Made by a program: the position numbers and the translations under genes
The notes under the pieces: model-generated
Database searches by the model: none
The model's input: only the letters and a program-made list of their open reading frames with translations
Told to the model about the DNA's origin: nothing
Assembly: GCF_000025325.1 (NCBI RefSeq)
Contig: NC_013743.1
Location: 2,418,001 to 2,482,000, forward strand
Direction: 5' to 3'
From: Haloterrigena turkmenica DSM 5511
Lineage (GTDB): Archaea; Halobacteriota; Halobacteria; Halobacteriales; Natrialbaceae
Length of the DNA: 64,000 nt
In this document: piece after piece, positions 1 through 64,000 of the stretch
How the letters are laid out: every line of letters begins with the position of its first letter
How positions within the stretch are numbered: position 1 is the stretch's first letter

Positions 1-441
1 GACCAGGGTGATGGCGGCCTCGAGGATCGGACCCGTGTTGCCGACGACCCAGTCGGCGCCGACGCCGCCGCCCTCGATGGTCGGGCGAACCCGCATGACG
101 TCCTCGAAGAACGGGGCGCGCCCGGTGACGAACGCGGCCGCGCCGACCGCCAGCGCGAGGCCGAACAGGGCGCTGAGCCAGAAGGCGATTCGGCCCGACC
201 GACCGCCGCCCCCGTCGCCGCTCTCGTCGTCGCCGTCACCGCCGCTCCCCTCGCCGGTGGCCGGGCCGGGCCCGGCGTCCGCTCGCTGTTCGTCGGACGG
301 TACCCCATCCTGTGCCTCGCGTTTCCGGGCACTCGAGGTGGCCTCCCGATCGACCGCATCGGTCGTCCGCTCGCGCTCCCTCGCGGCCCGGACATCGTCG
401 CCTGCGTGGTCGTGTGTGTCCGCTGATCGGTCGTCGCTCAT
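1..441 (-). CDS. Partial membrane protein, third gene of the formate dehydrogenase operon
   Basis: I translated 147 residues from the ATG at 441 down to the window edge, where the gene is cut off. The first 83 residues are hydrophilic, rich in Asp, Glu, Arg and Gly, and probably disordered. A hydrophobic stretch at about residues 85-105 (core WLSALFGLALAV) is a clear membrane segment, and a second hydrophobic stretch may begin at the truncated end. The start lies two bases after the stop of the ferredoxin subunit, so it is very likely co-transcribed with fdhA and fdhB. By position it could be a membrane anchor or quinone-linking subunit of the complex, but too little is present to name a family. 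Confidence 0.7.
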   Translation of the reverse strand, partial: MSDDRSADTHDHAGDDVRAARERERTTDAVDREATSSARKREAQDGVPSDEQRADAGPGPATGEGSGGDGDDESGDGGGGRSGRIAFWLSALFGLALAVGAAAFVTGRAPFFEDVMRVRPTIEGGGVGADWVVGNTGPILEAAITLV

Positions 442-443
442 GG

Positions 444-1118
444 TCACTGGAACAGTTGGGCGTCCTCCTCGCCGAAGATGATCGCCATGGCCTCGTCGTT
501 GAAGAACGGCTGGCTGTCGCGGGCCTCGAGTTCGTCGGCGATCTCGCCGGCGCCGCCGACGAGGATGGCGTCGGTCGCACACTCCTCGGCGCAGGCCGGC
601 CCCTTCTGGACCTCTTGGCGTTCGCGACAGCCGGTGCACTTGTCCATGATGCCGCCGGTGCCGAAGATCTGGGCCGCGCCGTCGTTGCTGTCGGGAAACT
701 GCGGCGCGCCGAACGGACAGCCCGATAGACAGTACTGGCAGCCGACGCAGAGGTCCTCGTGGACCGATACGAAACCGTCGTCTTCCTTCTGGAGGGCGTT
801 GGTCGGACAGACCGAGACGCAGGGCGCGTTCTCGCAGTGGTAACACTGCATCGGCAGGCTGGTTTCGCCGGGGTTCTCCCCCGCGGCCAGCCGGCCGGTC
901 TTGTCGGCGTTCTCGCCCTGCGGGCCGGCGACGCCCTCGGCCATGGTCGTGATGTCGATGCGCTGGTTGTCGATCTCTCGGTCCCAGGTGCGCTTGCAGG
1001 CGACGACGCAGCCGCCGCAGTCGATGCACGCCTCGACGTCGGGGAAGATCCGCATCCCCTCGCCGGTGCTCATGACGCCTTGACTCATCACCTGGCCGGA
1101 GGATTCGTCCTGTGTCAT
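444..1118 (-). CDS. fdhB: Four-cluster ferredoxin (electron-transfer) subunit of formate dehydrogenase
   Basis: This 224-residue protein has 16 cysteines in four ferredoxin-type groups: C31/34/37/41, C92/95/100/104, C124/127/130/134 and C161/164/176/180. That is the pattern of the beta subunit of DMSO-reductase-family enzymes, which passes electrons from the molybdopterin subunit to a membrane or soluble acceptor through four [4Fe-4S] clusters. Its ATG overlaps the stop of the large subunit by ATGA, so the two are translationally coupled. It has no signal peptide. In the family this subunit is carried across the membrane with its Tat-bearing partner, and the same is expected here. The family assignment is secure; the formate specificity rests on the neighbouring large subunit. 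Confidence 0.88.
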   Translation of the reverse strand: MTQDESSGQVMSQGVMSTGEGMRIFPDVEACIDCGGCVVACKRTWDREIDNQRIDITTMAEGVAGPQGENADKTGRLAAGENPGETSLPMQCYHCENAPCVSVCPTNALQKEDDGFVSVHEDLCVGCQYCLSGCPFGAPQFPDSNDGAAQIFGTGGIMDKCTGCRERQEVQKGPACAEECATDAILVGGAGEIADELEARDSQPFFNDEAMAIIFGEEDAQLFQ

Positions 1119-4100
1119 AGTTGCTCACCGCCGTTCTCCATGTCCCACTCGCGGACGTCGTACTGCTTCTGCCTCCCGAGGCCGTTGCTGTCCTGCGGGT
1201 AGTCGATGAACTCCATGTCGAGGTCGTCGACCACGCTCTGGGTCGCCTTCTGGACGTGGACGACGCCCGACTTCGTCTCCTGCATCTGCGTCTCGGCGTC
1301 GAACCCGCTGGGCGTGATGATGTTCGCGCTCTCGCCGATCGCCAGCGGCTCGGTGCCGTCGGGCCAGTTCGGCGTCCTGTCCTCGCCGTGGAAGACCCCG
1401 CCCCAGTGGTAGGGCAGGAAGACCTCCTCGTCGTTGACGCGGTTGGTCACGTTGGCCTTCACGAGGATCGACCCCTTGTCGGCCGACGTGACGACGACGT
1501 GATCGTCGCCGCCGACGACGTCGAGTTCCTCGGCCAGACTGGGGCTGATCTCCGCGTACATGTGCGGCTGCCGGTCGGCGGTGTACTTGTTGTTCCGCGT
1601 CTCGGCGCCGCCGCCCTGATGTTCGACCTGTCTCCCTGACGTCATGATCACGGTCCGGCCGCTCTCGAAGTCGCTGCCGAGCTCCGTGTGGACCGCTGCG
1701 GTCGCCTGCTCCTGTACGCTCGCGTTGTTCTGATCGAGTCGCCAGAAGTTGGTCTGCTCGCCGTTGGCCGGCCACTCCTCGACCAGATCGGGTCGCGGAC
1801 TCTCGACGGGCTCGCGGTGGACCGGCACCGTGTCGATGAAGTTCCAGACGACCGCCCGGGCCTTTCCGCGCCCCGTCGGCGGGTCAGGCTGGGCGGCGTC
1901 GTACTCCTCGAACTCCGCGGGATCGACGTCCACCTGATCGCCGTACTGTTCGTTGACCGCCTGAGCCGCCTCGTACACCGACACGTCCTCGTCGAGGGCG
2001 GCCTGAACCGGCAGCGTCTGGCTCGAGGCCTCGGTGGGATCGTCGGGCAGAATCGTCGCGTAGCCGGGATACGACGGAACGCCCTGTATCTCCTGGCCGT
2101 CCCACCACGGCGCCTCGAACGACTCGGCGATCAGGTCCAGTCCGTCCTCCCCCTGCTGGTCGACGGTCTCCTGCAGGGGGTACTCCTTGTCGACGTCCAT
2201 CTCCGTCCACTCCTGGGGCGTCGGAGCCTGCTGGCCCCAATTTACCCGGAAGTCGTGGCCGCCGTCGCGGGGATCGGCCTCCTTCGTCCAGATGATCGGC
2301 GACCCGGGGTGGTCGCCGCCCCAGTAGGGCCAGGGGAGCGACCAGTAGTCGCCGTCGACGGGCGTGCCGGTGTTCTCCGCCCGCAGGTCCTCGGTGCTGA
2401 ACGCCCAGTCGTACTCGTGGTGTTGCTGGAGTTTCTCCGGTGGCTGCTGGTAGCCGATCGAGCGCACTCCGAGGTTGATCTCCCGGAGCGCCTCCTCGTA
2501 GGAGCTCCGGCCGTTGTGTTGCTCCGGGCCGGACCCCCAGTCGAAGTGCTCGCCGAAGCCCATGTAGTCGGCCAGTTCCTGCATGATCTGGAGGTCGGGC
2601 TTGGAGTTGTGCGCCGGCGTCGCGACGGCCTCGCTCCACTGGACCGACCGATGCGAGTTCGTGACCGACCGGACGTGCTCGTACTGACTCGAGGCCGGCA
2701 ACAGGAGGACGTCCGCGTCGTCGGGCAGCGTACTGGAGATCGCCGGGAAGACGTCGACGACGACCAGCAGGTCCAGTGCCTCCATGGCCCGTTTCATCTT
2801 GTCCATCTCGCTGATGGAGTTCGCCGAGTGCCCCCAGAAGAAGGCCATCTTCAGCGGGTTCGGCTGATAGAGGTTCGAGTCGAGCAGTCGGTCCTCCTGG
2901 CCCAGCGCGGCCTCGTACCAGCGGGCGACGGTCAGCCCGCGCTGGAACATCATCGACTGGGGATCCGGCTCCTCGAGCGGGGCGTCCTCCTGGAGCCCCT
3001 CGTCCTCGCTGCCTTCGCTGTCACCATCGCCACCGCCTTGCTCCCCGCCGTTCGGCGATTCGCCCTCGTCCTCCGAGTCGGATTCTCCCTCTTCGACTGA
3101 GGCGGGGACCTCGAGGCCAGCCCACATCTCGTTGGGCATCCGTTCGAAGTTCCGGTAGAGGTCCTCGAAAGAGATGCTGCCGCTGGTCCAGGGACTCTGA
3201 TCCCAGACCGACGACCAGTGCTCCCACGAGCCGGGCGCGTCGACGCCGTAGTAGCCCGGCAGGATGCTCGCGTCGACGCCGAGGTCGGTCGCGCCTTGGA
3301 CGTTGGCGTGGCCGCGCATGACCTGCAGGCCGCCGCCTGATCGGGCCGCGCTCCCGGTCGCGAGGCTAAAGAGGGCGTATGAGCGAATGTTCTGGGTGCC
3401 GTTGTTGTGCTGGGTGCCGCCCATCGCCCACTCGACCTGAATGTGGGGCGAGTTCTCGACGATCAGGTCGCCGATCTCCTCGAGATCCTCCTGGTCGATC
3501 CAGGTGATGTCTGCGACGGTCTCGAGGTCGTACTGATCGAGTTCGGCCTCGACGTCGGGCCACCCCATCACGCGGTCCCCGAGGAACGTGTCGTCGAGCC
3601 CATCCTGCTCCCGGACGTAGTTGAGCAGGCCGAAGACGAGCGCGACGTCCGTCCCCGGCCGGAGTCGGTGGAAGTAGTCGGCGTGGGCCGACGTCTTCGT
3701 GTACCGGGGATCGATCGAGACGATCGTGCCGCCCCGCGCCTGTCCCTCGAGGATGTGCTGCATCGCGATCGGATGGGACTCGGCGGGGTTCTGCCCGAGG
3801 ATGATCAACAGGTCGAAGTTGCGGTAGTCGTTGATCGTGTTCGTCATCGCGCCGAACCCCCAGGTGTTGGCGAGCCCGGTGACGGTCGGCGAGTGGCAGA
3901 TCCGCGCCTGGTGGTCGACGTTGTTCGTCCCCATGAACGCCGCGAGCTTCCGGCTGGCGTAGGCCGCCTCGTTCGAGTGGTGGGCGCTGCCCAGAAGCAT
4001 CACGCTCTCGCGGCTGTACTCCTCGACGGTCTCCTCCCAGGTGTCGACGATCTCCTGGTAGGCCTCGTCCCACGTCACCCGCCGCCACTCGCCGTCTTCC

Positions 4101-4450
4101 TTTCGCATCGGGTGTTTCAGCCGCTTGGGCGAGTGCTCGGTCTCGAGGATGCCCGCACCCTTCGAGCAGAGCGAGCCGTTGTTGATCGGATTCTCGAACC
4201 ACGGCTCCTGAGCGACGAAGGAGTTGCCGTCCTTGACGGCCTTGAACCCGCAGCCGACGGCACAGTAGTTGCAAATCACCTTCGCCGTCTCTTCCCCCTC
4301 TGGAACGCCGTCGTCCTCCTGTTCTTCCTGGGTGCCGAGGACGTGGCCCGTCACGCCCCCGCCGAGAAAGATCCCGCCGGCGAGCGCGCTGGCCTTCATG
4401 AACGAGCGCCGGTCGAGGTCGATCGTGACCGGCTCGTCCGCCGCGCTCAT
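1115..4450 (-). CDS. fdhA: Formate dehydrogenase large subunit (molybdopterin, Cys type)
   Basis: This 1111-residue member of the molybdopterin oxidoreductase family oxidises formate to CO2. A Tat signal is visible (RRSFMK at residues 14-19, then a hydrophobic h-region), so the enzyme is expected to act outside the cytoplasmic membrane. The N-terminal [4Fe-4S] ligands are C60, C63, C67 and C95. The segment ARICHSPTV at about residues 183-191 aligns with the active site of FdnG-type formate dehydrogenases, with Cys185 in place of selenocysteine followed by the catalytic His186. An acidic Ser/Gly/Glu insert at about 452-498 is absent from ordinary homologues and looks like a disordered surface loop. 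The C-terminal third has the usual pterin-binding domain. Alternatives are another molybdopterin oxidoreductase, but the Cys-His motif favours formate. It is the first gene of a leftward operon. Confidence 0.85.
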   Translation of the reverse strand: MSAADEPVTIDLDRRSFMKASALAGGIFLGGGVTGHVLGTQEEQEDDGVPEGEETAKVICNYCAVGCGFKAVKDGNSFVAQEPWFENPINNGSLCSKGAGILETEHSPKRLKHPMRKEDGEWRRVTWDEAYQEIVDTWEETVEEYSRESVMLLGSAHHSNEAAYASRKLAAFMGTNNVDHQARICHSPTVTGLANTWGFGAMTNTINDYRNFDLLIILGQNPAESHPIAMQHILEGQARGGTIVSIDPRYTKTSAHADYFHRLRPGTDVALVFGLLNYVREQDGLDDTFLGDRVMGWPDVEAELDQYDLETVADITWIDQEDLEEIGDLIVENSPHIQVEWAMGGTQHNNGTQNIRSYALFSLATGSAARSGGGLQVMRGHANVQGATDLGVDASILPGYYGVDAPGSWEHWSSVWDQSPWTSGSISFEDLYRNFERMPNEMWAGLEVPASVEEGESDSEDEGESPNGGEQGGGDGDSEGSEDEGLQEDAPLEEPDPQSMMFQRGLTVARWYEAALGQEDRLLDSNLYQPNPLKMAFFWGHSANSISEMDKMKRAMEALDLLVVVDVFPAISSTLPDDADVLLLPASSQYEHVRSVTNSHRSVQWSEAVATPAHNSKPDLQIMQELADYMGFGEHFDWGSGPEQHNGRSSYEEALREINLGVRSIGYQQPPEKLQQHHEYDWAFSTEDLRAENTGTPVDGDYWSLPWPYWGGDHPGSPIIWTKEADPRDGGHDFRVNWGQQAPTPQEWTEMDVDKEYPLQETVDQQGEDGLDLIAESFEAPWWDGQEIQGVPSYPGYATILPDDPTEASSQTLPVQAALDEDVSVYEAAQAVNEQYGDQVDVDPAEFEEYDAAQPDPPTGRGKARAVVWNFIDTVPVHREPVESPRPDLVEEWPANGEQTNFWRLDQNNASVQEQATAAVHTELGSDFESGRTVIMTSGRQVEHQGGGAETRNNKYTADRQPHMYAEISPSLAEELDVVGGDDHVVVTSADKGSILVKANVTNRVNDEEVFLPYHWGGVFHGEDRTPNWPDGTEPLAIGESANIITPSGFDAETQMQETKSGVVHVQKATQSVVDDLDMEFIDYPQDSNGLGRQKQYDVREWDMENGGEQL

Positions 4451-4551
4451 GGCATCACGCCCGTTGCTGCGACGATCGCAAGTGCACCTTCCCGTCGGTT
4501 CGGTGTCGTGCTACGTACACCCATGGTACCGCCTTCCCCGGTACCCACTAT

Positions 4552-4559
4552 CAATATTT
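4552..4559 (-). promoter_or_regulatory. Probable TATA box for the formate dehydrogenase operon
   Basis: On the minus strand an A/T-rich octamer (AAATATTG) lies about 100 bases upstream of the fdhA ATG, in otherwise GC-rich sequence. Transcription would start near 4528 and give a leader of roughly 80 bases. It is assigned by composition and position only. Confidence 0.4.
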
Positions 4560-4599
4560 GCCTGAGTCAGAACGTCGGAATTTATCGTTCGTCTAGGTT

Positions 4600-4643
4600 A
4601 TTCGTTTATTACTCGAACAGGTGCGGGATATGATTCGTTTATT
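4600..4643. promoter_or_regulatory. Direct repeat ATTCGTTTATT x2 in the divergent fdh / polyferredoxin promoter region
   Basis: The same 11 bases occur at 4600-4610 and 4633-4643, exactly 33 bases apart (about three helical turns, so on one face of the DNA). A related TTTATCGTTCGT lies at 4581-4592. The repeats sit in the 264-base gap between the leftward fdhA operon and the rightward HdrA-like gene. They are candidate binding sites for a regulator shared by both units, or core promoter elements. Confidence 0.4.
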
Positions 4644-4714
4644 CTGACGTGACGTGAGAAGCGCGTGCTTACTCGGCGCAACGTTCATATCGTGTCATGG
4701 GATAGCAAGACAGG

Positions 4715-6853
4715 ATGAAGGTCGGGAGTTTCGTCTGTTCCTGTGCCGACACGTGTGACATCGACCTCGAGGCGGCCCGGGAGGGGGTCGAGGGCGTCGA
4801 CGTCGCGGCGAGTTCGCGGCTGCTCTGCGAGGACGGCCTGCCCGCGATGGAACAGGTGATCGACGAGTACGACCTCGACCAGCTGATCGTCACCTGCCCC
4901 GAGCGGCGAGTCCAGCGGAAACTCGAGCGCGTCGCCGGAGCGCAGGGGGTCCACCCCGACGCCGTCTCGTTCGTCGACCAGCGCGAGGGTGCGGGCTGGG
5001 TCCACGACGAGGCCGGCGCGACGGCGAAGACCGCCCGCATGGTCAACGCCCGGCAGGCCGGCCTCGAGGCCGAGTCCCCGTCGCGAACGCTCACGGCGGC
5101 GGCCGGCGACAGCGTCGCGGTCGTCGCCGATCCCGACACCGCCGCGGCGCTCGCCGACGACGCCGACGTGACGCTGATCGCCGACGGCGAGGAGTACGTC
5201 GATAGCGCGGCTGCGCTCGACGACGTGACCATCGAACGCGGGCGCGTCGTCGACGTTGACGGCCGCTTCGGCGAGTTCGAGGTCCGTCTCGAGTCCCAGG
5301 TCACCGAGGAGTGTATCTCCTGTATGAAGTGCGTCCGCGAGGGCCCGGACGGGCAGGTGACGCGCTATCCGGTTGATATCGACCCCGACGCACCCGACGG
5401 CGCGTGGACGGACGTCTGTCCCACCGACGCGATCGAGATGAGCGGCGTCCAGCGGACGCTCGAGTTCGACCAGATCGTCTACCCTGCGGCGAACCGAGAG
5501 ACTCGGGGCGGCCGCGTCGGCTTCTACACTGCGCCGATCGACGCGGCGACGATCTCCGCGGTGCGAAAGCACCTCGGCGGCATCGAAAAGCCCGCTCACC
5601 TCGATCTCGAGATGGACGTCTGCGCGGCCGGTGACTCGAGCCAGCCGGGCTGCAACGAGTGCGTCGAGGCCTGCCCGCACGACGCGGTCGAGCGCTCGCG
5701 GATCGACGAGGTCGCGTTCCACGAGGAGGCCTGCCAGAACTGCGGGGCCTGCACCAGCGCCTGTCCGACGGGCGCGACGCGGCTGCGCGAGCCCTCGAAC
5801 GAGCGCATCGCCCGCGAGGTCGAGGCCCTGCTGCGACCGACCGACGAGGAAGGAGGCTGGCTCCTGAACCGCTCGGGTTCGGACGTCGAATCGCCCATCG
5901 TCGCGTTCGTCTGTTCCGAAGAGGCCGACGACGCGCTGGCGGAGTACGGCCGTCTGGCCGCCGCGGGCAAGGCCGCAGTCGAGTACCCGCCGATCCTCCC
6001 CGTGCGCGTGAACTGTACCGATACCGTCGGCGAGGCCCACGCGATGCACGCGCTGGCCTGCGGCGCCGACGGCGTCGCCGTCGTCGGCTGCGGCGGCGAC
6101 TGCCTGCACTCCGGCCCTGATCCGAAGGCCGACCTCGTCGAGCGCCTCAACCGGGCCAGCAGCGACCTCGAGCTCGGCGACCGGTTCGCGTTCTTCGCGC
6201 CGGATCCAGACGAGCCGGGCGCCTTCGTGGAGGCGATTTCGACCTTCGCCGTCGAACTCGAGCCCTCGCCAATTTCGGCCGGCGAGTACGAGGCCACCGG
6301 CGGAATCGATGACGGGAGGGAGAGCCCGCCGTTCGACAGCCACGGCTGGACGTTAGAGAGCGTCCGGGCGATCCTCGAGCACGTCGACCCCGACCGCGAG
6401 GTGATTCGAGGGCTGAAGGACTTCGGCCGGATGGAGGTCGGCGACGGCTGTACGCTCACGCCCACGTGTTCGAACCTCTGTCCGACCGACGCGATTCGCC
6501 GCGACGAGGAGACGGCGACGCTGGAGTTCAACCACGAGCAGTGCGTCAACTGCGGCACCTGCGAGGAGGGCTGCGTCGAGGACGTAATCGCGATGCGCGA
6601 CGGCCTCGACCTGACGCTGCTGCCGGAGAACCGCCCGGACGCGGACGATCCCGCCTGGGTCGCGGTCCACGACGGCGAGATGCGCGAGTGCAATCGCTGC
6701 GGGAAGCCCTTCGCGAGCGAGGGCACCGCACGGAAGATCCAGTCGGAGGTCGGCGACGCCGTCGCCGGACTCGTGCCGGGTGCACAGGGGAGCGTCTTCG
6801 AGTACTGCGGCGACTGTCGCGCGCAACTGCTCTACGACCGCGGCAACGGCTAA
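4715..6853 (+). CDS. HdrA/MvhD-like multi-cluster ferredoxin fusion protein
   Basis: This 712-residue protein is built from redox modules. Residues 1-75 resemble the N-terminus of heterodisulfide reductase HdrA (C8, C10, C14, C38, C61). Residues 130-170 are a short Rossmann-like stretch with no GxGxxG FAD motif, so the flavin domain of HdrA seems lost. Ferredoxin cysteines follow at C200/203/206 with C235, and at C340/343/346/350 with further Cys at 303-320. Residues about 395-510 match the MvhD/FlpD iron-sulfur subunit (CGADGVAVVGCGGDC). Another ferredoxin-like set is C585/C589 and C610/613/616/620. Two CxxC knuckles near 669 and 702 resemble rubredoxin or zinc ribbons. It lies divergent to fdhA and 32 bases before a TorD chaperone gene, so electron transfer linked to formate oxidation is a fair inference. 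Partner and substrate are unknown. Confidence 0.75.
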   Translation: MKVGSFVCSCADTCDIDLEAAREGVEGVDVAASSRLLCEDGLPAMEQVIDEYDLDQLIVTCPERRVQRKLERVAGAQGVHPDAVSFVDQREGAGWVHDEAGATAKTARMVNARQAGLEAESPSRTLTAAAGDSVAVVADPDTAAALADDADVTLIADGEEYVDSAAALDDVTIERGRVVDVDGRFGEFEVRLESQVTEECISCMKCVREGPDGQVTRYPVDIDPDAPDGAWTDVCPTDAIEMSGVQRTLEFDQIVYPAANRETRGGRVGFYTAPIDAATISAVRKHLGGIEKPAHLDLEMDVCAAGDSSQPGCNECVEACPHDAVERSRIDEVAFHEEACQNCGACTSACPTGATRLREPSNERIAREVEALLRPTDEEGGWLLNRSGSDVESPIVAFVCSEEADDALAEYGRLAAAGKAAVEYPPILPVRVNCTDTVGEAHAMHALACGADGVAVVGCGGDCLHSGPDPKADLVERLNRASSDLELGDRFAFFAPDPDEPGAFVEAISTFAVELEPSPISAGEYEATGGIDDGRESPPFDSHGWTLESVRAILEHVDPDREVIRGLKDFGRMEVGDGCTLTPTCSNLCPTDAIRRDEETATLEFNHEQCVNCGTCEEGCVEDVIAMRDGLDLTLLPENRPDADDPAWVAVHDGEMRECNRCGKPFASEGTARKIQSEVGDAVAGLVPGAQGSVFEYCGDCRAQLLYDRGNG

Positions 6854-6885
6854 TCGCGACTGACGATCACGATCGACCCACAGTC

Positions 6886-7518
6886 ATGAGTGTAAACCAA
6901 CAAGCGCTATACGAAGCACGGCTCGAGCTGGTGAACTTCCTGATCGACGCGTTCGCGGACGTGCCCAGCGAGGCGTTCGTCGAGGCAATTCTCTCGGAAG
7001 ACGTCCTGTTACCCGACGAGGGCGCCGGTGAGAAACTCGACGAGGGGTTCGCGACCCTCGAGTCGTTCATCGAGGCGAACCGCGATCGGGAGGTCGAGGA
7101 CGTTCGAGACGACCTCGAGCGCGAGTTCACCCGGCTGTTCGTCGGCCCGCGACCGCCGATCCTCCCCCACGAGACCTACTACCGCGAGGACACGGACTTC
7201 CGCGGCGCGGGACTGGCGAAAGTCGAGGCCAGCTACGGCGCCGCGGGCTGGTCGCCGCCCGAGGAGTACCCCGAGGAGAACGACTACGTCGCCGTCGAAC
7301 TCGCTTTCCTCCGCTATCTGATCCGCCAGCAGCGGGCCGGCTACGAGGAGACCGTCGGCTACCAGCGCGTCTTCCACGAGGAACACCTCTCCGAGTGGAT
7401 CCCCGCCTTCGCCGCCGACGTTCGCGAGACCACCGACGAGCGGTTCTACGAGGCCGTCGCTTCGATCCTCGAGGGAACCGTCGCGTTCGAGGAGGAGATC
7501 GCGATGAGCACGGCCTGA
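6886..7518 (+). CDS. TorD/DmsD-family molybdoenzyme chaperone
   Basis: This 210-residue, largely helical acidic protein has the mark of the TorD/NarJ chaperone family: the conserved segment FVGPRPPILPHETYYRE at about residues 85-101, followed by helices rich in Leu and Phe (ELAFLRYLIRQQ). Such proteins bind Tat signals and load molybdopterin before export. The obvious client is the Tat-signal-bearing formate dehydrogenase encoded divergently 2.4 kb away. The chosen ATG is 32 bases after the stop of the HdrA-like gene, which suggests co-transcription. The reading frame is open further upstream but overlaps the HdrA-like gene there, so the longer form is unlikely. Confidence 0.82.
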   Translation: MSVNQQALYEARLELVNFLIDAFADVPSEAFVEAILSEDVLLPDEGAGEKLDEGFATLESFIEANRDREVEDVRDDLEREFTRLFVGPRPPILPHETYYREDTDFRGAGLAKVEASYGAAGWSPPEEYPEENDYVAVELAFLRYLIRQQRAGYEETVGYQRVFHEEHLSEWIPAFAADVRETTDERFYEAVASILEGTVAFEEEIAMSTA

Positions 7519-7655
7519 GTACGGAACCGCGTTGCGGAATCGGTCGCTCGCAACCGACTCACGCCGAGACTGGTCACGAGCGCTGAGTGTTCGGCTCGAC
7601 ATACACCAACTATGTGGGTGTTAGCATTAAGCACGGAACTCGCGTGGCTATCGTC

Positions 7656-7850
7656 GTGACTCGCATACTAAACCCGCAAACGAACACCGCACACAAACCG
7701 CGCGACGATGGGAGCGCCCGCGCGACGGCGTGCGGCTCGCTCGTGAGCGCGACCCACGACCGCACCCGCGTCGTCTCCGACGAGACGGTCCAGACGTCGG
7801 CCGTGATCAAACGGTGCGGCAGCTGTTTCGACGACGTCACTGGCTACTGA
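7656..7850 (+). CDS. Small haloarchaeal protein with C-terminal RCGSCFDD motif (tentative)
   Basis: A 64-residue frame starts at a GTG. Its sequence (RILNPQTNTAHKPRDDG near the start, IKRCGSCFDDVTGY at the end) is like small haloarchaeal zinc-ribbon-type proteins that end in a CxxCF motif. An alternative GTG lies at 7644. I do not know a function. The evidence is a conserved-looking C-terminus and the absence of any other gene between 7519 and 7878. Confidence 0.4.
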   Translation: MTRILNPQTNTAHKPRDDGSARATACGSLVSATHDRTRVVSDETVQTSAVIKRCGSCFDDVTGY

Positions 7851-7878
7851 CGAGACCGCAGAATCGAACCGCACGCGA

Positions 7879-8040
7879 TCAGTCGTCTTCGTCCCGGAAT
7901 CCTTCGAGGACCTCGTCGCTGAACGAAACGTCCCCGTCGACCTCGCCGTCGTTGATGCGGTGTGGCGCCTCGTGATCCCACACCTCCCTGCCGCACGAGC
8001 ACTCGAGGGCCGGCTTCGGTTTCCAGTCGGTGTGCGTCAT
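7879..8040 (-). CDS. Small acidic protein with CxC motif, hypothetical
   Basis: This 53-residue protein starts MTHTDWKPKPALECSCG. A CxC and a following His-rich stretch (WDHEAPHRIND) could bind a metal, and the rest is acidic. Upstream, at about 8065-8070, GATTATAG on the plus strand gives a possible TATA box for the minus strand. No family is recognised. It overlaps no other gene and has typical codon use, so it is probably real. Confidence 0.5.
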   Translation of the reverse strand: MTHTDWKPKPALECSCGREVWDHEAPHRINDGEVDGDVSFSDEVLEGFRDEDD

Positions 8041-8140
8041 AGACACACGTTCACTAGCCACGGGATTATAGCTTTCCCGCGATTCGCGTACAGGTCGGCA
8101 CCTCGACGGTTGACTCCACACGTTCGGGCGGCGTCGTCGA

Positions 8141-8497
8141 TCACCACGGGCGCGGATCGTCCGGATCCGCGGACTCCGTCTCCTCGCCCTCGAGGAACGC
8201 TCGCGCGAACAGGTCGACGTGCATCGCGAGGACGTCCGCGGGCTCGAGCCCGTACGCGCCGGCCTGCTTCTCGAGGAAAGCCGCGAGGTCGTCGCTCGGA
8301 TAGTGGTGAATCGCGCCATCCTCGACGGCGAACTCGACCTCGGTCGCGTCGGCGACGAGGTGTTCGATCTCGAGCAGTGCCTGTTCGGCCTTGGTCTCGA
8401 GGGCGTCGTCCTCGTCCATGAGGCGGTTATCGCCCCAGTCGGCCGCGGCCTCGCGGAACCGGTCGCTGACGGGGACGGTGAGTCGGTCGTCGGTCAT
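8141..8497 (-). CDS. Haloarchaeal conserved-type hypothetical protein
   Basis: This is a 118-residue acidic protein with no membrane segment and no recognised domain. The start at 8497 (MTDDRLTVPVSDRF) overlaps the stop of the upstream membrane-protein gene by ATGA, which is why it is preferred to the start five codons earlier. The middle (ALLEIEHLVADATEVEFAV) looks like a helix-strand fold, and the end is a short disordered acidic tail. The two genes form a small leftward operon. Function unknown. Confidence 0.6.
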   Translation of the reverse strand: MTDDRLTVPVSDRFREAAADWGDNRLMDEDDALETKAEQALLEIEHLVADATEVEFAVEDGAIHHYPSDDLAAFLEKQAGAYGLEPADVLAMHVDLFARAFLEGEETESADPDDPRPW

Positions 8498-8754
8498 CTC
8501 TCGGGCGGCCACTCCTCCGGTGCGGGGTCGGGTTCGCCGAGCGCGCCGAACGAGGCGATCAACAGGGCGAGGAACGCGACGATGACGAGCAACCCCATCA
8601 GGCCCCCGAGGCCGTTTTGGCCGACCCAGTTGTCACCGATGATCGGTCCCATCTGATCGACGATCCGGGCCCCGATCACGACGGTCCAGCCGATGGCGAA
8701 CAACAGCCCCGCCGTGACGAGCGGGTTGTGTTCGATCGCAGTACGGATACCCAT
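8494..8754 (-). CDS. Small two-helix membrane protein, hypothetical
   Basis: This 86-residue protein has two hydrophobic segments, at about residues 14-35 (LVTAGLLFAIGWTVVIGA) and 52-72 (GLMGLLVIVAFLALLIASF), and a charged C-terminal tail. The ATG at 8754 is preferred to the GTG at 8775, because the extra seven residues add nothing recognisable. It is translationally coupled to the following gene. Haloarchaeal genomes carry many such short membrane proteins of unknown role, and none is specifically recognised here. Confidence 0.6.
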   Translation of the reverse strand: MGIRTAIEHNPLVTAGLLFAIGWTVVIGARIVDQMGPIIGDNWVGQNGLGGLMGLLVIVAFLALLIASFGALGEPDPAPEEWPPER

Positions 8755-9055
8755 GCGAATGGGAACGACACGCACGGTGAAAACACCCTACCCTACTGGT
8801 ACTCGTGAGTGACCGTCATCGCGGTCGAAATTCTCCGACGGCGAGGCATCGACCGGTCTCGAACCAGGCATCTGCGTTCAATCACTCGTTTCCCCCTTCG
8901 TTCGGAATCCGCCGGAGACGCGGTTCTCGTTCGGCGGGGTGTCCGAGAATTACGACTTATTTACTACCGGAGCGATCCGAAGTATTCCATCGGACGGTTC
9001 CGATCGTCTGTGAGCGTACGAGATACTTATTCGAGTAGCGGACGACTACCCTCGC
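8755..9055. promoter_or_regulatory. Divergent intergenic region with TATA box for the histidine kinase
   Basis: This 301-base gap lies between a leftward membrane-protein gene and the rightward sensor kinase. AGATACTTAT at 9021-9030 is centred about 28 bases before the kinase ATG, as expected for a leaderless archaeal transcript. A similar TACGACTTATTTAC occurs at 8951-8964. Nothing else is apparent in the gap. Confidence 0.5.
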
Positions 9056-11359
9056 ATGGGCGACCGAGCGGACGACGTGAGAAACGGAGGTGACGCGAAC
9101 GAAGCGACGGCTCTCCGGCGGTATCAGACGCTCGTAAACGAAATCGATGACGGGGTGTATCAGCTCGATGCCGCCGAACGGTTCGTCACGATCAACGATC
9201 GGTTCGTGGAGTTGACGGGCTACGCGCGCGACGCCCTTCTCGGGGAGCACGTTTCCCTCGTGTTCGACGAGACCGATCGGCAGCGAGTCAAACGGGAGCT
9301 CTCCGAACTCCGTACGACGGGGGGTCGGCGGAACGAAACGATCGAAACCGCGGTACACACCGCCGACGGTGAGACGATCCGCTGCGAACTCAGGGTGCAC
9401 CCGCTCAGCGACGAGGTCCACGGGTCCGTCGGCGTCCTCCAAGAGCGCAGCGAGCCGACGAGCGACGGGAACAGAACCGGGCGTGTAGAGGCGGAAGGGC
9501 GACGCCGAAACGAGGTGACGTTCCGTCAGCTCGTCGAGCACCTCGATCAGGTCGTCTGGATGTCGACCGCCGACATGCGGGAGACGATCTACGTGAACTC
9601 GGCCTTCGAGGAGGTCTACGGCCGCGATCGGGAACGCCTGTACGAGGACCCGGAGGTCCTACTCGACGCCGTCCATCCGGACGACCGGGAGTTGCTGCGG
9701 TCGGAGCTCGAGACCGAGGTCGAGGAACCCCACGTGATAGAGTACCGGATCGTGCAACCCGACGGCGACGTTCGGTGGATCCACGACCGCGTTGTTCCCG
9801 TCTACGACGACGACGGGAACGTCTTCCGTATCGTCGGCGAAGCGATGGACATCACCGAGCGGAAGGAGCACGAACGCGAACTCGAGGACACGAAGTCCCA
9901 GCTCGAAGCGGCGACCGAGGCCGGCGCGGTCGGCACGTGGGAGTGGCACGTTCGGACCGACGAGATGATCGTGGGACCGTCGTTCGCGAGGACGTTCGGC
10001 GTGAACCCGGAGGCGGCCCGTGACGGCGTCTCACTCGACCGGTTCGTCGAGGCCGTCCACGAGGACGACCGCGACCGGGTCGCGGCCGAGATCGAGGAGG
10101 TCGTCGAAACCTGTGGCGAGTACGAGTCGGAGTACCGCGTCCGCGACGCCGACGGCGAGCTCCGGTGGGTGGTCGCCCGCGGCCACATCGAGTGCGCCGA
10201 GAACGGCGAGGCGATGACGTTCCCCGGCGCGCTCACTGACATCACCGAGCGCAAACGCGCCGAGTTGCGACTCGAGCAGACCACCGAGCAGCTGGCGACG
10301 CTGTTCGAAATCCTTCCCGTCGGTGTCGTGGTCGCCGACAGCGACGGGGGATTCGTCGAAGCTAACGAGACGGCAAAAGAGATCTGGGGCGGAGACGTGT
10401 TCGATGTCGAGTCGGTCGCGGAATACGAACGGTACACGGGGTGGTGGGCCGAGTCGGACGAGCCCGTCGAGCCCGAGGAGTGGACGATGTCTCGAGTGCT
10501 GGAGGGCGAGGAGGTCACCGACCCCGACATCTACGAAATCGAGACCGTCGACGGTGCGCGACGGATCATTCAGGCGGAGGGAATGCCGGTTTGGGACGCC
10601 GACGGAGACGTGACCCGCGGCGTCGTCACCATTTCCGACATCACTGAACGGCGGGCGTATCAGCGGAAACTCGAGGAGTCCAACGAGCGCTTGGAGCAGT
10701 TCGCCTACGCCGCCTCCCACGATCTCCAGGAGCCGCTGCGGATGGTCACCAGCTACCTCCAGTTGCTCGAAAGTCGGTACGCCGACGCCTTCGACGAGGA
10801 CGGCCGGGAGTTTTTGGAGTTCGCGGTCGACGGCGCCGACCGGATGCGCGCGATGATCGACGGGCTGCTCGAGTACTCCCGCGTCGAGACGCGGGGCGAC
10901 CCGTTCGAGCCGACCGATCTGAACGACGTTCTCGAGGACGTTCGGAGCGACCTGCAGCTACAGATCGAAGAGAGCGGCGCCGAGATCACGACAGAGGACC
11001 TCCCCCGAGTAAACGGCGACGTTGACCAGTTACGGCAGCTCTTTCAGAACCTGTTGTCGAACGCGATCATCTACAGCGGCGAGGGATCGCCACGCGTCCG
11101 CGTCGACGCCCGTCGGCGGGGCCGGCAGTGGGTGATCTCAGTCGAAGACAATGGGATCGGGATCGACCCCGAGGATCAGGAGCGAATTTTCACCGTCTTC
11201 GATCGACTGCACAGCCGCGAGGAGTACGAGGGGACGGGCATCGGACTCGCGCTCTGTGAGCGCATCGTCGAGCGCCACGGCGGGGAGATCTGGGTCGACT
11301 CCGAAGCCGGCGACGGGGCGACGTTCTCGATGACGCTTCCGGCCGCACGCGATCGATAA
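9056..11359 (+). CDS. Multi-PAS sensor histidine kinase
   Basis: This 767-residue soluble kinase has no membrane segment, so it senses a cytoplasmic signal. Four PAS modules are visible at about residues 22-130, 155-270, 283-400 and 408-532. Three of them end in the usual PAC signature DITER(K/R). The dimerisation/phosphoacceptor domain follows, with His555 in YAASHDLQEPLRM, then the HATPase domain with the N box (NLLSNAI), the G1 box (DNGIGI) and the G2 box (GTGIGLAL). This is the common haloarchaeal HTR-like bacteriophytochrome-style kinase. No response regulator lies next to it, so it probably signals to a distant or stand-alone partner. Ligands of the PAS domains cannot be read from the sequence. 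The TATA box at 9021-9030 indicates a leaderless transcript. Confidence 0.92.
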   Translation: MGDRADDVRNGGDANEATALRRYQTLVNEIDDGVYQLDAAERFVTINDRFVELTGYARDALLGEHVSLVFDETDRQRVKRELSELRTTGGRRNETIETAVHTADGETIRCELRVHPLSDEVHGSVGVLQERSEPTSDGNRTGRVEAEGRRRNEVTFRQLVEHLDQVVWMSTADMRETIYVNSAFEEVYGRDRERLYEDPEVLLDAVHPDDRELLRSELETEVEEPHVIEYRIVQPDGDVRWIHDRVVPVYDDDGNVFRIVGEAMDITERKEHERELEDTKSQLEAATEAGAVGTWEWHVRTDEMIVGPSFARTFGVNPEAARDGVSLDRFVEAVHEDDRDRVAAEIEEVVETCGEYESEYRVRDADGELRWVVARGHIECAENGEAMTFPGALTDITERKRAELRLEQTTEQLATLFEILPVGVVVADSDGGFVEANETAKEIWGGDVFDVESVAEYERYTGWWAESDEPVEPEEWTMSRVLEGEEVTDPDIYEIETVDGARRIIQAEGMPVWDADGDVTRGVVTISDITERRAYQRKLEESNERLEQFAYAASHDLQEPLRMVTSYLQLLESRYADAFDEDGREFLEFAVDGADRMRAMIDGLLEYSRVETRGDPFEPTDLNDVLEDVRSDLQLQIEESGAEITTEDLPRVNGDVDQLRQLFQNLLSNAIIYSGEGSPRVRVDARRRGRQWVISVEDNGIGIDPEDQERIFTVFDRLHSREEYEGTGIGLALCERIVERHGGEIWVDSEAGDGATFSMTLPAARDR

Positions 11360-11480
11360 CGGCCCTGATCGCACCGATCCCACTCTCACACAGTCCGTAC
11401 GAGCGACGAATGCAGGGCTGGTTACTGCACCCGGGAGCCGTGTCGGATGTCGAGATAACGGTCGATACGTGACGAACGAC

Positions 11481-12290
11481 TCACGACGCGTCGTCCGCGA
11501 GCGCCCAGTCCGCTTTCTCGGCCGCCGTCTCGAGGGGCACGAACTCCCAGTCGGCCGTCTCGGCGATGGGTTCGTCCTCGCCTGCGAGTCCGACGACGAC
11601 CATGCGATCGGCGAAGAACATCGAGTTGCGGTCGATCTCGGCGAGGCGCTCGCCGGGACCGGTTCCGGTGCCGTTGAAGAAGTCGACGTCGATTCCGCGG
11701 TCGCGCTGGAACTTCTGGATCACGTGGGCGGGCACGCTGCCGACGATGCCGACCCAGTCGCTCCAACCGGCGGCGTCCGCCACGACCGCCGCCGGGTGCT
11801 CGAGTCGGCGGAGCGCGCCGTAGGTGATGGCGGTCGTCATCTCGTCGGCATCACCGCCGTGGGGGCCCGATGCCGGTTCGGTCGTATCCGCTGCGCTCGA
11901 CGCGTCCGACGGCGCCGCACCCATCGGGTGCATCGACTCGGTTCTGCGGTCGCTCGCTCCCGCCGTCGAATCCGTCGGCGCGCTCGAGGCGCCGCCGCTC
12001 GATCCGGTGCCCTCGGTCGGAATCCCGACGGGCGTGCTCTCGCCCGTCTCGGGGACGTGTGGGGCCGGTGTGCGGTCCGGTTCGTCCGTCTCCGCGCCGT
12101 CATCCTCGGTTTCGGTCGCCGGCTCTGCGTCCGCCGTCCCCTCCGTCGTCCCCGCCGCTGGCGAATCGGGTTCGTCCGCCGGCTCCGCCGCTCCGTCGTC
12201 GCGCCACAGCCAGTCGCCGCGGTTCCCCGACTCCGTCTCGTCCTCCTCAGCGCCGGTCTCGAGGTCGTCGAGGTCGATCCGGTCAGTCAT
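11481..12290 (-). CDS. Haloarchaeal protein with disordered acidic N-terminus, downstream of AOR
   Basis: This is a 269-residue protein. Residues 1-150 are low-complexity (Asp, Glu, Ser, Thr, Pro) and likely disordered. Residues about 153-269 form a compact domain that starts with TAITYGALRRLEHPAAVV and contains FNGTGTGPGERLAEIDRN and RMVVVGLAGEDEP. I recognise it only as a domain common among haloarchaea without assigned function. Its ATG overlaps the AOR-like stop by eight bases, so the two are translated from one message and may work together. Confidence 0.7.
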   Translation of the reverse strand: MTDRIDLDDLETGAEEDETESGNRGDWLWRDDGAAEPADEPDSPAAGTTEGTADAEPATETEDDGAETDEPDRTPAPHVPETGESTPVGIPTEGTGSSGGASSAPTDSTAGASDRRTESMHPMGAAPSDASSAADTTEPASGPHGGDADEMTTAITYGALRRLEHPAAVVADAAGWSDWVGIVGSVPAHVIQKFQRDRGIDVDFFNGTGTGPGERLAEIDRNSMFFADRMVVVGLAGEDEPIAETADWEFVPLETAAEKADWALADDAS

Positions 12291-14127
12291 CGTCGCTCAC
12301 CTCCGCTGGAGGGTCCGTTTCGCTGCCGGACGCCGGATCGTCTCCCTCAGGAATCGGCGTCGCGTCGTCGACGACGTCCGCGAGGCCGAGCCGTTCGATC
12401 GTCTCCCGAGTCGGTCGGCCCTCCGAGTCCCAGCCGCGATACCGGTAGTAGCGCTCGAGCAGCGCGTCGAACCGGTCGGGATCGAGGCCGTCGCCGCTCG
12501 CGTCGCCGTCGCTCCCGTCGTCCGCGTCGGCTCGGGGCTCGAGCAGGGCGTCGGGCAAGGCGTCGTCCTCGCGGGAGAAGCCCTCGCGGACGTTGAACAG
12601 CCGGATCAGGGTCCAGATCCGCTCGCCGGCGGTCGCGAGGTCGGCGCGGCCGACGTCGTAGCCGACCGCGGCGAGCCACTCGGCGCCGAGGTCCTCGGAG
12701 AGGGCGTCCTCGAGGAAGTCGTCCGCGATCAGGCTCCAGAGGACGGCCCGGCGGTTTTGCTCGCCCGCGACGGCGGCGACGCGGGCGCGGTCGTCGGGCC
12801 AGGCGCGGCCGACGGCCTCGGACTCGACGGGGCGGGCGCGGCGGTGGCAGGCGCCGCGGTCGCTGGTCGCGTAGGCCAGCGCCATCGTCTCGGCGCCGCG
12901 GGGGTCGTACGACGAGTAGTCCATCCCCTTGACCGTCGGGATGAGGTCCTCGCCACCGAACGCGGCGGCCGCGGCGTCGATCCCGTCGGCCAGCGCGTCG
13001 CCCAGCGGCGTCTCGCGGGTCGCGATCTCGCGGATCACGTCCTGCGCGGCGTCCTCGTCGCCAAAGGAGAGGTCGCGCTCGAGCAGCCCCTCCTGGCTCG
13101 CTCGGACGGCCCACGCGACAGCATTGCCGGCGCTAATGACGTCCACGGCGAGCTTGTCGCAGACCGCGCCCAGCGTCGCGACGGCGTCGAAGTCGTCGAT
13201 TCCGAGACCGGCTCCGAGGACGATCGGCGCGGCGCCTCGCGGGACCGACTCCCCCTCGTTGGTATCGACACGGAAGCCGCCGGCGACGGCATCGTCCTCG
13301 CGCTCGCGCCCGTGTGACCGCTCGCGGACCGCCTCGATGCCGAGGTCGTCGGCACCGTCGAACCGCCGCTCCTGCCAGCCCCGCGTCGGGAGCACGCCGA
13401 CCGCGTCCGCGACGTCGATCGTCTCGAGGGTCTCGCTGGCCGACTGCCACCGGCCCTCGTCGCTCTCGGCGAAGCGGCGTTCGTAGCGCTCGCGGAGGGC
13501 CTCGAGTCCGGTCGGCGGGTTGCCGCGCGCGACGACGGCCTTCAGGTTCTTCGAGCCCATCACCGCGCCGGCGCCGCCCCGGCCGGCGTGATGGTCCCCG
13601 CCGTCGGCGGCGATGGTCGCGTACTGGACTTCGTGCTCCCCCGCCGGGCCGATACAGGCGACTCCGGCGTCGGGAAACGCCGCGCAGGTCTCCGCGGCAT
13701 CCGCACCCCGAAGCTCCGCCGCCGATTCGATCGTCGCGTCCCCGCCGTCGACCGAGAGGACGACGGGCTCGTCGGCCCGACCCGTGACGAGAACGGCGAG
13801 GTGGTCCTCGAGCGACCCCGCTAACCGCGCCGCGAACTCGCCGCCGCTGTACGAGTCGAGGAAGGTCCCCGTCAGCGGCGACTTCGTGATCGCCGCGTAC
13901 CGCGGCTCGCCGGGGGTCAGCCCCGATACCGGACCGACGACGAACGCCAGCACGTTCGCGGGCGACAGCGGCTCGGTCCCCGCCTCGAGTTCCTCGTAGA
14001 GGTACCGCGCGCCGAGGCCCTTCCCGCCGACGTACCGCTCGAGCCACGCGTCCGGAATCGGCTCGCTGGTGACGGTCCGCGCGGAGAGATCGACCCGAAG
14101 GACGCGCGCCTGCTGCTCACGTGCCAT
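12283..14127 (-). CDS. Aldehyde ferredoxin oxidoreductase-like protein lacking the Fe-S cysteines
   Basis: This 614-residue protein has the domains of the tungsten-pterin AOR family: YVGGKGLGARYLYEEL near residue 30, ITKSPLTGTFLDSYSGGEF near 85, and the pterin-binding GRGGAGAVMGSKNLKAVVAR near 190. The C-terminal domain keeps GACHRRARP near 425. The [4Fe-4S] ligands of the family seem absent. After VGVLPTRGWQERRFDGAD, where homologues have CxxCxxxC, there is SHGREREDDAVAGG. At the fourth ligand (family pattern DSLxxCxF) it reads WSLIADDF. So it probably binds the metallopterin but cannot pass electrons to ferredoxin in the usual way. The start at MAREQQ is chosen because the 21 upstream residues are atypical. 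Substrate unknown. Confidence 0.8.
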   Translation of the reverse strand: MAREQQARVLRVDLSARTVTSEPIPDAWLERYVGGKGLGARYLYEELEAGTEPLSPANVLAFVVGPVSGLTPGEPRYAAITKSPLTGTFLDSYSGGEFAARLAGSLEDHLAVLVTGRADEPVVLSVDGGDATIESAAELRGADAAETCAAFPDAGVACIGPAGEHEVQYATIAADGGDHHAGRGGAGAVMGSKNLKAVVARGNPPTGLEALRERYERRFAESDEGRWQSASETLETIDVADAVGVLPTRGWQERRFDGADDLGIEAVRERSHGREREDDAVAGGFRVDTNEGESVPRGAAPIVLGAGLGIDDFDAVATLGAVCDKLAVDVISAGNAVAWAVRASQEGLLERDLSFGDEDAAQDVIREIATRETPLGDALADGIDAAAAAFGGEDLIPTVKGMDYSSYDPRGAETMALAYATSDRGACHRRARPVESEAVGRAWPDDRARVAAVAGEQNRRAVLWSLIADDFLEDALSEDLGAEWLAAVGYDVGRADLATAGERIWTLIRLFNVREGFSREDDALPDALLEPRADADDGSDGDASGDGLDPDRFDALLERYYRYRGWDSEGRPTRETIERLGLADVVDDATPIPEGDDPASGSETDPPAEVSDDD

Positions 14128-14347
14128 CGTCACAACGTACGCGCGGACGGACTTCAATCCGCCCCCAAAATGTGGGATATACTGGAGCAATGCCGTTTTA
14201 GACTCGCTCGCTCGTCTCGAACGGTCGGCTGCGAAGAGCGGTATCGATCGATTACGGTTCGGGACGTCTCACGGACTTATCAAATCGCGCGTGACTGACG
14301 CCGTCGCCTGCGAAACCCCCTTGCGGGATGCTATCGAACGACGGCGT

Positions 14348-14746
14348 ATGCGCATGGAACTCCGCGTCTGCAAACACTGCTACGAGGGGACCCACGGCAA
14401 CGAGGGAAAGACCGCGATCACGCGCGACATGGTCGCCTGCGCCGAGCGCGTCCGGGAGTACAAGGACCTGATCGGACTCGACTCGCTGTACATCGCGAAG
14501 GTCGAGGAGGGCGACGTCGGCGGCGCGGAGGCGCTGCCGGCGATCGTCGCTCACATCGAGGAGGATCAGGTGACGCTGGCGGACACGCAACTGGTGATGG
14601 AAGACGGGGACGGGAACCTGCTGGTCTACCCCGAACCGGAAGACATCCTCGAGGTGCTGACGCGGAACATCGATCAGATCAGCGACCAGACCCGCCAGGA
14701 CGTCACCGTCGAACTCTCCGCAGAGAGCGCGGAACTACTCACCTGA
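14348..14746 (+). CDS. Conserved-type hypothetical protein with N-terminal CxxC
   Basis: This 132-residue acidic protein starts MRMELRVCKHCYEGTHGNEG. The CKHC pair could coordinate a metal or act as a redox pair. The rest alternates strands and helices (DSLYIAKVEEGDVGG, QVTLADTQLVMEDGDGN) and ends in a helical, acidic tail. An in-frame ATG two codons later is also possible. It is divergent from the AOR-like gene. No family is recognised. Confidence 0.6.
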   Translation: MRMELRVCKHCYEGTHGNEGKTAITRDMVACAERVREYKDLIGLDSLYIAKVEEGDVGGAEALPAIVAHIEEDQVTLADTQLVMEDGDGNLLVYPEPEDILEVLTRNIDQISDQTRQDVTVELSAESAELLT

Positions 14747-14788
14747 GCCGTAATAAACCGATCACACGTTTCCGATCCAGTTATTTCT

Positions 14789-14799
14789 CATAAACTTTT
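14789..14799 (+). promoter_or_regulatory. TATA box for the alcohol dehydrogenase gene
   Basis: CATAAACTTTT stands out from the GC-rich background about 30 bases before the ATG at 14825, the usual distance for a leaderless or very short-leader haloarchaeal transcript. Confidence 0.5.
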
Positions 14800-14824
14800 G
14801 TGTTGTCCGGCGGAACTAGGGAAT

Positions 14825-15886
14825 ATGCGAGCAGCCGTCATCGAAGAACACGGAGAGCCGCTGGCGATCGAGGACGTCGCGTATCCGGAGCCGAAGCCGG
14901 ATCAGGTGATCGTCGAGACGGAGGCCTGCGGGGTCTGTCGCAGCGACTGGCACGCCTGGCAGGGCGACTGGAGCTGGATCGGCGCGGGGGTCCCGGAGGG
15001 ACAGATCCTCGGCCACGAGCCTGCCGGCGTCGTCTCCGAGGTCGGCGAAGACATCGAGACCCTCGCGGTCGGCGACCGGGTCGCCGTCCCGTTCCATCTC
15101 GGCGACGGGAGCTGTCCGCACTGCCGCGAGGGGCGGGCGAACAACTGTGAGACGGTGCTTCCGCTCGGACTGTCGGAGTACTCCCAGGGAGCCTTCGCGG
15201 AGGCGTTCCCGGTCCGAGAAGCCGACTTCAACTGCGTCAAACTGCCCGAAACCGTCGAGTACGACGAGATGGCGGGTCTCGGCTGCCGCTTCATGACCGC
15301 CTACCACGCGCTGGCCGACCGCGCCGACCTCCGCCCCGGCGACTGGGTCGCCGTCCACGGCTGCGGCGGCGTCGGCCTCTCCGCGATCCACATCGCGAAC
15401 GCGCTGGGCGCCCATCCGATCGCGATCGACCTCGTCGACCACAAACTCGAGCGCGCCGAGGCGCTCGGCGCTCGCGAGACGATCGACGTGACCGCGGTCG
15501 ACAGCGCGGCCCGGGAGGTCAAGGCCATCACCGACGGCGGCGCCGACGTCTCCATCGACGCGTTAGGCGTCGCCGAGACCTGCACGAACTCGGTCAACAG
15601 CCTCGGCACGCGGGGCAGCCACGTCCAGGTCGGACTCACGACCGGCGAGGAGGCGGGGCAGATCGAACTGCCCGTCGACGTCATGACGATGCAGGAGATC
15701 GACTTCCACGGCTCCTTCGGCATGCCGCTGGTCCGCTACGAGGAACTGTTCAAGCTGATCGCGCAGGGGACCCTCGAGCCGAGCAAGATTATCGGGGAAC
15801 GGCTCTCGCTCGACGAGCTGCCGGAGACGCTGGCCTCGATGGACGACTACGAGACGGTCGGCATTCCGGTCGTCACCGAGTTCTGA
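14825..15886 (+). CDS. Zinc-dependent medium-chain alcohol dehydrogenase
   Basis: This 353-residue enzyme of the zinc MDR family oxidises an alcohol or reduces an aldehyde with NAD(P). The catalytic zinc site is visible as CGVCRSDWH with GHEPAGVV, and the Rossmann domain starts VHGCGGVGLSAIHIAN with Asp following the second strand (AIDLVDHK), which favours NAD. The structural zinc lobe reads DGSCPHCREGRANNC: three of the usual four cysteines are present, with Asp-Gly where CG is standard. The ATG at 14825 gives the canonical MRAAVIEEHGEP beginning; the frame extends nine codons upstream without similarity. It has its own promoter and is not in an operon. The exact substrate cannot be inferred. 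Confidence 0.85.
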   Translation: MRAAVIEEHGEPLAIEDVAYPEPKPDQVIVETEACGVCRSDWHAWQGDWSWIGAGVPEGQILGHEPAGVVSEVGEDIETLAVGDRVAVPFHLGDGSCPHCREGRANNCETVLPLGLSEYSQGAFAEAFPVREADFNCVKLPETVEYDEMAGLGCRFMTAYHALADRADLRPGDWVAVHGCGGVGLSAIHIANALGAHPIAIDLVDHKLERAEALGARETIDVTAVDSAAREVKAITDGGADVSIDALGVAETCTNSVNSLGTRGSHVQVGLTTGEEAGQIELPVDVMTMQEIDFHGSFGMPLVRYEELFKLIAQGTLEPSKIIGERLSLDELPETLASMDDYETVGIPVVTEF

Positions 15887-16323
15887 GCGGTCCGGCCGAC
15901 GCGGCGACTCCGTCGGGACGGGAGCCGTCGCTGGTCGACGTATCGGTTTCGGAAACCCGGGCGGGGGCGGGAACCCGCCCTGGCGTGAGAGACATGAGCT
16001 AACTCGAAGCGGGGGCGAGTCCACTTCCGAGCGATCCGGGCACGAACGCACGCAATCGACTGGTCAGCGCGTCGGCTCGGTCGAGCGCGTACCCGGCGGG
16101 GTTGTCTTCCCCGCAGCCGAAGCAATGCCAGTGTCACCCATTGTTATGCAGGCGCTTGGCCGCCAGTAGTCTCCCCAAACAGTTGACAGGCGACGGCTAA
16201 CCCGGCTGTTTCGAACCCCAACGCCGCCGAAATCGCCGCTCAGAAGTCGAAGTCGTTCGTAACCCGTTTCACGGAGCCCACGACGGGCGAAGATAATTGG
16301 GTCCGCTTCCCGTCTAGCAGTCC
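15887..16323. other. 437-base intergenic region with a GC hairpin
   Basis: No protein-coding gene is supported here. A perfect hairpin, GGGCGGG at 15965-15971 and CCCGCCC at 15974-15980, lies about 80 bases after the alcohol dehydrogenase stop, but there is no T tract. AGATAATTGG at 16291-16300 is a plausible TATA box for the next gene, whose ATG at 16324 would be leaderless. The remainder shows no recognisable structure. Confidence 0.45.
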
Positions 16324-17343
16324 ATGCACGAGAACGAACTCGAGGCGCCGCTTCGGCTCGGAATCGTCGGGCTCGGCTACATCGGAACGACCGTCGGTGG
16401 GCAGTTTCACCGGCACGGCGACGCGACCGTGCAGGCGCTCTGTGACCTCGATACGGAACGGCTCACGGAAGTCGGCACCGCGTTCGACGTCCCCGACGCC
16501 GAGCGGTACGCCGACTACGCGACGATGCTCGAGGACGCCCCGTTGGACGCCGTCCTCGTCGGCACGCCCCACACGCTCCACTACGAACAGGTCGTCGCGG
16601 CCCTCGAGGCCGGCTGTCACGTCTACTGTGACAAGCCCCTCACCACCGACCTCGAGCGCGCACGCGACCTCGCGGATCGAGCCGAGCAGTCTTCGGAGAC
16701 GCTGATGGTCGGCTATCAGCGTCACCTCCAGACGGCGTTTCGGACCGCCAGGGAGCGGTTCGACGACGCGTCACCGAACTGGCTGACCGCGTCGATCACC
16801 CAGGACTGGATCGACGACTCACAGGGGACCTGGCGGCTCGATCCCGACCTCTCGGGCGGCGGCTTCCTCTACGACACCGGGAGCCACGTCCTCGACGGCG
16901 TCCTCTGGGCGACCGGCCTCGAACCCGGGTCCGTCGCGGCGAGCATGGACTTCCACGACGACGCGGAGCGAGTCGACAGCCGGGCGCACCTCGACGTCCG
17001 GTTCGCCGGCGGCGCCACGGGGACCTTCTCCTTCAACGGCGACGCCCCCTCGGTCCGCGAACACGTCCACGTCTGGGACGACGACGGCGCCGTCTACCTC
17101 GAGGGACGCCAGTGGGGCTCGCGCACCGTCACCGAAATCGATGCCGACGCGGGCGAGTACGACCCCTACATCGACGCCCGTGCCGAGCGGACCCGCGCCG
17201 AGGCCTTCCTCGAGAGCGTCCGGACCGGTGCCGAACCGCCGGCGACGGCCCGGGACGCCCTCCGGGTGACTGCGCTGACGGAAGCGGCCTACGAGGCGGC
17301 CCGAACCGGGGATCGAATCGACGTGCCCACCGCCGCGGAGTGA
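16324..17343 (+). CDS. Gfo/Idh/MocA-family NAD(P)-dependent oxidoreductase
   Basis: This 339-residue protein begins with a Rossmann fold (LGIVGLGYIGTTVGGQ, residues 12-27). The family motif (C)DKPL occurs at HVYCDKPLTTD near residue 100, with the Lys of the E/DKP motif serving catalysis. The C-terminal alpha/beta domain includes GGGFLYDTGSHVLDGVLW, the usual place of the catalytic His. Family members oxidise or epimerise sugars, inositols and related polyols. No sugar operon surrounds it, so the substrate is unknown. A second, only distantly similar family member lies at 48628-49764. Confidence 0.85.
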   Translation: MHENELEAPLRLGIVGLGYIGTTVGGQFHRHGDATVQALCDLDTERLTEVGTAFDVPDAERYADYATMLEDAPLDAVLVGTPHTLHYEQVVAALEAGCHVYCDKPLTTDLERARDLADRAEQSSETLMVGYQRHLQTAFRTARERFDDASPNWLTASITQDWIDDSQGTWRLDPDLSGGGFLYDTGSHVLDGVLWATGLEPGSVAASMDFHDDAERVDSRAHLDVRFAGGATGTFSFNGDAPSVREHVHVWDDDGAVYLEGRQWGSRTVTEIDADAGEYDPYIDARAERTRAEAFLESVRTGAEPPATARDALRVTALTEAAYEAARTGDRIDVPTAAE

Positions 17344-17652
17344 GTCGCGACTCGAGGGACCCTCCCGGCCGACGATTGCCGTGGCTGGAAGTGACTGCAT
17401 ACCGTCGTGGAACGGTTGATGGAACGCTGTTTTTCGGTCGCTAATATCGTTATACCGTGTCGCTTCACCCCGACGCTGTCAGTCGGTTATGCGGTTCTTA
17501 CGGGCGCGGGTCGTCCGGTTCTCGGATCGCCGTTCGAACTGCTCCGGCCGCCACCAGGAGGGCTGTCAAATCGTCGGTAAGAAACGCATAGATCGGTTCC
17601 ACTTTCGGTTACAAGCCGGATAACTACAACCGGTCATGGCCTTCGATCGGAT
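17344..17652. other. Intergenic region, nothing clear
   Basis: This 309-base gap lies before the small zinc-ribbon gene. GGATAACTAC near 17618-17627 is a weak TATA candidate at the right distance from the ATG at 17653. I see no gene, repeat or RNA. Confidence 0.3.
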
Positions 17653-17868
17653 ATGATCACCTGCAGTAACTGCGAGACCGCCCAATTCCTGCAGATAACG
17701 CAGAGCCGCGTCTACTTCGAGGACGGGGAGATGATCAACGAGATCTCCGAGACCTACGAGTGTACGCTCTGCGGGGCGACCGGCCAGTACATCTACGACG
17801 AAGACCGCGATACGGAGGACGTCACCGGCGACGTCGAGCTCACCACGGAACGACCGAAGCACGCCTGA
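17653..17868 (+). CDS. Small zinc-ribbon-like protein next to the gas-vesicle cluster
   Basis: This 71-residue protein has two CxxC knuckles (MITCSNCETAQ at the start and YECTLCGATGQY near residue 36), the spacing of a zinc ribbon. The tail is acidic. It faces the end of gvpM, 92 bases away and convergent, so it is probably not part of the gvp transcript. Small proteins of this kind are abundant in haloarchaea and mostly uncharacterised. Confidence 0.6.
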   Translation: MITCSNCETAQFLQITQSRVYFEDGEMINEISETYECTLCGATGQYIYDEDRDTEDVTGDVELTTERPKHA

Positions 17869-17960
17869 GCGACGACGACTGGCCATCGATCCCGTTCGGT
17901 TCGGCCCACTGGTACGGTTGCAGTTCCCGAAACCGACGCTCGAGTCGTCTCACTCGTCGT

Positions 17961-18389
17961 CTACTCGGGAGCGTCTCCGTCCGATCGCTCGTCGTTCTCC
18001 GTTCGGGACTGCTCGCCGTCGTCCCCTCGAGACCGTTCCTCGGCGCGGTCTCGAGACGATTCGTCGCCGCGATCGCGGTCGCGAGAACGCTCGCCCTCCG
18101 GCGTCGATCCGACCGTGAGCCGCTCGAGTTCGTTCGGCGCCCGCTTCCGGTTCCGTTTCTTCTTGTGCTGACGGCGAGTGATCGACGTCTGCCGTCGTTC
18201 GACGTCCCACTCCTCGAAGAGGCCGTACTCGTTCATCGTCTCCATTCCGGCGATGGCCGCGGTGAGCTTGACGCCGATCAGCGGAATCCCAGCGACCGAG
18301 ACGATCACGTCCGCACGGAGGACGGCGCCCTCCATGAGCAGCACGTCGAGCACGTCGACGAGCGTCTCTTCGTCCTTTCGCGGTCTCAT
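17961..18389 (-). CDS. gvpM: Gas vesicle protein GvpM (GvpA/J/M family) with long charged tail
   Basis: This 142-residue protein's first 70 residues are a GvpA-type core (ETLVDVLDVLLMEGAVLRAD, then VIVSVAGIPLIGVKLTAAIAG). GvpM proteins of Halobacterium are about 84 residues; here a further ~70 residues of Arg/Asp/Glu/Ser-rich sequence follow, probably disordered. GvpM is a minor, essential protein thought to act in nucleation of the vesicle together with GvpF, G, J, K and L. The ATG overlaps the gvpL stop by ATGA. It is the last gene of the leftward gvp operon. Confidence 0.88.
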   Translation of the reverse strand: MRPRKDEETLVDVLDVLLMEGAVLRADVIVSVAGIPLIGVKLTAAIAGMETMNEYGLFEEWDVERRQTSITRRQHKKKRNRKRAPNELERLTVGSTPEGERSRDRDRGDESSRDRAEERSRGDDGEQSRTENDERSDGDAPE

Positions 18390-19336
18390 GGGTGTGGCTG
18401 GGTATCGGTCGATTCGTCGCCGCCCAGTTCCGGCGCGAACGTGTACGGCGGCCACGGCCCAGTGAACCTGACCTCGAAACCGTCGTTTTCCGCCACGTCG
18501 TCGAGGATCGAGCCGATCGCCTCCTCCTCGTCCTCGTGGGCGAGCAGCGTCAGTCGACAGAGCGTTTCTCCGTCGCGTTCGTCGGCCCCGTCGGCGATGT
18601 CGTCGGACAGCGACGCCGTCGGCGACCGCTCGAGGCTGTGGACTTCCCGCGCGGCGTCCGCGAGTCGGTCCTGTAAATCGGCCGTGATCGACTCGCGGCG
18701 GGCCGCTCGCAGTTCGGTCAGGCGCTGCTCGAGTTTCTTCTCGAGCAGGAACGACGTTCCCGACCCGGAGTCGTCGATCTGGTCGGCGAGTTCCTGTAGG
18801 CGGTCGTCCCGTTCGATCAGCGCCTCGTCGTCGATGGGGTCGATCTCGACGACCTCGACGCGGTACTCCCAGTGGCCCGCCAGCCCCGAGAGCGCGCGGT
18901 CGAGCGTGTCGGACTCCTCGCGGAGCCACTCGCGGACGCCCTCGTCGCCGCCCCGCAGGATCGTGTCGAACTGGAACGGGATCGGCGTCCCGAACTCCTG
19001 GGCGGCCTCGTCGACGACCGTCTGGTGGCGGACGAGCCAGCGCCGAACCTGCGCGAGATCGGCCGAGTCGTAGATCCCGTCGGTCTCGTGGACGACCGCG
19101 CCGATGCCGTCGGCAACCGCAATCGAGACGGGTTCGCCGTCGACGCCGGTCGCTTCGAACGTCGCGCCCTCGTCGGCTCGGACGATACAGTAGAGGTATC
19201 GCCCGTCGTCGATCTCGGGAACCGCCTCGTCGACGGCCTCCTCGAGATCCTCGAACTCCTCGACGCCCTCGAGATCGTCGATGCTCTCGGCGTCGGCGAT
19301 GTCCTCGAGCCGTTCGTCGGACCGTTCGGAGCTCAC
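18386..19336 (-). CDS. gvpL: Gas vesicle protein GvpL (GvpF/GvpL family)
   Basis: This 316-residue protein of the GvpF/L family opens with an acidic ~45-residue extension before the family start ([13 protein letters not shown]). The usual ending [13 protein letters not shown] follows a coiled-coil middle region ([20 protein letters not shown]). GvpL is an accessory protein that, in halophiles, contacts several other Gvp proteins and is needed for assembly. It overlaps gvpK and gvpM by four bases on either side, so translation of K, L and M is tightly coupled. Confidence 0.92.
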
Positions 19337-19677
19337 TCCTCGTCACCTCCGAGCACGGAGTAGCCGGGTTTATTCGTGGCTCGCGGTTCGCCGTGGAGCT
19401 GTTCGATCGCGTCGTTGACCAGCCCGTTCAGGTCGCCGCGCAGGTCGTCGACGCCGTCCTCGATCCCCTCATCTTCCTTGAGCTGCTCGATCTCCGCCTC
19501 GATCGTCGCGAGCTGTTCGCCGAGCCGTTCGATCTCCTCGTCGGCGAGGTTCCCGGACTCCATGCGACGCACGGCTTCGCGCTCCAAGGCGTCCATCAGG
19601 ATCTCCACGACGGTGACGACGAGCGTGACCAGTCCCTGGCGCGCGTCCTCGCCGTCGCCGACGTCGATCTGCGTCAC
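19333..19677 (-). CDS. gvpK: Gas vesicle protein GvpK
   Basis: This 114-residue protein matches the GvpK family over its length: [28 protein letters not shown] is the diagnostic N-terminal helix region, followed by a coiled coil ([20 protein letters not shown]). Its size is normal for the family. It is a minor, essential assembly protein. The start overlaps the gvpJ stop by ATGA and the end overlaps gvpL by the same amount. Confidence 0.92.
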
Positions 19678-20279
19678 GAGTCTCCCTCCGTGTTCGTCGC
19701 TTCCGCTTCGGCCTCCTCTCCGTCGCCGTTCTCGGTCGTTTCGGCGTCCTCGTCGCCGTCGGAGTCAGTCTCGTTCTCACCGTCACCGTCGGAATCGGAG
19801 TCGTCACTGAGCAGATCGTACCCGCCGCTGGTCGGCCGGTTCGGATTCGGCCGCGCGCCGAGGTGGGAGGCGCCGCGATCGGGCATCTCGTAGCTCTTCG
19901 CGCCGTCGTCGCTCGAGTCGTCGTTCGCCTCGTCCGACGCGTCACTCTCGTCTTCGGACCGCTCGTCGGCGGTGGCGTTAACGCCCCGCGTGGGATCGAT
20001 CACCGGATTCGGTCGGTCCATCTCGGCGATTTCCGGGTCGTCAACCGCCGCCGCGACGCGGCGCATGTCGGTGCCTTCGGGGAACTCGAGGCCGTACTTG
20101 GCCGCGGTCTCGAAAGAGGCAATAGCGGCCCGGACCTGCACGCCGAGCAGTTGCGTGTCGCCGATCGAGACGGCGATGTCGGCGTTGATGACGATCCCCT
20201 TGTCGAGCAGCATCTCGACGACCTCCGCGAGATCGGCCTTCTGCCGGCTGGGCTGGAAGTCATCCACCACGGCGATCAC
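19674..20279 (-). CDS. gvpJ: Gas vesicle protein GvpJ with extended acidic C-terminus
   Basis: This 201-residue protein has the GvpA-like core at residues 15-70 ([40 protein letters not shown]), typical of GvpJ. Ordinary haloarchaeal GvpJ proteins are about 110 residues. Here roughly 110 residues of Asp/Glu/Ser-rich tail follow, with runs such as [18 protein letters not shown]. The tail keeps an inner motif, [13 protein letters not shown]. The start overlaps the end of a small upstream frame by 20 bases, and the stop overlaps gvpK by ATGA. Confidence 0.9.
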
Positions 20280-20430
20280 CTCCGTCGTCGGACGGCGTCG
20301 TATCGGTCGCGGTCGGATCCGCCGCGGTCGGACCGGTCGGATCCGTCGGTGGCGAAACGGTCGCCAGCCCGACGGCCGTCAGTACCTCGAGTCGCCGTCG
20401 AATCGCCGTTGGTAACATGGTATCACTCAT
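20260..20430 (-). CDS. Small frame between the gvpI-position gene and gvpJ, tentative
   Basis: A 56-residue frame starts eight bases before the upstream gene ends and overlaps gvpJ by 20 bases, continuing the coupled-translation pattern of the operon. The sequence begins MSDTMLPTAIRRRLEVLT, a possible amphipathic helix, and then becomes Pro/Thr/Asp-rich. It resembles no gas-vesicle protein I know. It may be a real small protein, or only a coupling leader that lets ribosomes reach gvpJ. Confidence 0.4.
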   Translation of the reverse strand: MSDTMLPTAIRRRLEVLTAVGLATVSPPTDPTGPTAADPTATDTTPSDDGGDRRGG

Positions 20431-21424
20431 TGGTTGCCCGCTGCTGCTGTGTCTCCGAGTCGTCGTTCTCACGCCGTTGCTGGTCCGTCCGCCCGCCGTT
20501 CTCCTGCCGGCCGTTCTCCCGCCGGCGCTGTTTCTCCCGCTCGATCTCGAATCGGCGGCCGTAGATGCGCTTCCGGGTCGGCGCCGTCGAGAGTTTGACG
20601 TCCTGTGGCACCGTCGAGTAGCGGGCGCCGCTGCCGAGGTCGCGGCGCTCGGTCGGAATCGTCGCCGCCGCGGTCGGATTCCGCGAATTCGTGCTGGCGT
20701 CCTTCCGGCGCATCTTCTCCCGGTTCATCTCGTAGAGCTGCTCGAACTTCTCGTGGGTTTCGAGCAGCGCCGACCGGAACGCGTCGATTCCCTTCAACGC
20801 CTGCTCTTGAATGGCGATCTGATAGGCCTCCGGATCCTCCGCGACGTTGATGTCGCCGAGCGCCTGTTTCGCGTCGCCCGCGTCCATCTGGATCAGGTCG
20901 TCGTCGTCGCCGCCGATCAGGCCGCCCTCGCCGTCGCCGCCACCGGCGATGTCCGAGATCGCGTCTTCGACCATGCCGGCGTCCTCGCCGTCATCGAGTT
21001 CGTCGACGGCGTCCTGAAGTTCGCGTTTCTCCTGCCAGACGTCGGTGAGGTCCGTGGCGTCCCAGGCGTTCAACAGGTTGATCGCCCGGAAGAGCTGCGT
21101 GAAGTTCACGAGGTCGGTCGCGCCCTGGTCCTCGTCGGCGAGCACTTCGGGGATGTCCCCGACCTCGATCGCCGCGAGGAGGTCGTCTCCGTCGACGGCC
21201 TCGGGGAGCTCGCTGAGATCGATCGCCTCGAGCAGTTCCTCGGTCTCGCGCACGACGCGGACGAGCGTCTCGACGTCGCCGAGGATCGACTCGAGCGTGC
21301 TGTCGTCGAGGTTCTCGACGTTCTCGCCGCCGCCGAGATACTCATCGAGGTTCTCGAGTGAGTCCTCCGCTTCGTCGAGGAGGGCGTCGAAGGTCTCGCC
21401 GGTGTCGGCCGCGTCGTCACTCAT
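20423..21424 (-). CDS. 333-residue acidic-to-basic protein in the gvpI position
   Basis: The gene lies between gvpH and gvpJ, where haloarchaeal clusters carry gvpI. GvpI is a small, strongly basic protein of about 140 residues. Here the first ~220 residues are acidic and helical (MSDDAADTGETFDALLDEAE..., VENLDDSTLESILGDVE), and only the last ~100 are basic and Gln/Arg-rich (RRFEIEREKQRRRENGRQ). It may be a GvpI with a new N-terminal domain or an unrelated accessory protein. The ATG at 21424 overlaps the gvpH stop by eight bases, which decides it over the upstream open frame of low-complexity Arg-rich sequence. Confidence 0.65.
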   Translation of the reverse strand: MSDDAADTGETFDALLDEAEDSLENLDEYLGGGENVENLDDSTLESILGDVETLVRVVRETEELLEAIDLSELPEAVDGDDLLAAIEVGDIPEVLADEDQGATDLVNFTQLFRAINLLNAWDATDLTDVWQEKRELQDAVDELDDGEDAGMVEDAISDIAGGGDGEGGLIGGDDDDLIQMDAGDAKQALGDINVAEDPEAYQIAIQEQALKGIDAFRSALLETHEKFEQLYEMNREKMRRKDASTNSRNPTAAATIPTERRDLGSGARYSTVPQDVKLSTAPTRKRIYGRRFEIEREKQRRRENGRQENGGRTDQQRRENDDSETQQQRATNE

Positions 21425-22073
21425 CGTCGTCCTCCGTCTCGGACTCCGCGTCCGTCGTTGGCTCGGTCGTCTCAGTCTCAGTCTCGGTCTCCGTCGGCGC
21501 TTTCTCGTCCGGTTCTGGACTCGAGTTCGGTTCGATCCAAACGGAGAGCACGCCGTTTTTGATCGTCGCCTCGGCCGTTCGCTCGCGCCACGGGACGTCG
21601 ATCCGATCGAGTTCGCGTCCCGCGACGCCGACGACAAGGGTCGCGCCGTCGAAGCCGACGGTGACGTCGTCCGGATCGGCGCCAGCCACGTCGGCGGTGA
21701 CGAGCAGTTCGTCCTCGCCCTCCCGCGTCGTCAGGAGGTGGTCGCTCGAGGGCGCGGTCGACCCGCTCGAGGAGTCGGGCCGGTACCGGCGCGTTCGCGG
21801 TCGATTCCGGTCGACGTCTCGGTCGCGGTCGAACTCATCGCGATCGTTCGCGTCGGCGAACGGGCTCCGGTCGTCCCCCAGCCGATCGGTGAGCGCGTCG
21901 CCGGTCCGGATCGAGACGTCGTAGTCGATGGTCGTTCGATCGCCGCGGCGCTGACCGGACCGGGAGGCTTCGTCCAGCCACTCGAGGGCCGACAGCAGGC
22001 TGGTGAGCCAGTGGCCCTGATCGTCGCTCGATTCGTCGCGTCGGTCCTCGGGTGTGTGGTCGTCTGGTGACAT
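21417..22073 (-). CDS. gvpH: Gas vesicle protein GvpH (Hsp20-like)
   Basis: This is a 218-residue protein. The N-terminus contains LLSALEWLDEASRSGQRRGDRTTIDYDVSIRTG, typical of GvpH. The region 105-185 is an Hsp20/alpha-crystallin fold (DELLVTADVAGADPDDVTVG, TIKNGVLSVWIEP). The tail is Thr/Glu-rich and acidic. In halophiles GvpH stabilises GvpI and other Gvp proteins, as a chaperone-like factor. Its ATG overlaps the gvpG stop by one base (TGATG). Confidence 0.88.
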   Translation of the reverse strand: MSPDDHTPEDRRDESSDDQGHWLTSLLSALEWLDEASRSGQRRGDRTTIDYDVSIRTGDALTDRLGDDRSPFADANDRDEFDRDRDVDRNRPRTRRYRPDSSSGSTAPSSDHLLTTREGEDELLVTADVAGADPDDVTVGFDGATLVVGVAGRELDRIDVPWRERTAEATIKNGVLSVWIEPNSSPEPDEKAPTETETETETTEPTTDAESETEDDDE

Positions 22074-22327
22074 CAGCGTTTCACCTCTACGCGGCCGCTC
22101 GCGAGTCGCTCGTGGACGTCGCGGGCGATCTCGATCTCCTCCTCGAGTTCGTCCTTGCGGCGCCGGTACTCCTCCTCGGAGCGTTCGCCGAGTTCGTACA
22201 GCAACTGGTTCTCCTTGAGTTCGGCCTCGAGTGCCTCGATGTCGTACATCTCACTCAGCGCCATCGTGTGCAGCGTGTCCACGATGCCGACGAACGGTCG
22301 GATCAGGAGGTCGTCGAGGATGAACAT
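22073..22327 (-). CDS. gvpG: Gas vesicle protein GvpG
   Basis: This 84-residue protein of normal GvpG length starts MFILDDLLIRPFVGIVDTLH, the family signature, and continues as a charged coiled coil (ELKENQLLYELGERSEEEYR). GvpG is an essential accessory protein of vesicle assembly. It begins two bases after the gvpF stop, so the two are co-translated. Confidence 0.93.
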   Translation of the reverse strand: MFILDDLLIRPFVGIVDTLHTMALSEMYDIEALEAELKENQLLYELGERSEEEYRRRKDELEEEIEIARDVHERLASGRVEVKR

Positions 22328-22329
22328 GG

Positions 22330-22953
22330 TTACTGTTGGGCGCCGATCTTGACGTCGACGAAGCTGTACGGTGCGAACGGCCCCGTGTACCGAAACATGA
22401 GATCGTCGTACTCGTCCTCGAGGTCGGCGATCGCCTCGTCAAACGCCTCGCGCTCGTCGCGGTCGACGAGGTAGGAGCGATTGAGCACGAGTCGATCGCT
22501 GAACAGGTCGTTGGGAACCGATTGCGCGGCGATCGACTCGAGTTCGTCCGCGACGGCTTCTTCGAGCGCATCGGTGTCGACCTCGGCGTCCTCCTCGCGG
22601 ACGATCTTGAGGCCGAGTTCTTCGCGGCCCTCGATGTCGTTGATCGCGCGCCGGAACGCCGGTCTGGCGCCGCGGAGGACGTTCTTGAGCGCCCGGTCGT
22701 TCTCGAAGGCCATCCCGAACTGCATCGGCACGATCGTTCGGCCGCCGTCGCGGTTCATGATCTCCCGGAGGACGTCGTCGTGTCGCTGGGCGTCCTCGTC
22801 GGTCTCCTCGGGATCGGTCGTGTCGATATCGGAGACGACGGCGTTGAGCCGTCGATGCGAAACCGTGTAGACGCGGTCGGCGCCGCCGACGGCGTCGGTC
22901 TCGAACTCGACGGGATCGTCGTTCATCACGCCGTAGACGTATCGGTGGGTCAT
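22330..22953 (-). CDS. gvpF: Gas vesicle protein GvpF
   Basis: This 207-residue protein of the GvpF/L family starts [12 protein letters not shown] and ends [18 protein letters not shown], the family's diagnostic ends. GvpF is a minor shell-associated protein that binds GvpA and helps start assembly. The ATG at 22953 is chosen because the 52 upstream codons are low-complexity and unlike the family. It is the first gene of the leftward gvpFGH...M operon. Confidence 0.92.
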
Positions 22954-23288
22954 CGGGCGATCACCCCGACGTCGAACGGCGGCGCTGCTCGTGCCCGCAA
23001 GCGCGGGCGCGATTCGTCCACGGCCTCGAAGGGGATCGATCGGGAAATCATGGGAACGGGGTCGACTACCCGGGGAAGCGCCTCCGGACTCCGTTACGTC
23101 CGCGCTCACCCGCGGGTATTCGAGGAACTCGTCATGTGAATTTCACCGCCGCGATGGGTCATCGTAGTGCTTGCAATGGCAGCCCGCGACGGCGACCCGA
23201 ACGGGTTCGGAGCGGTCGCGGTTCGGCGTCGCCGGCTTGCAGACGCAGTCCCAGTCGTGTTACGAGCAGGGGGAGTACCCGGATCCGT
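22954..23288. promoter_or_regulatory. Divergent gvpF/gvpA intergenic region
   Basis: These 335 bases should hold both gvp promoters. No strong TATA box is seen at the right distance before either gvpA or gvpF, and the sequence stays GC-rich. The only clear symmetry is GTGAATTTCAC at 23136-23146 (inverted halves around one base). GGGGGAG lies about 19 bases before the gvpA ATG and could serve as a ribosome-binding site. In Halobacterium this region carries the GvpE-activated promoters. Confidence 0.4.
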
Positions 23289-23579
23289 ATGGCAGCATCA
23301 TCAGGTCGGAGACCCGACTCCTCGAGTCTCGCAGAGGTACTGGATCGCATCCTCGACAAGGGCGTCGTCATCGACGTCTGGGCACGGGTCTCGGTCGTCG
23401 GGATCGAGCTCCTGACGATCGAGGCCCGCGTCGTCGTCGCGAGCGTCGACACCTTCCTCCACTACGCGGAGGAGATCGCAAAAATTGAGCAAGCGACGGC
23501 AGAGGGCGACCTCGAGGAGTTAGAGGAGCTCGAGGTCGAACCGCGTCCGGAATCGTCACCCGAATCCGCTACCCAATAA
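23289..23579 (+). CDS. gvpA: Gas vesicle structural protein GvpA
   Basis: This 96-residue protein is the main ribbed-shell protein of the vesicle. The core is almost textbook: [20 protein letters not shown], then [20 protein letters not shown], then [16 protein letters not shown]. The family's usual length is about 76 residues; here an acidic tail ([20 protein letters not shown]) adds about 20. The frame is open 51 codons upstream, but the ATG at 23289 gives the family start. It is followed six bases later by gvpN. Confidence 0.96.
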
Positions 23580-23585
23580 CGCTCC

Positions 23586-24629
23586 ATGGCCGACGATTCC
23601 TCGCGCAAGCGCAAGGTCAGAGGTCGAAAGATCACGACCGACCGCTCCAAGAAGGAGGGACGGCGTGCGAAGAAAGAGCTGGCCCGCAAGTCGTCGAAAG
23701 CGGGGAAGCGAAACGGCGACAGTTCCCTCTCCGCCCCCGAAGACGTCGCTCCCGAGCCGTTCGTCGAGACCGACGCCGTCGCCTCGCTGCGCGACAGGAT
23801 CAACGGCTGGCTCGAGGCGGAGAAGCCGGTCCACCTGATCGGTCCGACGGGCTGCGGGAAAACGGCGCTTGCGCTGTCGGCCGCCGCCGAACGCGGCCGA
23901 CCGGTCGTGTGGATCAACGGTGACGAGTCCGTCGACACGGCCGCGCTCGTCGGCGCGAACGCCGGCGGGGAACGATACAAGGAGAGCGATCGTTTCGTTA
24001 GCGGCGTGAGCAAACAGACGGAGATCGTCCGCGAGCGGTGGGTCGACAACCCGCTCTCGGTGGCCGTCCAGGAGGGCGCGACGCTCGTCTACAACGAGTT
24101 CTCGCGCAGCGATCCCTCGGCGCACAACGTCTTGCTCTCGGTGTTCGAGGAGGGCGTCCTCGAGCGACCGGGCAAGCGCGGCGAGGACCGGACGATCGAC
24201 GTCCACCCCGAGTTCCGGGCGATCTTCACGTCGAACGACGTCGAGTACGCGGGCGTCCATCGACAGCAGGACGCGCTGCTCGACCGCTTCGTCGGCGTCC
24301 ACATCGACTACTACGACGCGGAGACCGAACGGGAAATCGTCAAGTCCCACGTCGACCTCTCCGAGGAAGACGTCGAGGCCATCGTCTCGAAGACCCGGGC
24401 GCTGCGCGACGAACTCGACCTCGTCGTCGGCACGCGGGCTGCGATCACGGCCGCGAAGGGGCTGGCGGTCTTCGACGGCCAGCGAAACGGTGACGGCGAC
24501 GGCGAGGCCGGCGAGTTCGACGACGAGTTGTTGACCGACGTCTTCATGGACGTGCTCGCCCCGAAGATCGCCGGCGAGGGTCCCGATGACGTCTCGCAGC
24601 TCCGGACGCAGATCGCCGAGTCCGTCTGA
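23586..24629 (+). CDS. gvpN: Gas vesicle AAA ATPase GvpN
   Basis: This 347-residue AAA-type ATPase of the MoxR/NorQ group is associated with vesicle growth. The Walker A motif is GPTGCGKT (residues 86-93). A Walker B-like stretch is TLVYNEFSRSDPS, and sensor region FRAIFTSNDVEYAGVH follows. The first 45 residues are strongly basic (RKRKVRGRKITTDRSKK), an extension common in haloarchaeal GvpN. It enhances vesicle formation rather than being structural. Confidence 0.94.
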   Translation: MADDSSRKRKVRGRKITTDRSKKEGRRAKKELARKSSKAGKRNGDSSLSAPEDVAPEPFVETDAVASLRDRINGWLEAEKPVHLIGPTGCGKTALALSAAAERGRPVVWINGDESVDTAALVGANAGGERYKESDRFVSGVSKQTEIVRERWVDNPLSVAVQEGATLVYNEFSRSDPSAHNVLLSVFEEGVLERPGKRGEDRTIDVHPEFRAIFTSNDVEYAGVHRQQDALLDRFVGVHIDYYDAETEREIVKSHVDLSEEDVEAIVSKTRALRDELDLVVGTRAAITAAKGLAVFDGQRNGDGDGEAGEFDDELLTDVFMDVLAPKIAGEGPDDVSQLRTQIAESV

Positions 24630-24720
24630 CTCGGCACCCGTCTCCGCGGGAGAACGACGATACGCAGAGCACGGAGATCCAGACACGGACGAATACACAC
24701 GAACGGTTCAGCACACGCCA

Positions 24721-25290
24721 ATGGCCGAAGCCGATACCCAGCAATCAGCGGAAGCGGAGCAAGCGCAGGATCAGTGTCGGGCGCTGACCGAGGACGGCGA
24801 GCGCTGTTCGCGGCCGGCCCAGGAGGACGGCTTCTGCTATCAGCACGACGAGAGTGATCCAACAGTGAGCGACAGTCAAGCAGTCGAAGACGAACAGGAC
24901 GAAGCGGCACAGGACGACGAACGGGAGTCGCAGGCCCAGAGCCGAGAGTTGGGCACGGCCGACATGACCGGCGAGGAGAAGACCGATCCCGACGAGGTAG
25001 ACGCCGACGTCGACACCGACCACGACGAGATCGCGGGCGTCCTCGCGGTTCGCCGGACCGTCCAGTCGACCGCCGGCGAGCTCATCGGCCGGGAGTTCGA
25101 CGCCGTCAGCGAGATCTCGCCGACCGACGACGGCTGGCGCGCGGTCGTCGAAGTCGTCGAGCGCCGGGCCGTCCCCGACACGCAGGACATCGTCGGTCGC
25201 TACGAGATCGAACTCGACGAGAGCGCGACCGTCCACGGCTACCGTCGTCTCGACCGCTACCGGCGCGGCGACACGACATCGTTCGAGTAA
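24721..25290 (+). CDS. gvpO: Gas vesicle protein GvpO with N-terminal zinc-finger-like module
   Basis: This 189-residue protein's C-terminal ~85 residues match GvpO (GWRAVVEVVERRAVPDTQD, IVGRYEIELDESATV, YRRLDRYRRGDTTSFE). The N-terminus carries an extra module, CRALTEDGERCSRPA...GFCYQH, with C19, C29, C39 and His42 as likely zinc ligands. Classical GvpO proteins lack it and have a plain acidic N-terminus. An acidic linker joins the two. GvpO is needed for vesicle formation and is thought to act with gvp expression or assembly. The ATG at 24721 is decided by this module; the frame is open upstream into the gvpN end. Confidence 0.88.
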   Translation: MAEADTQQSAEAEQAQDQCRALTEDGERCSRPAQEDGFCYQHDESDPTVSDSQAVEDEQDEAAQDDERESQAQSRELGTADMTGEEKTDPDEVDADVDTDHDEIAGVLAVRRTVQSTAGELIGREFDAVSEISPTDDGWRAVVEVVERRAVPDTQDIVGRYEIELDESATVHGYRRLDRYRRGDTTSFE

Positions 25291-25415
25291 CGGATCACCG
25301 CGTCGAAGCCGTCTGACGCTGGCCCGGTTCGCCGGGCACCGAGAGCCGCTGCTGTCGCGAATCCGTTGGTCGAAACCTCGAAGTCCCGTGCGCCCGTCGG
25401 TTCGACCGACGATCC

Positions 25416-25754
25416 GTGTCTGACCCTCTCGTTCGCGGCGTCGACGTCGATTCAGAGACCCGGTGCGCTCACTACCAGACCGAGCGCGACGTCGTCGCCT
25501 TCAAATTCGCCTGCTGCGAGTGCTACTATCCTTGTTATCGCTGTCACGCCGAGACGGCGGATCACGACGCCGTTCCGTGGCCGCGCGATCGGTTCGACGA
25601 ACCGTCGGTGCTGTGTGGCGTCTGCGAGACCGAACTCGCGGTTCCTGAGTACCTCGAGGCCGACTACCGGTGTCCGTCCTGTGGCGCGGCGTTCAATCCG
25701 GGCTGTAGTACGCACGCCGATCGCTATTTCGAGACGACCGGCGCCGCCGAGTGA
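25416..25754 (+). CDS. CHY-type zinc finger protein
   Basis: This 112-residue protein, with a GTG start, contains the CHY zinc-finger pattern: TRCAHYQTERDVVAFKFACC, CYYPCYRCH, LCGVCE and YRCPSCGAAFNPGC. Eukaryotic members are ubiquitin ligases; the prokaryotic ones are stand-alone and of unknown role. It lies 125 bases after gvpO and may be its own unit. Confidence 0.82.
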   Translation: MSDPLVRGVDVDSETRCAHYQTERDVVAFKFACCECYYPCYRCHAETADHDAVPWPRDRFDEPSVLCGVCETELAVPEYLEADYRCPSCGAAFNPGCSTHADRYFETTGAAE

Positions 25755-25973
25755 CTGCCGGTACGGACGGTCTACAGGACTGTCGCCGCTGCTACGATCG
25801 CCGATACCGGTAGCTCGACCCGCTCTCGCGGGCTCGAGTATTTCACGGGACCCCCATCGCGATCGTCTCGGTGGTCTGGGGAGCGAGGTGACGAACTGTT
25901 CGGGAACGACGGCGTCGAGCGGCCTGGAATTGTCGGGGGACAGCGGTTTGGGCCGGACGACCGTAGTGGGCAT

Positions 25974-26759
25974 ATGGGGCGCCTGGCCGAGGCGATCGAG
26001 TCCGCGGCGACGGTCGTCCGGGTCGTCTACGAGCAAGACGTCAAGTATCCCGCGGCCGCGCTCGCGTACTACGCGTTCGTCGCGTTCATCCCCTTGCTCA
26101 TGCTCCTGTTCGCGCTCGTCGGCGAGCGGCTTGTCACCCGGATTCACGGCACGACACCGGAGTTTCTCACGCCCGGCGCCCAGCGGCTGGTCTACGAGGC
26201 GACGACGACCGCGACGGGACGAACCTGGGCGGTGCTGTTCGCGATCGGCGTCCTCGCCTGGAGTAGTGCGAACGTCGCCGTCGGTTTCCTAGCGGTCGTC
26301 GAGCGTATCGAGCGGGTACCCGAGCGTCCGCTCGGAAGTCAGGTTCGCGACGCCGTCGTCGTCCTCGGATCCATCGGACTAGCGATCGTCGCGATCGTCG
26401 GGACGAGCGCGCTGTTCCCGCTGCCGCCCGACGGACCGGTCGCCGGACTCTCGGGATTCGTCGTCCTCGTTCTCGCGCTCACCGTCGCCTTCCTGCCGAT
26501 GTACTACGTCCCGTCGCGGTCGGCGACTACGCCGTCGGCCGCGCTCCCGGGAGCACTCGTGACCGCGTTCGGCTGGACGCTCGTTCACACCGGGGTCCAC
26601 TATTACGCCGCCAACGCCGGCCGATACGCGATATACGGTGTGCTCAGCGGTGTTATTATCATCCTCACGAGTCTCTATCTCGCAGCCGTCCTGCTCATGG
26701 TCGGGATCGTCGTCAACGCGACCCTCGAGGCGACGGGGGCGTCACGACTCGGTACGTGA
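25974..26759 (+). CDS. YihY/BrkB-family (UPF0761) membrane protein
   Basis: This 261-residue integral membrane protein has about six membrane segments. The N-terminal family signature is visible as KYPAAALAYYAFVAFIPLLM (about residues 23-42), and the C-terminal half has FGWTLVHTGVHYYAANAG followed by IIILTSLYLAAVLLMVGI. The family is widespread and of unknown function, sometimes described as a transporter or wrongly as a ribonuclease. Length and topology are normal. Confidence 0.85.
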   Translation: MGRLAEAIESAATVVRVVYEQDVKYPAAALAYYAFVAFIPLLMLLFALVGERLVTRIHGTTPEFLTPGAQRLVYEATTTATGRTWAVLFAIGVLAWSSANVAVGFLAVVERIERVPERPLGSQVRDAVVVLGSIGLAIVAIVGTSALFPLPPDGPVAGLSGFVVLVLALTVAFLPMYYVPSRSATTPSAALPGALVTAFGWTLVHTGVHYYAANAGRYAIYGVLSGVIIILTSLYLAAVLLMVGIVVNATLEATGASRLGT

Positions 26760-26807
26760 GAGGGCAGTCGATTTTAGGCGTCCTTCTACTGCCGATCGTC
26801 CCCTCCG

Positions 26808-28265
26808 TCAGTCGTCGGCGGGCGCCGATGCCGACGTTTCGGCCGATACGTCCTCGAGCGCCGCGTTCTCGCTTCGCAGGGTCGTTTCGACCGCGGGTAC
26901 GAGTTCGTTGACGACCGACCGACCGTCCTTCTCGCGGACGACCAGCCCGTCCTCCTCGAGCGCCGAGAGGTGGTGAGAGACCGTGCTCGGATCGCGCTCG
27001 AGTTCGTCTGCGAGGCGGCCGTTCGGCGCCGAACCGAGCGCCGCGAGCGTCTCGAGCACCTCGCGCTTGGCCGGCTCCGCGAGGGCGGCGTGGAGTGCGA
27101 CGTCGGCGACGGCGCTCTCGTCGGCCGTCAGCCGGTCGTCCTCGAGGAAGTACCGCCGCTTGCCGTTGACCTTGGCCGTGGCCACCAGCCCTTCTTCCTC
27201 GAGGACGCGGACGTGGTGGCGGACCGTCGAGAGCGCGACGCCGCTCTGGTCGCTGACCGCCGAGAGGTAACAGCCGGGGTCGTCGGCGATGGTCTCGTAG
27301 ATCGTCCGCCGGCGGTCGTTCTCGAGGGGATCCGAATCGTCGTAGCGGCTGTATCGGAAGATCGAGACGAGGTTCCAGGGGACGAGCGATCCGATTCGAC
27401 GGAGATACTGAAGGACGGAGGACTGGCCGAGCCACTTCGCCGCGAAGCCGGTCGCGCCGCCGGCCGCGGTGCCACCTGCGGCGCTGCCAGCACCGCCGGC
27501 CGAACCGGCAGCGGCACCCGCGCTGGCACCGGCGCCGGCCGCCCCGCCGGCGCCGCTGGCACTCCCCGCTGCGGCCCCCGCGGCGGTGACCGTCCCGAGC
27601 AGGCCGACGAGGACGGCGTCGGCCGTCGTCGAGGTGCCGCCCGGAACCGCGGAGGCGCCGCCGGTACCGTCGTTGTCGCTCCCGCTCGCAGCGTTGGAAT
27701 CGTCGTCATCCGCGCTCTCACTCGATTCGGTCGACACGGACGCAGCCGCCTCGAGGTCGACGGGTCCCGTTCCGATCGAGCCGTCGAGTTCGGCGTCGCC
27801 GTCGATCGCACCGCTCGAGTCGTCGAGCAGCCGGTCGACCGTCTCGGTCGTGTCGTTCGTGATCTCGTCGCCCCCGTCGGCCGTCTCGTTGGCGACGGTA
27901 TCGACCGCGTCCCTCGTCTCGTCGGTCGTGTTCGTCGCCGTCTCAGTCCCGTTCTCGAGGGCATCTTCGGTTTCGTCGACGGTGTCGTCGCTCCCGTCGG
28001 TTGCGTTCCGGATCTCGTCCGTCCCGTCGTCCTCGTCGCCGGTCCCGTTCGTCGCGTTCTCGCGACCGTCGTCGGTCTCGAGGTCGCCGCTGGCGTTTTC
28101 GAACTCGTCGTCCGTCACGTCGACGGACTCGGCGGGCGAATCGTCGGCCTCCAGCGACGCGGAGCCGCCGGTCGCGGCGACGATGCCGACCGTTCCGACG
28201 CCGCAGACGAGGAGCGTGACGAGACAGACGAGGGCGCGACTCGCGGTCGGCGAACGGGTGGTCAT
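26808..28265 (-). CDS. Membrane-spanning regulator: glycosylatable ectodomain plus two winged helices
   Basis: This is a 485-residue protein. A hydrophobic segment at residues 11-32 is a signal anchor. Residues 33-210 are acidic and Asn/Thr-rich with eight N-glycosylation sequons (N57, N70, N73, N87, N105, N112, N126, N137), so they are probably outside the cell. A Gly/Ala-rich stretch at about 215-275 could be the second membrane crossing. Two ArsR-like winged helices follow, at about 318-375 (ALSTVRHHVRVLEEEGLV) and 385-450 (DPSTVSHHLSALEEDGLV). It probably senses an extracellular condition and controls transcription directly. GTATTACG on the minus strand near 28295-28302 is a plausible TATA box. 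Confidence 0.8.
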   Translation of the reverse strand: MTTRSPTASRALVCLVTLLVCGVGTVGIVAATGGSASLEADDSPAESVDVTDDEFENASGDLETDDGRENATNGTGDEDDGTDEIRNATDGSDDTVDETEDALENGTETATNTTDETRDAVDTVANETADGGDEITNDTTETVDRLLDDSSGAIDGDAELDGSIGTGPVDLEAAASVSTESSESADDDDSNAASGSDNDGTGGASAVPGGTSTTADAVLVGLLGTVTAAGAAAGSASGAGGAAGAGASAGAAAGSAGGAGSAAGGTAAGGATGFAAKWLGQSSVLQYLRRIGSLVPWNLVSIFRYSRYDDSDPLENDRRRTIYETIADDPGCYLSAVSDQSGVALSTVRHHVRVLEEEGLVATAKVNGKRRYFLEDDRLTADESAVADVALHAALAEPAKREVLETLAALGSAPNGRLADELERDPSTVSHHLSALEEDGLVVREKDGRSVVNELVPAVETTLRSENAALEDVSAETSASAPADD

Positions 28266-28406
28266 GCTATTCGTGTGGGGTTGTGCGGTCGAGCGTAATA
28301 CGCCTTTTCCGTTTCCTGACAGTCGCGCTACCGGAACTGTCTCGAAATCGGATCGTTCGGCGCCGATCCAGCAAGCTATTTCCGCGTCCGACGGCGGTAT
28401 TCGGGT

Positions 28407-31118
28407 ATGGATCCGGCGCTTGGCCCTCCGGAACAGATGGCCGAGAAACGCGACGAGCTGACGCCGATGATGGCGCAGTACCACGACCTCTGTGCCCGCT
28501 ACGACGACGCCATCGTGCTCTTTCAGGTGGGGGACTTCTACGAGACCTTCTGCGGCGCCGCCGAACGCACCGCTCGCCTGCTCGAGATCGCCCTGACGAG
28601 CCGCGAGGACTCCACCGGTGAGTACCCGATGGCCGGCATTCCGATCGACAACGCCGAATCGTATATCGAGGAGCTGCTCGAGGCCGGCTACCGCGTCGCC
28701 GTCGCGGATCAGGTCGAAGAGCCCGGCGAGACCTCCGGCGTGGTCGAGCGCGCGGTCACGCGCGTGATCACGCCCGGGACGCTCACCGAGGACGAACTGC
28801 TCGCGAGCGACGACAACAACTTCGTCGCGGCCATCGCTCGCGAGGGCGAGCGGCTCGGGCTCGCCCTGCTCGACGTCTCGACGGGCGACTTCTACGCGAC
28901 GAGCGCGACCGCCCCGGAGTCGATCGCCGACGAGATCAGCCGATTCGACCCCTCGGAGGCCGTCGTCGGCCCCGACGCGCCCGCCAACCCAGTCCCCGAC
29001 GACTGCATGGTGACGCCGTTCGACGCCCGCGCCTTCGACCGCGAACGGGCCGCCGACAAGCTCGCGGCGTACTTTCGCAACCCCGACGCCCTGCTCGCGG
29101 GGGACGCCGAGATACGGGCCTGCGGCGCCTTGCTCGCGTACGCCGAGTACGTCCGCGGCGGCGAGCACGAGGGCGAACGCGGCGAGAGCGACGAGGAGCG
29201 CGTCGAAGCGGTCTTCGAGGGCGACGCCGAGCAGCGCCTCGAGTACATCACCCAGCTCACCCGCTACGACCCCCGTGAGTACCTGCTGTTAGACGCCGTC
29301 GCGCTGCGCAGCCTCGAGCTGTTCGAACCCCGAACCGTCCACGGTCGGGACGACGCGACGCTCGTCGGGGTACTCGACGAGACCGCGAGCGCGCTGGGCG
29401 GCCGCAAGCTCAGGGACTGGATCCGTCGGCCGCTGCTCGAGCCCGCGCGGATCGAGGCCCGCCACGACGCGGTCGCCGAGCTGAAATCGGCCGTGCAGAC
29501 CCGTGAGCGGCTCCACGACCGCCTGCGAGAGGTGTACGACTTAGAGCGGCTGATCGGCCGCATCTCCCGCGAGCGAGCCAACGCCCGAGATCTGCGCTCA
29601 CTGCGCGATACGCTCGCGGTCGTCCCCGAAATCAGGGAGCAGTTGGCCGACGCCGACTGCGAACGCCTGCGAGAACTCCGCGAGAACCTCGACCCGCTGA
29701 CGGACGTCCGCGAGTTGATCGAGGACGCCGTCGTCGCGGAGCCGCCGATCGAGATCACCGAGGGCGGGATCATCGCCGAGGGGTACGACGAGAATCTGGA
29801 CGACCTCCGCGGGACCGCTCGAGACGGCAAGCAGTGGATCGACGACTTAGAGGAACGGGAGCGCGAGCGGACGGGCATCGGCTCGCTGAAGGTCGGCCAC
29901 AACTCCGTCCACGGCTACTACATCGAGGTGACGAACCCGAACCTCGATTCTGTCCCCGAGAACTACCAGCGCCGACAGACGCTGAAGAACTCCGAGCGGT
30001 TCGTCACGCCGAAACTCAAAGAGCGGGAGGACGAGATCGTCGGCGCCCAGCAGCGGGCCGACGAGCGCGAGTACGAACTGTTCTGTGCGGTCCGCAGCGA
30101 AATCGCCGCCGAGGTTGAACGCGTGCAGGGACTGGCCGACGCGATCGCGACGCTGGACGCGCTCGTCTCGCTCGCGACCGTCGCGGCCCAGTACGACTAC
30201 TGTCGCCCCGAGATGCTCGAGCGCGACGACCACGAGGGCCTCGAGATCGACATCGAGGGCGGCCGGCACCCTGTCGTCGAGCGCACCCAGGAGTCGTTCG
30301 TTCCGAACGACGCGAACCTGACGCACGACCGACGGCTGGCGGTGATCACGGGTCCAAACATGTCGGGGAAGTCGACCTACATGCGTCAGGTCGCCCAGAT
30401 CGTTCTGCTCGCGCAGGTCGGGAGCTTCGTCCCCGCGCGCTCGGCCAGACTGACGCCCGTCGACCGAATCTTCACCCGCGTCGGCGCCAGCGACGACATC
30501 GCGGGCGGCCGCTCGACGTTCATGGTCGAGATGGACGAACTCGCGACCATTCTGCGCGAGGCCGACGAGCGCTCGCTCGTCCTGCTCGACGAGGTAGGTC
30601 GGGGCACCTCGACCGCCGACGGCATGGCCATCGCGCAGGCGATCACCGAGCACGTCCACGACCGGGTCGGCGCGACGACGCTGTTCGCGACCCACCACCA
30701 CCCGCTGACCGAACTCGCCGACGACCTCGAGGCCGCGTTCACGCTCCACTTCGAGGTCGACGAGGACGACGGCGAGGTCGTCTTCCACCACGAGATCGCA
30801 CCCGGCGCGGCGACGGGCTCCTACGGCGTCGAGGTGGCGACGGCCGCGGGCGTCCCCGAGACCGTGGTCGAGCGCTCGCGGGAACTGGTCGCGGAGGCCG
30901 CCGGCGACGACGGTGAACCGATCGAAGAAGGGGAAGACGCGGGCGACGCGGACGCACCGGTCGAACCGACTGAAGACGAGGTTGCTGCAGCCACTGCGGA
31001 TGGTGGGGATATCCCGACCGACGTCGCCGCCGAGCTCCGGGCACTGGACCTCGCGCACCTCACGCCCGTCGAGGCGCTGACGGAACTGGATCGGTTGAAG
31101 CGGCTGCTCGAGGAGTGA
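28407..31118 (+). CDS. mutS: DNA mismatch repair protein MutS
   Basis: This 903-residue MutS1 has all its domains. The mismatch-recognition motif is visible as GDFYETF, with the Phe-x-Glu pair at F44 and E46. Connector, lever and clamp domains follow. The ATPase domain has Walker [10 protein letters not shown] (about residues 648-656) and the signature [16 protein letters not shown], then THHHPLTEL. The last ~80 residues form an acidic linker and a C-terminal helix ([19 protein letters not shown]), as in bacterial MutS. Haloarchaea commonly carry MutS/MutL of bacterial type. No mutL lies in this window. GCTATTT near 28375-28381 is a plausible TATA box. Confidence 0.96.
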
Positions 31119-31138
31119 CGGCGGGTTTCGAACCGCCG

Positions 31139-31663
31139 TTAATCGCCGTCGAGTAGCGATTTCCGATAGAATACCAGTTCGAACGGCTCGCCGAAACCCT
31201 CGATCCGCTCGCGCGCCGCTTCCTCGTACCCCAGCGTCTCGTAGAGCCCGCGGGCAGCGGTCTGTGTCGGCCTCGTATCGAGGACAATATGCGTAGCCCC
31301 TCGTTCGCGAGCGCGTCGCTCGAGTTCCGTCGCGATCCGCCGACCGTAGCCGCGGCGCTGATAGTCCGGATCGACGCGCATCCGCATCAGTTCGACCGTC
31401 GACTCCGGGAGATCGGAGAGTACCTGCGCAATGAAATCCGTCCCGTCGACCGGCCGGAACGCGCCCATGGCGACGATTCGTCCCTCGCGCTCGCCGACGA
31501 GGAACTCGCCGCCGTTCTCGAGATACGTCTCGGTGACGGTCTCGAGGTCCCCGTCCGGAACGTCCGCGACGTAGGCGCCGACGTCCCGCATGGCCGTTTC
31601 GTGTAGCTCCCGGATCCGATCAGTGTCCGCCGGTTCGAATCGGCGAACCCGGAGAGCGGACAT
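31139..31663 (-). CDS. GNAT-family N-acetyltransferase
   Basis: This is a 174-residue GNAT protein. The acetyl-CoA pyrophosphate loop is QRRGYGRRIATELERRA, about residues 100-116, preceded by the beta4 strand (ELMRMRVDPDYQ). The end, TAARGLYETLGYEEAAR, is typical of the fold. It starts LRVRRFEPADTDRIREL, as many of the family do. The acceptor cannot be predicted. It is convergent with mutS, 20 bases from its stop. Confidence 0.85.
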   Translation of the reverse strand: MSALRVRRFEPADTDRIRELHETAMRDVGAYVADVPDGDLETVTETYLENGGEFLVGEREGRIVAMGAFRPVDGTDFIAQVLSDLPESTVELMRMRVDPDYQRRGYGRRIATELERRARERGATHIVLDTRPTQTAARGLYETLGYEEAARERIEGFGEPFELVFYRKSLLDGD

Positions 31664-31789
31664 CTATCGCTCCCGCCGCGACGGACGGGACGTACGATCG
31701 ACGATTCGGCTCATGCAGTATCGTCAGAACCCCAATGTGAAAAAGTTGAATGCACGAAAAGTTCCGCGTATGCCACTGGCGACGGGGGA

Positions 31790-32257
31790 CTACGTCTCTC
31801 GCTGGCCGACCTCGAGGAACGCGAGGGCCGCGCCCAGCAGCGCGGTGTTCTTCAGGAAGTGGGTCAGCTCCTGTTGTTGCTGTTGAGGATCGTCCTCGTT
31901 CCAGAAGTCGTGCATGATCGGGGTCGTCCCGATCAGGAAGCTGGCGATCGCCGCGGCGCCGGCCGCCGGGGCCCGCCAGAGGGCGACGCTGAGACCGCCA
32001 AGCAGGAGGCTCCCGCTGACCGAGGGCACCGTCACGCCGGGCAGCGGCGCGTCCTTGGCGTCGGCGTAGTCGATCCGCCCCTCGAGTTGCCGGAGATTGT
32101 CGACGGCCGTGAACGCGAGGATGCCGCCGAACAGGGCCCGCCCGAGGCGGAACAGCGGCCGCGCGGTTACGTCCGAGTCCGACGCCGATTCGGCGTCGCC
32201 GCCCCACTGGCCGACTGCGCTGTCGCTCTGCTGTTCGGATTGGGAGAGGATGCTCAT
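31790..32257 (-). CDS. DoxX-family membrane protein
   Basis: This 155-residue membrane protein has a hydrophilic 30-residue N-terminus. Four hydrophobic segments follow: about 35-55, 73-93, 98-115 and 135-150. The sequence RLGRALFGGILAFTAVDNL and the TPIMHDFWNEDD / LTHFLKNTALLGAALAF pair are characteristic of DoxX/YphA-like proteins. A Gln run (QQQQQ) sits between the last two segments. The role in haloarchaea is unknown; bacterial relatives are linked to oxidoreductase complexes. Confidence 0.78.
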   Translation of the reverse strand: MSILSQSEQQSDSAVGQWGGDAESASDSDVTARPLFRLGRALFGGILAFTAVDNLRQLEGRIDYADAKDAPLPGVTVPSVSGSLLLGGLSVALWRAPAAGAAAIASFLIGTTPIMHDFWNEDDPQQQQQELTHFLKNTALLGAALAFLEVGQRET

Positions 32258-32503
32258 CGTCGGTCCGAACTCGCGTCCCGAACCGGTTAGGAAGCGTCGT
32301 GGCAACTGCAGGGACGGCGTCCGTTCCGGCGGTGAGAGCCGCCCGTTCGGAATCCTCGAGAGCGACGACCCTCGAGGGACTGCGCACTGAAAGTTACTTC
32401 CGGCGGATCGTGGAACGGTCGCGTACGGCGATCGTCGGCCTCGTTCGCTCGCCTGCCGTCGGCAAGTCCCGTTCGAGGCCGGCGGTGCGGAGGTGTAACA
32501 CGA

Positions 32504-32965
32504 ATGGCAACGCTCACGCTCACGAGTCCCGAATTCGACGACGGCGAACGGATTCCCGACCGGTACGGCTACGAAGCCGCGAACGTTAACCCACCTCTCG
32601 AGATCGACGGCGTGCCGGACGACGCCGAGACGCTGGCGCTGATCGTCGACGACCCCGACGCAGTCGAACCCGCCGGAAAGGTGTGGGACCACTGGCTCGT
32701 CTGGAACGTTCCGGCCGAAGAGACGACGATCCCCGTGGACTGGAACCCCGACGACGCCGGCGCCGAGGAAGGAACCAATGACTACGGAGAACCGGGCTAC
32801 GGCGGCCCGAACCCGCCGGACAGAGAGCACACGTATCGGTTTACCGTCTTCGCGGTGGCCGACGCGATCGATCCGGGAACGGACCCCGACGCCGACGATC
32901 TCAGGGACGCGATGGAGGGACGGACCGTCGCGAAGGCGACGCTCGAGGGAACGTATCCGGCCTGA
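32504..32965 (+). CDS. YbhB/YbcL-type phosphatidylethanolamine-binding-like protein
   Basis: This 153-residue protein of the PEBP family shows the ligand-pocket motifs DDPDAVEPAGKVWDHWLVWN (about residues 46-65) and GYGGPNPPDREHTYRF (about 98-113). It starts with LTSPEFDDGERIPDRYGY, standard for the prokaryotic branch. The length is normal. The family binds small anionic ligands; no physiological role is established in archaea. It stands alone. Confidence 0.9.
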   Translation: MATLTLTSPEFDDGERIPDRYGYEAANVNPPLEIDGVPDDAETLALIVDDPDAVEPAGKVWDHWLVWNVPAEETTIPVDWNPDDAGAEEGTNDYGEPGYGGPNPPDREHTYRFTVFAVADAIDPGTDPDADDLRDAMEGRTVAKATLEGTYPA

Positions 32966-33010
32966 CCCGAACCGACGACGTCGTCCCGAACCCGCGGGTG
33001 GCGGCGGTCG

Positions 33011-33703
33011 TCAGTCCTCGAGTCCGCGCTCGGAGAGTTCACGGATCCGTTCGCTCCCGCTGTCGACGTAGCCGCCGTGGTAACAGACCACGTGCTCGAT
33101 TTCGCGGGTCGCCAGCTCGCCGACTGAGTCGAGGGCGCGATCCATGTCGGGCGTGAACTCGGGCTTCGGGCCCGACAGGGTGCCGTCTACGTCGTCCGCG
33201 ACGAGAGCGTCCCCGGCGATCAAGAAGCCGTCCTCCGGAAAGTACAGGGAAACGTGTCCGGGCGCGTGGCCCGGCGTCTCGAGGACGTCCATCGGGCCGG
33301 CGAGGGTCGGGATCCGGACGCCGCCGGCGAGTTCCAGATCGACGTCGACGGGGGGATAGCGGTCGCCGTCGCCCTTGATGGGGTCGCGCTCGCCGGTGAC
33401 GTACGGCGCCTCCTCGCGGTGGGTCGCGACGACCGCGTCGACGGCTTCGAGCAACTCGTCGAGTCCGCCCGCGTGATCGGCGTCGTGGTGGGTTAACACG
33501 ACGAGCCAGATGTCCTCGAGAGCGTAGCCGAGCGATCGAAGGTGCGTGCGAATGCCCTCGAGCGACCCCTCCGGACCGGCGTCGATCAGGACTGGTCCGC
33601 GCTCGGTCTCGACCAGCGTCGGAGTGAGCGTGAGCGTTCGATTACCGTACTCTACCGTGATCGGGAGCGTGTGGACGCCCGCCTCGCGTTCGTCTGCCGG
33701 CAT
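33011..33703 (-). CDS. Metallo-beta-lactamase-fold hydrolase
   Basis: This 230-residue hydrolase has the zinc-binding signature LTHHDADHAGG (about residues 73-83), then TPGHAPGHVSLYF (about 143-155), GDALVADD and a late His (CYHGG). That is the glyoxalase II/quorum-quencher-like group. The ATG at 33703 (MPADEREAGVHTLPI) is chosen over upstream frame extensions of unrelated composition. The substrate is unknown. It is divergent from the candidate terpene synthase. Confidence 0.87.
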   Translation of the reverse strand: MPADEREAGVHTLPITVEYGNRTLTLTPTLVETERGPVLIDAGPEGSLEGIRTHLRSLGYALEDIWLVVLTHHDADHAGGLDELLEAVDAVVATHREEAPYVTGERDPIKGDGDRYPPVDVDLELAGGVRIPTLAGPMDVLETPGHAPGHVSLYFPEDGFLIAGDALVADDVDGTLSGPKPEFTPDMDRALDSVGELATREIEHVVCYHGGYVDSGSERIRELSERGLED

Positions 33704-33810
33704 ACTCGAGTCGTTCGCTCCCAGCACGAAAGGACTGTCCGTCCGGTTCCCTCGCGTCGCCCGCCGTGGGGCGACAACTATCCATTGCAATCTAAACAAT
33801 TAGCAAAAAA

Positions 33811-33818
33811 TACTTTTA
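33811..33818 (+). promoter_or_regulatory. TATA box and upstream inverted repeat for the candidate terpene synthase
   Basis: TACTTTTA is centred about 29 bases before the ATG at 33844, so the message would be nearly leaderless; a GAGG motif nine bases before the ATG could still act as a ribosome-binding site. Just upstream, TTGCAAT at 33785-33791 and ATTAGCAA at 33799-33806 form an imperfect inverted repeat that could bind a regulator. The whole 33785-33835 stretch is unusually A/T-rich. Confidence 0.5.
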
Positions 33819-33843
33819 GTTTCAATTATGTATGAGGTAAACG

Positions 33844-34839
33844 ATGGCTGCCGAGTCGCAGTTCCCTAGCCTCGAGGACGAGATCGATCCGTTTGCGAAC
33901 GCACCGACGCGGACGCTCTCGGAGACGGTTCGGCCGCTGGCCAACGCCTACGACGAGCGGATCGGCGACCGGGATCGATCGACGTGGCGGTGGTTCGACG
34001 CGGTCGAACCCGAGTTTCGCCTGTCCTGTGTCGACGACGAGCGCGGCCGGCACGTTCGCGACGCGAAGGTGCTCGCCACGATGTTCATCACCGTCATCGA
34101 CGACGTCGCCGAGCGACACGGCGACCGAGCGACCCTCGAGGAACTGCTACTCGTCCCGTTCGACTCGCGACCGGCCGATCCGACCCGCGACGGCGTCGAC
34201 GGCGAGTACGTTCGGTTCCAGCAGGAGCTCTGGGACGCGCTGTTGTCGCAGTTCCGGGAGAGTTCGCGGGCCGAGGAGTTCGAACCGCTGTTCCGGTTCG
34301 ACGTGCGCCAGGCGCTCCAGTCAGTCGACTACTCGGCGCTGCTGGCCCGGTATCCCGGCCTCGCCGGCGAGCGCGAGCTCCAAACCTACGACGTCTACAA
34401 CATGATGCTCTTCCCGTTCGCCGATATCGACCTCGCGACCTCCTCCGGATTCGAGATGCGCGACCTCTCGGCCGTTCGGGATGTCGTCGCCCATGGGCAG
34501 CGGATGGCGCGGATCGGGAACTGGATCGCCACCTGGGAGCGCGAGCTCGCCGAGGGCGACTACAGTTCGGGCGTCGTGGTCCGCGCCCTCGAGTCCGGCG
34601 TTGTGTCGGTCGACGAACTCCGGGCGCTCCGACGGGAGCCGTCCGAGGAGGCGGTCAGCGTGATCGCCGAACGGATCCGCGGCGCCGGCATCGAAGCCGC
34701 GTTCGTCGAGCAGTGGCGCCGCGAGTACGAGCGGGGCGCCGACTACTGCGGCGAGATCGAGTCGATCGACGTCCGGGCGTACCTCGATGGGTTCGTCCCG
34801 ATCTTCCGCTCGCAGCTCGCGCGCCGGTCCGGAGCCTGA
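33844..34839 (+). CDS. Candidate class I terpene synthase
   Basis: This 331-residue, all-helical protein carries the paired metal-binding motifs of class I terpenoid cyclases. Asp-rich DDVAE is at residues 86-90, in the helix LATMFITVIDDVAERHGD. An NSE-type triad NWIATWERE places N226, T230 and E234 at the right spacing (N-x3-T-x3-E), followed by LAEGDYSSGVVV, also typical. R177 lies about 49 residues before the triad, where the pyrophosphate sensor sits in bacterial enzymes. Length and the 140-residue gap between motifs fit. The usual ND of the NSE motif is NW. I see no prenyltransferase-type second DDxxD. Neighbours give no pathway. The substrate would be a prenyl diphosphate. Confidence 0.65.
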   Translation: MAAESQFPSLEDEIDPFANAPTRTLSETVRPLANAYDERIGDRDRSTWRWFDAVEPEFRLSCVDDERGRHVRDAKVLATMFITVIDDVAERHGDRATLEELLLVPFDSRPADPTRDGVDGEYVRFQQELWDALLSQFRESSRAEEFEPLFRFDVRQALQSVDYSALLARYPGLAGERELQTYDVYNMMLFPFADIDLATSSGFEMRDLSAVRDVVAHGQRMARIGNWIATWERELAEGDYSSGVVVRALESGVVSVDELRALRREPSEEAVSVIAERIRGAGIEAAFVEQWRREYERGADYCGEIESIDVRAYLDGFVPIFRSQLARRSGA

Positions 34840-34890
34840 CGTCTTTCGCGGGTACGGTGCCCGGAAGCGCGACCCATCGGTGCTGGGCGG

Positions 34891-36096
34891 CTACTCGAGG
34901 GCCATCTCGATCGCGCTCTCGAGGTCGCCGATCAGATCGTCGACGTGTTCGATGCCGACGCTCACGCGAACGAGGCCGTCCGTGAGCCCCGCTTCGACGC
35001 GCTCCTCGCGGGGAATGGCGGCGTGGGTCATCGGCGCTGGCTGTTCGATCAGGCTCTCGACGCCGCCGAGGCTTTCCGCGAGGGTGAAGACGTCGGTGTT
35101 CGAGACGACCTCGCTTGCCTCCTCCATGCTCGCGTCGAGTTCGAAGCTCAGCATCCCGCCGAAGTCGTCCATCTGCTCGGCGGCGATCTCGTGGCCCGGA
35201 TGGGACTCGAGGCCGGGGTAGTAGACGCGGTCGACGTCGGGGTGGTCGTCGAGCCACTCGGCGATGGCGCGGGCGTTCTCGCAGTGGCGGTCCATGCGGA
35301 CGGGCAGGGTCTTGGTGCCCCGGAGGACGAGGAAGCACTCGAAGGGACCCGGCGTCGCACCGACGGAGTTCTGGTAGAAGCCCAGTCGCTCGTCGAGGTC
35401 GGCGTCGTTGGTCAGCAGCGCGCCGCCGACGACGTCCGAGTGGCCGCCCAGATACTTCGTCAGGGAGTGCGAGACGATATCTGCACCCAGATCGAGCGGC
35501 CGCTGGAGGTACGGCGTCGCGAAGGTGTTGTCGATCGCACAGAGCGCGTCGTTGTCGTGAGCGATCTCGGCCGCGCCCGCGATGTCGACGATCGACATGA
35601 GCGGATTGGTCGGCGTCTCGAGCCAGAGCAGTTCCGTCTCCTCGCGGAACGCGGCCTCGATCTCACCGAGGTCGGTCATATCGACGAACGAGAACTCGAG
35701 GTCGTACTCCTCGTAGACCTGCGTGAAGATGCGGTGGGTGCCGCCGTAGACGTCGTTGCCGGTGACGACGTGATCACCGGCCTCGAGGAGGTTGAGCACG
35801 GTGTTGATCGAGGCCATCCCGCTGGCGAACGCGCGGCCGTGGGCGGCGTTCTCGAGGCTCGCGAGGTTTTCCTCGAGATCCGTGCGGGTCGGATTCCCGG
35901 TCCGGGAGTACTCGTACCCGCGGTGGTCGCCCGGCGCGTCCTGTTTGTACGTGGAGTTCGCGTGAATCGGCGTCATCAGCGCGCCCGTTTCGGGATCGGG
36001 CTCCTGTCCGGCGTGGATCGAGCGGGTCTCGATTCGACGTGGCTCCTGCTCGCCGCGGCCGTCGGCGCCGTCTCCATCGCTGTCGGAGTCGTCCAT
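34891..36096 (-). CDS. Cystathionine gamma-synthase/lyase-family PLP enzyme
   Basis: This 401-residue Cys/Met-metabolism PLP enzyme has an acidic ~22-residue N-terminal tail before the fold starts at [12 protein letters not shown]. The active-site lysine is K214 in [13 protein letters not shown]. The phosphate-binding and substrate motifs [11 protein letters not shown] and [15 protein letters not shown] are standard. It makes cystathionine from O-acyl-homoserine and cysteine, or cleaves it. The subfamily (MetB, MetC-like or CGL) cannot be decided from motifs. MetE genes lie 6 kb away. Confidence 0.9.
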
Positions 36097-36183
36097 ACCG
36101 GCCCAACGGACTCGAGCGGGGAGACTCTTGCTCCTGCGGGGCGGCGCAATTCCCGGCGGGACCCTGAGTGGCCGGGACCCGCC

Positions 36184-36873
36184 TTACTGGAGCTGTCGGC
36201 GCTTCGGCGACTCCGTGACCGAGGCCGAGACGACGTGATCGACGAGCTTCGCCTCGATCTTCCGGAGGTGTTCGCCGACCGTCCCGCCCGCGATACCGAC
36301 CTCGCGACCGATCTCCTCGTAGGTCGTCTCTCGAGGCGAGCCGTAGTAGCCGAGTTCGATCGCCGTCTCGAACAGTCGGCGCTGTTTCGGCGTGAGCGAC
36401 GCGAGGAAGACGTTCTCCTCGGGTTCGAACGGTTGTTTCGTCTCGAGGGTGAGATCGACGGTGTCGGGCACGACCGACCGTGCCCGCTGGAACGACTCCT
36501 CGGTCGCGAACAGCGACACCTTGAGGTCGCCACCGCGGACGTACGTCAGCGGCGGGTCGAGGAACACCTGAAAGTCCCGCGTCACCCGCAGGAGTTCGCT
36601 GACGGTGTCGTTGGGAACGAACCGCGAACAGACGAAAATTCGGTCGCCGAACTCCTCGATCCAGTAGCCGAGCGAGCCGAGCTCCTCGTCGACGAGCGCC
36701 TCGACGCGTTCGAACTCTCCCGCGAGTTCGTAGACCATCACCCCGAGCCCGTCGGGGCGGAGACGGATCCGGTGGATCGCCACGCGATCGACCCCTTCGC
36801 GGCGATCGATCCGCTTTTCGAACGGATGAAACCAGCCACCCTGCGGCGAGAGCCGAAGTTCGTACTGACGCAT
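36184..36873 (-). CDS. Bat-like HTH-10 transcription regulator
   Basis: This 229-residue haloarchaeal regulator has an N-terminal ~150-residue sensory region without a recognised fold (RQYELRLSPQGGWFHPFEKR). A C-terminal HTH-10 domain follows at about 165-215 (LTPKQRRLFETAIELGYYGS, then TYEEIGREVGIAGGTVGEHL), as in Bat and related activators. The ATG at 36873 follows a TTTATTG box on the minus strand near 36902-36909. Its target is not evident; the PLP-enzyme gene 88 bases beyond its stop is on the same strand and is a possible one. Confidence 0.88.
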   Translation of the reverse strand: MRQYELRLSPQGGWFHPFEKRIDRREGVDRVAIHRIRLRPDGLGVMVYELAGEFERVEALVDEELGSLGYWIEEFGDRIFVCSRFVPNDTVSELLRVTRDFQVFLDPPLTYVRGGDLKVSLFATEESFQRARSVVPDTVDLTLETKQPFEPEENVFLASLTPKQRRLFETAIELGYYGSPRETTYEEIGREVGIAGGTVGEHLRKIEAKLVDHVVSASVTESPKRRQLQ

Positions 36874-37057
36874 CAATGCGTGTGGATACCACAGGGTCCC
36901 TTCAATAAACACCCGCTACGCTCCCAGTGAGCGAGAACCGGCCGACCGACCGCGCGCCCTCCAGTGATCAGCTCGCTGCACCGGCCGGTTTTGCCGTCAC
37001 TACCGCCAGACGGCGGGCCGATCGGCTCGTCACCGCCGCGGCCGTACGAATACGTGC

Positions 37058-37067
37058 GTTTTATAAC
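37058..37067 (+). promoter_or_regulatory. TATA box of the L21e/RpoF unit
   Basis: GTTTTATAAC is centred about 33 bases before the ATG of rpl21e, giving a short leader. It is the best archaeal promoter match in the 36874-37095 gap. Confidence 0.65.
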
Positions 37068-37095
37068 GCCGACCGGACAACACCGTCGTACGACT

Positions 37096-37404
37096 ATGCC
37101 GAACTCTAATGGCCCTCGTCAGGGATCCCGTAGAAAACTCTCGAACGAACCTCGAAACCGCGGCACCTCGTCGCCACAGCGCGCGATTCAGGAGTACGAG
37201 GAGGGCGAGAAGGTCCACCTCAAGATCGACCCGAGCGTCCCCAACGGCCGCTTCCACCCGCGCTTCGACGGACAGACCGGCGAAGTCGTCGGCAAACAGG
37301 GCGACGCCTTCAAGGTCCAGATCAGCGACCGCGGCAAGGAGAAGACGCTGATCGTCACCGCCGCGCACATGCGCGCCCAGAACCAAGAGAAGTCCCGGAT
37401 CTGA
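37096..37404 (+). CDS. rpl21e: Large-subunit ribosomal protein L21e
   Basis: This 102-residue protein has the conserved [20 protein letters not shown] and the ending [10 protein letters not shown]. Its length is normal for haloarchaea. It starts [19 protein letters not shown]. It begins the conserved archaeal block rpl21e-rpoF-DUF655-rsmA, with six bases to rpoF. Confidence 0.96.
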
Positions 37405-37410
37405 GCGAGC

Positions 37411-37767
37411 ATGACGATCTTCAAGGAGATCGTCGACGAGGAGTTCCTCACGGTCTCGGAAACGAAGGAGCTGCTCGCCGACATCGAAGCCGAACGGGCG
37501 CTAGACGAGGATCGGGAGCTGCCGTACGAGCTCGCACGCGCAGTCGAGCACGTCAACCGATTCACCGTCTTAGAGCCCGAGGAGGCACAGGACCTCGTCG
37601 ACCAGCTCCAGGAGGTAGAGAAGGTCGACGAACCGACGGCGTACAAGATCGCCAACCTCCTGCCGCGTAACCGCGACGAGCTCCGCTCGGTGTACGCACA
37701 GCAACGGTACTCGCTGTCGGGCGACGAACTCGACGAGATCCTCAACGTCGTCGCCCAGTACGCCTGA
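37411..37767 (+). CDS. rpoF: RNA polymerase subunit Rpb4/RpoF
   Basis: This 118-residue archaeal Rpb4 homologue forms the polymerase stalk with Rpo7. The pattern EEFLTVSETKELL at the N-terminus and LPRNRDELRSVYAQQR near residue 90 are diagnostic, the latter being the HRDC-like end. It is acidic, of normal size, and co-transcribed with rpl21e. Confidence 0.95.
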   Translation: MTIFKEIVDEEFLTVSETKELLADIEAERALDEDRELPYELARAVEHVNRFTVLEPEEAQDLVDQLQEVEKVDEPTAYKIANLLPRNRDELRSVYAQQRYSLSGDELDEILNVVAQYA

Positions 37768-37813
37768 CCGCGGGCCGACTCTTTAAGTACGCCGTCGCCG
37801 TATGGTTATCACA

Positions 37814-38410
37814 ATGACCGAATCCGATAGCGGCGAGGCGGACGTCCGTCGCGCAGTCGTATTGGACTATCTCGCGCACGGGCTCTCGGACGACAGCCGT
37901 CCGCAGTACGAGAAATCGCCGGCCGGCTACGCCCTCGAGACCGATAACTTCGAGCTCTATCAGGTCGCGTTCGACGAGGACGAGCGACTCACGATCGGCA
38001 GCGATGTCGTCATCGAGCCCGCCGGCGAACGCGACGTCGTCACCGAAGCCCGGCGGGTCGAGTACGAGGACCTCTCCTCGGGCGCCCAGTCGGAACTCGA
38101 GTACGTCGTCGCGGACCTCGTCGAGGACGAGGAGGAGCGGTTCGTCGACTTCTACAACGACGCCCAGCCGATCACGCTGCGGCTCCACCAGCTGAACCTC
38201 CTGCCGGGGATCGGGAAGAAGCTCCGCAACAGCATCCTCGACGAACGCAAGCGAAAGCCCTTCGAGAGCTTCGAGGAGCTCTCCGAACGCGTCTCCGGGC
38301 TCCACGACCCCGACGAGATCCTCGTCGAGCGCATTCTGGAGGAACTGCGCGACGACGACCTGAAGTACCAGACGTTCGTCGGCCGGCGCGAACAGGAACA
38401 GAACCAGTGA
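37814..38410 (+). CDS. DUF655 helix-hairpin-helix protein
   Basis: This 198-residue archaeal DUF655 protein has the motif LNLLPGIGKKLRNSILDERK (about residues 131-150), a helix-hairpin-helix expected to bind nucleic acid. It is usually encoded with rpoF and rsmA, as here, so a role in RNA or transcription is likely but unproven. The ATG at 37814 is favoured over 37802, because the TATA-like CTTTAAGTA at 37781-37789 would place the transcription start between the two. Confidence 0.9.
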   Translation: MTESDSGEADVRRAVVLDYLAHGLSDDSRPQYEKSPAGYALETDNFELYQVAFDEDERLTIGSDVVIEPAGERDVVTEARRVEYEDLSSGAQSELEYVVADLVEDEEERFVDFYNDAQPITLRLHQLNLLPGIGKKLRNSILDERKRKPFESFEELSERVSGLHDPDEILVERILEELRDDDLKYQTFVGRREQEQNQ

Positions 38411-38576
38411 GGGCCACTCCGGCGCGACCGACGAGGAGTTCCTGACGACGACCGGGATCCGTCGCAGCCGACAGTCACTTCTCCGTAGCTTTTGGCGCTC
38501 GAGCGACCGATGCAATCGATCAGACGGAGAGTCTCGATAAGAGAGTTTATATTACTAACGTGTTGACGTCGATTCA

Positions 38577-39017
38577 ATGGCAGTATCCCGACGAACGTGT
38601 CTTGCACTCGGCGGAGGCGGCGGTCTCGCGGCGCTTTCGGGCTGTCTCGACTTCGGTTCGGAGACGCCCCAGCTGTCGCTGACGCTGCTGAACTTCGACT
38701 CGGAGCGACACGAGATCAACGTCGAGGTGTTTCGCGCGGACGCCGAGGAGTACACCGACGCGGTCGTCTTGCGAGAGCAGTACGAACTCTCGCCGCCGCC
38801 CGAGGACGCCGTCGCGGCGGAACGGACGGACGACGGCGCGCTCGAGAGCGACACGTACGTCGTCGACGTCACCGTTTCGACGGCGCCGGCGGTGAGCGAT
38901 ACGTACCACTTCTATCCAGCGCTGGCGGACGACGACCGTACCGATAGGCTCTTCATCGAACTCCGTACCGATCCGGACAGCGGCGACCGCTATATCGACT
39001 TTCAGCAAAACCACTGA
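38577..39017 (+). CDS. Tat lipoprotein of unknown function
   Basis: This 146-residue protein has a twin-arginine start (MAVSRRTCLALGGGG) and a lipobox ALSGC (Cys22), so it is probably a lipid-anchored exported protein. The mature part is a beta-rich domain (PQLSLTLLNFDSERHEINVEVFRA) like many haloarchaeal surface lipoproteins. GTTTATATTA at 38545-38554 is a strong TATA box, giving a leaderless message. It therefore has its own promoter although it sits inside the rpoF-rsmA block. Confidence 0.8.
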   Translation: MAVSRRTCLALGGGGGLAALSGCLDFGSETPQLSLTLLNFDSERHEINVEVFRADAEEYTDAVVLREQYELSPPPEDAVAAERTDDGALESDTYVVDVTVSTAPAVSDTYHFYPALADDDRTDRLFIELRTDPDSGDRYIDFQQNH

Positions 39018-39147
39018 CTCGCCGCCGTCGTCGAACGGCGCCCCTCGAGATACCCGCGATGGGGTCGGTTCGAGCCGGAACCGCTCGAGGGTCGTACCGA
39101 AACCGCGAGACGGTGCGTTTACACCCGTCCCCGCGCAACCACAGTCA

Positions 39148-40002
39148 ATGAGAGACCCAGACGGACTGACCGCGCGGGCGGGCGTCCGCGGCGATCCGGA
39201 CCGGGACCAGCACTTTCTGGTCGACGACCGGGTGCTGGACCGACTGCCGACCTACCTGCAAGAGATCGACGCCGACACCGACCACGTCCTCGAGATCGGC
39301 GGTGGGACGGGCGCGCTGACGGACCGACTGCTGGCGATGGGTGACGAGGGCAAGGTGACCGTCGTCGAGCGCGACCGGGAACTCGCCGAGTTCCTGCGAG
39401 AGGAGTTCGCCGACGAGATCGCGGCCGGCAACCTGACGGTGATCGAGGGCGACGCCCTCGAGGTCGACCTGCCCGAGTTCACGGCCTCGCTCTCGAACCT
39501 GCCCTACGGCGTCTCGAGCGAGATTACCTTCCGCCTCCTCCCCGAAGGGCGACCCCTCGTCCTCATGTTCCAGCGGGAGTTCGCTGAGCGAATGGTCGCC
39601 GAGCCCGGTACCTCGGAGTACGGCCGGCTCTCGGTGTCGACCCAGCACTACGCGGCGCCCGAGATCGTCGAGACGATCCCCAAGGAGGCGTTCTCGCCCC
39701 CGCCGGCCGTCGAGAGCGCGGTCGTCAGACTCGAGCCCCGCGATCCCGACTACGAGGTCGGCGACGAGGAATTCTTCCTGCGGTTCGTGAAGGCGCTGTT
39801 CACCCAGCGGCGGAAGACGATTCGGAACGCAATCCGCAACACGGCACACATCACCGGCCTCGAGGCTCCCGAGGCGGTCGTCGAGGCAGCCGACGAGGAG
39901 CTCCTCCGGAAGCGGGCCGACGCGATGGCGCCCGCGGAGTTCGCGGCGCTGGCCGAACTCGCGGCCGAAGTCGGCGAGCCGAACGAGGCTCGAGCGCAGT
40001 GA
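39148..40002 (+). CDS. rsmA: 16S rRNA dimethyladenosine transferase RsmA/KsgA
   Basis: This 284-residue enzyme dimethylates two adjacent adenosines in the 3' hairpin of 16S rRNA. The SAM site is HVLEIGGGTGALTDRLL (about residues 46-62), the catalytic NLPY is at LSNLPYGVSSE, and the substrate region reads YGRLSVSTQHYA. It starts with QHFLVDDRVLDRL, as KsgA proteins do. It is in the usual archaeal neighbourhood. Confidence 0.95.
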   Translation: MRDPDGLTARAGVRGDPDRDQHFLVDDRVLDRLPTYLQEIDADTDHVLEIGGGTGALTDRLLAMGDEGKVTVVERDRELAEFLREEFADEIAAGNLTVIEGDALEVDLPEFTASLSNLPYGVSSEITFRLLPEGRPLVLMFQREFAERMVAEPGTSEYGRLSVSTQHYAAPEIVETIPKEAFSPPPAVESAVVRLEPRDPDYEVGDEEFFLRFVKALFTQRRKTIRNAIRNTAHITGLEAPEAVVEAADEELLRKRADAMAPAEFAALAELAAEVGEPNEARAQ

Positions 40003-40098
40003 GCGCCGCGGAGGCCCGACTCGACCCGGTTCCGATCGGGTTCGACCGACGGATACTCAAGCCTGCGCGAACCAGTCGCTCGAGAGACGCGTGATCCC

Positions 40099-41325
40099 AT
40101 GTCCGTGCCACTGACCGCTCTCGAGTCCGTGCCACTGACCGCTCTCGGTCGGCTGTCGGACGCGTTCGGGACCGAGTTCCAGATCGCGGCGACGGTCGCG
40201 GTGATCGCCGCGCTGCTGGCCGTGTTGCTGTCCTATCGGCGGCTCCAAGACTGGCTCAGCGAGCGGACCAAGCCGCTGTACGGCGACATCGCGTCGACGG
40301 CCCTCCTCATCGCGACCTGCGTGATCACCCTCAGCGTCGTCCTCGAGGTGTGGAACCTCACGGGCGACGCCTATACGCTCTACTCGGAAGGGTTGGGGCT
40401 CGACGAGACGGTCTTCGTCCGAGCGGCGGTCACGTTCATTCTCGTAATCGGGACGCTGATCGTCACGCGATTCGTCAAGCGAGTTATCACGGAGGTGCTG
40501 AGTTCGGCGTCGGCGGTCACGGACCACCAGCGCGAGGTCACCCACCGGATCTCGCAGGTGATCATCTGGTCGGTGTCGCTGGTCGTCATCCTCGGCGTCT
40601 GGGTCGACGACCTCGGCGGCCTGCTGGTCGGGGCCGGGTTCCTCGGTATCGTCGTCGGTATGGCCGCCCGCCAGACGCTTGGCACCGTCCTCGCGGGCTT
40701 CGTCCTGATGTTCGACCGGCCCTTCGAGATCGGCGACTGGATCGAGGTCGAGGACCACGAGGGGATCGTCACCGACATCTCGATCGTCAACACCCGCATC
40801 CAGTCGTTCGACGGCGAGTACATCATGATCCCCAACGACGTCATCTCCTCGAGCGCGGTCACGAACCGCTCGAGACGCGGTCGGCTGCGCATCGAGATCG
40901 ACGTCGGCGTCGACTACGCGAGCGACGTCGAGCGGGCCGCGGAGATCGCCAGGACGACGGTCGAGAACCTCGACCGATCGCTGACGGCGCCGTCGCCCCA
41001 GGTCGTCAGCAAGTCCTTTGGCGATTCGGCGGTCGTCCTCGGCGTGCGGTTCTGGATCGACAACCCCTCCGCCAGACGCCGCTGGCAGGCCCGCACGGAC
41101 GCGGTCAACGCGATCAAGACGGCCTTCGAGGACGAGGCGATCAAGATCCCGTACCCGCAGCGCGAACTGTCCGGCCGGGCCGAAACGAACGGGTTCCGGA
41201 TCAACGACGGCGAGCCTCGAGCGAGCGACGCCGGACAGGCGGGCAGCGGTGATGAAACGGACGGACGCGACGGCGAGAGCACGAAGCGGGAGACGAACCG
41301 GATGACGCACACGGAGGACGATTGA
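40099..41325 (+). CDS. MscS-family mechanosensitive channel
   Basis: This 408-residue channel protein has four hydrophobic segments, at about residues 28-48, 62-85, 108-130 and 150-170. The pore helix GFLGIVVGMAARQTLGTVLAGF is the MscS signature. The cytoplasmic beta domain follows (FEIGDWIEVEDHEGIVTDIS, IMIPNDVISSSAVTN). A charged C-terminal tail is added. It relieves osmotic down-shock by gating with membrane tension. Its stop is directly followed by the next ATG. Confidence 0.9.
   Translation: MSVPLTALESVPLTALGRLSDAFGTEFQIAATVAVIAALLAVLLSYRRLQDWLSERTKPLYGDIASTALLIATCVITLSVVLEVWNLTGDAYTLYSEGLGLDETVFVRAAVTFILVIGTLIVTRFVKRVITEVLSSASAVTDHQREVTHRISQVIIWSVSLVVILGVWVDDLGGLLVGAGFLGIVVGMAARQTLGTVLAGFVLMFDRPFEIGDWIEVEDHEGIVTDISIVNTRIQSFDGEYIMIPNDVISSSAVTNRSRRGRLRIEIDVGVDYASDVERAAEIARTTVENLDRSLTAPSPQVVSKSFGDSAVVLGVRFWIDNPSARRRWQARTDAVNAIKTAFEDEAIKIPYPQRELSGRAETNGFRINDGEPRASDAGQAGSGDETDGRDGESTKRETNRMTHTEDD
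40102..40149 (+). repeat. 24-bp tandem duplication at the start of the MscS gene
   Basis: Two adjacent 24-base units (40102-40125 and 40126-40149) differ only in the last two or three bases. They encode SVPLTALE and SVPLTALG directly after the initiator Met. The insert keeps the frame, so it looks like a recent slippage duplication in the N-terminal tail. Confidence 0.85.
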
Positions 41326-41907
41326 ATGGGACTCGAGGACCGACGCGACGTGGAAACGGACGTCTACCAGCCCGCAGAGGACTCGCACCTCCTCGCGGAC
41401 GCGGCCTGCGACGACCTCGCCGACGCCGACGAGGGCTCACTTGTCCTCGAGGTCGGCACCGGCTCGGGCTACGTCGCGGGCCGAATCGACGACGAAACGC
41501 CCGCGCGCGTGATCGCCGCGGATCTGAACCCCCACGCGGTTCGCCAGGCCCGCGAGGCAGACCTCGAGGCGGTCCGGGCCGACCTCGTGGCGCCGTTCGC
41601 GGACGGCGCCCTCGACGCGGTCGCCTTCAATCCGCCGTACCTGCCGACCGATCCCGACAACGAGTGGGACGACTGGATGGAACGGGCCCTCTCGGGCGGC
41701 GAGGACGGTCGCGCGGTCATCGATCCCTTCCTCGCGGACGTCGGCCGCGTCCTCAAACCGAGCGGCAGCGTCTATCTGCTGGTTAGCAGCCTCACGGGGG
41801 TCGACGAGGTGGTCGAGGAAGCCGGCGAGCACGGCTTCAGCGCCGCCGCCGTGGCCGACGAGTCGTTCCCCTTCGAGACGCTGACGGTGCTCGAGTTGTT
41901 CCGCTGA
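41326..41907 (+). CDS. HemK/PrmC-type class I methyltransferase
   Basis: This 193-residue methyltransferase has SAM site VLEVGTGSGYVAGRI and the glutamine-methylating signature NPPY at residues 102-105. Short archaeal members of this kind modify the Gln of the GGQ motif in release factor aRF1, like the eukaryotic Mtq2. Its ATG follows the MscS stop without a gap. In many archaea this gene also sits near rpoF and rsmA. Confidence 0.88.
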   Translation: MGLEDRRDVETDVYQPAEDSHLLADAACDDLADADEGSLVLEVGTGSGYVAGRIDDETPARVIAADLNPHAVRQAREADLEAVRADLVAPFADGALDAVAFNPPYLPTDPDNEWDDWMERALSGGEDGRAVIDPFLADVGRVLKPSGSVYLLVSSLTGVDEVVEEAGEHGFSAAAVADESFPFETLTVLELFR

Positions 41908-42095
41908 GGGCTCGAGTCGGTCGCGTCTCGGAAGCGATCAATTCTCGGCTGCGATGTCCGGAGAATCTCTGTGCGGACTATTCGCACGATTTGCGGGAAG
42001 AATCGAGGATCGCGGTTGAAACCTGCAAGAATTACTCCAGTGTATTAGCAAGGATGGAAAATATTAAGCGTCGGTATAGCCTAGCCGTTTCCACG

Positions 42096-43097
42096 ATGAC
42101 TGAGTACGTTTCGACCACGCCGGGGCTCTATCCGCTCCCGGACTGGGCGAAAGACGACCTCTCTGACCTGAAGGGACACCAGAAACACGACCTCATCAGC
42201 GGCGACGAGGGCGAGGAGATCACCGCGGCCTACGACGAGGCCCGCGAGGAAGTGATCGGCGTCCAGGAGGAGGCCGGCCTCGACCGCATCGTCGAGGGCC
42301 AACTGCGCTGGGACGACATGCTCGCCCACCCGCTGGCCGTCCACGACGCCGTCGAGACCCGCGGGATCGTCCGCTACTACGACAACAACAACTTCTACCG
42401 AGAGCCGGTCGTTCAGGACGACCTCGGCTTTTCCGGCGACGTCGCGAACGAACTCGAGGCGACTGCGGAACTGACCGACGGTGACCTGCAGGCCGTCCTC
42501 CCCGGTCCGTACTCGCTTTCCGATCTCGCCACCGACGAGTACCATGGTGACGAGGCCGAGTTCCTCGGCGCTATCGCCGACTTCCTCGAGGGCGAGGTCG
42601 ACGCCTTCCCCGAGATCGAGACGCTGTTCCTGCTCGAGCCGTCGCTGGTCGAGTCGGCCCCCGAGGACGGGCAGGACGAACGCGCGAGCGAGGCGATCGA
42701 TCAGGTCGCGAGCGCGACCGACGCCGACGTCGTCGTCCAGCCCTACTGGGGCGCACTCGAGGAGAAGGTCTACGCGCACCTGCTCGACGCCGACATCGAC
42801 GCGGTCGGCTTCGACTTCGTGGCGAACCAGGACGACAACCTTTACAACATTCAGGAGTACGGCGCCACGGACGACGTCGCGCTCGGTCTCGCCGACGGCC
42901 AGAACACGCTCGTCGAGGACCCCGAAGCGATCCGCGACCGGACCGAGTGGGTCGAGGGCCAACTCGGCGTCACCGAGTTCGAGACGGTGTACCTGACGAC
43001 GAACACGGAGACGTTCTACCTGCCCTACAGCAAGTACCAGGAGAAACTCGCCGTCCTTGCCGAGGCCGCGGATCTCGCGGAGGTGACCGCCGCATGA
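42096..43097 (+). CDS. MetE N-terminal-like protein without zinc ligands
   Basis: This 333-residue protein of the cobalamin-independent methionine synthase superfamily resembles the N-terminal half of MetE (starts TTPGLYPLPDWAKDDL, LRWDDMLAHPLAVH). The His-x-Cys, Glu and Cys zinc ligands present in the next gene are missing here, so on its own it should not activate homocysteine. It is probably a partner subunit or a paralogue. The two genes overlap by ATGA. AAAATATTAAG at 42057-42067 is the likely TATA box. Confidence 0.8.
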   Translation: MTEYVSTTPGLYPLPDWAKDDLSDLKGHQKHDLISGDEGEEITAAYDEAREEVIGVQEEAGLDRIVEGQLRWDDMLAHPLAVHDAVETRGIVRYYDNNNFYREPVVQDDLGFSGDVANELEATAELTDGDLQAVLPGPYSLSDLATDEYHGDEAEFLGAIADFLEGEVDAFPEIETLFLLEPSLVESAPEDGQDERASEAIDQVASATDADVVVQPYWGALEEKVYAHLLDADIDAVGFDFVANQDDNLYNIQEYGATDDVALGLADGQNTLVEDPEAIRDRTEWVEGQLGVTEFETVYLTTNTETFYLPYSKYQEKLAVLAEAADLAEVTAA

Positions 43098-44170
43098 GCG
43101 CAAACGAGAACAAGGATCAGTTCCGACCCGAGAACCACGCGAACGACAACTTCCTGCTGACGACCGTCGTCGGCTCCTACCCGAAGCCCAAGTGGCTCAA
43201 CCGCGCGAAGGAGCTCTACCAGGACGAGAATCACGGCTTCGACGAGGACGACTACCAGGAGGCCAAGGACGACGCCGCCCGCCTCATCACGAACGAACAC
43301 GAACGCGCGGGACTGGACGTCGTCGTCGACGGCGAGATGCGGCGCAACGAGATGGTCGAGTTCTTCGCCCACCGCATCGAGGGCTACGAGTTCAACGGTC
43401 CCGTCAAGGTCTGGGGCCACAACTACTTCGACAAGCCGAGCGTCGTCAGCGAGGTCGAGTACGACGAGAGCTGGCTCGTCGACGAGTACAAATTCACCGC
43501 CAGCGCCACCGATCGCCCGGTCAAGGTCCCGATCACGGGTCCGTACACGCTCGCGAGCTGGGCGTTCAACGAGGCCTACGAGGACGACGCGGAACTCGCC
43601 TACGCTCTCGCGGACCTCGTCAACGAGGAGATCGAGAAGCTCGTCGACGCCGGCGCCCGCTACATCCAGATCGACGAGCCCGCGCTCGCGACCACGCCGG
43701 ACGACCACGCGATCGTCGGCGAGGCCTTAGAGCACATCGTCGCCGACATCGACGACGACGTCCGCATCGGACTGCACGTCTGTTACGGCGACTACTCCCG
43801 CATCTACCCCGAGATCCTCGAGTTCCCCGTCGACGAGTTCGACCTCGAGCTCGCCAACGGCGACTACGAACAGCTGGACGTCTTCAAGGATCCCGAGTTC
43901 ACCGCCGACCTCGCGCTCGGCGTCACCGACGTCCACGTCGCCGAGGTCGAATCGGTCGAACAGATCGAGGAGAACATCAAGAAGGGCCTCGAGGTCGTCC
44001 CGCCGGAGCAACTCGTCGTCTCGCCGGACTGCGGCGTGAAGCTGCTGCCCCGCGAGGTCGCCTACGGCAAGATGGAGAACATGGTGAAGGCCGCCCGCAA
44101 CGTCGAGGCGGACTTAGACGAAGGCAATATCGACATCGAGCGCGGCGCGCCGACGCCGGCCGACGACTGA
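43094..44170 (+). CDS. metE: MetE catalytic-domain methionine synthase
   Basis: This 358-residue protein is the catalytic domain of cobalamin-independent methionine synthase. The zinc site is complete: HVCYGDYS gives the His-x-Cys pair, ELANGDY the Glu and VSPDCGVKL the last Cys. DEPAL is the expected substrate motif. Archaeal stand-alone core-MetE proteins are known to take methyl groups from corrinoid proteins rather than folate; whether this one does is open. It is translationally coupled to the preceding N-terminal-like gene. Confidence 0.88.
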   Translation: MSANENKDQFRPENHANDNFLLTTVVGSYPKPKWLNRAKELYQDENHGFDEDDYQEAKDDAARLITNEHERAGLDVVVDGEMRRNEMVEFFAHRIEGYEFNGPVKVWGHNYFDKPSVVSEVEYDESWLVDEYKFTASATDRPVKVPITGPYTLASWAFNEAYEDDAELAYALADLVNEEIEKLVDAGARYIQIDEPALATTPDDHAIVGEALEHIVADIDDDVRIGLHVCYGDYSRIYPEILEFPVDEFDLELANGDYEQLDVFKDPEFTADLALGVTDVHVAEVESVEQIEENIKKGLEVVPPEQLVVSPDCGVKLLPREVAYGKMENMVKAARNVEADLDEGNIDIERGAPTPADD

Positions 44171-44246
44171 CGCTGATTCCGGGTGAGTCGCCGGCGGTTC
44201 GTTTCCTGCCGACGATTGTACCCGCGATTTTCTTCGCTGCGCTCCG

Positions 44247-44252
44247 TTTTTT
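44247..44252 (+). terminator. T-tract terminator after the MetE pair
   Basis: A run of six T lies 77 bases after the metE stop, in GC-rich surroundings. Archaeal terminators are usually such T tracts. No hairpin is required or seen. Confidence 0.45.
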
Positions 44253-44339
44253 AGAGTCGGACACGACTGCGCCTCGTGGGAGTCGTTCGCACGCAAATTT
44301 CTCACAACATGACTGTTGAAACAATAGACACGAACACGA

Positions 44340-44381
44340 CATGAGTGTTACCTGGTGACCCTCATGTCCGATAATATATAC
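44340..44381 (+). promoter_or_regulatory. Inverted repeat plus TATA box before the nitroreductase gene
   Basis: CATGAG at 44340-44345 and CTCATG at 44361-44366 form a perfect inverted repeat with a 15-base spacer that itself contains GTTACC and GGTGACC. Immediately after it, AATATATAC at 44373-44381 is a clear TATA box, about 31 bases before the ATG at 44408. The repeat sits where an activator or TFB-modulating factor would bind. Confidence 0.55.
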
Positions 44382-44407
44382 ATGGTGTGGCGTAGAATAA
44401 ACTGCTG

Positions 44408-45025
44408 ATGCAAGATACGCTCGAGAGCCGGCACGAACTGCGCGACGACGTCGCCGAACACCGCGACCCCGAATACGATATCGACCCGCTGTTCGTCAAC
44501 CGCTGGTCGCCGCGCGCGATGACCGGCGACCCGCTCGACGAAGAGGAATACCTTCCCTTGTTCGAAGCTGCCCGCTGGGCGCCCTCCGCGTTCAACAACC
44601 AGCACTGGCGGTTCCTCGTCGCTGACCGCGAGGACGAGGAATGGGACGCCTTCCTCGATCTCCTCTCCGAGAACAACCGGACGTGGGCGAGTGACGCCGC
44701 CGTGCTCGCGGTCATCGTCTCGAAGACGACGTTCGACCACAACGGCGAACCGGCGCCGGTCCACTCCTTCGACACCGGCGCGGCCTGGGAGAACCTCGCG
44801 CTCGAGGGCGCGCGCCGGGGATTGGCCGTCCACGGAATGGCCGGCTTCGACTACGAGCGCGCGGCCGAAGAACTGAACGTCCCCGAGGAGTACGCGGTCG
44901 AGGCGATGGTCGCGATCGGCGAGCACGCCCCGCCCGAGACGCTCTCCGAGGAACTGCAGGACCGCGAACAACCCAGCGACCGGAAGCCGCTCTCGGAGAT
45001 CGTCCACCGCGGCGGCTTCCAGTAG
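44408..45025 (+). CDS. Nitroreductase-family flavoprotein
   Basis: This is a 205-residue nitroreductase. The FMN-binding start NRWSPRAMTGDPL and APSAFNNQHWRFLVA are standard. The dimer and FMN motif GAAWENLALEGARRGLAVHGM follows, then AMVAIGEHAPPETLSEEL. It reduces nitro compounds, quinones or flavins with NAD(P)H. The regulated-looking promoter suggests it may be inducible. Confidence 0.88.
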   Translation: MQDTLESRHELRDDVAEHRDPEYDIDPLFVNRWSPRAMTGDPLDEEEYLPLFEAARWAPSAFNNQHWRFLVADREDEEWDAFLDLLSENNRTWASDAAVLAVIVSKTTFDHNGEPAPVHSFDTGAAWENLALEGARRGLAVHGMAGFDYERAAEELNVPEEYAVEAMVAIGEHAPPETLSEELQDREQPSDRKPLSEIVHRGGFQ

Positions 45026-45137
45026 CCGTTCGATTCCCGCCGCGCCCCGTTTTCGTCGACGAGCGCGGATTTCATCGGGTACGTCGGATTCCAGCGATAG
45101 CCCGAGGTCGTCGGGAAAGACCGGCTGACGACCACTC

Positions 45138-45734
45138 TCAGGGGAGATCGATGCTGGCCAGCGAGCCGGCGTTCCCGACGACGATCGAGCCGTCGCGGCG
45201 GACGACGATCCCGTAGCCGAGCAGGGACAGTTCGAGAACCACGTCGTCGCCACCGCCGCCGTCGCTCCGGGCCGACTCGCTGACGGCGAACGTCAGCGAC
45301 TCGAGGCCCGAGACGTCTTCGGAGATGGCCGAAAGCGTCTCTGAGGGAACGTTCCGGATCTCACCCTCGACGGTGAACGAGAGCACGTCGGGCCGGGAAT
45401 CGACGGAGTCGGAACCGTCGTTCGCGGACGACCGAAGCGCGTCGATCCCGTCCGCGAGGTCCTCCCGATCCGGCGTCGCGACGCCGACGTCGACGGTCTC
45501 GAGTCGAAGCGTCGCCGGCCCGGACAGGTCGATCGCGACGGACCCCGTCTCGTCGCCCGACACGGTCACGCGGACCGGGTTCAGCGTCGTGCCCTCGAAC
45601 TCGGCGAGCAGCGCCTCGGTCACGCTCAGATGGCCCTCCGCCGTGAATTCGATTCCATCGGGCGATCGCGTTTCCACGATGACGTCCGACAGCCGAATGC
45701 TCTCCGCGTCGTCGAATCGGACTGTGTTTCTCAT
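45138..45734 (-). CDS. Haloarchaeal hypothetical protein, beta-rich
   Basis: This is a 198-residue acidic protein with alternating hydrophobic strands (RLSDVIVETRSPDGIEFTAE, GSVAIDLSGPATLRLETVDV). It has no signal peptide or membrane segment and no recognised motif. The ATG at 45734 is chosen because the preceding 25 codons are unlike the rest. It is divergent from the GH3 gene. Confidence 0.55.
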   Translation of the reverse strand: MRNTVRFDDAESIRLSDVIVETRSPDGIEFTAEGHLSVTEALLAEFEGTTLNPVRVTVSGDETGSVAIDLSGPATLRLETVDVGVATPDREDLADGIDALRSSANDGSDSVDSRPDVLSFTVEGEIRNVPSETLSAISEDVSGLESLTFAVSESARSDGGGGDDVVLELSLLGYGIVVRRDGSIVVGNAGSLASIDLP

Positions 45735-45899
45735 CGGTCCCTCAGCGAGCGTACGGACCGAGCGGGGGAAACTGTACCGTCGAAAACCGGCGTGTGAACC
45801 GTAGTCCATCGCATTAATTCACCGCATACGAGAGCCTACCGAATCGCTACACGCAGTCGTGTGCGGCATAGCCACCTGCTATCCCACGATAGCTAGAAA

Positions 45900-45908
45900 A
45901 TATTTATA
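45900..45908 (+). promoter_or_regulatory. TATA box for the GH3 glycosidase gene
   Basis: ATATTTATA lies about 30 bases before the ATG at 45936 (and 23 before the alternative ATG at 45927), which points to a leaderless transcript beginning at the later ATG. Confidence 0.6.
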
Positions 45909-45935
45909 CGTTATAGAATAACATGAATGGACGGG

Positions 45936-48509
45936 ATGTCAACTGATAACAATCACGATGGTGTCGACGAATCGCGTCGAACGTTTATGAAGGCGACCGG
46001 TGCGGCGACGGCCGCGGCCGGGCTCGGAGCGACCAGTACGGCGGCCGGCGACGAGAAGCGATCGAAGCGACTCGAGGACCTGATCGACGGGATGACCATA
46101 GAGCAGAAGGTCGGCCAGATGGCCCAGGTGGCGATCGACAACCTCGGCGAGGGGTTCGGTCCCGACACCGCGTTCAACGACCACGACGACGCGGGCACGC
46201 TCGGTAAACTGTTCTCCGAGCTCCACGTCGGATCGATCCTCAACGGCGGCGCCACGGGGCCGACGTTCGACGGCGAGGAGTTCGTCGAGGGGCTCAACGG
46301 CCTCCAGGAATACAATCTCGAGGTCAACGAGCCGGCGATCCCGTTCGTCTGGGGCTGTGACGCGCTCCACGGAAACTGCCTGCTCGACGGCTGTACGAGC
46401 TTCCCGCAGCGGCTCAACATGGGTGCGACGCGCGACGTCGACCTCGTCGAGGCGGCGGCCACCCACACCGGCGACTCCGTCGCGGCGATCGGCGGCCACT
46501 GGAACTTCGGGCCGACGCTGGACGTCCTCCGAGACATGCGCTGGGGTCGCTACTTCGAGGGCCACAGCGAGGACGCGATGCTGCTCGGCGAGATGGGGAG
46601 GGCCCGGGCCCGGGGCTTCCAGCGAAACGAGCGGGTCGCGGCGACGGTCAAACACTTCGCCGGCTACGGCACTCCGAACACCGGTTCGGACCGGACCCAC
46701 GCTCGGACCTCGATGCGGGACCTGCGGACCCGCCAGTTCGAGCCCTACCGGCGCGGGCTCGAGGAGGCGAAGACGGTGATGGTCAACAGCGGCGCGGTCA
46801 ACGGGAAGCCGGCCCACGCCTCCTCGTGGCTGCTGACGACGGTCCTGCGCGACCGGTTCGGCTTCGACGGCGTGGTGCTGACCGACTGGGACGACTTCGA
46901 GCGGATGCTCTCGAACCACGAGTACCTCCCCGACACCGACGACGGCTGGCGAGAGGCGGTCCGACAGGGCATCGAAGCCGGCGTCGACATGCACATGTGC
47001 GGCGGCGAGACGGCGCCGACCGAGTTCATCGACACCGTGATCGATCTCGTCGAGAGCGGGGATCTCTCCGAGGCGCGCATCGACGAGTCGGTCCGCCGAA
47101 TCCTCGAGCTCAAGGCCGATCTCGGGCTGTTCGCGGACCCGCTCGCGCCCGAAGACGAGATCGGCGACATCGTCGGCGGCGCCGCCGATATCTCCGAACA
47201 GCTCGCCAAGGAGTCGCTGGTCCTGTTGCAAAACGAGGACGACGCACTCCCGCTCGCCCTCGAGGACGTCGACGACCTGCTGCTGACCGGGCCCGGCGTC
47301 CACGAGGGGACGCCGAACCGGTTCCTGATGCAACACGGCGGCTGGACGCTCGGCTGGCAGGGCATCGAGGACGGGAACCTGACCGAGGACGGCCCGCGGC
47401 CGCGCCAGAACACGATCGAGGGCGAACTGACGGCCCGGCTCGGCGACGGGCTCACGCACGTACCGACGGAGTACGAGCCCGCGGTCTACGAGAGCCTCTA
47501 CGAGAACTTCGACAACGGCTTCTTCGACGTCACCGACGAGCAGGCGGCGGCGATCAGCGAGGCCGCACCGGGCTCCGACGCCGTCGTCGTCGTCCTCGGC
47601 GAGGGGACGCACAACGAGGGCTTCGGCGACCGGGACAAGATGCGGTTCCTCGAGGCCCAGCGGGAGCTCGTCGAACTCGTCGATAGCGAGACGGGCGATG
47701 ACGTTCCGATCATCGGCGTCATCCTCGCCGGGAGCCCGCGCGGCACGGCGGAGACGTTCCAGCACTTAGATGCCGTACTCTTCGCCGGCCAGCCGGGCAG
47801 CGATACCGGCGTCGCGGTCGTCGATACGCTCTTCGGCGACTACAACCCCTCGGGGAAGCTCCCGTTCACCTGGGAGTCCCATGTCGGACACGTTCCCCAG
47901 ATCTACGACGAGTACCCGCCGCGTCACCCGGACGGGGCGGGCGATCAGATGGTCCAGTTCGAGTTCGGCCACGGCCTCTCCTACACCGACTGGGAGTACG
48001 TCGACCTGTCGCTGGCGACCGATTCGGTTAAAAACCCCGCCTCGAGGCCGACCGTGACGGCCCACGTCACCGTCGAGAACGCCGGCGAAACGGCCGGCGA
48101 GCACGTCGTCGAGATCTACAACACCGAGTCCTACGGCTCCGTGCTCCAGCCTCATCGCCGCCTGATGGGATTCGAACGGATCGCCCTCGAGCCGGGCGAG
48201 CGCGAGACCGTCGCCGTCGACCTCGACCTCTCGACGCTCGAGGTCGTCCCCGGCGACGTCCCCGGCTGGGGGCCGCGGGTCGTCGAGGCCGGCGAGTACG
48301 AACTCGCGGTCGGCGCCGACTGGGGCGTGAACGCGAGCGACGACGCGGACGACGGTGCGACGGCGACGCTGACCGTCGGGAAGACGGCCTCCATCACCGA
48401 TCCCGAGCCGACGCCCGGCCGCTACGACATCGACGGCGACGGGGACGAGGACTTCGAGGATGTGATGGCGCTCCACCGGCGGCTCAAACATCGAAAATGG
48501 CGACGGTGA
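45936..48509 (+). CDS. Exported GH3 glycosidase with dockerin-like C-terminus
   Basis: This 857-residue glycoside hydrolase of family 3 has a Tat signal (SRRTFMKATGAATAAAG) at the N-terminus. The GH3 barrel has KHFAGYG and the nucleophile D317 in GVVLTDWDDF. The second GH3 domain follows (VVVLGEGTHNEGFGDRDK), then a fibronectin-III-like domain (VTVENAGETAGEHVVEIY, FERIALEPGERETVAVDL). The end DIDGDGDEDFEDVMALHRRL, about residues 831-850, is like one calcium-binding repeat of a type I dockerin. It probably cleaves beta-glucosides outside the cell. Confidence 0.88.
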   Translation: MSTDNNHDGVDESRRTFMKATGAATAAAGLGATSTAAGDEKRSKRLEDLIDGMTIEQKVGQMAQVAIDNLGEGFGPDTAFNDHDDAGTLGKLFSELHVGSILNGGATGPTFDGEEFVEGLNGLQEYNLEVNEPAIPFVWGCDALHGNCLLDGCTSFPQRLNMGATRDVDLVEAAATHTGDSVAAIGGHWNFGPTLDVLRDMRWGRYFEGHSEDAMLLGEMGRARARGFQRNERVAATVKHFAGYGTPNTGSDRTHARTSMRDLRTRQFEPYRRGLEEAKTVMVNSGAVNGKPAHASSWLLTTVLRDRFGFDGVVLTDWDDFERMLSNHEYLPDTDDGWREAVRQGIEAGVDMHMCGGETAPTEFIDTVIDLVESGDLSEARIDESVRRILELKADLGLFADPLAPEDEIGDIVGGAADISEQLAKESLVLLQNEDDALPLALEDVDDLLLTGPGVHEGTPNRFLMQHGGWTLGWQGIEDGNLTEDGPRPRQNTIEGELTARLGDGLTHVPTEYEPAVYESLYENFDNGFFDVTDEQAAAISEAAPGSDAVVVVLGEGTHNEGFGDRDKMRFLEAQRELVELVDSETGDDVPIIGVILAGSPRGTAETFQHLDAVLFAGQPGSDTGVAVVDTLFGDYNPSGKLPFTWESHVGHVPQIYDEYPPRHPDGAGDQMVQFEFGHGLSYTDWEYVDLSLATDSVKNPASRPTVTAHVTVENAGETAGEHVVEIYNTESYGSVLQPHRRLMGFERIALEPGERETVAVDLDLSTLEVVPGDVPGWGPRVVEAGEYELAVGADWGVNASDDADDGATATLTVGKTASITDPEPTPGRYDIDGDGDEDFEDVMALHRRLKHRKWRR

Positions 48510-48627
48510 CGCGACGGGACACACCGCAACGGTGACCGTCGCGGCTGCGGCCGTCAGGGGCAGGTGGGGCGCGACTCCGGCGCCCGCTTCGACAACAACT
48601 AACTGTCGGCTCGGTGAACGGGCGTCC

Positions 48628-49764
48628 ATGTCCCTCGAGATCGGCGTTCTCGGCTATCGGTTCATGGGTAAAGCACACGCGAACGCGATGGCGCGGCTGC
48701 CGATGTTCTTCCCGGACGCGCCCGACGTCGAGCGCAGCGTGCTCGTCGGCCGAGACGAGGACGCGCTCGAGGACGCGGCCGATCGACTCGGGTTCGACTC
48801 GGTATCGACGGACTGGGCCGCGGTGGTCGACGAAGTCGACGCCTTCTACAACCTCGGACCGAACCACGTCCACGCCGACCCCTCGATCGCAGCGCTCGAG
48901 GCCGGCACGCCGGTCTTTTGCGAGAAACCCCTCGCGCCGACACTCGAGGACGCGGAGAAGATGGCGAACGCGGCCCGCGAGGCCGGCGACGACGTGCCCG
49001 CCGGCTGCGCCTTCAACTACCGGTTCGTCCCCGCGATCCGGTACGCGAAGCGGTTGCTCGAGGACGGCGAACTCGGCGAGATCCGCCACGTCCGCGGGCG
49101 CTACCTGCAGGACTGGCTGGTCGACCCCGAGGCGCCGTGGTCGTGGCGCAACGACGAGGAACTGGCCGGTTCGGGTGCGCTCGGCGATCTGGGCGCGCAC
49201 ACGGTCGACCTGCTTCGATTCCTGGTCGGCGACGACGACCTCGCCGGAGAGATGGAGCGCGTGAGCGGACACTTGCGGACGTTCGTCGACGAGCGGCCCG
49301 TCGAAGGGGAAGATGGAGAGACGCGGCCCGTCACCGTCGACGACGCCTACTCCGCGCAACTCGAGTTTGAAAACGGCGCGATGGGCACCCTCGAGGCCTC
49401 CCGCTTCGCGACCGGCCATAAAAACGACCACACGATCGAGATCCACGGCTCGGAGGGGAGCCTGCGGTTCTCGCTGGAGCGCCTGAACGAACTCGAGGTG
49501 TTGCGCCGAGACGAGAACCGCGGCTACGAGACGATCCTGGTGACCGACGCGGACGATCCCTACGTCGACCACTGGTGGCCGCCGGGCCACGTGCTGGGCT
49601 GGGAGCACACGTTCGTCCACGAGAACTACGAATTCCTGAGCGCCGTCGAGAGCGGCGGCGAGTTCGAACCGAGTTTCGACGCCGGTCTCGAGGCCCAACG
49701 CGTCCTCGCCGCGATCGAGGACAGCGACGAGCGCGGCGAGTGGGTCGGACTCGAGGGCGAGTAA
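48628..49764 (+). CDS. Gfo/Idh/MocA-family oxidoreductase
   Basis: This 378-residue protein has Rossmann start LEIGVLGYRFMGKAHANAMA and the catalytic lysine motif FCEKPLAPTLEDA near residue 100. The catalytic-domain motif GSGALGDLGAHTVDLLRFL is about 190-208. It lies 119 bases after the GH3 glycosidase gene on the same strand, so oxidation or epimerisation of a released sugar is plausible. The chosen ATG gives the standard N-terminus. Confidence 0.88.
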   Translation: MSLEIGVLGYRFMGKAHANAMARLPMFFPDAPDVERSVLVGRDEDALEDAADRLGFDSVSTDWAAVVDEVDAFYNLGPNHVHADPSIAALEAGTPVFCEKPLAPTLEDAEKMANAAREAGDDVPAGCAFNYRFVPAIRYAKRLLEDGELGEIRHVRGRYLQDWLVDPEAPWSWRNDEELAGSGALGDLGAHTVDLLRFLVGDDDLAGEMERVSGHLRTFVDERPVEGEDGETRPVTVDDAYSAQLEFENGAMGTLEASRFATGHKNDHTIEIHGSEGSLRFSLERLNELEVLRRDENRGYETILVTDADDPYVDHWWPPGHVLGWEHTFVHENYEFLSAVESGGEFEPSFDAGLEAQRVLAAIEDSDERGEWVGLEGE

Positions 49765-49788
49765 CGGATCGCCGAAGCGGCGCCGTCG

Positions 49789-50226
49789 CTACAGCCGGCC
49801 GCTTCCGACGTATGCGAGGACGAGGCATCCGACGATAACCGACAGATCCAGTACGATCTCCGGCAGCGACGCGATCCGGCCACCGGCGAAACCGAACGTG
49901 ACGAGCGCCACCGCGACGATGGTCGGAAGCGGATGTGCGGTCAGCTGGCCGACGAAGGCCCGGAGCATCCAGTAACTCATCTTCAGCTGCGAGACGACGG
50001 CGACGCTGAGCGATCGGTTTCCGTCCGGATTCTCCGCTGGCTCGGCCGTCGCCAGCTCGTCGCGACTCACCGTGACGAGTTCGCCGGTGTGTCGTCGTCG
50101 ACCGTCGGCGTCCGAAACGCGGAGCGCGGTCACGGTCTCGTCGCTCGTCCCCACGACGCGGTAGATTCCCGTCGAGTGGTCGGTATCGGTCAGCCAGACG
50201 TGATCGAAGACGGACGGAGACGGCAT
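49789..50226 (-). CDS. Haloarchaeal membrane-associated hypothetical protein
   Basis: This is a 145-residue protein. Residues 1-75 form a small beta-rich domain (FDHVWLTDTDHSTGIYRVVG, VTALRVSDADGRR). Two hydrophobic segments follow, at about 98-116 and 122-142. The first domain resembles the sensory domains found at the start of haloarchaeal membrane proteins, but I cannot name it. It is convergent with the oxidoreductase gene. Confidence 0.55.
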   Translation of the reverse strand: MPSPSVFDHVWLTDTDHSTGIYRVVGTSDETVTALRVSDADGRRRHTGELVTVSRDELATAEPAENPDGNRSLSVAVVSQLKMSYWMLRAFVGQLTAHPLPTIVAVALVTFGFAGGRIASLPEIVLDLSVIVGCLVLAYVGSGRL

Positions 50227-50275
50227 CGCGTGACTGTGTCTCAACGTACCGACATAAGTTCGGGGGCCGATCGCG

Positions 50276-50451
50276 GTGCGAATCGCCACCGCTCAGGACA
50301 TCGGTCCCCGATCGGCCCGTGAATGTGACGACCTCGAGCATCTGGTCGTCCACCTCGAGATCGACTACGAGCACACGCTGACGCTGACCGACGAGACGGT
50401 GACGCCGAGACCGTCGCGGTCGTCCTCGAGGGACCGACGCCGGTCCCGTAG
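50276..50451 (+). pseudogene. Small frameshifted gene remnant
   Basis: A GTG-started frame reads RIATAQDIGPRSARECDD, then LEHLVVHLEIDYEHTLTLTD, up to about 50394. The frame then becomes Arg/Ser-rich nonsense. Shifting by one base there, it continues in another frame as DGDAETVAVVLEGPTPVP and stops at 50449-50451. The natural-looking sequence on both sides points to a one-base deletion in a small haloarchaeal gene. The family is unknown. The rest of the 50227-50558 gap shows nothing further. Confidence 0.45.
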
Positions 50452-50558
50452 CCGTTCCGGGAGGCGGTGACGACGGCCCTCGAGCCGACCGAGGAGCGAT
50501 CGAACGGATCGCCGAAAGCGTCGGATATTCCCGGCCCGCGACCCAACGACCGACCGCT

Positions 50559-51563
50559 ATGTCTTCGGAGATGAGCGCCTACGTAATCGAAGAGTTCGGC
50601 GACCCGGACGTCTTCGAGCGGACGACCGTCGACGTCCCCGAGCCCGGTCCGGACGAGATCCGCGTCGAGGTCGTCGCGAGCAGCGTCAACCCCGTCGACT
50701 ACAAGATCCGGCAAGGGGCGATTCCGGACTTCGCGCCCGACTTTCCGGCCCGGCTCCACTGCGACGTCGCGGGCGTCGTCGACGCCGTCGGGGACGAGGT
50801 CGACGCCTTCGACGAGGGCGACGAGGTCTACGGCATGCCCGGCGGCGCCGGCCGACAGGGCGCGCTGGCCGACTACGTCGTCGGCCACGCGGGAACGTTC
50901 GCCCGCGCGCCCGAGTCGCTGCCGCTGGCCGACGCCGCGGCCCTCCCGGTCGTCGCGCTGACAGCCTGGGAGATGCTCGCCGACAAGACGACCGTCGACG
51001 ACGGCGACGACGTGATCGTCTACGGCGCCAGCGGCGGCGTCGGTCACATCGGGGTCCAGATCGCCGACCACTTCGACACCGCGGTCACGGCGACCGGCTC
51101 GAGCGAGGAAAAGCGCGAGCTCGCCGAACGGCTCGGCGCGGACGCGACGGTCGACTACACCGCGACGGATGTCGAGGAGTACGTCGCGGAACACGCCGGC
51201 GGAACCGGCTTCGACGTCGTCTTCGACCCGATCGGCGACGACCACCTCGAGACGGCCTTCGAGGCGGTCCGACCCTACGGTTCCGTCGTGACGACCGAGT
51301 CGAGCGCGGCCCAGGACGTCGATCTCGCGCCCATGCACGAGAATTCGCTGGAACTCGGCGTCGTGCTGGTCATTCTCCCGGTGTTGCTCGGCGACCGGCA
51401 AGAACGCATCGGCGAGGAACTCGCGGAAATCGCCGACCTCGTCGACGACGGCGCCGTCGAACCCCATATCGACGACCGCTATTCGTTCGACGAGGTCGCC
51501 GAGGCCCACCGACGCGCCGAGACGGGCGATTTCCTCGGGAAACTCCTGCTGGTCAACGAGTAA
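50559..51563 (+). CDS. NADPH:quinone oxidoreductase-like MDR protein
   Basis: This is a 334-residue member of the medium-chain dehydrogenase family without zinc ligands. It has ASSVNPVDYKIRQG and VIVYGASGGVGHIGVQIADH, as in quinone oxidoreductases and zeta-crystallins. FDVVFDPIGDDHLETAF is the usual C-terminal element. It reduces quinones or enones with NADPH. A second ATG four codons in is possible. The gene stands alone. Confidence 0.88.
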   Translation: MSSEMSAYVIEEFGDPDVFERTTVDVPEPGPDEIRVEVVASSVNPVDYKIRQGAIPDFAPDFPARLHCDVAGVVDAVGDEVDAFDEGDEVYGMPGGAGRQGALADYVVGHAGTFARAPESLPLADAAALPVVALTAWEMLADKTTVDDGDDVIVYGASGGVGHIGVQIADHFDTAVTATGSSEEKRELAERLGADATVDYTATDVEEYVAEHAGGTGFDVVFDPIGDDHLETAFEAVRPYGSVVTTESSAAQDVDLAPMHENSLELGVVLVILPVLLGDRQERIGEELAEIADLVDDGAVEPHIDDRYSFDEVAEAHRRAETGDFLGKLLLVNE

Positions 51564-51674
51564 CGAGCGACGCCCGGTCTCTCCGGTCCCCGCTTCCGAT
51601 ATCGCTTGAGTCCTCCCGCCGGCTCCGTCCGGAGATCGCTATTTCTTATGCGCGACCGCGAGTAGCGACCGAGC

Positions 51675-52412
51675 ATGCGACTCGAGACGAGTTCCTGGAC
51701 CGACGTGGACGAGGCGTCACCGACGACCGCGCTGCTCCCCGTCGGCAGCACGGAACAACACGGCCCGCACGCCCCCGTCGGAACCGATACGATCGTCGCT
51801 CGAGCGATCGCCGACGCGGCCGACCGAGCGAGCGACGCCGAGTCGATCGTCGGGCCGACGATCCCGGTCGGAATCGCACCCTACCACGGCAACTTTCCGG
51901 GGACGTGCTTCGTCTCCGCGGAGACGTTCCGGCGCTACGTCCGCGACGTCGTCGAGTCGATCGCCGACTCGAGCGTCGAGACGGTCGTCTTCGTCAACGG
52001 CCACGGCGGCAACGGCGAGACGCTCTCCCATCTGGCCCGCGAGGTGACCGCGGAGGACGCGATCGAGTGCGAGGCGTACCTGTGGGAGTGGATGCGTGCC
52101 GTCGACGAGCACGTCGGTCACGCGGGCGAACTCGAGACGGCCGTACTGCTCCACCTGTGTCCCGACGACGTCGGCGACCCGGTCGCCGGCGACGCGGCGA
52201 CGTGGGCGGACACGGTCGACGGCGGGGTCGTCCACCAGTTCACCGACGAGTTCAGCGAGAACGGTGCGGTCGGCGACGCGACGGACGCCAGTCCGGAACA
52301 GGGAGAACGAGTATTCGAGACGGCCGTCGACGCGCTCGTCTCGTTCCTCGAGCGGGTTCGATCCGAGGACGGAGACGAGGGTAGAGAAACGGGGGGCAGC
52401 GCCCAGTCGTGA
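51675..52412 (+). CDS. Creatininase-family amidohydrolase
   Basis: This 245-residue protein has creatininase-fold motifs LLPVGSTEQHGPHAPVGTDT (residues 20-39) and FVNGHGGNGETL (about 112-123), with Glu, His and Asp metal ligands. In archaea one branch (ArfB) deformylates an early intermediate in riboflavin and F420 synthesis. I cannot say whether this is ArfB or another amidohydrolase. The C-terminus overlaps the start of a methyltransferase gene by four bases. Confidence 0.85.
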   Translation: MRLETSSWTDVDEASPTTALLPVGSTEQHGPHAPVGTDTIVARAIADAADRASDAESIVGPTIPVGIAPYHGNFPGTCFVSAETFRRYVRDVVESIADSSVETVVFVNGHGGNGETLSHLAREVTAEDAIECEAYLWEWMRAVDEHVGHAGELETAVLLHLCPDDVGDPVAGDAATWADTVDGGVVHQFTDEFSENGAVGDATDASPEQGERVFETAVDALVSFLERVRSEDGDEGRETGGSAQS

Positions 52413-53089
52413 CGCGCTCGTCGAACGGCGACGAGGACGTGAAAGATGTCGTCCGAGAGTACTGGAACGGCCGCGCCGACTCGTACGACGACGACGGGAT
52501 CTCCGGCGTCCGCGACGACGAGCAGCGCGAGGCGTGGCTGGCGGTGCTCCGACAGTGGACGGGCGACCCGCCCCGTCGCGTGCTCGATCTCGGCTGCGGG
52601 ACGGGGACGATCTCGCTGCTGCTGGCCGAGTTGGGCCACGACGTCTCGGGCATCGATCTCACGCCCGAGATGCTCGAGCGAGCGCGATCGAAGGCTCGGG
52701 AGGCGAGGCTGTCGATCGGCTTCGGTCTCGGGGACGCCGAGGCGCTCCCGGTTCCCGACGACGCCTGCGACGTGGTGACGGCGCGACACCTCATCTGGAC
52801 GCTTCCGAACCCCTCGAGGGCGATTCGGGAGTGGCGACGGGTCGTCCGACCGGGCGGTCGGATCATCCTCCTCGAGGGCCGCTGGGACTTCCCGGAGCCG
52901 TGGGACGAGTACCGGGAGATCTACGACGACCTGCCGCTGTACCGCGGTCGGCCGCCCGGTGAGCTGGTCGATTTTCTCGCGGATCACGGACTCGAACGGA
53001 TCGAGCGCGAACCCTTGATGGACGCGACGCTCTGGGGCGAGGACCCGGAGCAGGAGCTGTACGTCGTGGGCGTCGACGTTCCCGAGTAA
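52409..53089 (+). CDS. Class I SAM-dependent methyltransferase
   Basis: This 226-residue methyltransferase with a GTG start has SAM motif VLDLGCGTGTISLLLAELGH (about residues 59-78) and post-motifs GIDLTPEMLERAR and LRP-like VRPGGRIILLEGRW. It is of the UbiE/menaquinone-like or small-molecule type. The overlap (GTGA) with the creatininase-family gene shows co-translation, so the two may act in one pathway. Confidence 0.85.
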   Translation: MTRSSNGDEDVKDVVREYWNGRADSYDDDGISGVRDDEQREAWLAVLRQWTGDPPRRVLDLGCGTGTISLLLAELGHDVSGIDLTPEMLERARSKAREARLSIGFGLGDAEALPVPDDACDVVTARHLIWTLPNPSRAIREWRRVVRPGGRIILLEGRWDFPEPWDEYREIYDDLPLYRGRPPGELVDFLADHGLERIEREPLMDATLWGEDPEQELYVVGVDVPE

Positions 53090-53128
53090 CCGTCGCCGAC
53101 GTCACTGGCGGTGTGCGTCGGGATCGAG

Positions 53129-54685
53129 CTACTCCTCTCCCACCGTAATCGACTCGAGTCCGTACCGCGATTCCGTCGGGTGCGGCTCGTATCCGTCGAC
53201 GCCGGCCGCGGTGGCGACGACGTTCGTGAAGTTCGTCAGGACCGCGATCGGCGCGTCCTCGAGGACGATCGACTGGACCTCGTGATAGCGCTCGCGTCGC
53301 GCCTCCCGGTCGGTGAGTTCCCGGCCCTCCTCGAGCAGGTCGTCCACCCGGTCGTTCTCGTAGCCGTGGTGGAGCGCTGCGTCCGTCGAGTGAAACAGCT
53401 GGGCGAGCCGATCCGGGTCCGGGTACGAGAACGTCCCCCACGACGTGAGGTAGCCGTCGAACGAGCCCTGACTGACGCGGTCGACCATCGAACTGTACTC
53501 CACCGTCGTCACGTCGACGTCGATCCCGACCGCGGCCAGGTGGTCCTGCATCGCCTCCGCGATCAGCGGGAGGCTCCTGGCGTCATAGGTGAGGAACTCG
53601 ACCGCCAGTTCCTCGCCGTCGCGGGTGCGGACATCGCTTGAGCCGGTCGTCCACCCGGCGTCCGACAGCAGGGAGCGAGCGCGCTCGGGGTCGGCCGCGT
53701 GCGCGTCGGCGTCGAGGTCCGGATTCGCCCAGTCGGTGATCGCCGACGAAAACGGGCCGACCGCGGGCTCGTCGAGCCCCTCGAGAATCGACTCGGCGAT
53801 CGCCTCCCGGTCGATCGCGCGGTGGACCGCCCGTCGAACGCGCCGGTCGTCGAACGGCGCCGACGTCGTGTCGAACGTGAGGAACCTGATTCGGGGCACC
53901 TCGTAGACGTGGATGTCGATATCGCCGTCGGATTCGAGCGGATCGACCGTCTCCTGAGGGAGGATGCGGGCCATCTCGAGTTCGCCGCTCTCGAGTTTCA
54001 TCCGGCGCGTCTGGTCGTCCTCGACGACCTCGTAGCGGACGGACTCGAGAGACGGCTCCCGACCGTGGTACTCGTCGTGTCGAACGGATCGGATCTCGGC
54101 GCCGGAGCGAAACGACTCGAGGGCGAACGGGCCGGTACCGACCGGGTCTTCGATCGACCCGTCGTCGCCGATCGCGTCCGGGCTGAGAATGACGGCCTCG
54201 TCGCGCGAGAGGTGGGCCGGCAGCGGGGCGAACGGCGTTTCGGTCTCGACAACGACGGCGGTCTCGTCTTCGGCCTCGATCGCGTCGATCGGAACGTCGG
54301 TGAACGCCGTCGCGTCGGCGGTTCGGCGAAGCGACGCGACGGTCGCCGACGCGTCGAGCGACGTCCCGTCGTGGAACGTCACGCCCTCGCGGAGGTCGAA
54401 CCGCCACCGGCGCTCGTCGACCCGTTCCCAGTCGGTCGCGAGGCCAGGCGCCGGCGTCGCATCATGGTCGACGCTGACGAGCGCCTCGGTGATCCCCAGT
54501 CGGCGGAGCAGGGTGCCCCCGTCGAGGGGATCTCGAGTCGGTTTCCACGGGGCCCCGATCCGAAAGTCGGCCGCGTCGGGGTCGTTCGAGAGGCAGCCGG
54601 CGACGGTCAGGGACAGGGTCGCAGCTCCGAGCGTCGTCTTCAGCGCGGTTCGTCGGGTCGTGGAGTATCGCGAGTCGCGTGTCAT
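53129..54685 (-). CDS. Solute-binding lipoprotein of a nickel/peptide-type ABC importer
   Basis: This 518-residue protein has a twin-arginine signal (TTRRTALKTT) and a lipobox ending in Cys31 (TVAGC), so it is exported and lipid-anchored. The family 5 solute-binding fold is seen in DEALVSVDHDATPAPGLATD-like positions (here TEALVSVDHDATP), the hallmark WRFDLREGVTFHDG, and VRRAVHRAIDREAIAESI. Sequence around the N-terminus looks more like NikA-type than DppA-type proteins, but the ligand is uncertain. It is the last gene of the leftward operon. Confidence 0.88.
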   Translation of the reverse strand: MTRDSRYSTTRRTALKTTLGAATLSLTVAGCLSNDPDAADFRIGAPWKPTRDPLDGGTLLRRLGITEALVSVDHDATPAPGLATDWERVDERRWRFDLREGVTFHDGTSLDASATVASLRRTADATAFTDVPIDAIEAEDETAVVVETETPFAPLPAHLSRDEAVILSPDAIGDDGSIEDPVGTGPFALESFRSGAEIRSVRHDEYHGREPSLESVRYEVVEDDQTRRMKLESGELEMARILPQETVDPLESDGDIDIHVYEVPRIRFLTFDTTSAPFDDRRVRRAVHRAIDREAIAESILEGLDEPAVGPFSSAITDWANPDLDADAHAADPERARSLLSDAGWTTGSSDVRTRDGEELAVEFLTYDARSLPLIAEAMQDHLAAVGIDVDVTTVEYSSMVDRVSQGSFDGYLTSWGTFSYPDPDRLAQLFHSTDAALHHGYENDRVDDLLEEGRELTDREARRERYHEVQSIVLEDAPIAVLTNFTNVVATAAGVDGYEPHPTESRYGLESITVGEE

Positions 54686-54729
54686 GTGGCTGCTGGAATT
54701 GGTGGACGGAAGTCGGTCGTTCGGTCGGG

Positions 54730-56964
54730 CTATTCGTCGTCGGCCCCGAGAGCGGGCGCATCGACGTCGGACGGCGGATCTTCGCCCGCTTCGATCCACT
54801 CCGGCGCGTACAGACACCGGGAGCGCGGCCCGGATGCTCCGTCGCCGACGGACTCGAGGGGCGGCTCGCGGCGACGGCACTCCTCGGTGGCGACGGGACA
54901 GCGGGGATGGAACGCACAGCCGGCGGGCGGATCGGTCGGGCTCGGCGGGTCGCCCGCGAGCGCGTCGCGATCCTCGACCGCCGTCGGCACCGGGTCGCCC
55001 CGGTCGCCCGGAAGCGACGCCAGCAACGTCGCCGTGTACGGGTGCGTCGGGTTCGAGAGCGTCCGCTCGGTCTGACCGACCTCGACGAGGCGACCGAGGT
55101 ACATCACTGCGACGCGGTCCGCGACGTGGCGAACGACGTCTACGTCGTGGGAGACGAACAGGCACGCGAGTCCGAGCTCGTCCCGGAGATCGGCCAGCAG
55201 GTTGAGGATCGTCGCCTGCGTCGAGACGTCGAGCGCCGCCGTCGGTTCGTCGAGGACGAGCACGGACGGCTCCAGCGCGAGCGCGCGGGCGATCGCGACC
55301 CGCTGGCGCTGGCCGCCCGACAGCTGACGCGGGAACCGATCGGCGTACTCGAGCGGGAGCCCGACGAGCGAGAGGAGTTCGTCGACGCGGTCAGCCCGCC
55401 GGGCGGCCGTCCAGCCGGCTTCGACCAGCGGTTCGGCGATCGACTCCTCGACCGTCCGCTTCGGATCGAGGCTCGTGCCCGGGTGCTGGAAAACGACGCC
55501 GATCTCGGCGCGCTGGTCGTCCGTCCGCGCGTCGACGCCGCCGACGGCGGTCCCCTGAAGCTTGACTGTACCGTCGGTCGGTTCCTCGAGGCCCGCGATC
55601 ACTCGCGCGAGCGTCGACTTGCCGCAGCCGCTCTCGCCGACGAGGCCGACGGTCTCCCCCGGCCGCAACGCGAGCGAGACGCCGTCGACGGCCGGCACGC
55701 GCTCGTCGGTCCCGAGAAGTCGATCGAGCAGCGCGTCAGACCCTCGGAACGACTTCTCGACGGCCTCGAGTTCGACGATCGGTTCCCCGGTCGTCGGATC
55801 GTCACCCTGCCGAACGCGCCCGCCCGTCCGTGCGTCCGTGCCGCCGTCGACGGCCAGCGCCGTTTCGGCGCTCGTCGCCGTCTCCGTCGCCTCCGGCGTC
55901 GACTCCGCCGCCGCGTTCGCAGGCGTCCCCTCGATCGTCGCCTCGCGGGCGTCCGGAACGCCGCAGGCGACCGTGTGGTCCTCACCCACCGAAACGGTCG
56001 GCTGCGGGGTCGAATCGCAGTCGTCCCGCGCGAACGAACAGCGATCGGCGAAGGCGCAGCCGTTCTGCGGGCAGGAGCCGTCCGACGGTGAACCACCGAT
56101 CGTCGGCAGTCGCGCTCCCGGCCTCGAGCGACGGGGGAGACAGCCCAGCAGCGCCTTCGTGTAGGGGTGGGCCGGGTTCGATCGCAGGTCGTCGACTGGC
56201 CCTCGTTCGACGACGGTCCCGTCGTACATGACGACGAGACGGTCGCACAGCTCCGAGACGACGTCTAGATCGTGGCTGATCAGCAGCACGCTCATTCCCC
56301 GCTTCTCGTTGATCGCCGCGAGCCGCTCGAGGATCGCCGCCTGCGTCGTCGTGTCCAGCGCCGTCGTGGGTTCGTCGGCGATCAGCACCGAGGGACGGCG
56401 AGCGAGCGCGATCGCGAGCATCGCCCGCTGGCGCATCCCGCCGCTGAACTGGTGTGGGTAGTCGTCGATTCGCTCCGCCGGCCGGGGGATACCGACCGTC
56501 TCCATCAGATCGAGGACTTCCGATCGCAGCGCTCGCGAACGGAGCCGCGAACTCGCGCCGCGCGCTAGTTCTCTGAGAAGCGGCTGCCGGTCCGGTTCGT
56601 TGCGTACGCGAAGCGCCTCGGCGATCTGTTCGCCGACGGTGTAGACCGGGTTGAGCGACGTCGAGGGGTCCTGAAAGACCGTCGCGAGCTCCCGAGCGCG
56701 GAGCCGCCGCAGCGTCCGGTCGTCGGCGGTCGTCAGCTCCCGGCCGTCGAACCGGACGCTCCCGTCGACGATCTCGCCCGGCTCCTCGAGCCGAACGATC
56801 GACCTCGCGGTGACCGACTTGCCGCAGCCGCTCTCACCGACGAGGCCGACGATCTCGCCGGATTCGATCCGGAACGACGCGCCGTTGACCGCGCGGACGG
56901 GCTCCGATCCCGCCCGGGAGCGGAACCGAACGTGTAAGTCGTCGACCTCGAGCGGTGCGCTCAT
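54730..56964 (-). CDS. Fused double ATPase of the ABC importer
   Basis: This 744-residue protein contains two complete ABC ATPases of the DppD and DppF types. Domain 1 (about residues 1-330) has GLVGESGCGKSVTAR, the signature FSGGMRQRAM and LIADEPTTALD, and ends with an oligopeptide-transporter C-terminal domain (CPQNGCAFADRC). Domain 2 (about 395-735) repeats them (GLVGESGCGKSTLAR, LSGGQRQRVAIARA, LVLDEPTAALD) and ends CAFHPRCPVATEECR. In most operons these are two genes; the fusion gives one chain with two sites. An Ala/Thr-rich linker joins them. Confidence 0.92.
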   Translation of the reverse strand: MSAPLEVDDLHVRFRSRAGSEPVRAVNGASFRIESGEIVGLVGESGCGKSVTARSIVRLEEPGEIVDGSVRFDGRELTTADDRTLRRLRARELATVFQDPSTSLNPVYTVGEQIAEALRVRNEPDRQPLLRELARGASSRLRSRALRSEVLDLMETVGIPRPAERIDDYPHQFSGGMRQRAMLAIALARRPSVLIADEPTTALDTTTQAAILERLAAINEKRGMSVLLISHDLDVVSELCDRLVVMYDGTVVERGPVDDLRSNPAHPYTKALLGCLPRRSRPGARLPTIGGSPSDGSCPQNGCAFADRCSFARDDCDSTPQPTVSVGEDHTVACGVPDAREATIEGTPANAAAESTPEATETATSAETALAVDGGTDARTGGRVRQGDDPTTGEPIVELEAVEKSFRGSDALLDRLLGTDERVPAVDGVSLALRPGETVGLVGESGCGKSTLARVIAGLEEPTDGTVKLQGTAVGGVDARTDDQRAEIGVVFQHPGTSLDPKRTVEESIAEPLVEAGWTAARRADRVDELLSLVGLPLEYADRFPRQLSGGQRQRVAIARALALEPSVLVLDEPTAALDVSTQATILNLLADLRDELGLACLFVSHDVDVVRHVADRVAVMYLGRLVEVGQTERTLSNPTHPYTATLLASLPGDRGDPVPTAVEDRDALAGDPPSPTDPPAGCAFHPRCPVATEECRRREPPLESVGDGASGPRSRCLYAPEWIEAGEDPPSDVDAPALGADDE

Positions 56965-56966
56965 GA

Positions 56967-57896
56967 TCAGGTCCGCCTCCGATCCGCGTCGTTCACGTGA
57001 TCAGGATCCAGTACGTCTCGTAGCCCGTCGCCCAGCACGTTGAAGCCGATAACGGTCACCGCGATCGCGATACCGGGGGCAGTGATGAGCCACGGCGCCG
57101 ACCGGAGGTAGTTGCGGCCGTCGGCGATCATCGTGCCCCACTCCGCTGTCGGGGGCTGTGCGCCCAGCCCGAGGAAGGACAGGCCCGCCGCCGCGAGCAC
57201 GACGGTTCCGAGGTTGAGCGTCGCGAGGACGAGCACCGGGCTCGCGACGTTCGGGAGCAGATGCCGCGTGACGATCCGTCGCCGGGGCGTTCCGCAGAGC
57301 CGCGCCGATTCGACGAACGGCCGGTCCTTGACCGCGAGGACGCTGCTGCGCACGACGCGTGCGTACGTGGCCCAGCCGACGGCCGAGAGCGCGATCACGA
57401 CGTTGCGCATGCTCGGGCCGAGCGTCCCGGCGATCACGAGCGCCAGGACGAGCCCCGGGAAGGCGAGCTGGACGTCGACCAGCCGCATCAACGCGGCGTC
57501 GACCAGTCGGCTCCCGGTCGCCGCGAGCAGGCCGATCGCCGTCCCGACGACGAGGCGAACGAGCGTCGCGCCGACCGCCAGCGCGAGCGAGATTCGGGCG
57601 CCGTAAACCAGCCGCGTCGCGACGTCGCGCCCGAGCGCGTCGGTGCCCAGCGGGTGGGCGAGCGACGGCCCCGCGAGGCGGCGTTCGAGCGCCTGGGCCG
57701 TCGGATCGTAGGGCGACAGCGCCGGGCCGGCGATCGCGACGATCGCGAGGAGACACACGACGGCGCCGCCGAGCCGGATGTTGCCGTTCGATCGATACCG
57801 TCGGCCGAACCGGCGCCGAACGAGGCGTCGCCCCCGCTCGAGGAGCGCTCGCAGCCGGCGCGTCGGTCGGCGGCGCCGCGTCTCGCGGTCGCTCAT
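56967..57896 (-). CDS. ABC importer permease, DppC/NikC type
   Basis: This is a 309-residue permease. A basic N-terminus (RRRRPTRRLRALLERGRRLV) precedes the first membrane segment. The inner-membrane component motif ALSAVGWATYARVVRSSVLAV and the EAA-like region around SARLCGTPRRRIVTRHLLPN couple to the ATPase. Six membrane segments are expected. It overlaps the DppB-type permease by ATGA and is two bases from the ATPase gene. Confidence 0.9.
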   Translation of the reverse strand: MSDRETRRRRPTRRLRALLERGRRLVRRRFGRRYRSNGNIRLGGAVVCLLAIVAIAGPALSPYDPTAQALERRLAGPSLAHPLGTDALGRDVATRLVYGARISLALAVGATLVRLVVGTAIGLLAATGSRLVDAALMRLVDVQLAFPGLVLALVIAGTLGPSMRNVVIALSAVGWATYARVVRSSVLAVKDRPFVESARLCGTPRRRIVTRHLLPNVASPVLVLATLNLGTVVLAAAGLSFLGLGAQPPTAEWGTMIADGRNYLRSAPWLITAPGIAIAVTVIGFNVLGDGLRDVLDPDHVNDADRRRT

Positions 57897-58843
57897 CGGT
57901 GATCACCGCCGCTGCCGCGTTCGATCCGCGGGTCGAGCGCCACGTACGCGAGATCGACCAGTTGGTTCGTCACGACGAAGGCGAACGCCGTCACGAGGAC
58001 GACTCCCTGCACGATCGGATAGTCGCGCGCGAAGATGGCGTCGACGAGTAGCGTTCCCAGTCCCGGTCGTTGAAAGACGACTTCGACGACGACGGCGCCG
58101 TTGAGGACGAAGCCGAACTGGAGGCCGACGATCGTCACGACGGGAACGAGCGCGTTTCGCAGCGCGTGCTTGTAGACGACGAGCCGTTCGCGGACGCCCT
58201 TCGAACGAGCGGCCGTCACGTACTCGGCCTCGAGGACCTCGAGCATCGACGTGCGAACGAGGCGAGTGATGATCGCGGCCATCCCGGTGCCGAGCGTGAT
58301 CGCGGGAAGCACGAGGTGGGAGAGCGTGCCGACCCCGGAGACGGGCGTCACTCCGAGCCGGAGCGAACAGACGAGGATCAGCAGATAGCCCAGCCAGAAG
58401 TTCGGCATCGAGACGCCGACCAGCGCGGCGATCTGACCGGTCCGGTCGATCCACGTCCCGCGGTGGACGGCGCTGACGACGCCCAGCGGGACGGCCACCG
58501 CCAGTGCGACGGCCGTCGCCGCCAGCGCGAGTTCGAGCGTGTTCGGCAGGTGTTCGACCAACAGCGACGTGACGGGTTCCGACTGGTAGTACGACGTCCC
58601 GAGGTCGCCCCGAACCGCGTCGCCGAGCCAGGAGAGGTAGCGGACGACGAACGGCTCGTCGAACCCGTGTTCGGCGCGGAAAGCCGCGACCTCGCGCTCC
58701 GACGGTGGGCTCTGTCGCTGCTCTCGGAGGATCGTGTACGCCGGATCGCCGGGCGTGAGGGAGACGAAGCCGAACGTGACGAACGAGACGGTCGCCATGA
58801 CCGCCGCGAGCGATCCGAGTCGGGCGAGGAAGGCTCGTAGCAT
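57893..58843 (-). CDS. ABC importer permease, DppB/NikB type
   Basis: This is a 316-residue permease and the first gene of the operon. It shows FGFVSLTPGDPAYTILREQ, characteristic of DppB/OppB after the first membrane helix. The coupling region reads VRTSMLEVLEAEYVTAARSKGV. The end, FAFVVTNQLVDLAYVALDPRIE, is also standard. About six membrane segments are expected. Transcription probably begins about 210 bases upstream, near 59052-59065, so the message would have a long leader. Confidence 0.9.
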   Translation of the reverse strand: MLRAFLARLGSLAAVMATVSFVTFGFVSLTPGDPAYTILREQRQSPPSEREVAAFRAEHGFDEPFVVRYLSWLGDAVRGDLGTSYYQSEPVTSLLVEHLPNTLELALAATAVALAVAVPLGVVSAVHRGTWIDRTGQIAALVGVSMPNFWLGYLLILVCSLRLGVTPVSGVGTLSHLVLPAITLGTGMAAIITRLVRTSMLEVLEAEYVTAARSKGVRERLVVYKHALRNALVPVVTIVGLQFGFVLNGAVVVEVVFQRPGLGTLLVDAIFARDYPIVQGVVLVTAFAFVVTNQLVDLAYVALDPRIERGSGGDHR

Positions 58844-59051
58844 CTCAGTCTTCGGTGCTCGAGGGCAAGGGGTTCGAACGATTAGTCGATCGGCGAGACG
58901 CGAGACTCGCGGACGTGCCGCCGTTCGGCGGGCGGGCTGAATCGCGAATCGACGGCTCGGGACACGACGGTGTCGCTGCTCGTCGCGACCGTCGCATCGG
59001 GCTGGCTTTCTCGAGTCGTACTGAGTCGATTGACACGATGGTCAAACTCAC

Positions 59052-59065
59052 TTTAGTTAACTAAA
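59052..59065. promoter_or_regulatory. 14-bp perfect palindrome, candidate operator of the ABC importer operon
   Basis: TTTAGTTAACTAAA is its own reverse complement. On the minus strand it falls at the expected transcription start of the promoter at 59074-59082, so a protein bound there would block initiation. The half-site TTTAG/CTAAA resembles sites of DtxR-type metal repressors in general shape, which would fit a metal importer; this is only an analogy. Confidence 0.55.
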
Positions 59066-59073
59066 CTTGGATT

Positions 59074-59082
59074 GAGTATATT
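59074..59082 (-). promoter_or_regulatory. Probable TATA box of the ABC importer operon
   Basis: On the minus strand AATATACTC lies about 20-25 bases before the palindrome. It is the best A/T-rich box upstream of the first permease gene. Confidence 0.45.
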
Positions 59083-59099
59083 GAGCACTTTGGTCGAAT

Positions 59100-59383
59100 T
59101 CTCGATTCCTCGTCTCGTGAATCGGGACCCACTTCAGTCGCACTGGTTATGAATTCACTAGACGTGATTAATAAATACTGCTATTTTATCTAATATTTTA
59201 ATAATTAGGTGAAAGCGGTCTCAACGCTGGGCGACACAGCAGACACAATCAATGAGTGAAGCGTAGAGAGCGGAAAAACAGATACGGACGTCGCGGAGAA
59301 CGAACGTGTCGCTACGGGCTACCCTGACAGCTCTTCCGGACAACGAGTCGGACGCGGGGCCGCCTACAGTTCCACACTCCCAT
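59100..59383. other. A/T-rich island and otherwise empty intergenic region
   Basis: Between the importer operon and the small gene at 59410 there is no supported coding region. Bases 59145-59215 are far more A/T-rich than anything else in the window, with CTAAT at 59190-59194 and ATTAG at 59204-59208 as ends of a near palindrome. The rare tetramer CTAG occurs at 59158-59161. The island could be a scar of an inserted element. Confidence 0.4.
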
Positions 59384-59403
59384 CCTCGCCCGTCAGGGCG
59401 AGG
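59384..59403. repeat. 8-bp hairpin CCTCGCCC-GTCA-GGGCGAGG
   Basis: A perfect 8-bp inverted repeat with a 4-base loop ends six bases before the stop of the minus-strand gene at 59410. It can be a 3' hairpin of that message. It also looks like the terminal hairpin of IS200/IS605-type elements, but no transposase is nearby. Confidence 0.5.
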
Positions 59404-59409
59404 CGGACA

Positions 59410-59658
59410 TCACGCTGACTCGACCAGGATTACCGTCCCGATCCGGTCGTATCGGACGCTCCCCTCGCCGAGCGGTCGGCCGTCGAGCTCGAGATAGCCC
59501 GGTTCGATGCCCGTCACCTCGCCGGTGACCTCGGGGTCGTCGCCGCCGGTTCGGTCGCGCTCCCAGACTTCAACGATGTCGCCGACCGTCACGTGGTCAC
59601 GGACGAGCTCCGCGGCGTGCTCGTCGGTGGCGTCCGGCGGAATCGTGAGTTCGGTCAT
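59410..59658 (-). CDS. Small acidic protein, hypothetical
   Basis: This is an 82-residue acidic protein: an N-terminal helix (TDEHAAELVRDHVTVGDIVE) followed by strands (EVTGEVTGIEPGYLELDG, SVRYDRIGTVILVE), a pattern like an SH3-type barrel. No family is recognised. It has the codon use of the neighbourhood and an ATG start, and is divergent from the HD-domain gene. Confidence 0.6.
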   Translation of the reverse strand: MTELTIPPDATDEHAAELVRDHVTVGDIVEVWERDRTGGDDPEVTGEVTGIEPGYLELDGRPLGEGSVRYDRIGTVILVESA

Positions 59659-59765
59659 GTAGCGGGGAGAGGACGGCGACGCGGGTAAGTCCCCCCGCGT
59701 CAGGTGACGGCACCTTATAACCGCTCGAACGACGGTTTTTGTGCAATCGACCCGAACAGACGGGT

Positions 59766-61001
59766 GTGACGACGATAAAGGACAGCGTCCACGACCACAT
59801 CCGGATCGACGGCGTGGCCGAGGCCCTCCTCGATACGCCCGAACTCCAGCGGCTCCGCCGGATCCGCCAGCTCGGGACCGTCTCGCTGGTCTATCCCTCC
59901 GCGAATCACACGCGCTTCGAGCACAGTCTGGGGGTCTACCACCTCGCCTGCGAGGCGCTGGAGCACTTGAACGTCGACGGGCGACAGGCCGATCGCGTCC
60001 ACGCCGCCGCGGTCCTCCACGACATCGGCCACGGCCCCTTCAGTCACAACCTAGAGCCGCTGACTCACCGGCGCACGGGCCGGTACCACGACGACGTTCA
60101 CGATCTGCTGACCGACGGCGAGATCGGCTCGGTGCTTCGCGACCACGACCTGGCACCCGACAAGATCGCGGATCTGATCGCGGGCGAGGGGCGATTCGGC
60201 CAACTGGTCTCGGGCGAACTCGACGTCGACCGGATGGACTACCTGGTGCGGGACGCCCATCACACGGGCGTCCCCTACGGAACGATCGACCACGGTCGCC
60301 TCGTCCGCGAACTGACGTTCACGGACGGCGAACTCGTCTTGGACGAGGGGAACGTCCAGACCGCCGAGAGCCTGCTGGTCGCGCGAGCGCTGATGAACCC
60401 GTCCGTCTACAGCCACAGCGTCGCCCGGATCAGCAAGGCGATGCTCCGGCGGGCCGCCGAGCGCCTGCTCGACGCCCCCGAGACGGACGTCGACGCGGCG
60501 ACGCTCCAGCGGATGGACGATCACGACCTGATCGCCGCCCTGCGCTCGTGTTCGGCAACGGAGACGTTCTCGCGCCGGCTGGACCGGCGGGACCTGTATA
60601 AGCGGGCAGTGTGGGCCGAGATCGACGACGTACCGGGCGGCATCATCGAGACCGACCACGAGGCGGTCCGCGAGTTCGAGCGGGAGATCGCCGACGACGC
60701 GGCGGTCGATCCCGAGTGCGTCATCGTCGACGTCCAGAGCCGCCCGTCGATGACGGAGTCGACCTCGAGGGTGGTCGTCAACGGCGACATCCGTCGGCTG
60801 GGTCAGCAGTCGCCGCTGGTCGAGGCGCTGCGCGCGGCCCAGTACTCCCAGTGGCGACTCGGCGTCTACTCGCCCTCCGAGATGCGCGAGCGAGTCGGCC
60901 GAGCGGCCGTCGACGTCCTCGGCCTCGACATCGAGGGCGCGCTGGTCAGCGAGGTCCGGAACGGGCGCGACGCGACGCTGGATCAGTTCGTCGACGACTG
61001 A
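59766..61001 (+). CDS. HD-domain phosphohydrolase (dNTPase-like)
   Basis: This 411-residue protein of the SAMHD1/dGTPase-like HD superfamily has metal ligands in TRFEHSLGV, VLHDIGHGPFSHNLEPL (H85-D86) and ELDVDRMDYLVRDA. Such proteins hydrolyse dNTPs or related nucleotides. The GTG at 59766 is chosen as it starts the conserved region (TTIKDSVHDHIRIDG) and lies 49 bases after the TATA box ACCTTATAA at 59712-59720, giving a short leader. An in-frame TTG at 59739 is unlikely. Confidence 0.88.
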   Translation: MTTIKDSVHDHIRIDGVAEALLDTPELQRLRRIRQLGTVSLVYPSANHTRFEHSLGVYHLACEALEHLNVDGRQADRVHAAAVLHDIGHGPFSHNLEPLTHRRTGRYHDDVHDLLTDGEIGSVLRDHDLAPDKIADLIAGEGRFGQLVSGELDVDRMDYLVRDAHHTGVPYGTIDHGRLVRELTFTDGELVLDEGNVQTAESLLVARALMNPSVYSHSVARISKAMLRRAAERLLDAPETDVDAATLQRMDDHDLIAALRSCSATETFSRRLDRRDLYKRAVWAEIDDVPGGIIETDHEAVREFEREIADDAAVDPECVIVDVQSRPSMTESTSRVVVNGDIRRLGQQSPLVEALRAAQYSQWRLGVYSPSEMRERVGRAAVDVLGLDIEGALVSEVRNGRDATLDQFVDD

Positions 61002-61185
61002 CTGCGAACCGCGGCCGGCCGCGAACGGAGTCGCTCGAGGGCGCGACTCACCGTGAGTCGGATCCGATCGGGAATACGAGGCGATCGGGGACGCTGTGCT
61101 CCGTTACGCTATCGTTACCGTCTCTATTTCATATTTTTCAGCGCCAGAACCCTTCGATCTCTGTGAAACAGTCCGTCGCGACTCT

Positions 61186-61230
61186 AGTTATATACAGGCT
61201 CGGGAACGTCAAGTTATCGGGCATTAACTT
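61186..61230 (+). promoter_or_regulatory. TATA box and inverted repeat before the acyltransferase gene
   Basis: AGTTATATA at 61187-61195 is a clear TATA box; the start would be near 61216, giving a leader of about 44 bases. The inverted repeat AAGTTA (61211-61216) and TAACTT (61225-61230), spaced by eight bases, straddles that start and could be an operator or a leader hairpin. Confidence 0.5.
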
Positions 61231-61259
61231 ACCAGTCGTCTCCGGTCGTCTGTAGCAGA

Positions 61260-62378
61260 ATGGCGCAGCCGACTGCGGCAACCACTACATCGGATGGGTA
61301 TGCGGAGGGGCGTACCGACACCGAGACGGTCTCGAGAACGCTCGCGACGTCGGAGTCGGGACTCGAGGTAACAGTGTTCGACTCGATTCGATCTATCTCG
61401 GCGGCTCGCTGGAACGAGGTCGTCGAGCGGTCGACCTGCGGGAGCGTCTTTCATCGCTACGAGTGGCTCGAGGCCATCGAGGCCGGACTGGGAAAGACGC
61501 CGCGACACCTCGTCGTCGAAAAGGACGGCAACCTCATCGGGTTGTTACCGAACTTCGTCGTCGATATCGAGAAGACGCCGTTCCGGCGACTCTCGTCGTC
61601 GTATCCGGGGTTCGGGGGGCCGCTGGTCACGACCGACGTCGCCGAGTCGCTGTCGCTGCTCGCCGAAGCCGTTCCCGAACTCTGTACCGGGCGGACGGTC
61701 GTCCACCAGATCCGCGGCCTCGATACGAAGTACATGCGGTACAACAACTACCTGCAGTCGGAGGGGTACGAACCGTACCGGCGCGAGTGTCGGTTCGTGC
61801 TCGACCTCACGCAGGGGTACGGCGAGATCTACGACGGGATGAGCAAGACCAGACGCCGGGGGATCGATCGGGGAACGGACGGCGACTACGAGATCGTCGA
61901 GGAGGAACTCACGCGGCCGAATCTCGAGCGCTTCCATCGAGTATACGAGCAGGTGATGGACCGCGTCGACGGCGACGGCTATCCGCTCTCGTTTTTCGAA
62001 CGGCTGCTAGATATGCGGGAGCGGCTGTTGCTCCTGACGATCCGGATCGACGGCGAGTACGCGGGCGGTTTCCTCGAACTGCTCGACGAGCAGCGGTCGT
62101 CGATTCACGGCTTCTTCGCGGCGGTCCCCGAGGACTACTTCGGCGATCACGCGTCGGAACTGCTCTACGACTACGTCATTCGGTGGGGGATCGACAACGG
62201 GTACGACACGTACGACTTCGGCAGTACGAACGCGAACTTCGAGAACGGCGTCTTCCGATTCAAAGAGGGATTCGGCGGCCGGATCCTCCCCATTCTCGTC
62301 TGGGAGCGCGGCTGTAGCCCCCTCTGGAAAATGCTCAAAGCGGGCCGGTCGCTCTACTGGCCACACCGGTACGAGTGA
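61260..62378 (+). CDS. FemAB/BioF2-like GNAT acyltransferase
   Basis: This is a 372-residue protein with the double-GNAT FemAB/BioF2-like fold. It has an N-terminal ~35-residue Thr/Ser-rich tail. The first GNAT half includes SVFHRYEWLEAIEAGLGKTP and HLVVEKDGNLIGLLPNFVV. The second half carries RRRGIDRGTDGDY, LLLLTIRIDGEYAGGFLELL and YDTYDFGSTNANFENGVFRF. Family members transfer acyl or aminoacyl groups to cell-surface glycans and other acceptors. The acceptor is unknown. Confidence 0.82.
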   Translation: MAQPTAATTTSDGYAEGRTDTETVSRTLATSESGLEVTVFDSIRSISAARWNEVVERSTCGSVFHRYEWLEAIEAGLGKTPRHLVVEKDGNLIGLLPNFVVDIEKTPFRRLSSSYPGFGGPLVTTDVAESLSLLAEAVPELCTGRTVVHQIRGLDTKYMRYNNYLQSEGYEPYRRECRFVLDLTQGYGEIYDGMSKTRRRGIDRGTDGDYEIVEEELTRPNLERFHRVYEQVMDRVDGDGYPLSFFERLLDMRERLLLLTIRIDGEYAGGFLELLDEQRSSIHGFFAAVPEDYFGDHASELLYDYVIRWGIDNGYDTYDFGSTNANFENGVFRFKEGFGGRILPILVWERGCSPLWKMLKAGRSLYWPHRYE

Positions 62379-62419
62379 TCCCGTACTCGGTCGGAGCGAA
62401 ACCGAGCGGAAACGCCGAG

Positions 62420-62492
62420 GTCCGGGTGCGAGAATCGAACTGCGCGTCTCAGTCGGAACGGACTGAAGGATAACCACTACCCCAACCCGGAC
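62420..62492 (-). pseudogene. tRNA-like sequence, probably degenerate
   Basis: On the minus strand the sequence folds as a tRNA: acceptor TCCGGGT with ACCCGGA (7 bp, plus one further G-C pair), D stem GGGT/ATCC with AGTGGTT loop, anticodon stem TCAGT/ACTGA and T loop TTCGATT. Two features break the rule: the anticodon loop is eight bases (CCGTTCCG), with no valid U33-anticodon reading, and the T stem needs a bulged C (GCG-C-AG against CTCGC). The likeliest reading is a decayed tRNA; an unusual functional tRNA cannot be excluded. Confidence 0.45.
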
Positions 62493-62657
62493 GCGAGTGC
62501 GTCCGAACCGAGTACGGATCGACGGAAAGGCGTTCCGTCGACTCTCCTTTCGTGAGAGCCGGATCGACTGCCGGTGGCAGGTCTCTCACCCCGCTCGAGA
62601 CGACGCACCGACGGTCGACCCCGACGGTCTTTAGCCCCGAGGCCGATGCCTCACTCG

Positions 62658-63683
62658 ATGCGAGCAGCAGCCTTCACCGAGTTGACCGGTCCCGAGGGAG
62701 TGAACGTGATCGAGCGAGAGGAGTCCGATCCCGGCCCCGGCGAGGCCGCGGTCGACGTCGCGGCCTGCGCGATCAACCGCCACGATCTGTGGATCCTCGA
62801 GGGCGACTCCGCGATGGTCGACGCCGATGACCTCCCGTTCGTGACGGGGCTGGACGTCGCGGGTACCGTGAGCGCGGTCGGGGAGGGTGTCGACGCCGTC
62901 GAGCCGGGCGACAGGGTCGTCCTCTGTCCGAACGAGACCTGCGGCTCCTGTCGATTCTGCCGCGAGGGGCCGGAGAACCGCTGCGAGCGGTTCTCGCTGT
63001 ACCACGGCGGACTCGCGGAGACGGCCTGCGTCGAGGCCGATCGGCTCGTTCCGCTTCCCGACGGCGTGAGCGCGACGACCGCCGCCGCGATTCCGACCGC
63101 CTACATGACCGCCTTCCACATGCTCCGGCGGGCCGACGTCGGGCCGGCGGATCTCGTCTTCGTGCCCGGCGCGACCGGCGGCGTCGGCGTCGCCGCCGTC
63201 CAGCTCGCCGATATCCTCGGCGCCCGGACGATCGGAACCTCCTCGTCGGCGTCGAAACTCGAGCGCGTCACCGAACTGGGGCTCGATCACGCGATTCGGG
63301 CGACCGAGCCAGATGAGATCCGCGAGGAGGTCGAGGCGATCGGCACCCCCGACGCGGTCATCAACCACCTCGGCGGCGAGTACACCCGGCTCGGCCAGGA
63401 GGTCATGCGCCGCGGCGGGACGATGGTCGTCTGCGGCCGCACGGCCGGCGGCGAGTCGACGATCGACGTGCCGGACCTCTTCCTCGGCCACAAGCGCGTC
63501 GTCGGCTCCACGATGGGTACCCAGGACGACCTGCGCCGACTCGTCGAGCTGACCGCCGACGGCGACCTCTCGCCGGTGATCGACGAGACGTTCCCGCTCG
63601 AGGCGACCGACGAGGCGTTCGCGACGATGCAGGATCGGGAGAGCGTCGGCAAACTCGTTGTCGAACCGGAGAGCGATCGGTAG
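62658..63683 (+). CDS. Zinc-dependent alcohol dehydrogenase-family protein
   Basis: This is a 341-residue zinc MDR enzyme with catalytic-zinc region ACAINRHDLW and the structural zinc lobe CPNETCGSCRFCREGPENRC (complete, four Cys). The Rossmann start is VFVPGATGGVGVAAVQLADI. It ends SVGKLVVEP, typical of the quinone/alkenal-reductase-like zinc branch. The ATG at 62658 is favoured over 62646 because TCTTTAG at 62628-62634 would give a leaderless start there. It is unrelated in detail to the ADH at 14825. Confidence 0.87.
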   Translation: MRAAAFTELTGPEGVNVIEREESDPGPGEAAVDVAACAINRHDLWILEGDSAMVDADDLPFVTGLDVAGTVSAVGEGVDAVEPGDRVVLCPNETCGSCRFCREGPENRCERFSLYHGGLAETACVEADRLVPLPDGVSATTAAAIPTAYMTAFHMLRRADVGPADLVFVPGATGGVGVAAVQLADILGARTIGTSSSASKLERVTELGLDHAIRATEPDEIREEVEAIGTPDAVINHLGGEYTRLGQEVMRRGGTMVVCGRTAGGESTIDVPDLFLGHKRVVGSTMGTQDDLRRLVELTADGDLSPVIDETFPLEATDEAFATMQDRESVGKLVVEPESDR

Positions 63684-63773
63684 CGTCGGCTATCGACGCG
63701 TTTCGGCCGCTGGGCCACCGTCCACACGTTTCTCCCGGCCGAGCCCCTTCCTTGGGTGGGCTTTCGGTGGGAC

Positions 63774-63826
63774 TGAAAGGGGCGTCCGGGCTCGAGTCGA
63801 TGACTCGAGCCCGGACGGGGCTTTCA
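63774..63826. repeat. Long intergenic hairpin with symmetric internal loop
   Basis: TGAAAG (63774-63779), GGG, a 16-bp arm (63783-63798), GAT, the complementary 16-bp arm (63802-63817), GGG and CTTTCA (63821-63826) fold into one long hairpin with a GGG/GGG internal loop and a 3-base tip. Just upstream, CTTTCGGTGGGACTGAAAG forms a smaller hairpin that shares its GAAAG arm with the long one, so the two structures are alternatives. Haloarchaeal intergenic regions often carry GTGGGACTGAAAG-type elements; whether this is one of a dispersed family cannot be seen from one window. Confidence 0.6.
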
Positions 63827-63864
63827 AGCCGGAGCTATTTCCCCGCACTCGGTGTCCGTCGGCT

Positions 63865-64000
63865 ATGACCGAGATCGCCATCACGGGCGCATCGGGGCGG
63901 GTCGGCAGGCAGTCCATCGAGGCGTTCGACGACGAGACGCTCACGCTCTTCTCCCACAGCGAGAGCGAGGATTTAGACACCGAGACCCTCGAGATCGCGA
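63865..64000 (+). CDS. NAD-dependent epimerase/dehydratase-like protein, truncated at the window end
   Basis: Only about 45 residues are in the window. They start TEIAITGASGRVGRQSIEAF, the GxxGxxG beginning of a short-chain/extended-SDR Rossmann fold, as in NAD-dependent sugar epimerases. The ATG follows GAGCTATTT at 63832-63840 (a TATA-like box 25 bases upstream), so it is probably leaderless. The substrate cannot be guessed from this part. Confidence 0.75.
   Translation, partial: MTEIAITGASGRVGRQSIEAFDDETLTLFSHSESEDLDTETLEIA

Follow-up and report, generated by a model that had tools for sequence, protein, structure and literature searches.

The window analysed here is a 64-kb stretch of the genome of Haloterrigena turkmenica DSM 5511, and it contains a gene for a protein of the aldehyde ferredoxin oxidoreductase (AOR) family that lacks the ligands of the [4Fe-4S] cluster (table 1). 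The name AOR* is used for this cluster-free haloarchaeal clade, and residues marked Pf are numbered as in PfAOR (1AOR). The coordinates given for the gene in an earlier note on this DNA hold, but not the direction in which they were read: the gene runs on the minus strand, from 14127 to 12283. Pfam domains cover the whole chain, with AFOR_N at 216 bits and AFOR_C at 303 bits (cut-offs 29.8 and 27). The AlphaFold (AF2) model has the AOR fold, with Foldseek TM scores of 0.81–0.83 to 9mqx, 1b25, 1aor and 9g7j, although the model is partly of low confidence, the remodelled stretches included. The downstream gene, encoding a DUF7124 protein, overlaps AOR* by 8 bp (ATGACTGA), and a formate dehydrogenase (FDH) locus lies nearby.

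Table 1. Genes of the AOR* neighbourhood in the window, and motifs within AOR*.
Feature	Position	Strand	Evidence
fdhB-like subunit, 4Fe-4S ferredoxin	444..1118	minus	
fdhA, FDH alpha, type A, Tat signal, RICH active-site motif	1115..4450	minus	TIGR01591 429 bits, below the cut-off of 666
HdrA-like polyferredoxin with FlpD domain	4715..6853	plus	conserved across type A FDH loci
Chaperone of the TorD/DmsD/NarJ family	6886..7518	plus	PF02613 104 bits
Small conserved protein, neighbour cluster 6	8141..8512	minus	17/56 AOR* loci; no Pfam match; window copy assigned by eye
DUF7124 protein, 269 aa; acidic low-complexity N-terminus and 111-aa alpha/beta domain	11481..12290	minus	PF23439 133 bits (cut-off 27)
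AOR*, AOR-family protein without cluster ligands	12283..14127	minus	614 aa, AFOR_N + AFOR_C
WSLIADDF, residues 464–471 (Pf489–496); fourth ligand C494 replaced by Asp	12715..12738	minus	Asp at Pf494 in 74/74; Cys in 31/31 outgroup
HRR, residues 428–430; active-site His (Pf448) retained, then clade-specific Arg (Pf449)	12838..12846	minus	
PRGA, residues 296–299, in place of PEYE (Pf310–313); E311, Y312 and second-shell acid E313 lost	13231..13242	minus	
SHGREREDDAVAGG, residues 271–284, in place of the CxxCxxxC of the [4Fe-4S] site	13276..13317	minus	Cys at Pf288/291/295 in 0/74 distinct members

Alignment with PfAOR places SHGREREDDAVAGG on C288, C291 and C295, and WSLIADDF on D489–C494. The fourth ligand position is unambiguous because the closest Fe-S-bearing relatives have WSMIFCDF or FSMVACDF opposite WSLIADDF. 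Residues were counted in 76 rows, merged to 74 distinct sequences, after four rows had been left out (L085 and L088, with broken frames, and L033 and L034); L009, which duplicates the window gene, was left out of the alignment with the closest Fe-S-bearing relatives, as were the partial sequences L030 and L031. None of the 74 keeps any of the four ligand cysteines, whereas all four are kept in each of 31 outgroup proteins. The former cluster loop is free of cysteine in 73 of the 74, the one exception having a cysteine at the E311 position, and the three cysteine columns common to nearly all members (C158, C323 and C427 of the window protein) are also occupied by cysteine in 9, 27 and 24 of the 31 Fe-S-bearing outgroup rows. 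Misalignment, or ligands located elsewhere in the chain, is ruled out by the alignment with Fe-S relatives and by this survey of cysteine columns. The loss of all four ligands together, as claimed in the earlier note from one sequence, is thus confirmed position by position against a known structure and, among haloarchaeal AORs, defines a conserved subfamily.

The changes extend beyond the cluster. Where the outgroup has Glu or Asp at Pf311, Tyr or Phe at Pf312 and Glu at Pf313 (31/31 each), AOR* members have Arg (73/74), Gly (74/74) and Ala, Gly or Ser (74/74). The second-shell set of Class I WOR (T243, E313, Y427 and H448) is therefore incomplete in AOR*, and published passages on the AOR mechanism put E313 at the centre of the proposed reaction (PMC12096430). 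The exchange of PEYE for PRGA, together with a Trp at the D489 position, means that the active site has been remodelled and has not only lost its cluster. The loss of D489 was not the same event as cluster loss, as some Fe-S-bearing relatives already have Trp or Phe there. Residues on the pterin and metal side are kept: T243, D343 and H448 in all 74, R76 and Y427 in 71 each. The Arg that follows the active-site His, at Pf449, is present in 74/74 members and in 0/31 of the outgroup. The claim that the tungstopterin-binding segments are retained is accordingly right for many of the residues facing the pterin and metal, but not for PEYE or D489.

AOR* was detected in at least 72 of 145 haloarchaeal genomes (67, with G130 and G135, and with G042, G050 and G119), a count that is a lower bound, as E-value cut-offs miss genes split by insertions, and every one of the 72 encodes an FDH. 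The genes in G130 and G135, both type A FDH genomes, were seen on reading the DNA. A second look for AOR* took in 23 of the 41 genomes that had an FDH but no match, and two more; AOR* was not found on recheck of 15 AOR-bearing genomes without a detected FDH. In FDH-bearing genomes, an FDH gene lies within 14 kb of 56 of 69 AOR* genes versus 8 of 108 other AORs among the matches listed, although the genomes compared cannot count as independent samples, and relatedness is ignored in the Fisher tests of linkage. The remaining AOR* genes are either far from any FDH of their contig (49–218 kb for five genes, 1.5 Mb for one) or, in seven cases, on a contig without one. An FDH or cofactor gene of any kind occurs in 50 of 56 AOR* loci versus 1 of 25 loci of the outgroup, which is mostly drawn from distant phyla and includes some short contigs. 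Of the 56 loci, 18 include MobA and 20 include YqeC; in 10, MobA lies directly upstream of AOR* and divergent from it, and in five MobA or YqeC adjoins AOR* without any FDH-system gene. Strains of Haloferax and Haloarcula also have AOR* beside FDH.

The FDHs that accompany AOR* vary in build: a Tat-exported form with an HdrA-like gene (35/35 genomes), a NuoF-linked form, a Tat form of 993 aa and a monosubunit form of ~704 aa. This variety is easier to explain if AOR* serves the catalytic subunit than if it acts as an electron partner. The R-x-C-H motif is present in all 35 neighbouring FDH alphas examined; in a TIGR01591 scan of five FDH alphas, three (one NuoF-linked, two of ~704–717 aa) score 737–813, while the two Tat types, at 429 and 462, are below the cut-off of 666. 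AOR* was not detected in 36 of 108 FDH-bearing genomes, chiefly those with a split FDH, together with nine that have the 704-aa form, and only three of 23 genomes with the split form have it. AOR* is therefore not needed for every FDH, and strict necessity is ruled out. Furthermore, an Fe-S-bearing AOR of another clade sits inside an FDH operon in two genomes (G018 and G148), and H. turkmenica itself has a separate Fe-S AOR 1.9 kb from an FDH; FDH linkage alone is thus no proof of a role in maturation.

FDH is the constant neighbour of AOR*, and the coupling is stronger than that to DUF7124, which the earlier note had proposed as the partner. The overlap in the window is real, but a DUF7124 copy is near AOR* in a minority of loci (17/56 named loci by ORF clustering, 25/56 by tblastn), and among the matches listed DUF7124 occurs in 145/145 genomes, with or without AOR*. 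A protein that is universal yet near AOR* in fewer than half of the loci is ruled out as the key partner. A PDB search with its model (pLDDT 92) gave no match below E 0.01.

What AOR* might do for FDH is suggested by a gap in the haloarchaeal gene set. FdhD (PF02634) was found in none of the 145 genomes, while controls gave matches, and AOR* has no FdhD profile match up to E 0.1. Elsewhere FdhD is encoded near FDH and required for its maturation, and the relevant passages of a 2023 review state that halobacteria commonly have FDH genes yet no fdhD, the proteins that do its job being not known (PMC10609526). MobA can turn the bis-Mo-MPT of YdhV, an AOR-family protein of Escherichia coli, into bis-MGD, which then activates apo-TorA (PMC9103625). 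In our preferred reading, to which we give a probability of about 0.45, AOR* would have no catalytic role and would serve FDH maturation as a bis-molybdopterin carrier or scaffold. Judging from the retained residues, the old AOR pocket would hold a bis-molybdopterin cofactor of W or Mo; since both the Fe-S relay and the side formed by E311, Y312 and E313 are gone, no redox chemistry would take place on it; and AOR* would hand it to MobA for guanylylation, to apo-FDH for insertion, or to both. On this scheme a ferredoxin-coupled tungsten enzyme may have become a cluster-free FDH accessory protein while keeping its fold. That AOR* is the missing haloarchaeal FDH maturation factor, a metallopterin carrier serving MobA and apo-FDH in place of FdhD, is a more doubtful proposal. 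The 74 distinct sequences yielded no new conserved cysteine able to transfer sulfur, which counts against a full FdhD-like sulfurtransferase role, and AOR* may fulfil some of the functions that FdhD has in other organisms. It is a concrete candidate for the factor that lets halobacteria mature FDH without fdhD.

The main alternative, a cluster-free enzyme as in the earlier note, is that AOR* is still a redox enzyme, exchanging electrons directly between its W/Mo-bis-MPT centre and another partner such as a flavin, a quinone or a thioredoxin, in the manner of the Fe-S-free DMSO/TMAO reductases of another family; close to FDH, it might convert a one-carbon compound. This is less probable, although T243 and H448 are invariant and Y427 nearly so, and the few genomes with an Fe-S AOR near FDH indicate that the metabolism of the two enzymes may be linked. 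The Glu central to the proposed mechanism is lost throughout the clade, as are E311 and Y312, and there is no constant redox partner gene: the neighbouring FDHs are of several types, and the annotated neighbour clusters contain no recurrent flavin, heme or thioredoxin gene other than the NuoF subunit of FDH itself. A structural or regulatory subunit, which would bind FDH or its cofactor state and tune stability, activity or expression without transferring cofactor, is improbable. In some genomes (G044, G066 and G083) FDH and AOR* do share a strand, with 23–76 bp between them, and the overlap with DUF7124 points the same way; such a subunit would not require pocket residues like H448 and T243 to stay invariant, is hard to reconcile with FDHs of such varied subunit make-up, and does not account for the five loci where cofactor genes adjoin AOR* on their own. 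Less probable again is a non-redox metallopterin enzyme of hydratase or hydrolase type, with W or Mo as Lewis acid and a new anion site made up of R311 and R449; the two near-invariant clade-specific Arg and the joint loss of redox relay and catalytic acid would suit it, but apart from FDH and cofactor genes no candidate substrate gene recurs nearby.

That AOR* is a functionless paralogue in decay, as the loss of cluster and catalytic residues might suggest, can be dismissed, given dN/dS values of 0.15–0.24 in five close pairs and new residues that are invariant across 74 distinct sequences, in an old single clade spanning many families. The clade has one origin (SH-aLRT 100). It is under purifying selection, in line with the suggestion of the earlier note that selection, not random decay, removed the ligands. 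Its closest relatives (support 99*, ~45% identity) are haloarchaeal Fe-S AORs, namely L084 of Halorubrum halodurans, L086 of Haloferax marinum, and L119; all four cysteines and E313 are retained in L084 and L086, which were read, and FDH, MobA and YqeC were not found in the examined flanks of the three.

Among characterized proteins, the Class I WOR/AOR enzymes (PfAOR; WOR83 of Haloferax volcanii, 9q1t) share with AOR* the fold, both Pfam domains, T243, Y427, H448, R76, D343 and the GRGG region, and differ in their cluster cysteines, in PEYE and in FDH gene linkage. Class I WOR is described with one [4Fe-4S] cluster, and sections of the same 2026 classification call the residues that coordinate metal and cluster highly conserved and set the classes by InterPro domains (PMC13328260), so a cluster-less clade could have passed as an ordinary enzyme. 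No prior description of a cluster-free AOR or of DUF7124 was found in the open-licence literature. YdhV is of the 4Fe-4S type and was isolated without a functional cluster (PMC9103625), whereas AOR* has lost the ligands genetically; unlike AOR*, YdhV also has an extra Cys ligand to its metal (PMC12096430). FdhD, the sulfurtransferase and chaperone of FDH, resembles AOR* in gene position, and its niche is empty in haloarchaea, but the two are unrelated in sequence and AOR* has no new transfer Cys. Some DMSO/TMAO reductases, molybdopterin proteins of another fold family, lack the nearby 4Fe-4S cluster (FS0) and are active oxotransferases; they and AOR* both dispense with a nearby cluster, by analogy only.

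The absence of iron–sulfur (Fe-S) ligands in the window gene is a conserved state of a whole clade of aldehyde ferredoxin oxidoreductase (AOR) relatives, termed cluster-free AORs here. The earlier note had claimed that all four ligands were lost together, and both the loss and its coherence hold: across 76 aligned rows (74 distinct sequences) Cys is found in none at positions 288, 291, 295 and 494 (PfAOR numbering, 1AOR), while all four are present in 31/31 outgroup proteins. Position 494 is Asp in 74/74, and the Cys columns of the aligned sequences contain no alternative set replacing the lost ligands. What the note had missed is the remodelling of the PEYE segment to PRGA (Arg for E311 in 73/74, Gly for Y312 and Ala, Gly or Ser for E313 in 74/74) and a link to formate dehydrogenase (FDH). 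Arg stands at position 449 in 74/74. Among the retained residues, T243, D343 and H448 occur in 74/74, and R76 (71/74), Y427 (71/74) and D338 (67/74) in most. W489 is left out of the changes because some Fe-S-bearing relatives carry Trp or Phe there. One study names E313, Y427, T243 and H448 as second-shell residues in a proposed AOR mechanism (PMC12096430). Cluster-free AORs are homologues of the AOR/tungsten oxidoreductase (WOR) family, yet lack its defining cluster and one of these four residues, and are therefore not filed as WOR enzymes.

Relatives were found in 23 of 41 genomes (window genome counted) in a first search, and scanning named genomes yielded 80 loci, comprising 24 Fe-S-bearing relatives and 56 cluster-free loci, all haloarchaeal. 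A midpoint-rooted tree made by a quick method places 56 cluster-free rows in one clade (SH-aLRT 100, stem 0.72), with Fe-S-bearing haloarchaeal AORs as sister; dN/dS is 0.15–0.24 in five close pairs. The literature searched, with incomplete coverage, yielded no report of such a clade. The predicted structure of the window protein has an AOR fold (pLDDT 75.5, pTM 0.82; TM 0.81–0.83 to 9mqx, 1b25, 9g7j and 1aor), with low confidence at residues 231–268, 393–407, 424–441 and part of the former cluster loop. The genome (5.4 Mb, seven contigs) has eight AFOR_C genes; CxxCxxxC and the fourth Cys are kept in six, the exceptions being the window gene and one on contig C3.

The association with FDH was counted over 145 genomes of the order (≥95% complete), taking E ≤ 1e-100 to one of three queries as the criterion for FDH. 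After removal of the Fe-S sister (45–47% identical), the search gave 69 cluster-free genes in 67 genomes; two genomes were added on reading DNA and three by a looser search (split matches, 60–69% identity, on identity alone), making at least 72/145. Among the matches listed, FDH occurs in 108/145 genomes, including all 72, and a renewed search of the 15 AOR-bearing genomes with no FDH match found no cluster-free AOR. Genomes with Tat-exported type A FDH have one in 35/35 cases (33 by search, two by DNA reading), those with the split NuoF-linked type in only 3/23. FDH lies within 2 kb of 17/69 cluster-free genes, within 10 kb of 52 and within 14 kb of 56; for six others the distance is 49 kb to 1.5 Mb, and the contigs of seven carry no FDH. 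Of 108 other AOR genes among the matches listed for FDH-bearing genomes, eight are this close to an FDH, within 14 kb (Fisher value for the difference in linkage 1e-24, which ignores relatedness of genomes).

When the ORFs around the 56 loci (flanks ≤8 kb, several ended by contig ends) were clustered, FDH alpha was recovered in 35, an HdrA-like polyferredoxin in 21, NuoF in 10, a TorD-type chaperone in 12, and the cofactor genes YqeC in 20 and MobA in 18. At least one FDH-system gene is present in 42/56, MobA or YqeC only in five, and none of these in nine. All 35 FDH neighbours carry R-x-C-H, which we take to be the Cys-His active site of FDHs. For the second cluster-free gene of the window genome, on C3, the neighbouring FDH is NuoF-linked and 2.8 kb away. 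A small unknown protein occurs in 17/56 loci; a 123-aa protein at window 8141–8512 (−), with no Pfam match, resembles it. The last ORF of one locus (L121, G094 contig 33) includes LXEMCIRDS in its translation, presumably a sequencing-adapter artefact, and that contig end may be faulty.

Cluster-free AOR gene and FDH-system genes in the window
Feature	Position	Strand	Remarks
fdhB	444-1118		with fdhA, HdrA-like gene and torD, ~5-12 kb from cluster-free AOR
fdhA	1115-4450		Tat signal
HdrA-like gene	4715-6853
torD	6886-7518
Cluster-free AOR gene	14127..12283	-	614 aa; AFOR_N + AFOR_C over whole chain (profile match)

The FDH sulfurtransferase and chaperone FdhD (PF02634) was found in 0/145 haloarchaeal genomes by a profile search that matched controls including M. 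jannaschii and E. coli. The result is in line with a review according to which FDHs are frequently encoded in halobacteria that have no fdhD, and which raises the question of the proteins responsible for insertion and sulfuration of the cofactor (PMC10609526). For a W-FDH of a bacterium, FdhD was essential (PMC13197769). Neither 'fdhd' nor 'aldehyde' occurs in the text of two papers dealing with formate metabolism in haloarchaea (PMC5437934, PMC6176080).

Judged by its residues, a cluster-free AOR would still hold bis-molybdopterin, but its electron exit (the cluster) is lost, as is a large part of its acid-base side. This combination, and the company of MobA, YqeC and FDHs alike only in their catalytic subunit, suggest a role in FDH maturation as a cofactor carrier or scaffold, to which we give slightly less than an even chance (about 0.45). 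Whether the cofactor would pass to MobA, to apo-FDH or to neither is the most doubtful step. The AOR-family protein YdhV offers a precedent for such carrier chemistry: MobA converts its bis-Mo-MPT to bis-MGD, which activates apo-TorA, and there is no insertion of bis-MPT as such (PMC9103625).

A link in metabolism between AORs and FDH would also fit. Two genomes (G018, G148) have an Fe-S-bearing AOR of a different clade inside an FDH operon that also contains TorD, an HdrA-like gene and MobA, and Fe-S AORs at FDH, there and in the window genome, would suit this explanation as well as a maturation role. In these two operons (C1:394000-412000 and C1:386000-405000, respectively) a TorD–HdrA-like–AOR string lies beside a Tat-type FDH and MobA; in the window genome (C1:708000-724000) a conventional Fe-S AOR and an FDH of the 704-aa type are 1.9 kb apart, and a CobW-type GTPase is encoded close by. 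In 36 FDH-bearing genomes no cluster-free AOR was detected (FDH among the matches listed), so other ways of maturation must exist. An FdhD-like sulfurtransferase role is disfavoured because cluster-free AORs have no new conserved Cys.

Two loci (L122, L124) carry a cassette in which NuoF and an FDH of ~755 aa (RLCHSST) are accompanied by a protein of 246 aa and by a second FDH-like protein, of 650 aa, that also has R-x-C-H. Most genomes with such a split FDH have no cluster-free AOR. The window gene shares 8 bp with the downstream 269-aa DUF7124 (PF23439) gene. DUF7124 is found in 17/56 cluster-free loci and in 145/145 haloarchaeal genomes of the order; among the matches listed for 14 control genomes only Haloferax volcanii has it; it is a universal haloarchaeal protein among the genomes searched. 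ORFs at window 18386–20279 (−) look by eye like gas-vesicle proteins (GvpL/F, GvpA/J type).

What the first reader, a model, noticed from the sequence alone, without database searches (positions are those of the whole stretch)
33844..34839. Candidate class I terpene synthase in a haloarchaeon
An unannotated-looking 331-residue helical protein has DDVAE at 86-90, an NSE-like N226/T230/E234 triad in NWIATWERE, an Arg (R177) about 49 residues before it, and the right spacing and length. Positions are close to those of bacterial sesquiterpene synthases. Archaeal class I terpene cyclases are hardly known, and haloarchaea make large pools of prenyl diphosphates for their lipids. The NSE motif begins NW rather than ND, so it would be a variant. 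It has its own A/T-rich promoter and an upstream inverted repeat, suggesting regulation.
Basis: partly seen in the sequence, partly recalled or inferred. Interest (0 to 1): 0.78.

Follow-up and report, generated by a model that had tools for sequence, protein, structure and literature searches.

The report
Unannotated archaeal class I terpene synthase
The gene very probably encodes an enzyme that turns the salt-loving archaeon's lipid building blocks into terpenes (the chemical class of scents and resins); it belongs to an archaeal family found in about a third of sampled haloarchaeal genomes and in some methanogens, filed as 'hypothetical protein' in the annotated records checked, and often lying beside sensor and regulator genes.

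Summary
The class I terpene synthase reading is supported by sequence, conservation and fold. The protein scores just under Pfam's Terpene_syn_C_2 cut-off (23.1 against 23.7 bits); several relatives score over it. In 70 non-redundant haloarchaeal homologues (26-76% identity), Asp87, Asn226, Trp227 and Glu234 are invariant; Asp86, Thr230 and Glu90 nearly so. A model with pLDDT 94.6 and pTM 0.92 finds only terpene synthases among its 16 best PDB matches. The proposed diphosphate-sensing Arg177 is not conserved (21/70), nor is any Arg at the canonical Asn-46 position, nor the upstream inverted repeat. The family occurs in 119 of 391 haloarchaeal genomes (39 of 86 genera) and in other Halobacteriota, including an inferred Methanosarcina acetivorans; no bacterial or viral member turned up in the collections searched. 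Across the family, the adjacent gene is unusually often a PAS/Bat/histidine-kinase signalling protein or a FilR1-type regulator, but not directly at the window's own locus. Product and activity are unknown. Archaeal terpenoid biosynthesis is already claimed in the title of a 2025 preprint I could not read, so this is a new variant of a known kind.

The parts
33844..34839 (+). CDS of the class I terpene-synthase-like protein, 331 aa, stop included
   Evidence: ORF; Terpene_syn_C_2 match over residues 80-256; orthologues; dN and dS values
34099..34113 (+). Aspartate-rich motif D86-D87-V-A-E90 (first metal-binding motif)
   Evidence: D87 70/70, D86 68/70 (2 Asn), E90 61 Glu + 9 Asp in non-redundant homologues
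34519..34545 (+). Variant NSE motif N226-W-I-A-T230-W-E-R-E234 (second metal-binding motif)
   Evidence: N226, W227, W231, R233 and E234 in 70/70, T230 in 69/70
34372..34374 (+). R177, proposed diphosphate-sensor Arg; NOT conserved
   Evidence: Arg in only 21/70 homologues; the canonical position (N226 minus 46 = residue 180) also varies
33790..33835 (+). A/T-rich promoter-like stretch, partly conserved in orthologues
   Evidence: alignment of eight upstream regions
33756..33775 (.). Short inverted repeat GTCGCCC-6-GGGCGAC; not conserved, probably incidental
33011..33799 (-). Divergent neighbour: metallo-beta-lactamase-fold hydrolase (likelier ATG start at 33703, leaving about 140 bp between the genes)
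   Evidence: Pfam Lactamase_B; a clustered homologue lies directly upstream in most of the nearest relatives' loci
34891..36096 (-). Convergent neighbour: Cys/Met-metabolism PLP enzyme
   Evidence: Pfam Cys_Met_Meta_PP 2.5e-154
36184..36912 (-). HTH_10 (Bat-type) regulator with HVO_0513 N-terminal domain, second gene downstream; link to the synthase not shown
   Evidence: Pfam HTH_10 4.6e-14, HVO_0513_N 1.2e-27

Best explanation
The gene encodes a class I terpene synthase of an archaeal family. SHOWN by computation: a class I isoprenoid-synthase fold nearest to bacterial and fungal terpene synthases; a conserved DDxxE/D motif and a conserved N-W-x-x-T-W-x-R-E motif on helices; purifying selection; wide occurrence in Halobacteria and related methanogens. 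INFERRED: the two motifs bind three Mg2+ ions and the diphosphate of an allylic prenyl diphosphate (FPP, GGPP or the C25 GFPP that haloarchaea use for lipids), trigger loss of diphosphate, and a contoured pocket steers the carbocation to a small terpene hydrocarbon or alcohol. Expression is probably set by environmental sensing in many lineages, since the neighbouring gene is often a PAS/Bat/histidine-kinase protein or a FilR1-type regulator.
For: Pfam PF19086 at 7e-5 over residues 80-256; all 8 close orthologues and 48 of 70 homologues match, best 8e-8, and members of other genomes pass the curated cut-off. Motif conservation in 70 non-redundant homologues, extending to methanogens. Model pLDDT 94.6, pTM 0.92; its 16 best PDB matches are all terpene synthases (VenA 3.8e-5; T-muurolol synthase TM 0.58/0.62). 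The local motif resembles bacterial ones: RIGNWIATWERELAEGD against RLGNDVASHRREQAAGD in Stt4548. No polyprenyl-synthetase or squalene/phytoene-synthase Pfam match at E up to 10. dN well below dS. Neighbour enrichment.
Against: The window protein is 0.6 bits under the Pfam cut-off. TM-scores are modest (about 0.5-0.6) and the superpositions loose (rmsd 5.6-9 A for the terpene synthases), so the relationship is distant. No Arg is conserved at the canonical sensor position (N minus 46) and R177 is not conserved. Sequence profiles find no PDB chain significantly (best E = 0.038). No dedicated prenyltransferase or P450 was identified among the neighbours. No activity or metabolite is known.
Confidence: 0.77

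Rival explanations
1. A terpene-synthase-fold protein that ionises prenyl diphosphates but makes a linear product (prenyl alcohol or alkene), or acts as a prenyl transferase or diphosphatase tied to membrane-lipid control rather than as a cyclase.
For: Canonical sensor Arg absent and NW in place of ND; family-wide link to sensory genes; prenyltransferases (PcIDS1, FPP synthase) also appear among the structural matches.
Against: The second motif is N-T-E, not the second DDxxD of polyprenyl synthetases; the best structural matches are cyclases.
Confidence: 0.15
2. A former terpene synthase turned sensory or regulatory protein that binds a prenyl diphosphate without turnover and signals through the adjacent PAS/Bat/HK protein.
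For: Strong adjacency to PAS, histidine-kinase, Bat, HalOD1 or FilR1 genes in several different arrangements; coding overlap with an HTH regulator in one annotated locus.
Against: Metal ligands near-perfectly conserved at 26-50% identity, typical of a catalytic site; many loci, including the window's, lack an immediate signalling partner.
Confidence: 0.06
3. A coincidental helical protein unrelated to terpene synthases.
For: Only weak direct sequence similarity to solved terpene synthases.
Against: Pfam, motif conservation and fold agree independently.
Confidence: 0.02

Closest known systems
Pfam PF19086 Terpene_syn_C_2 (bacterial class I terpene synthases)
   Same: Fold, DDxxE and N-x-x-x-S/T-x-x-x-E metal motifs, length, RE and GD around the second motif
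   Different: Invariant Trp instead of Asp after the Asn; no conserved sensor Arg at N-46; window protein just below the cut-off; archaeal
T-muurolol synthase (Roseiflexus, PDB 9hqz/9hqm), VenA (7y9g), LrdC (6oh8), Sat1646 (7e4n)
   Same: Best structural matches; Sat1646, LrdC and astellifadiene synthase are also the top terpene-synthase sequence matches, none significant
   Different: 12-17% identity; TM 0.5-0.6
trans-polyprenyl diphosphate synthases (GGPP/FPP synthase)
   Same: Class I isoprenoid fold; first Asp-rich motif
   Different: Second motif is NSE-type, not DDxxD; no PF00348 match in a scan to E 10
Archaeal terpene synthases claimed by Samusevich et al., bioRxiv 10.1101/2024.01.29.577750
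   Same: Title reports terpenoid biosynthesis in archaea (cited in PMC12797696)
   Different: Text not held here; whether its enzymes belong to this family could not be checked
Bat regulator (bacterio-opsin activator; controls bop, crtB1 and brp in Halobacterium, from own knowledge)
   Same: PAS-GAF-BAT-HTH_10 proteins of this type lie next to many family members; a precedent for PAS-type control of isoprenoid genes
   Different: Not immediately adjacent in the window; control of this gene untested

Membership tests
Class I terpene synthase (PF19086) | Profile match | tested here: inconclusive
   Window protein 23.1 bits against cut-off 23.7; 8/8 close orthologues match at E<=1 and 48/70 homologues at E<=0.01; matches over the cut-off in 5 of 21 related genomes
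Class I terpene synthase (PF19086) | Asp-rich motif DDxx(D/E) | tested here: met
   D87 70/70, D86 68/70, E/D90 70/70
Class I terpene synthase (PF19086) | NSE/DTE triad (N/D)xxx(S/T)xxxE | tested here: met
   N226 70/70, T/S230 70/70, E234 70/70; W at the usual second-position D
Class I terpene synthase (PF19086) | Diphosphate-sensor Arg 46 residues before the NSE Asn | tested here: not met
   Residue 180 is W/E/R/D mixed (R in 10/70); R177 in 21/70; the Arg is 46 before the Asn in LrdC and aligned in other solved terpene synthases
Class I terpene synthase (PF19086) | Class I alpha-helical terpenoid fold | tested here: met
   pTM 0.92 model; top PDB matches are terpene synthases
Class I terpene synthase (PF19086) | Mg2+-dependent conversion of a prenyl diphosphate to a terpene | not testable with these tools
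   needs enzyme assay
Polyprenyl diphosphate synthase (PF00348) | Two DDxxD motifs and profile match | tested here: not met
   Only one Asp-rich motif; no PF00348 match at E up to 10
Squalene/phytoene synthase (PF00494) | Two DxxxD motifs and profile match | tested here: not met
   No match at E up to 10; motif pattern differs

The most novel reading that the evidence does not exclude
The family makes a terpenoid messenger that is sensed or controlled by the adjacent PAS/Bat/histidine-kinase or FilR1-type protein, that is, a small-molecule signalling or volatile-communication system shared by haloarchaea and Methanosarcina, based on an archaeal class I terpene synthase with a non-canonical diphosphate sensor.
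Probability: 0.12. Interest if true: 0.88.

Novelty: new variant of a known kind. Interest (0 to 1): 0.6.

Why it matters
Archaea build all their membrane lipids from prenyl diphosphates, yet terpene-forming enzymes in them are barely documented. A family present in about 30% of sampled haloarchaeal genomes and in methanogens (one inferred to be the genetically tractable Methanosarcina acetivorans), listed as 'hypothetical protein' in the annotated records checked, would mean terpenes may be a widespread archaeal product. The conserved NW variant and missing sensor Arg pose a mechanistic question. The repeated link to PAS-type sensors and FilR1-type regulators gives a testable idea of when and why archaea make such compounds.

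Tried and rejected
R177 as sensor: rejected, not conserved. Upstream inverted repeat as operator: not conserved. Sigma-70 scan: not meaningful for archaea. A Halobellus neighbour named 'prenyltransferase/squalene oxidase repeat', considered as a class II partner: Pfam prefers glycosidase-type (alpha/alpha) models. Viral relatives: none. Bacterial relatives: tblastn of the window protein and of the M. acetivorans homologue in 72,556 plasmid records found only haloarchaea; bacterial chromosomes were reached only by one scan for close relatives, which returned haloarchaea only. First model from 8 sequences was mediocre and was replaced. Profile against a single bacterial synthase gave no significant alignment. 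Neighbour labels were first made with profiles seeded from neighbours (biased), so the enrichment was repeated with Pfam. One search fetched an unrelated paper through a DOI I guessed wrongly; one search failed on coordinates.

Full report
OBSERVATION. The window holds an ATG-initiated 331-codon ORF at 33844-34839 (+). It is a real gene: seven orthologues in Haloterrigena, Natrinema and Natronorubrum are 65-93% identical over the full length, and dN/dS against six of them is about 0.15-0.43, from dN and dS. The genome carries one copy. Six related plasmid genes are all annotated 'hypothetical protein'.

IDENTITY. Pfam's Terpene_syn_C_2 matches residues 80-256 at E = 7.2e-5, 23.1 bits against a cut-off of 23.7; the only other match up to E = 10 is the related plant-type Terpene_synth_C. 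All eight close orthologues match (best 5.9e-7), 48 of 70 wider homologues match (best 8e-8), and matches over the cut-off occur in 5 of 21 related genomes. NCBIfam gives nothing for the window protein and one marginal unrelated match among 70 homologues. A model built on 70 homologues has mean pLDDT 94.6 and pTM 0.92. Its 16 best PDB matches are all terpene synthases (VenA E = 3.8e-5, T-muurolol, biformene, 10-epi-cubebol, aristolochene and hydropyrene synthases), with TM-scores of about 0.5-0.6, so the fold is right and the kinship distant. An earlier, poorer model also found only class I isoprenoid-fold proteins in its top 50.

CONSERVATION. In 70 haloarchaeal homologues under 80% identical to one another (26-76% identical to the window protein), D87, N226, W227, W231, R233, E234, D239, R223, R212, D196 and D309 are invariant; D86 is 68/70, T230 69/70 plus one Ser, and position 90 is Glu (61) or Asp (9). 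The pattern RIGNWxxTWERELxEGD parallels RLGNDVASHRREQAAGD of the solved bacterial Stt4548, with Trp for the non-ligand Asp. The sensor Arg of canonical enzymes, 46 residues before the Asn (seen in LrdC and aligned in other solved synthases), has no conserved counterpart: position 180 is mixed, R177 is Arg in 21/70. What senses the diphosphate is open; invariant R223, R233 or R43 are candidates (inference).

DISTRIBUTION. 119 of 391 sampled Halobacteria genomes, 39 of 86 genera, carry a homologue. Outside the class the family occurs in other Halobacteriota: two close groups, and a distant group of Methanosarcina-like genomes that keep the Asp motif and N-T-E. One has a chromosome of 5,751,492 bases, which equals Methanosarcina acetivorans C2A (identification from own knowledge of that size). 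One methanogen-group copy has lost both motifs (L106) and others are broken by stops, so the gene decays in places. The tree keeps the methanogen sequences outside the halobacterial ones (quick tree, unrooted). No viral and no bacterial relative turned up in the collections searched.

NEIGHBOURHOOD. Directly beside the gene stand a metallo-beta-lactamase-fold hydrolase (divergent) and a Cys/Met PLP enzyme (convergent); an HTH_10/HVO_0513-type regulator follows at 36184-36912. A clustered homologue of the hydrolase lies directly upstream in most of the loci of the nearest relatives examined. Elsewhere in the family the pattern is different and unexpected: the adjacent gene is often a Bat-type PAS-GAF-BAT-HTH_10 protein, a PAS histidine kinase, HalOD1 or a FilR1/HVO_A0261-type regulator, and in all seven Methanosarcina-like loci a PAS-HisKA_2 kinase upstream in the same direction. 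Among representatives under 60% identical, 16 of 84 adjacent genes but 10 of 326 genes four or more places away are PAS/GAF/HK/Bat/HalOD1 proteins (odds ratio 7.4, p = 2.5e-6); at 42% identity the ratio is 8.8 (p = 0.003). Because those labels came from profiles seeded with neighbours, I repeated the count with Pfam: PAS_9 in 15 of 84 adjacent against at most 1 of 110 distant genes; HATPase_c 10 against at most 1; FilR1_middle 7 against at most 1; BAT 5 against 2. Partner types and orientations differ between clades (13 changes of type on the tree), so the association arose or was reshuffled several times. Gene calls in these loci are my own, and adjacency shows linkage, not control.

MECHANISM. 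Most likely: Mg2+-dependent ionisation of an allylic diphosphate from the lipid pathway and formation of a small terpene. Steps shown: fold, motifs, selection, distribution, gene association. Steps inferred: metal binding, substrate, product, regulation. Substrate length cannot be told.

KNOWN OR NEW. It works like a class I terpene synthase and meets the fold and both metal-motif criteria, fails the sensor-Arg criterion, and sits just below the Pfam cut-off. So the claim is 'works like a class I terpene synthase, as a divergent archaeal branch', not a full canonical member. Reports of 'terpene clusters' in haloarchaea (PMC8600319; PMC6939163) do not, in the passages I read, identify this enzyme. 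[quoted passage not shown] it may already cover members of this family, which lowers the novelty claim. The link to sensory and regulatory genes was not found in any paper I could reach.

Noticed in passing
L041-L097, L098-L099, L107-L113 (family loci): Terpene-synthase-like genes are strongly enriched next to PAS/Bat/histidine-kinase signalling genes and FilR1-type regulators, in several different arrangements.
   Followed up: partly
L106:7998-8780 and L104-L105, L114: Degenerate or fragmented family members in one methanogen-group lineage: L106 has lost the Asp, Asn and Glu ligands.
   Followed up: no
L037:90-1151 and 1450-2472: Two tandem copies of the synthase-like gene in one haloarchaeal genome.
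   Followed up: no
L085, L088, L090, L091: In one clade the synthase-like gene lies divergently to an archaeal type II/IV secretion ATPase (T2SSE; tested in L085).
   Followed up: no
L058:9049-10569: A KaiC-like ATPase is convergent with one family member.
   Followed up: no
L108:6696-7502: A SAM methyltransferase follows the synthase-like gene in the inferred M. acetivorans; possible tailoring enzyme.
   Followed up: no
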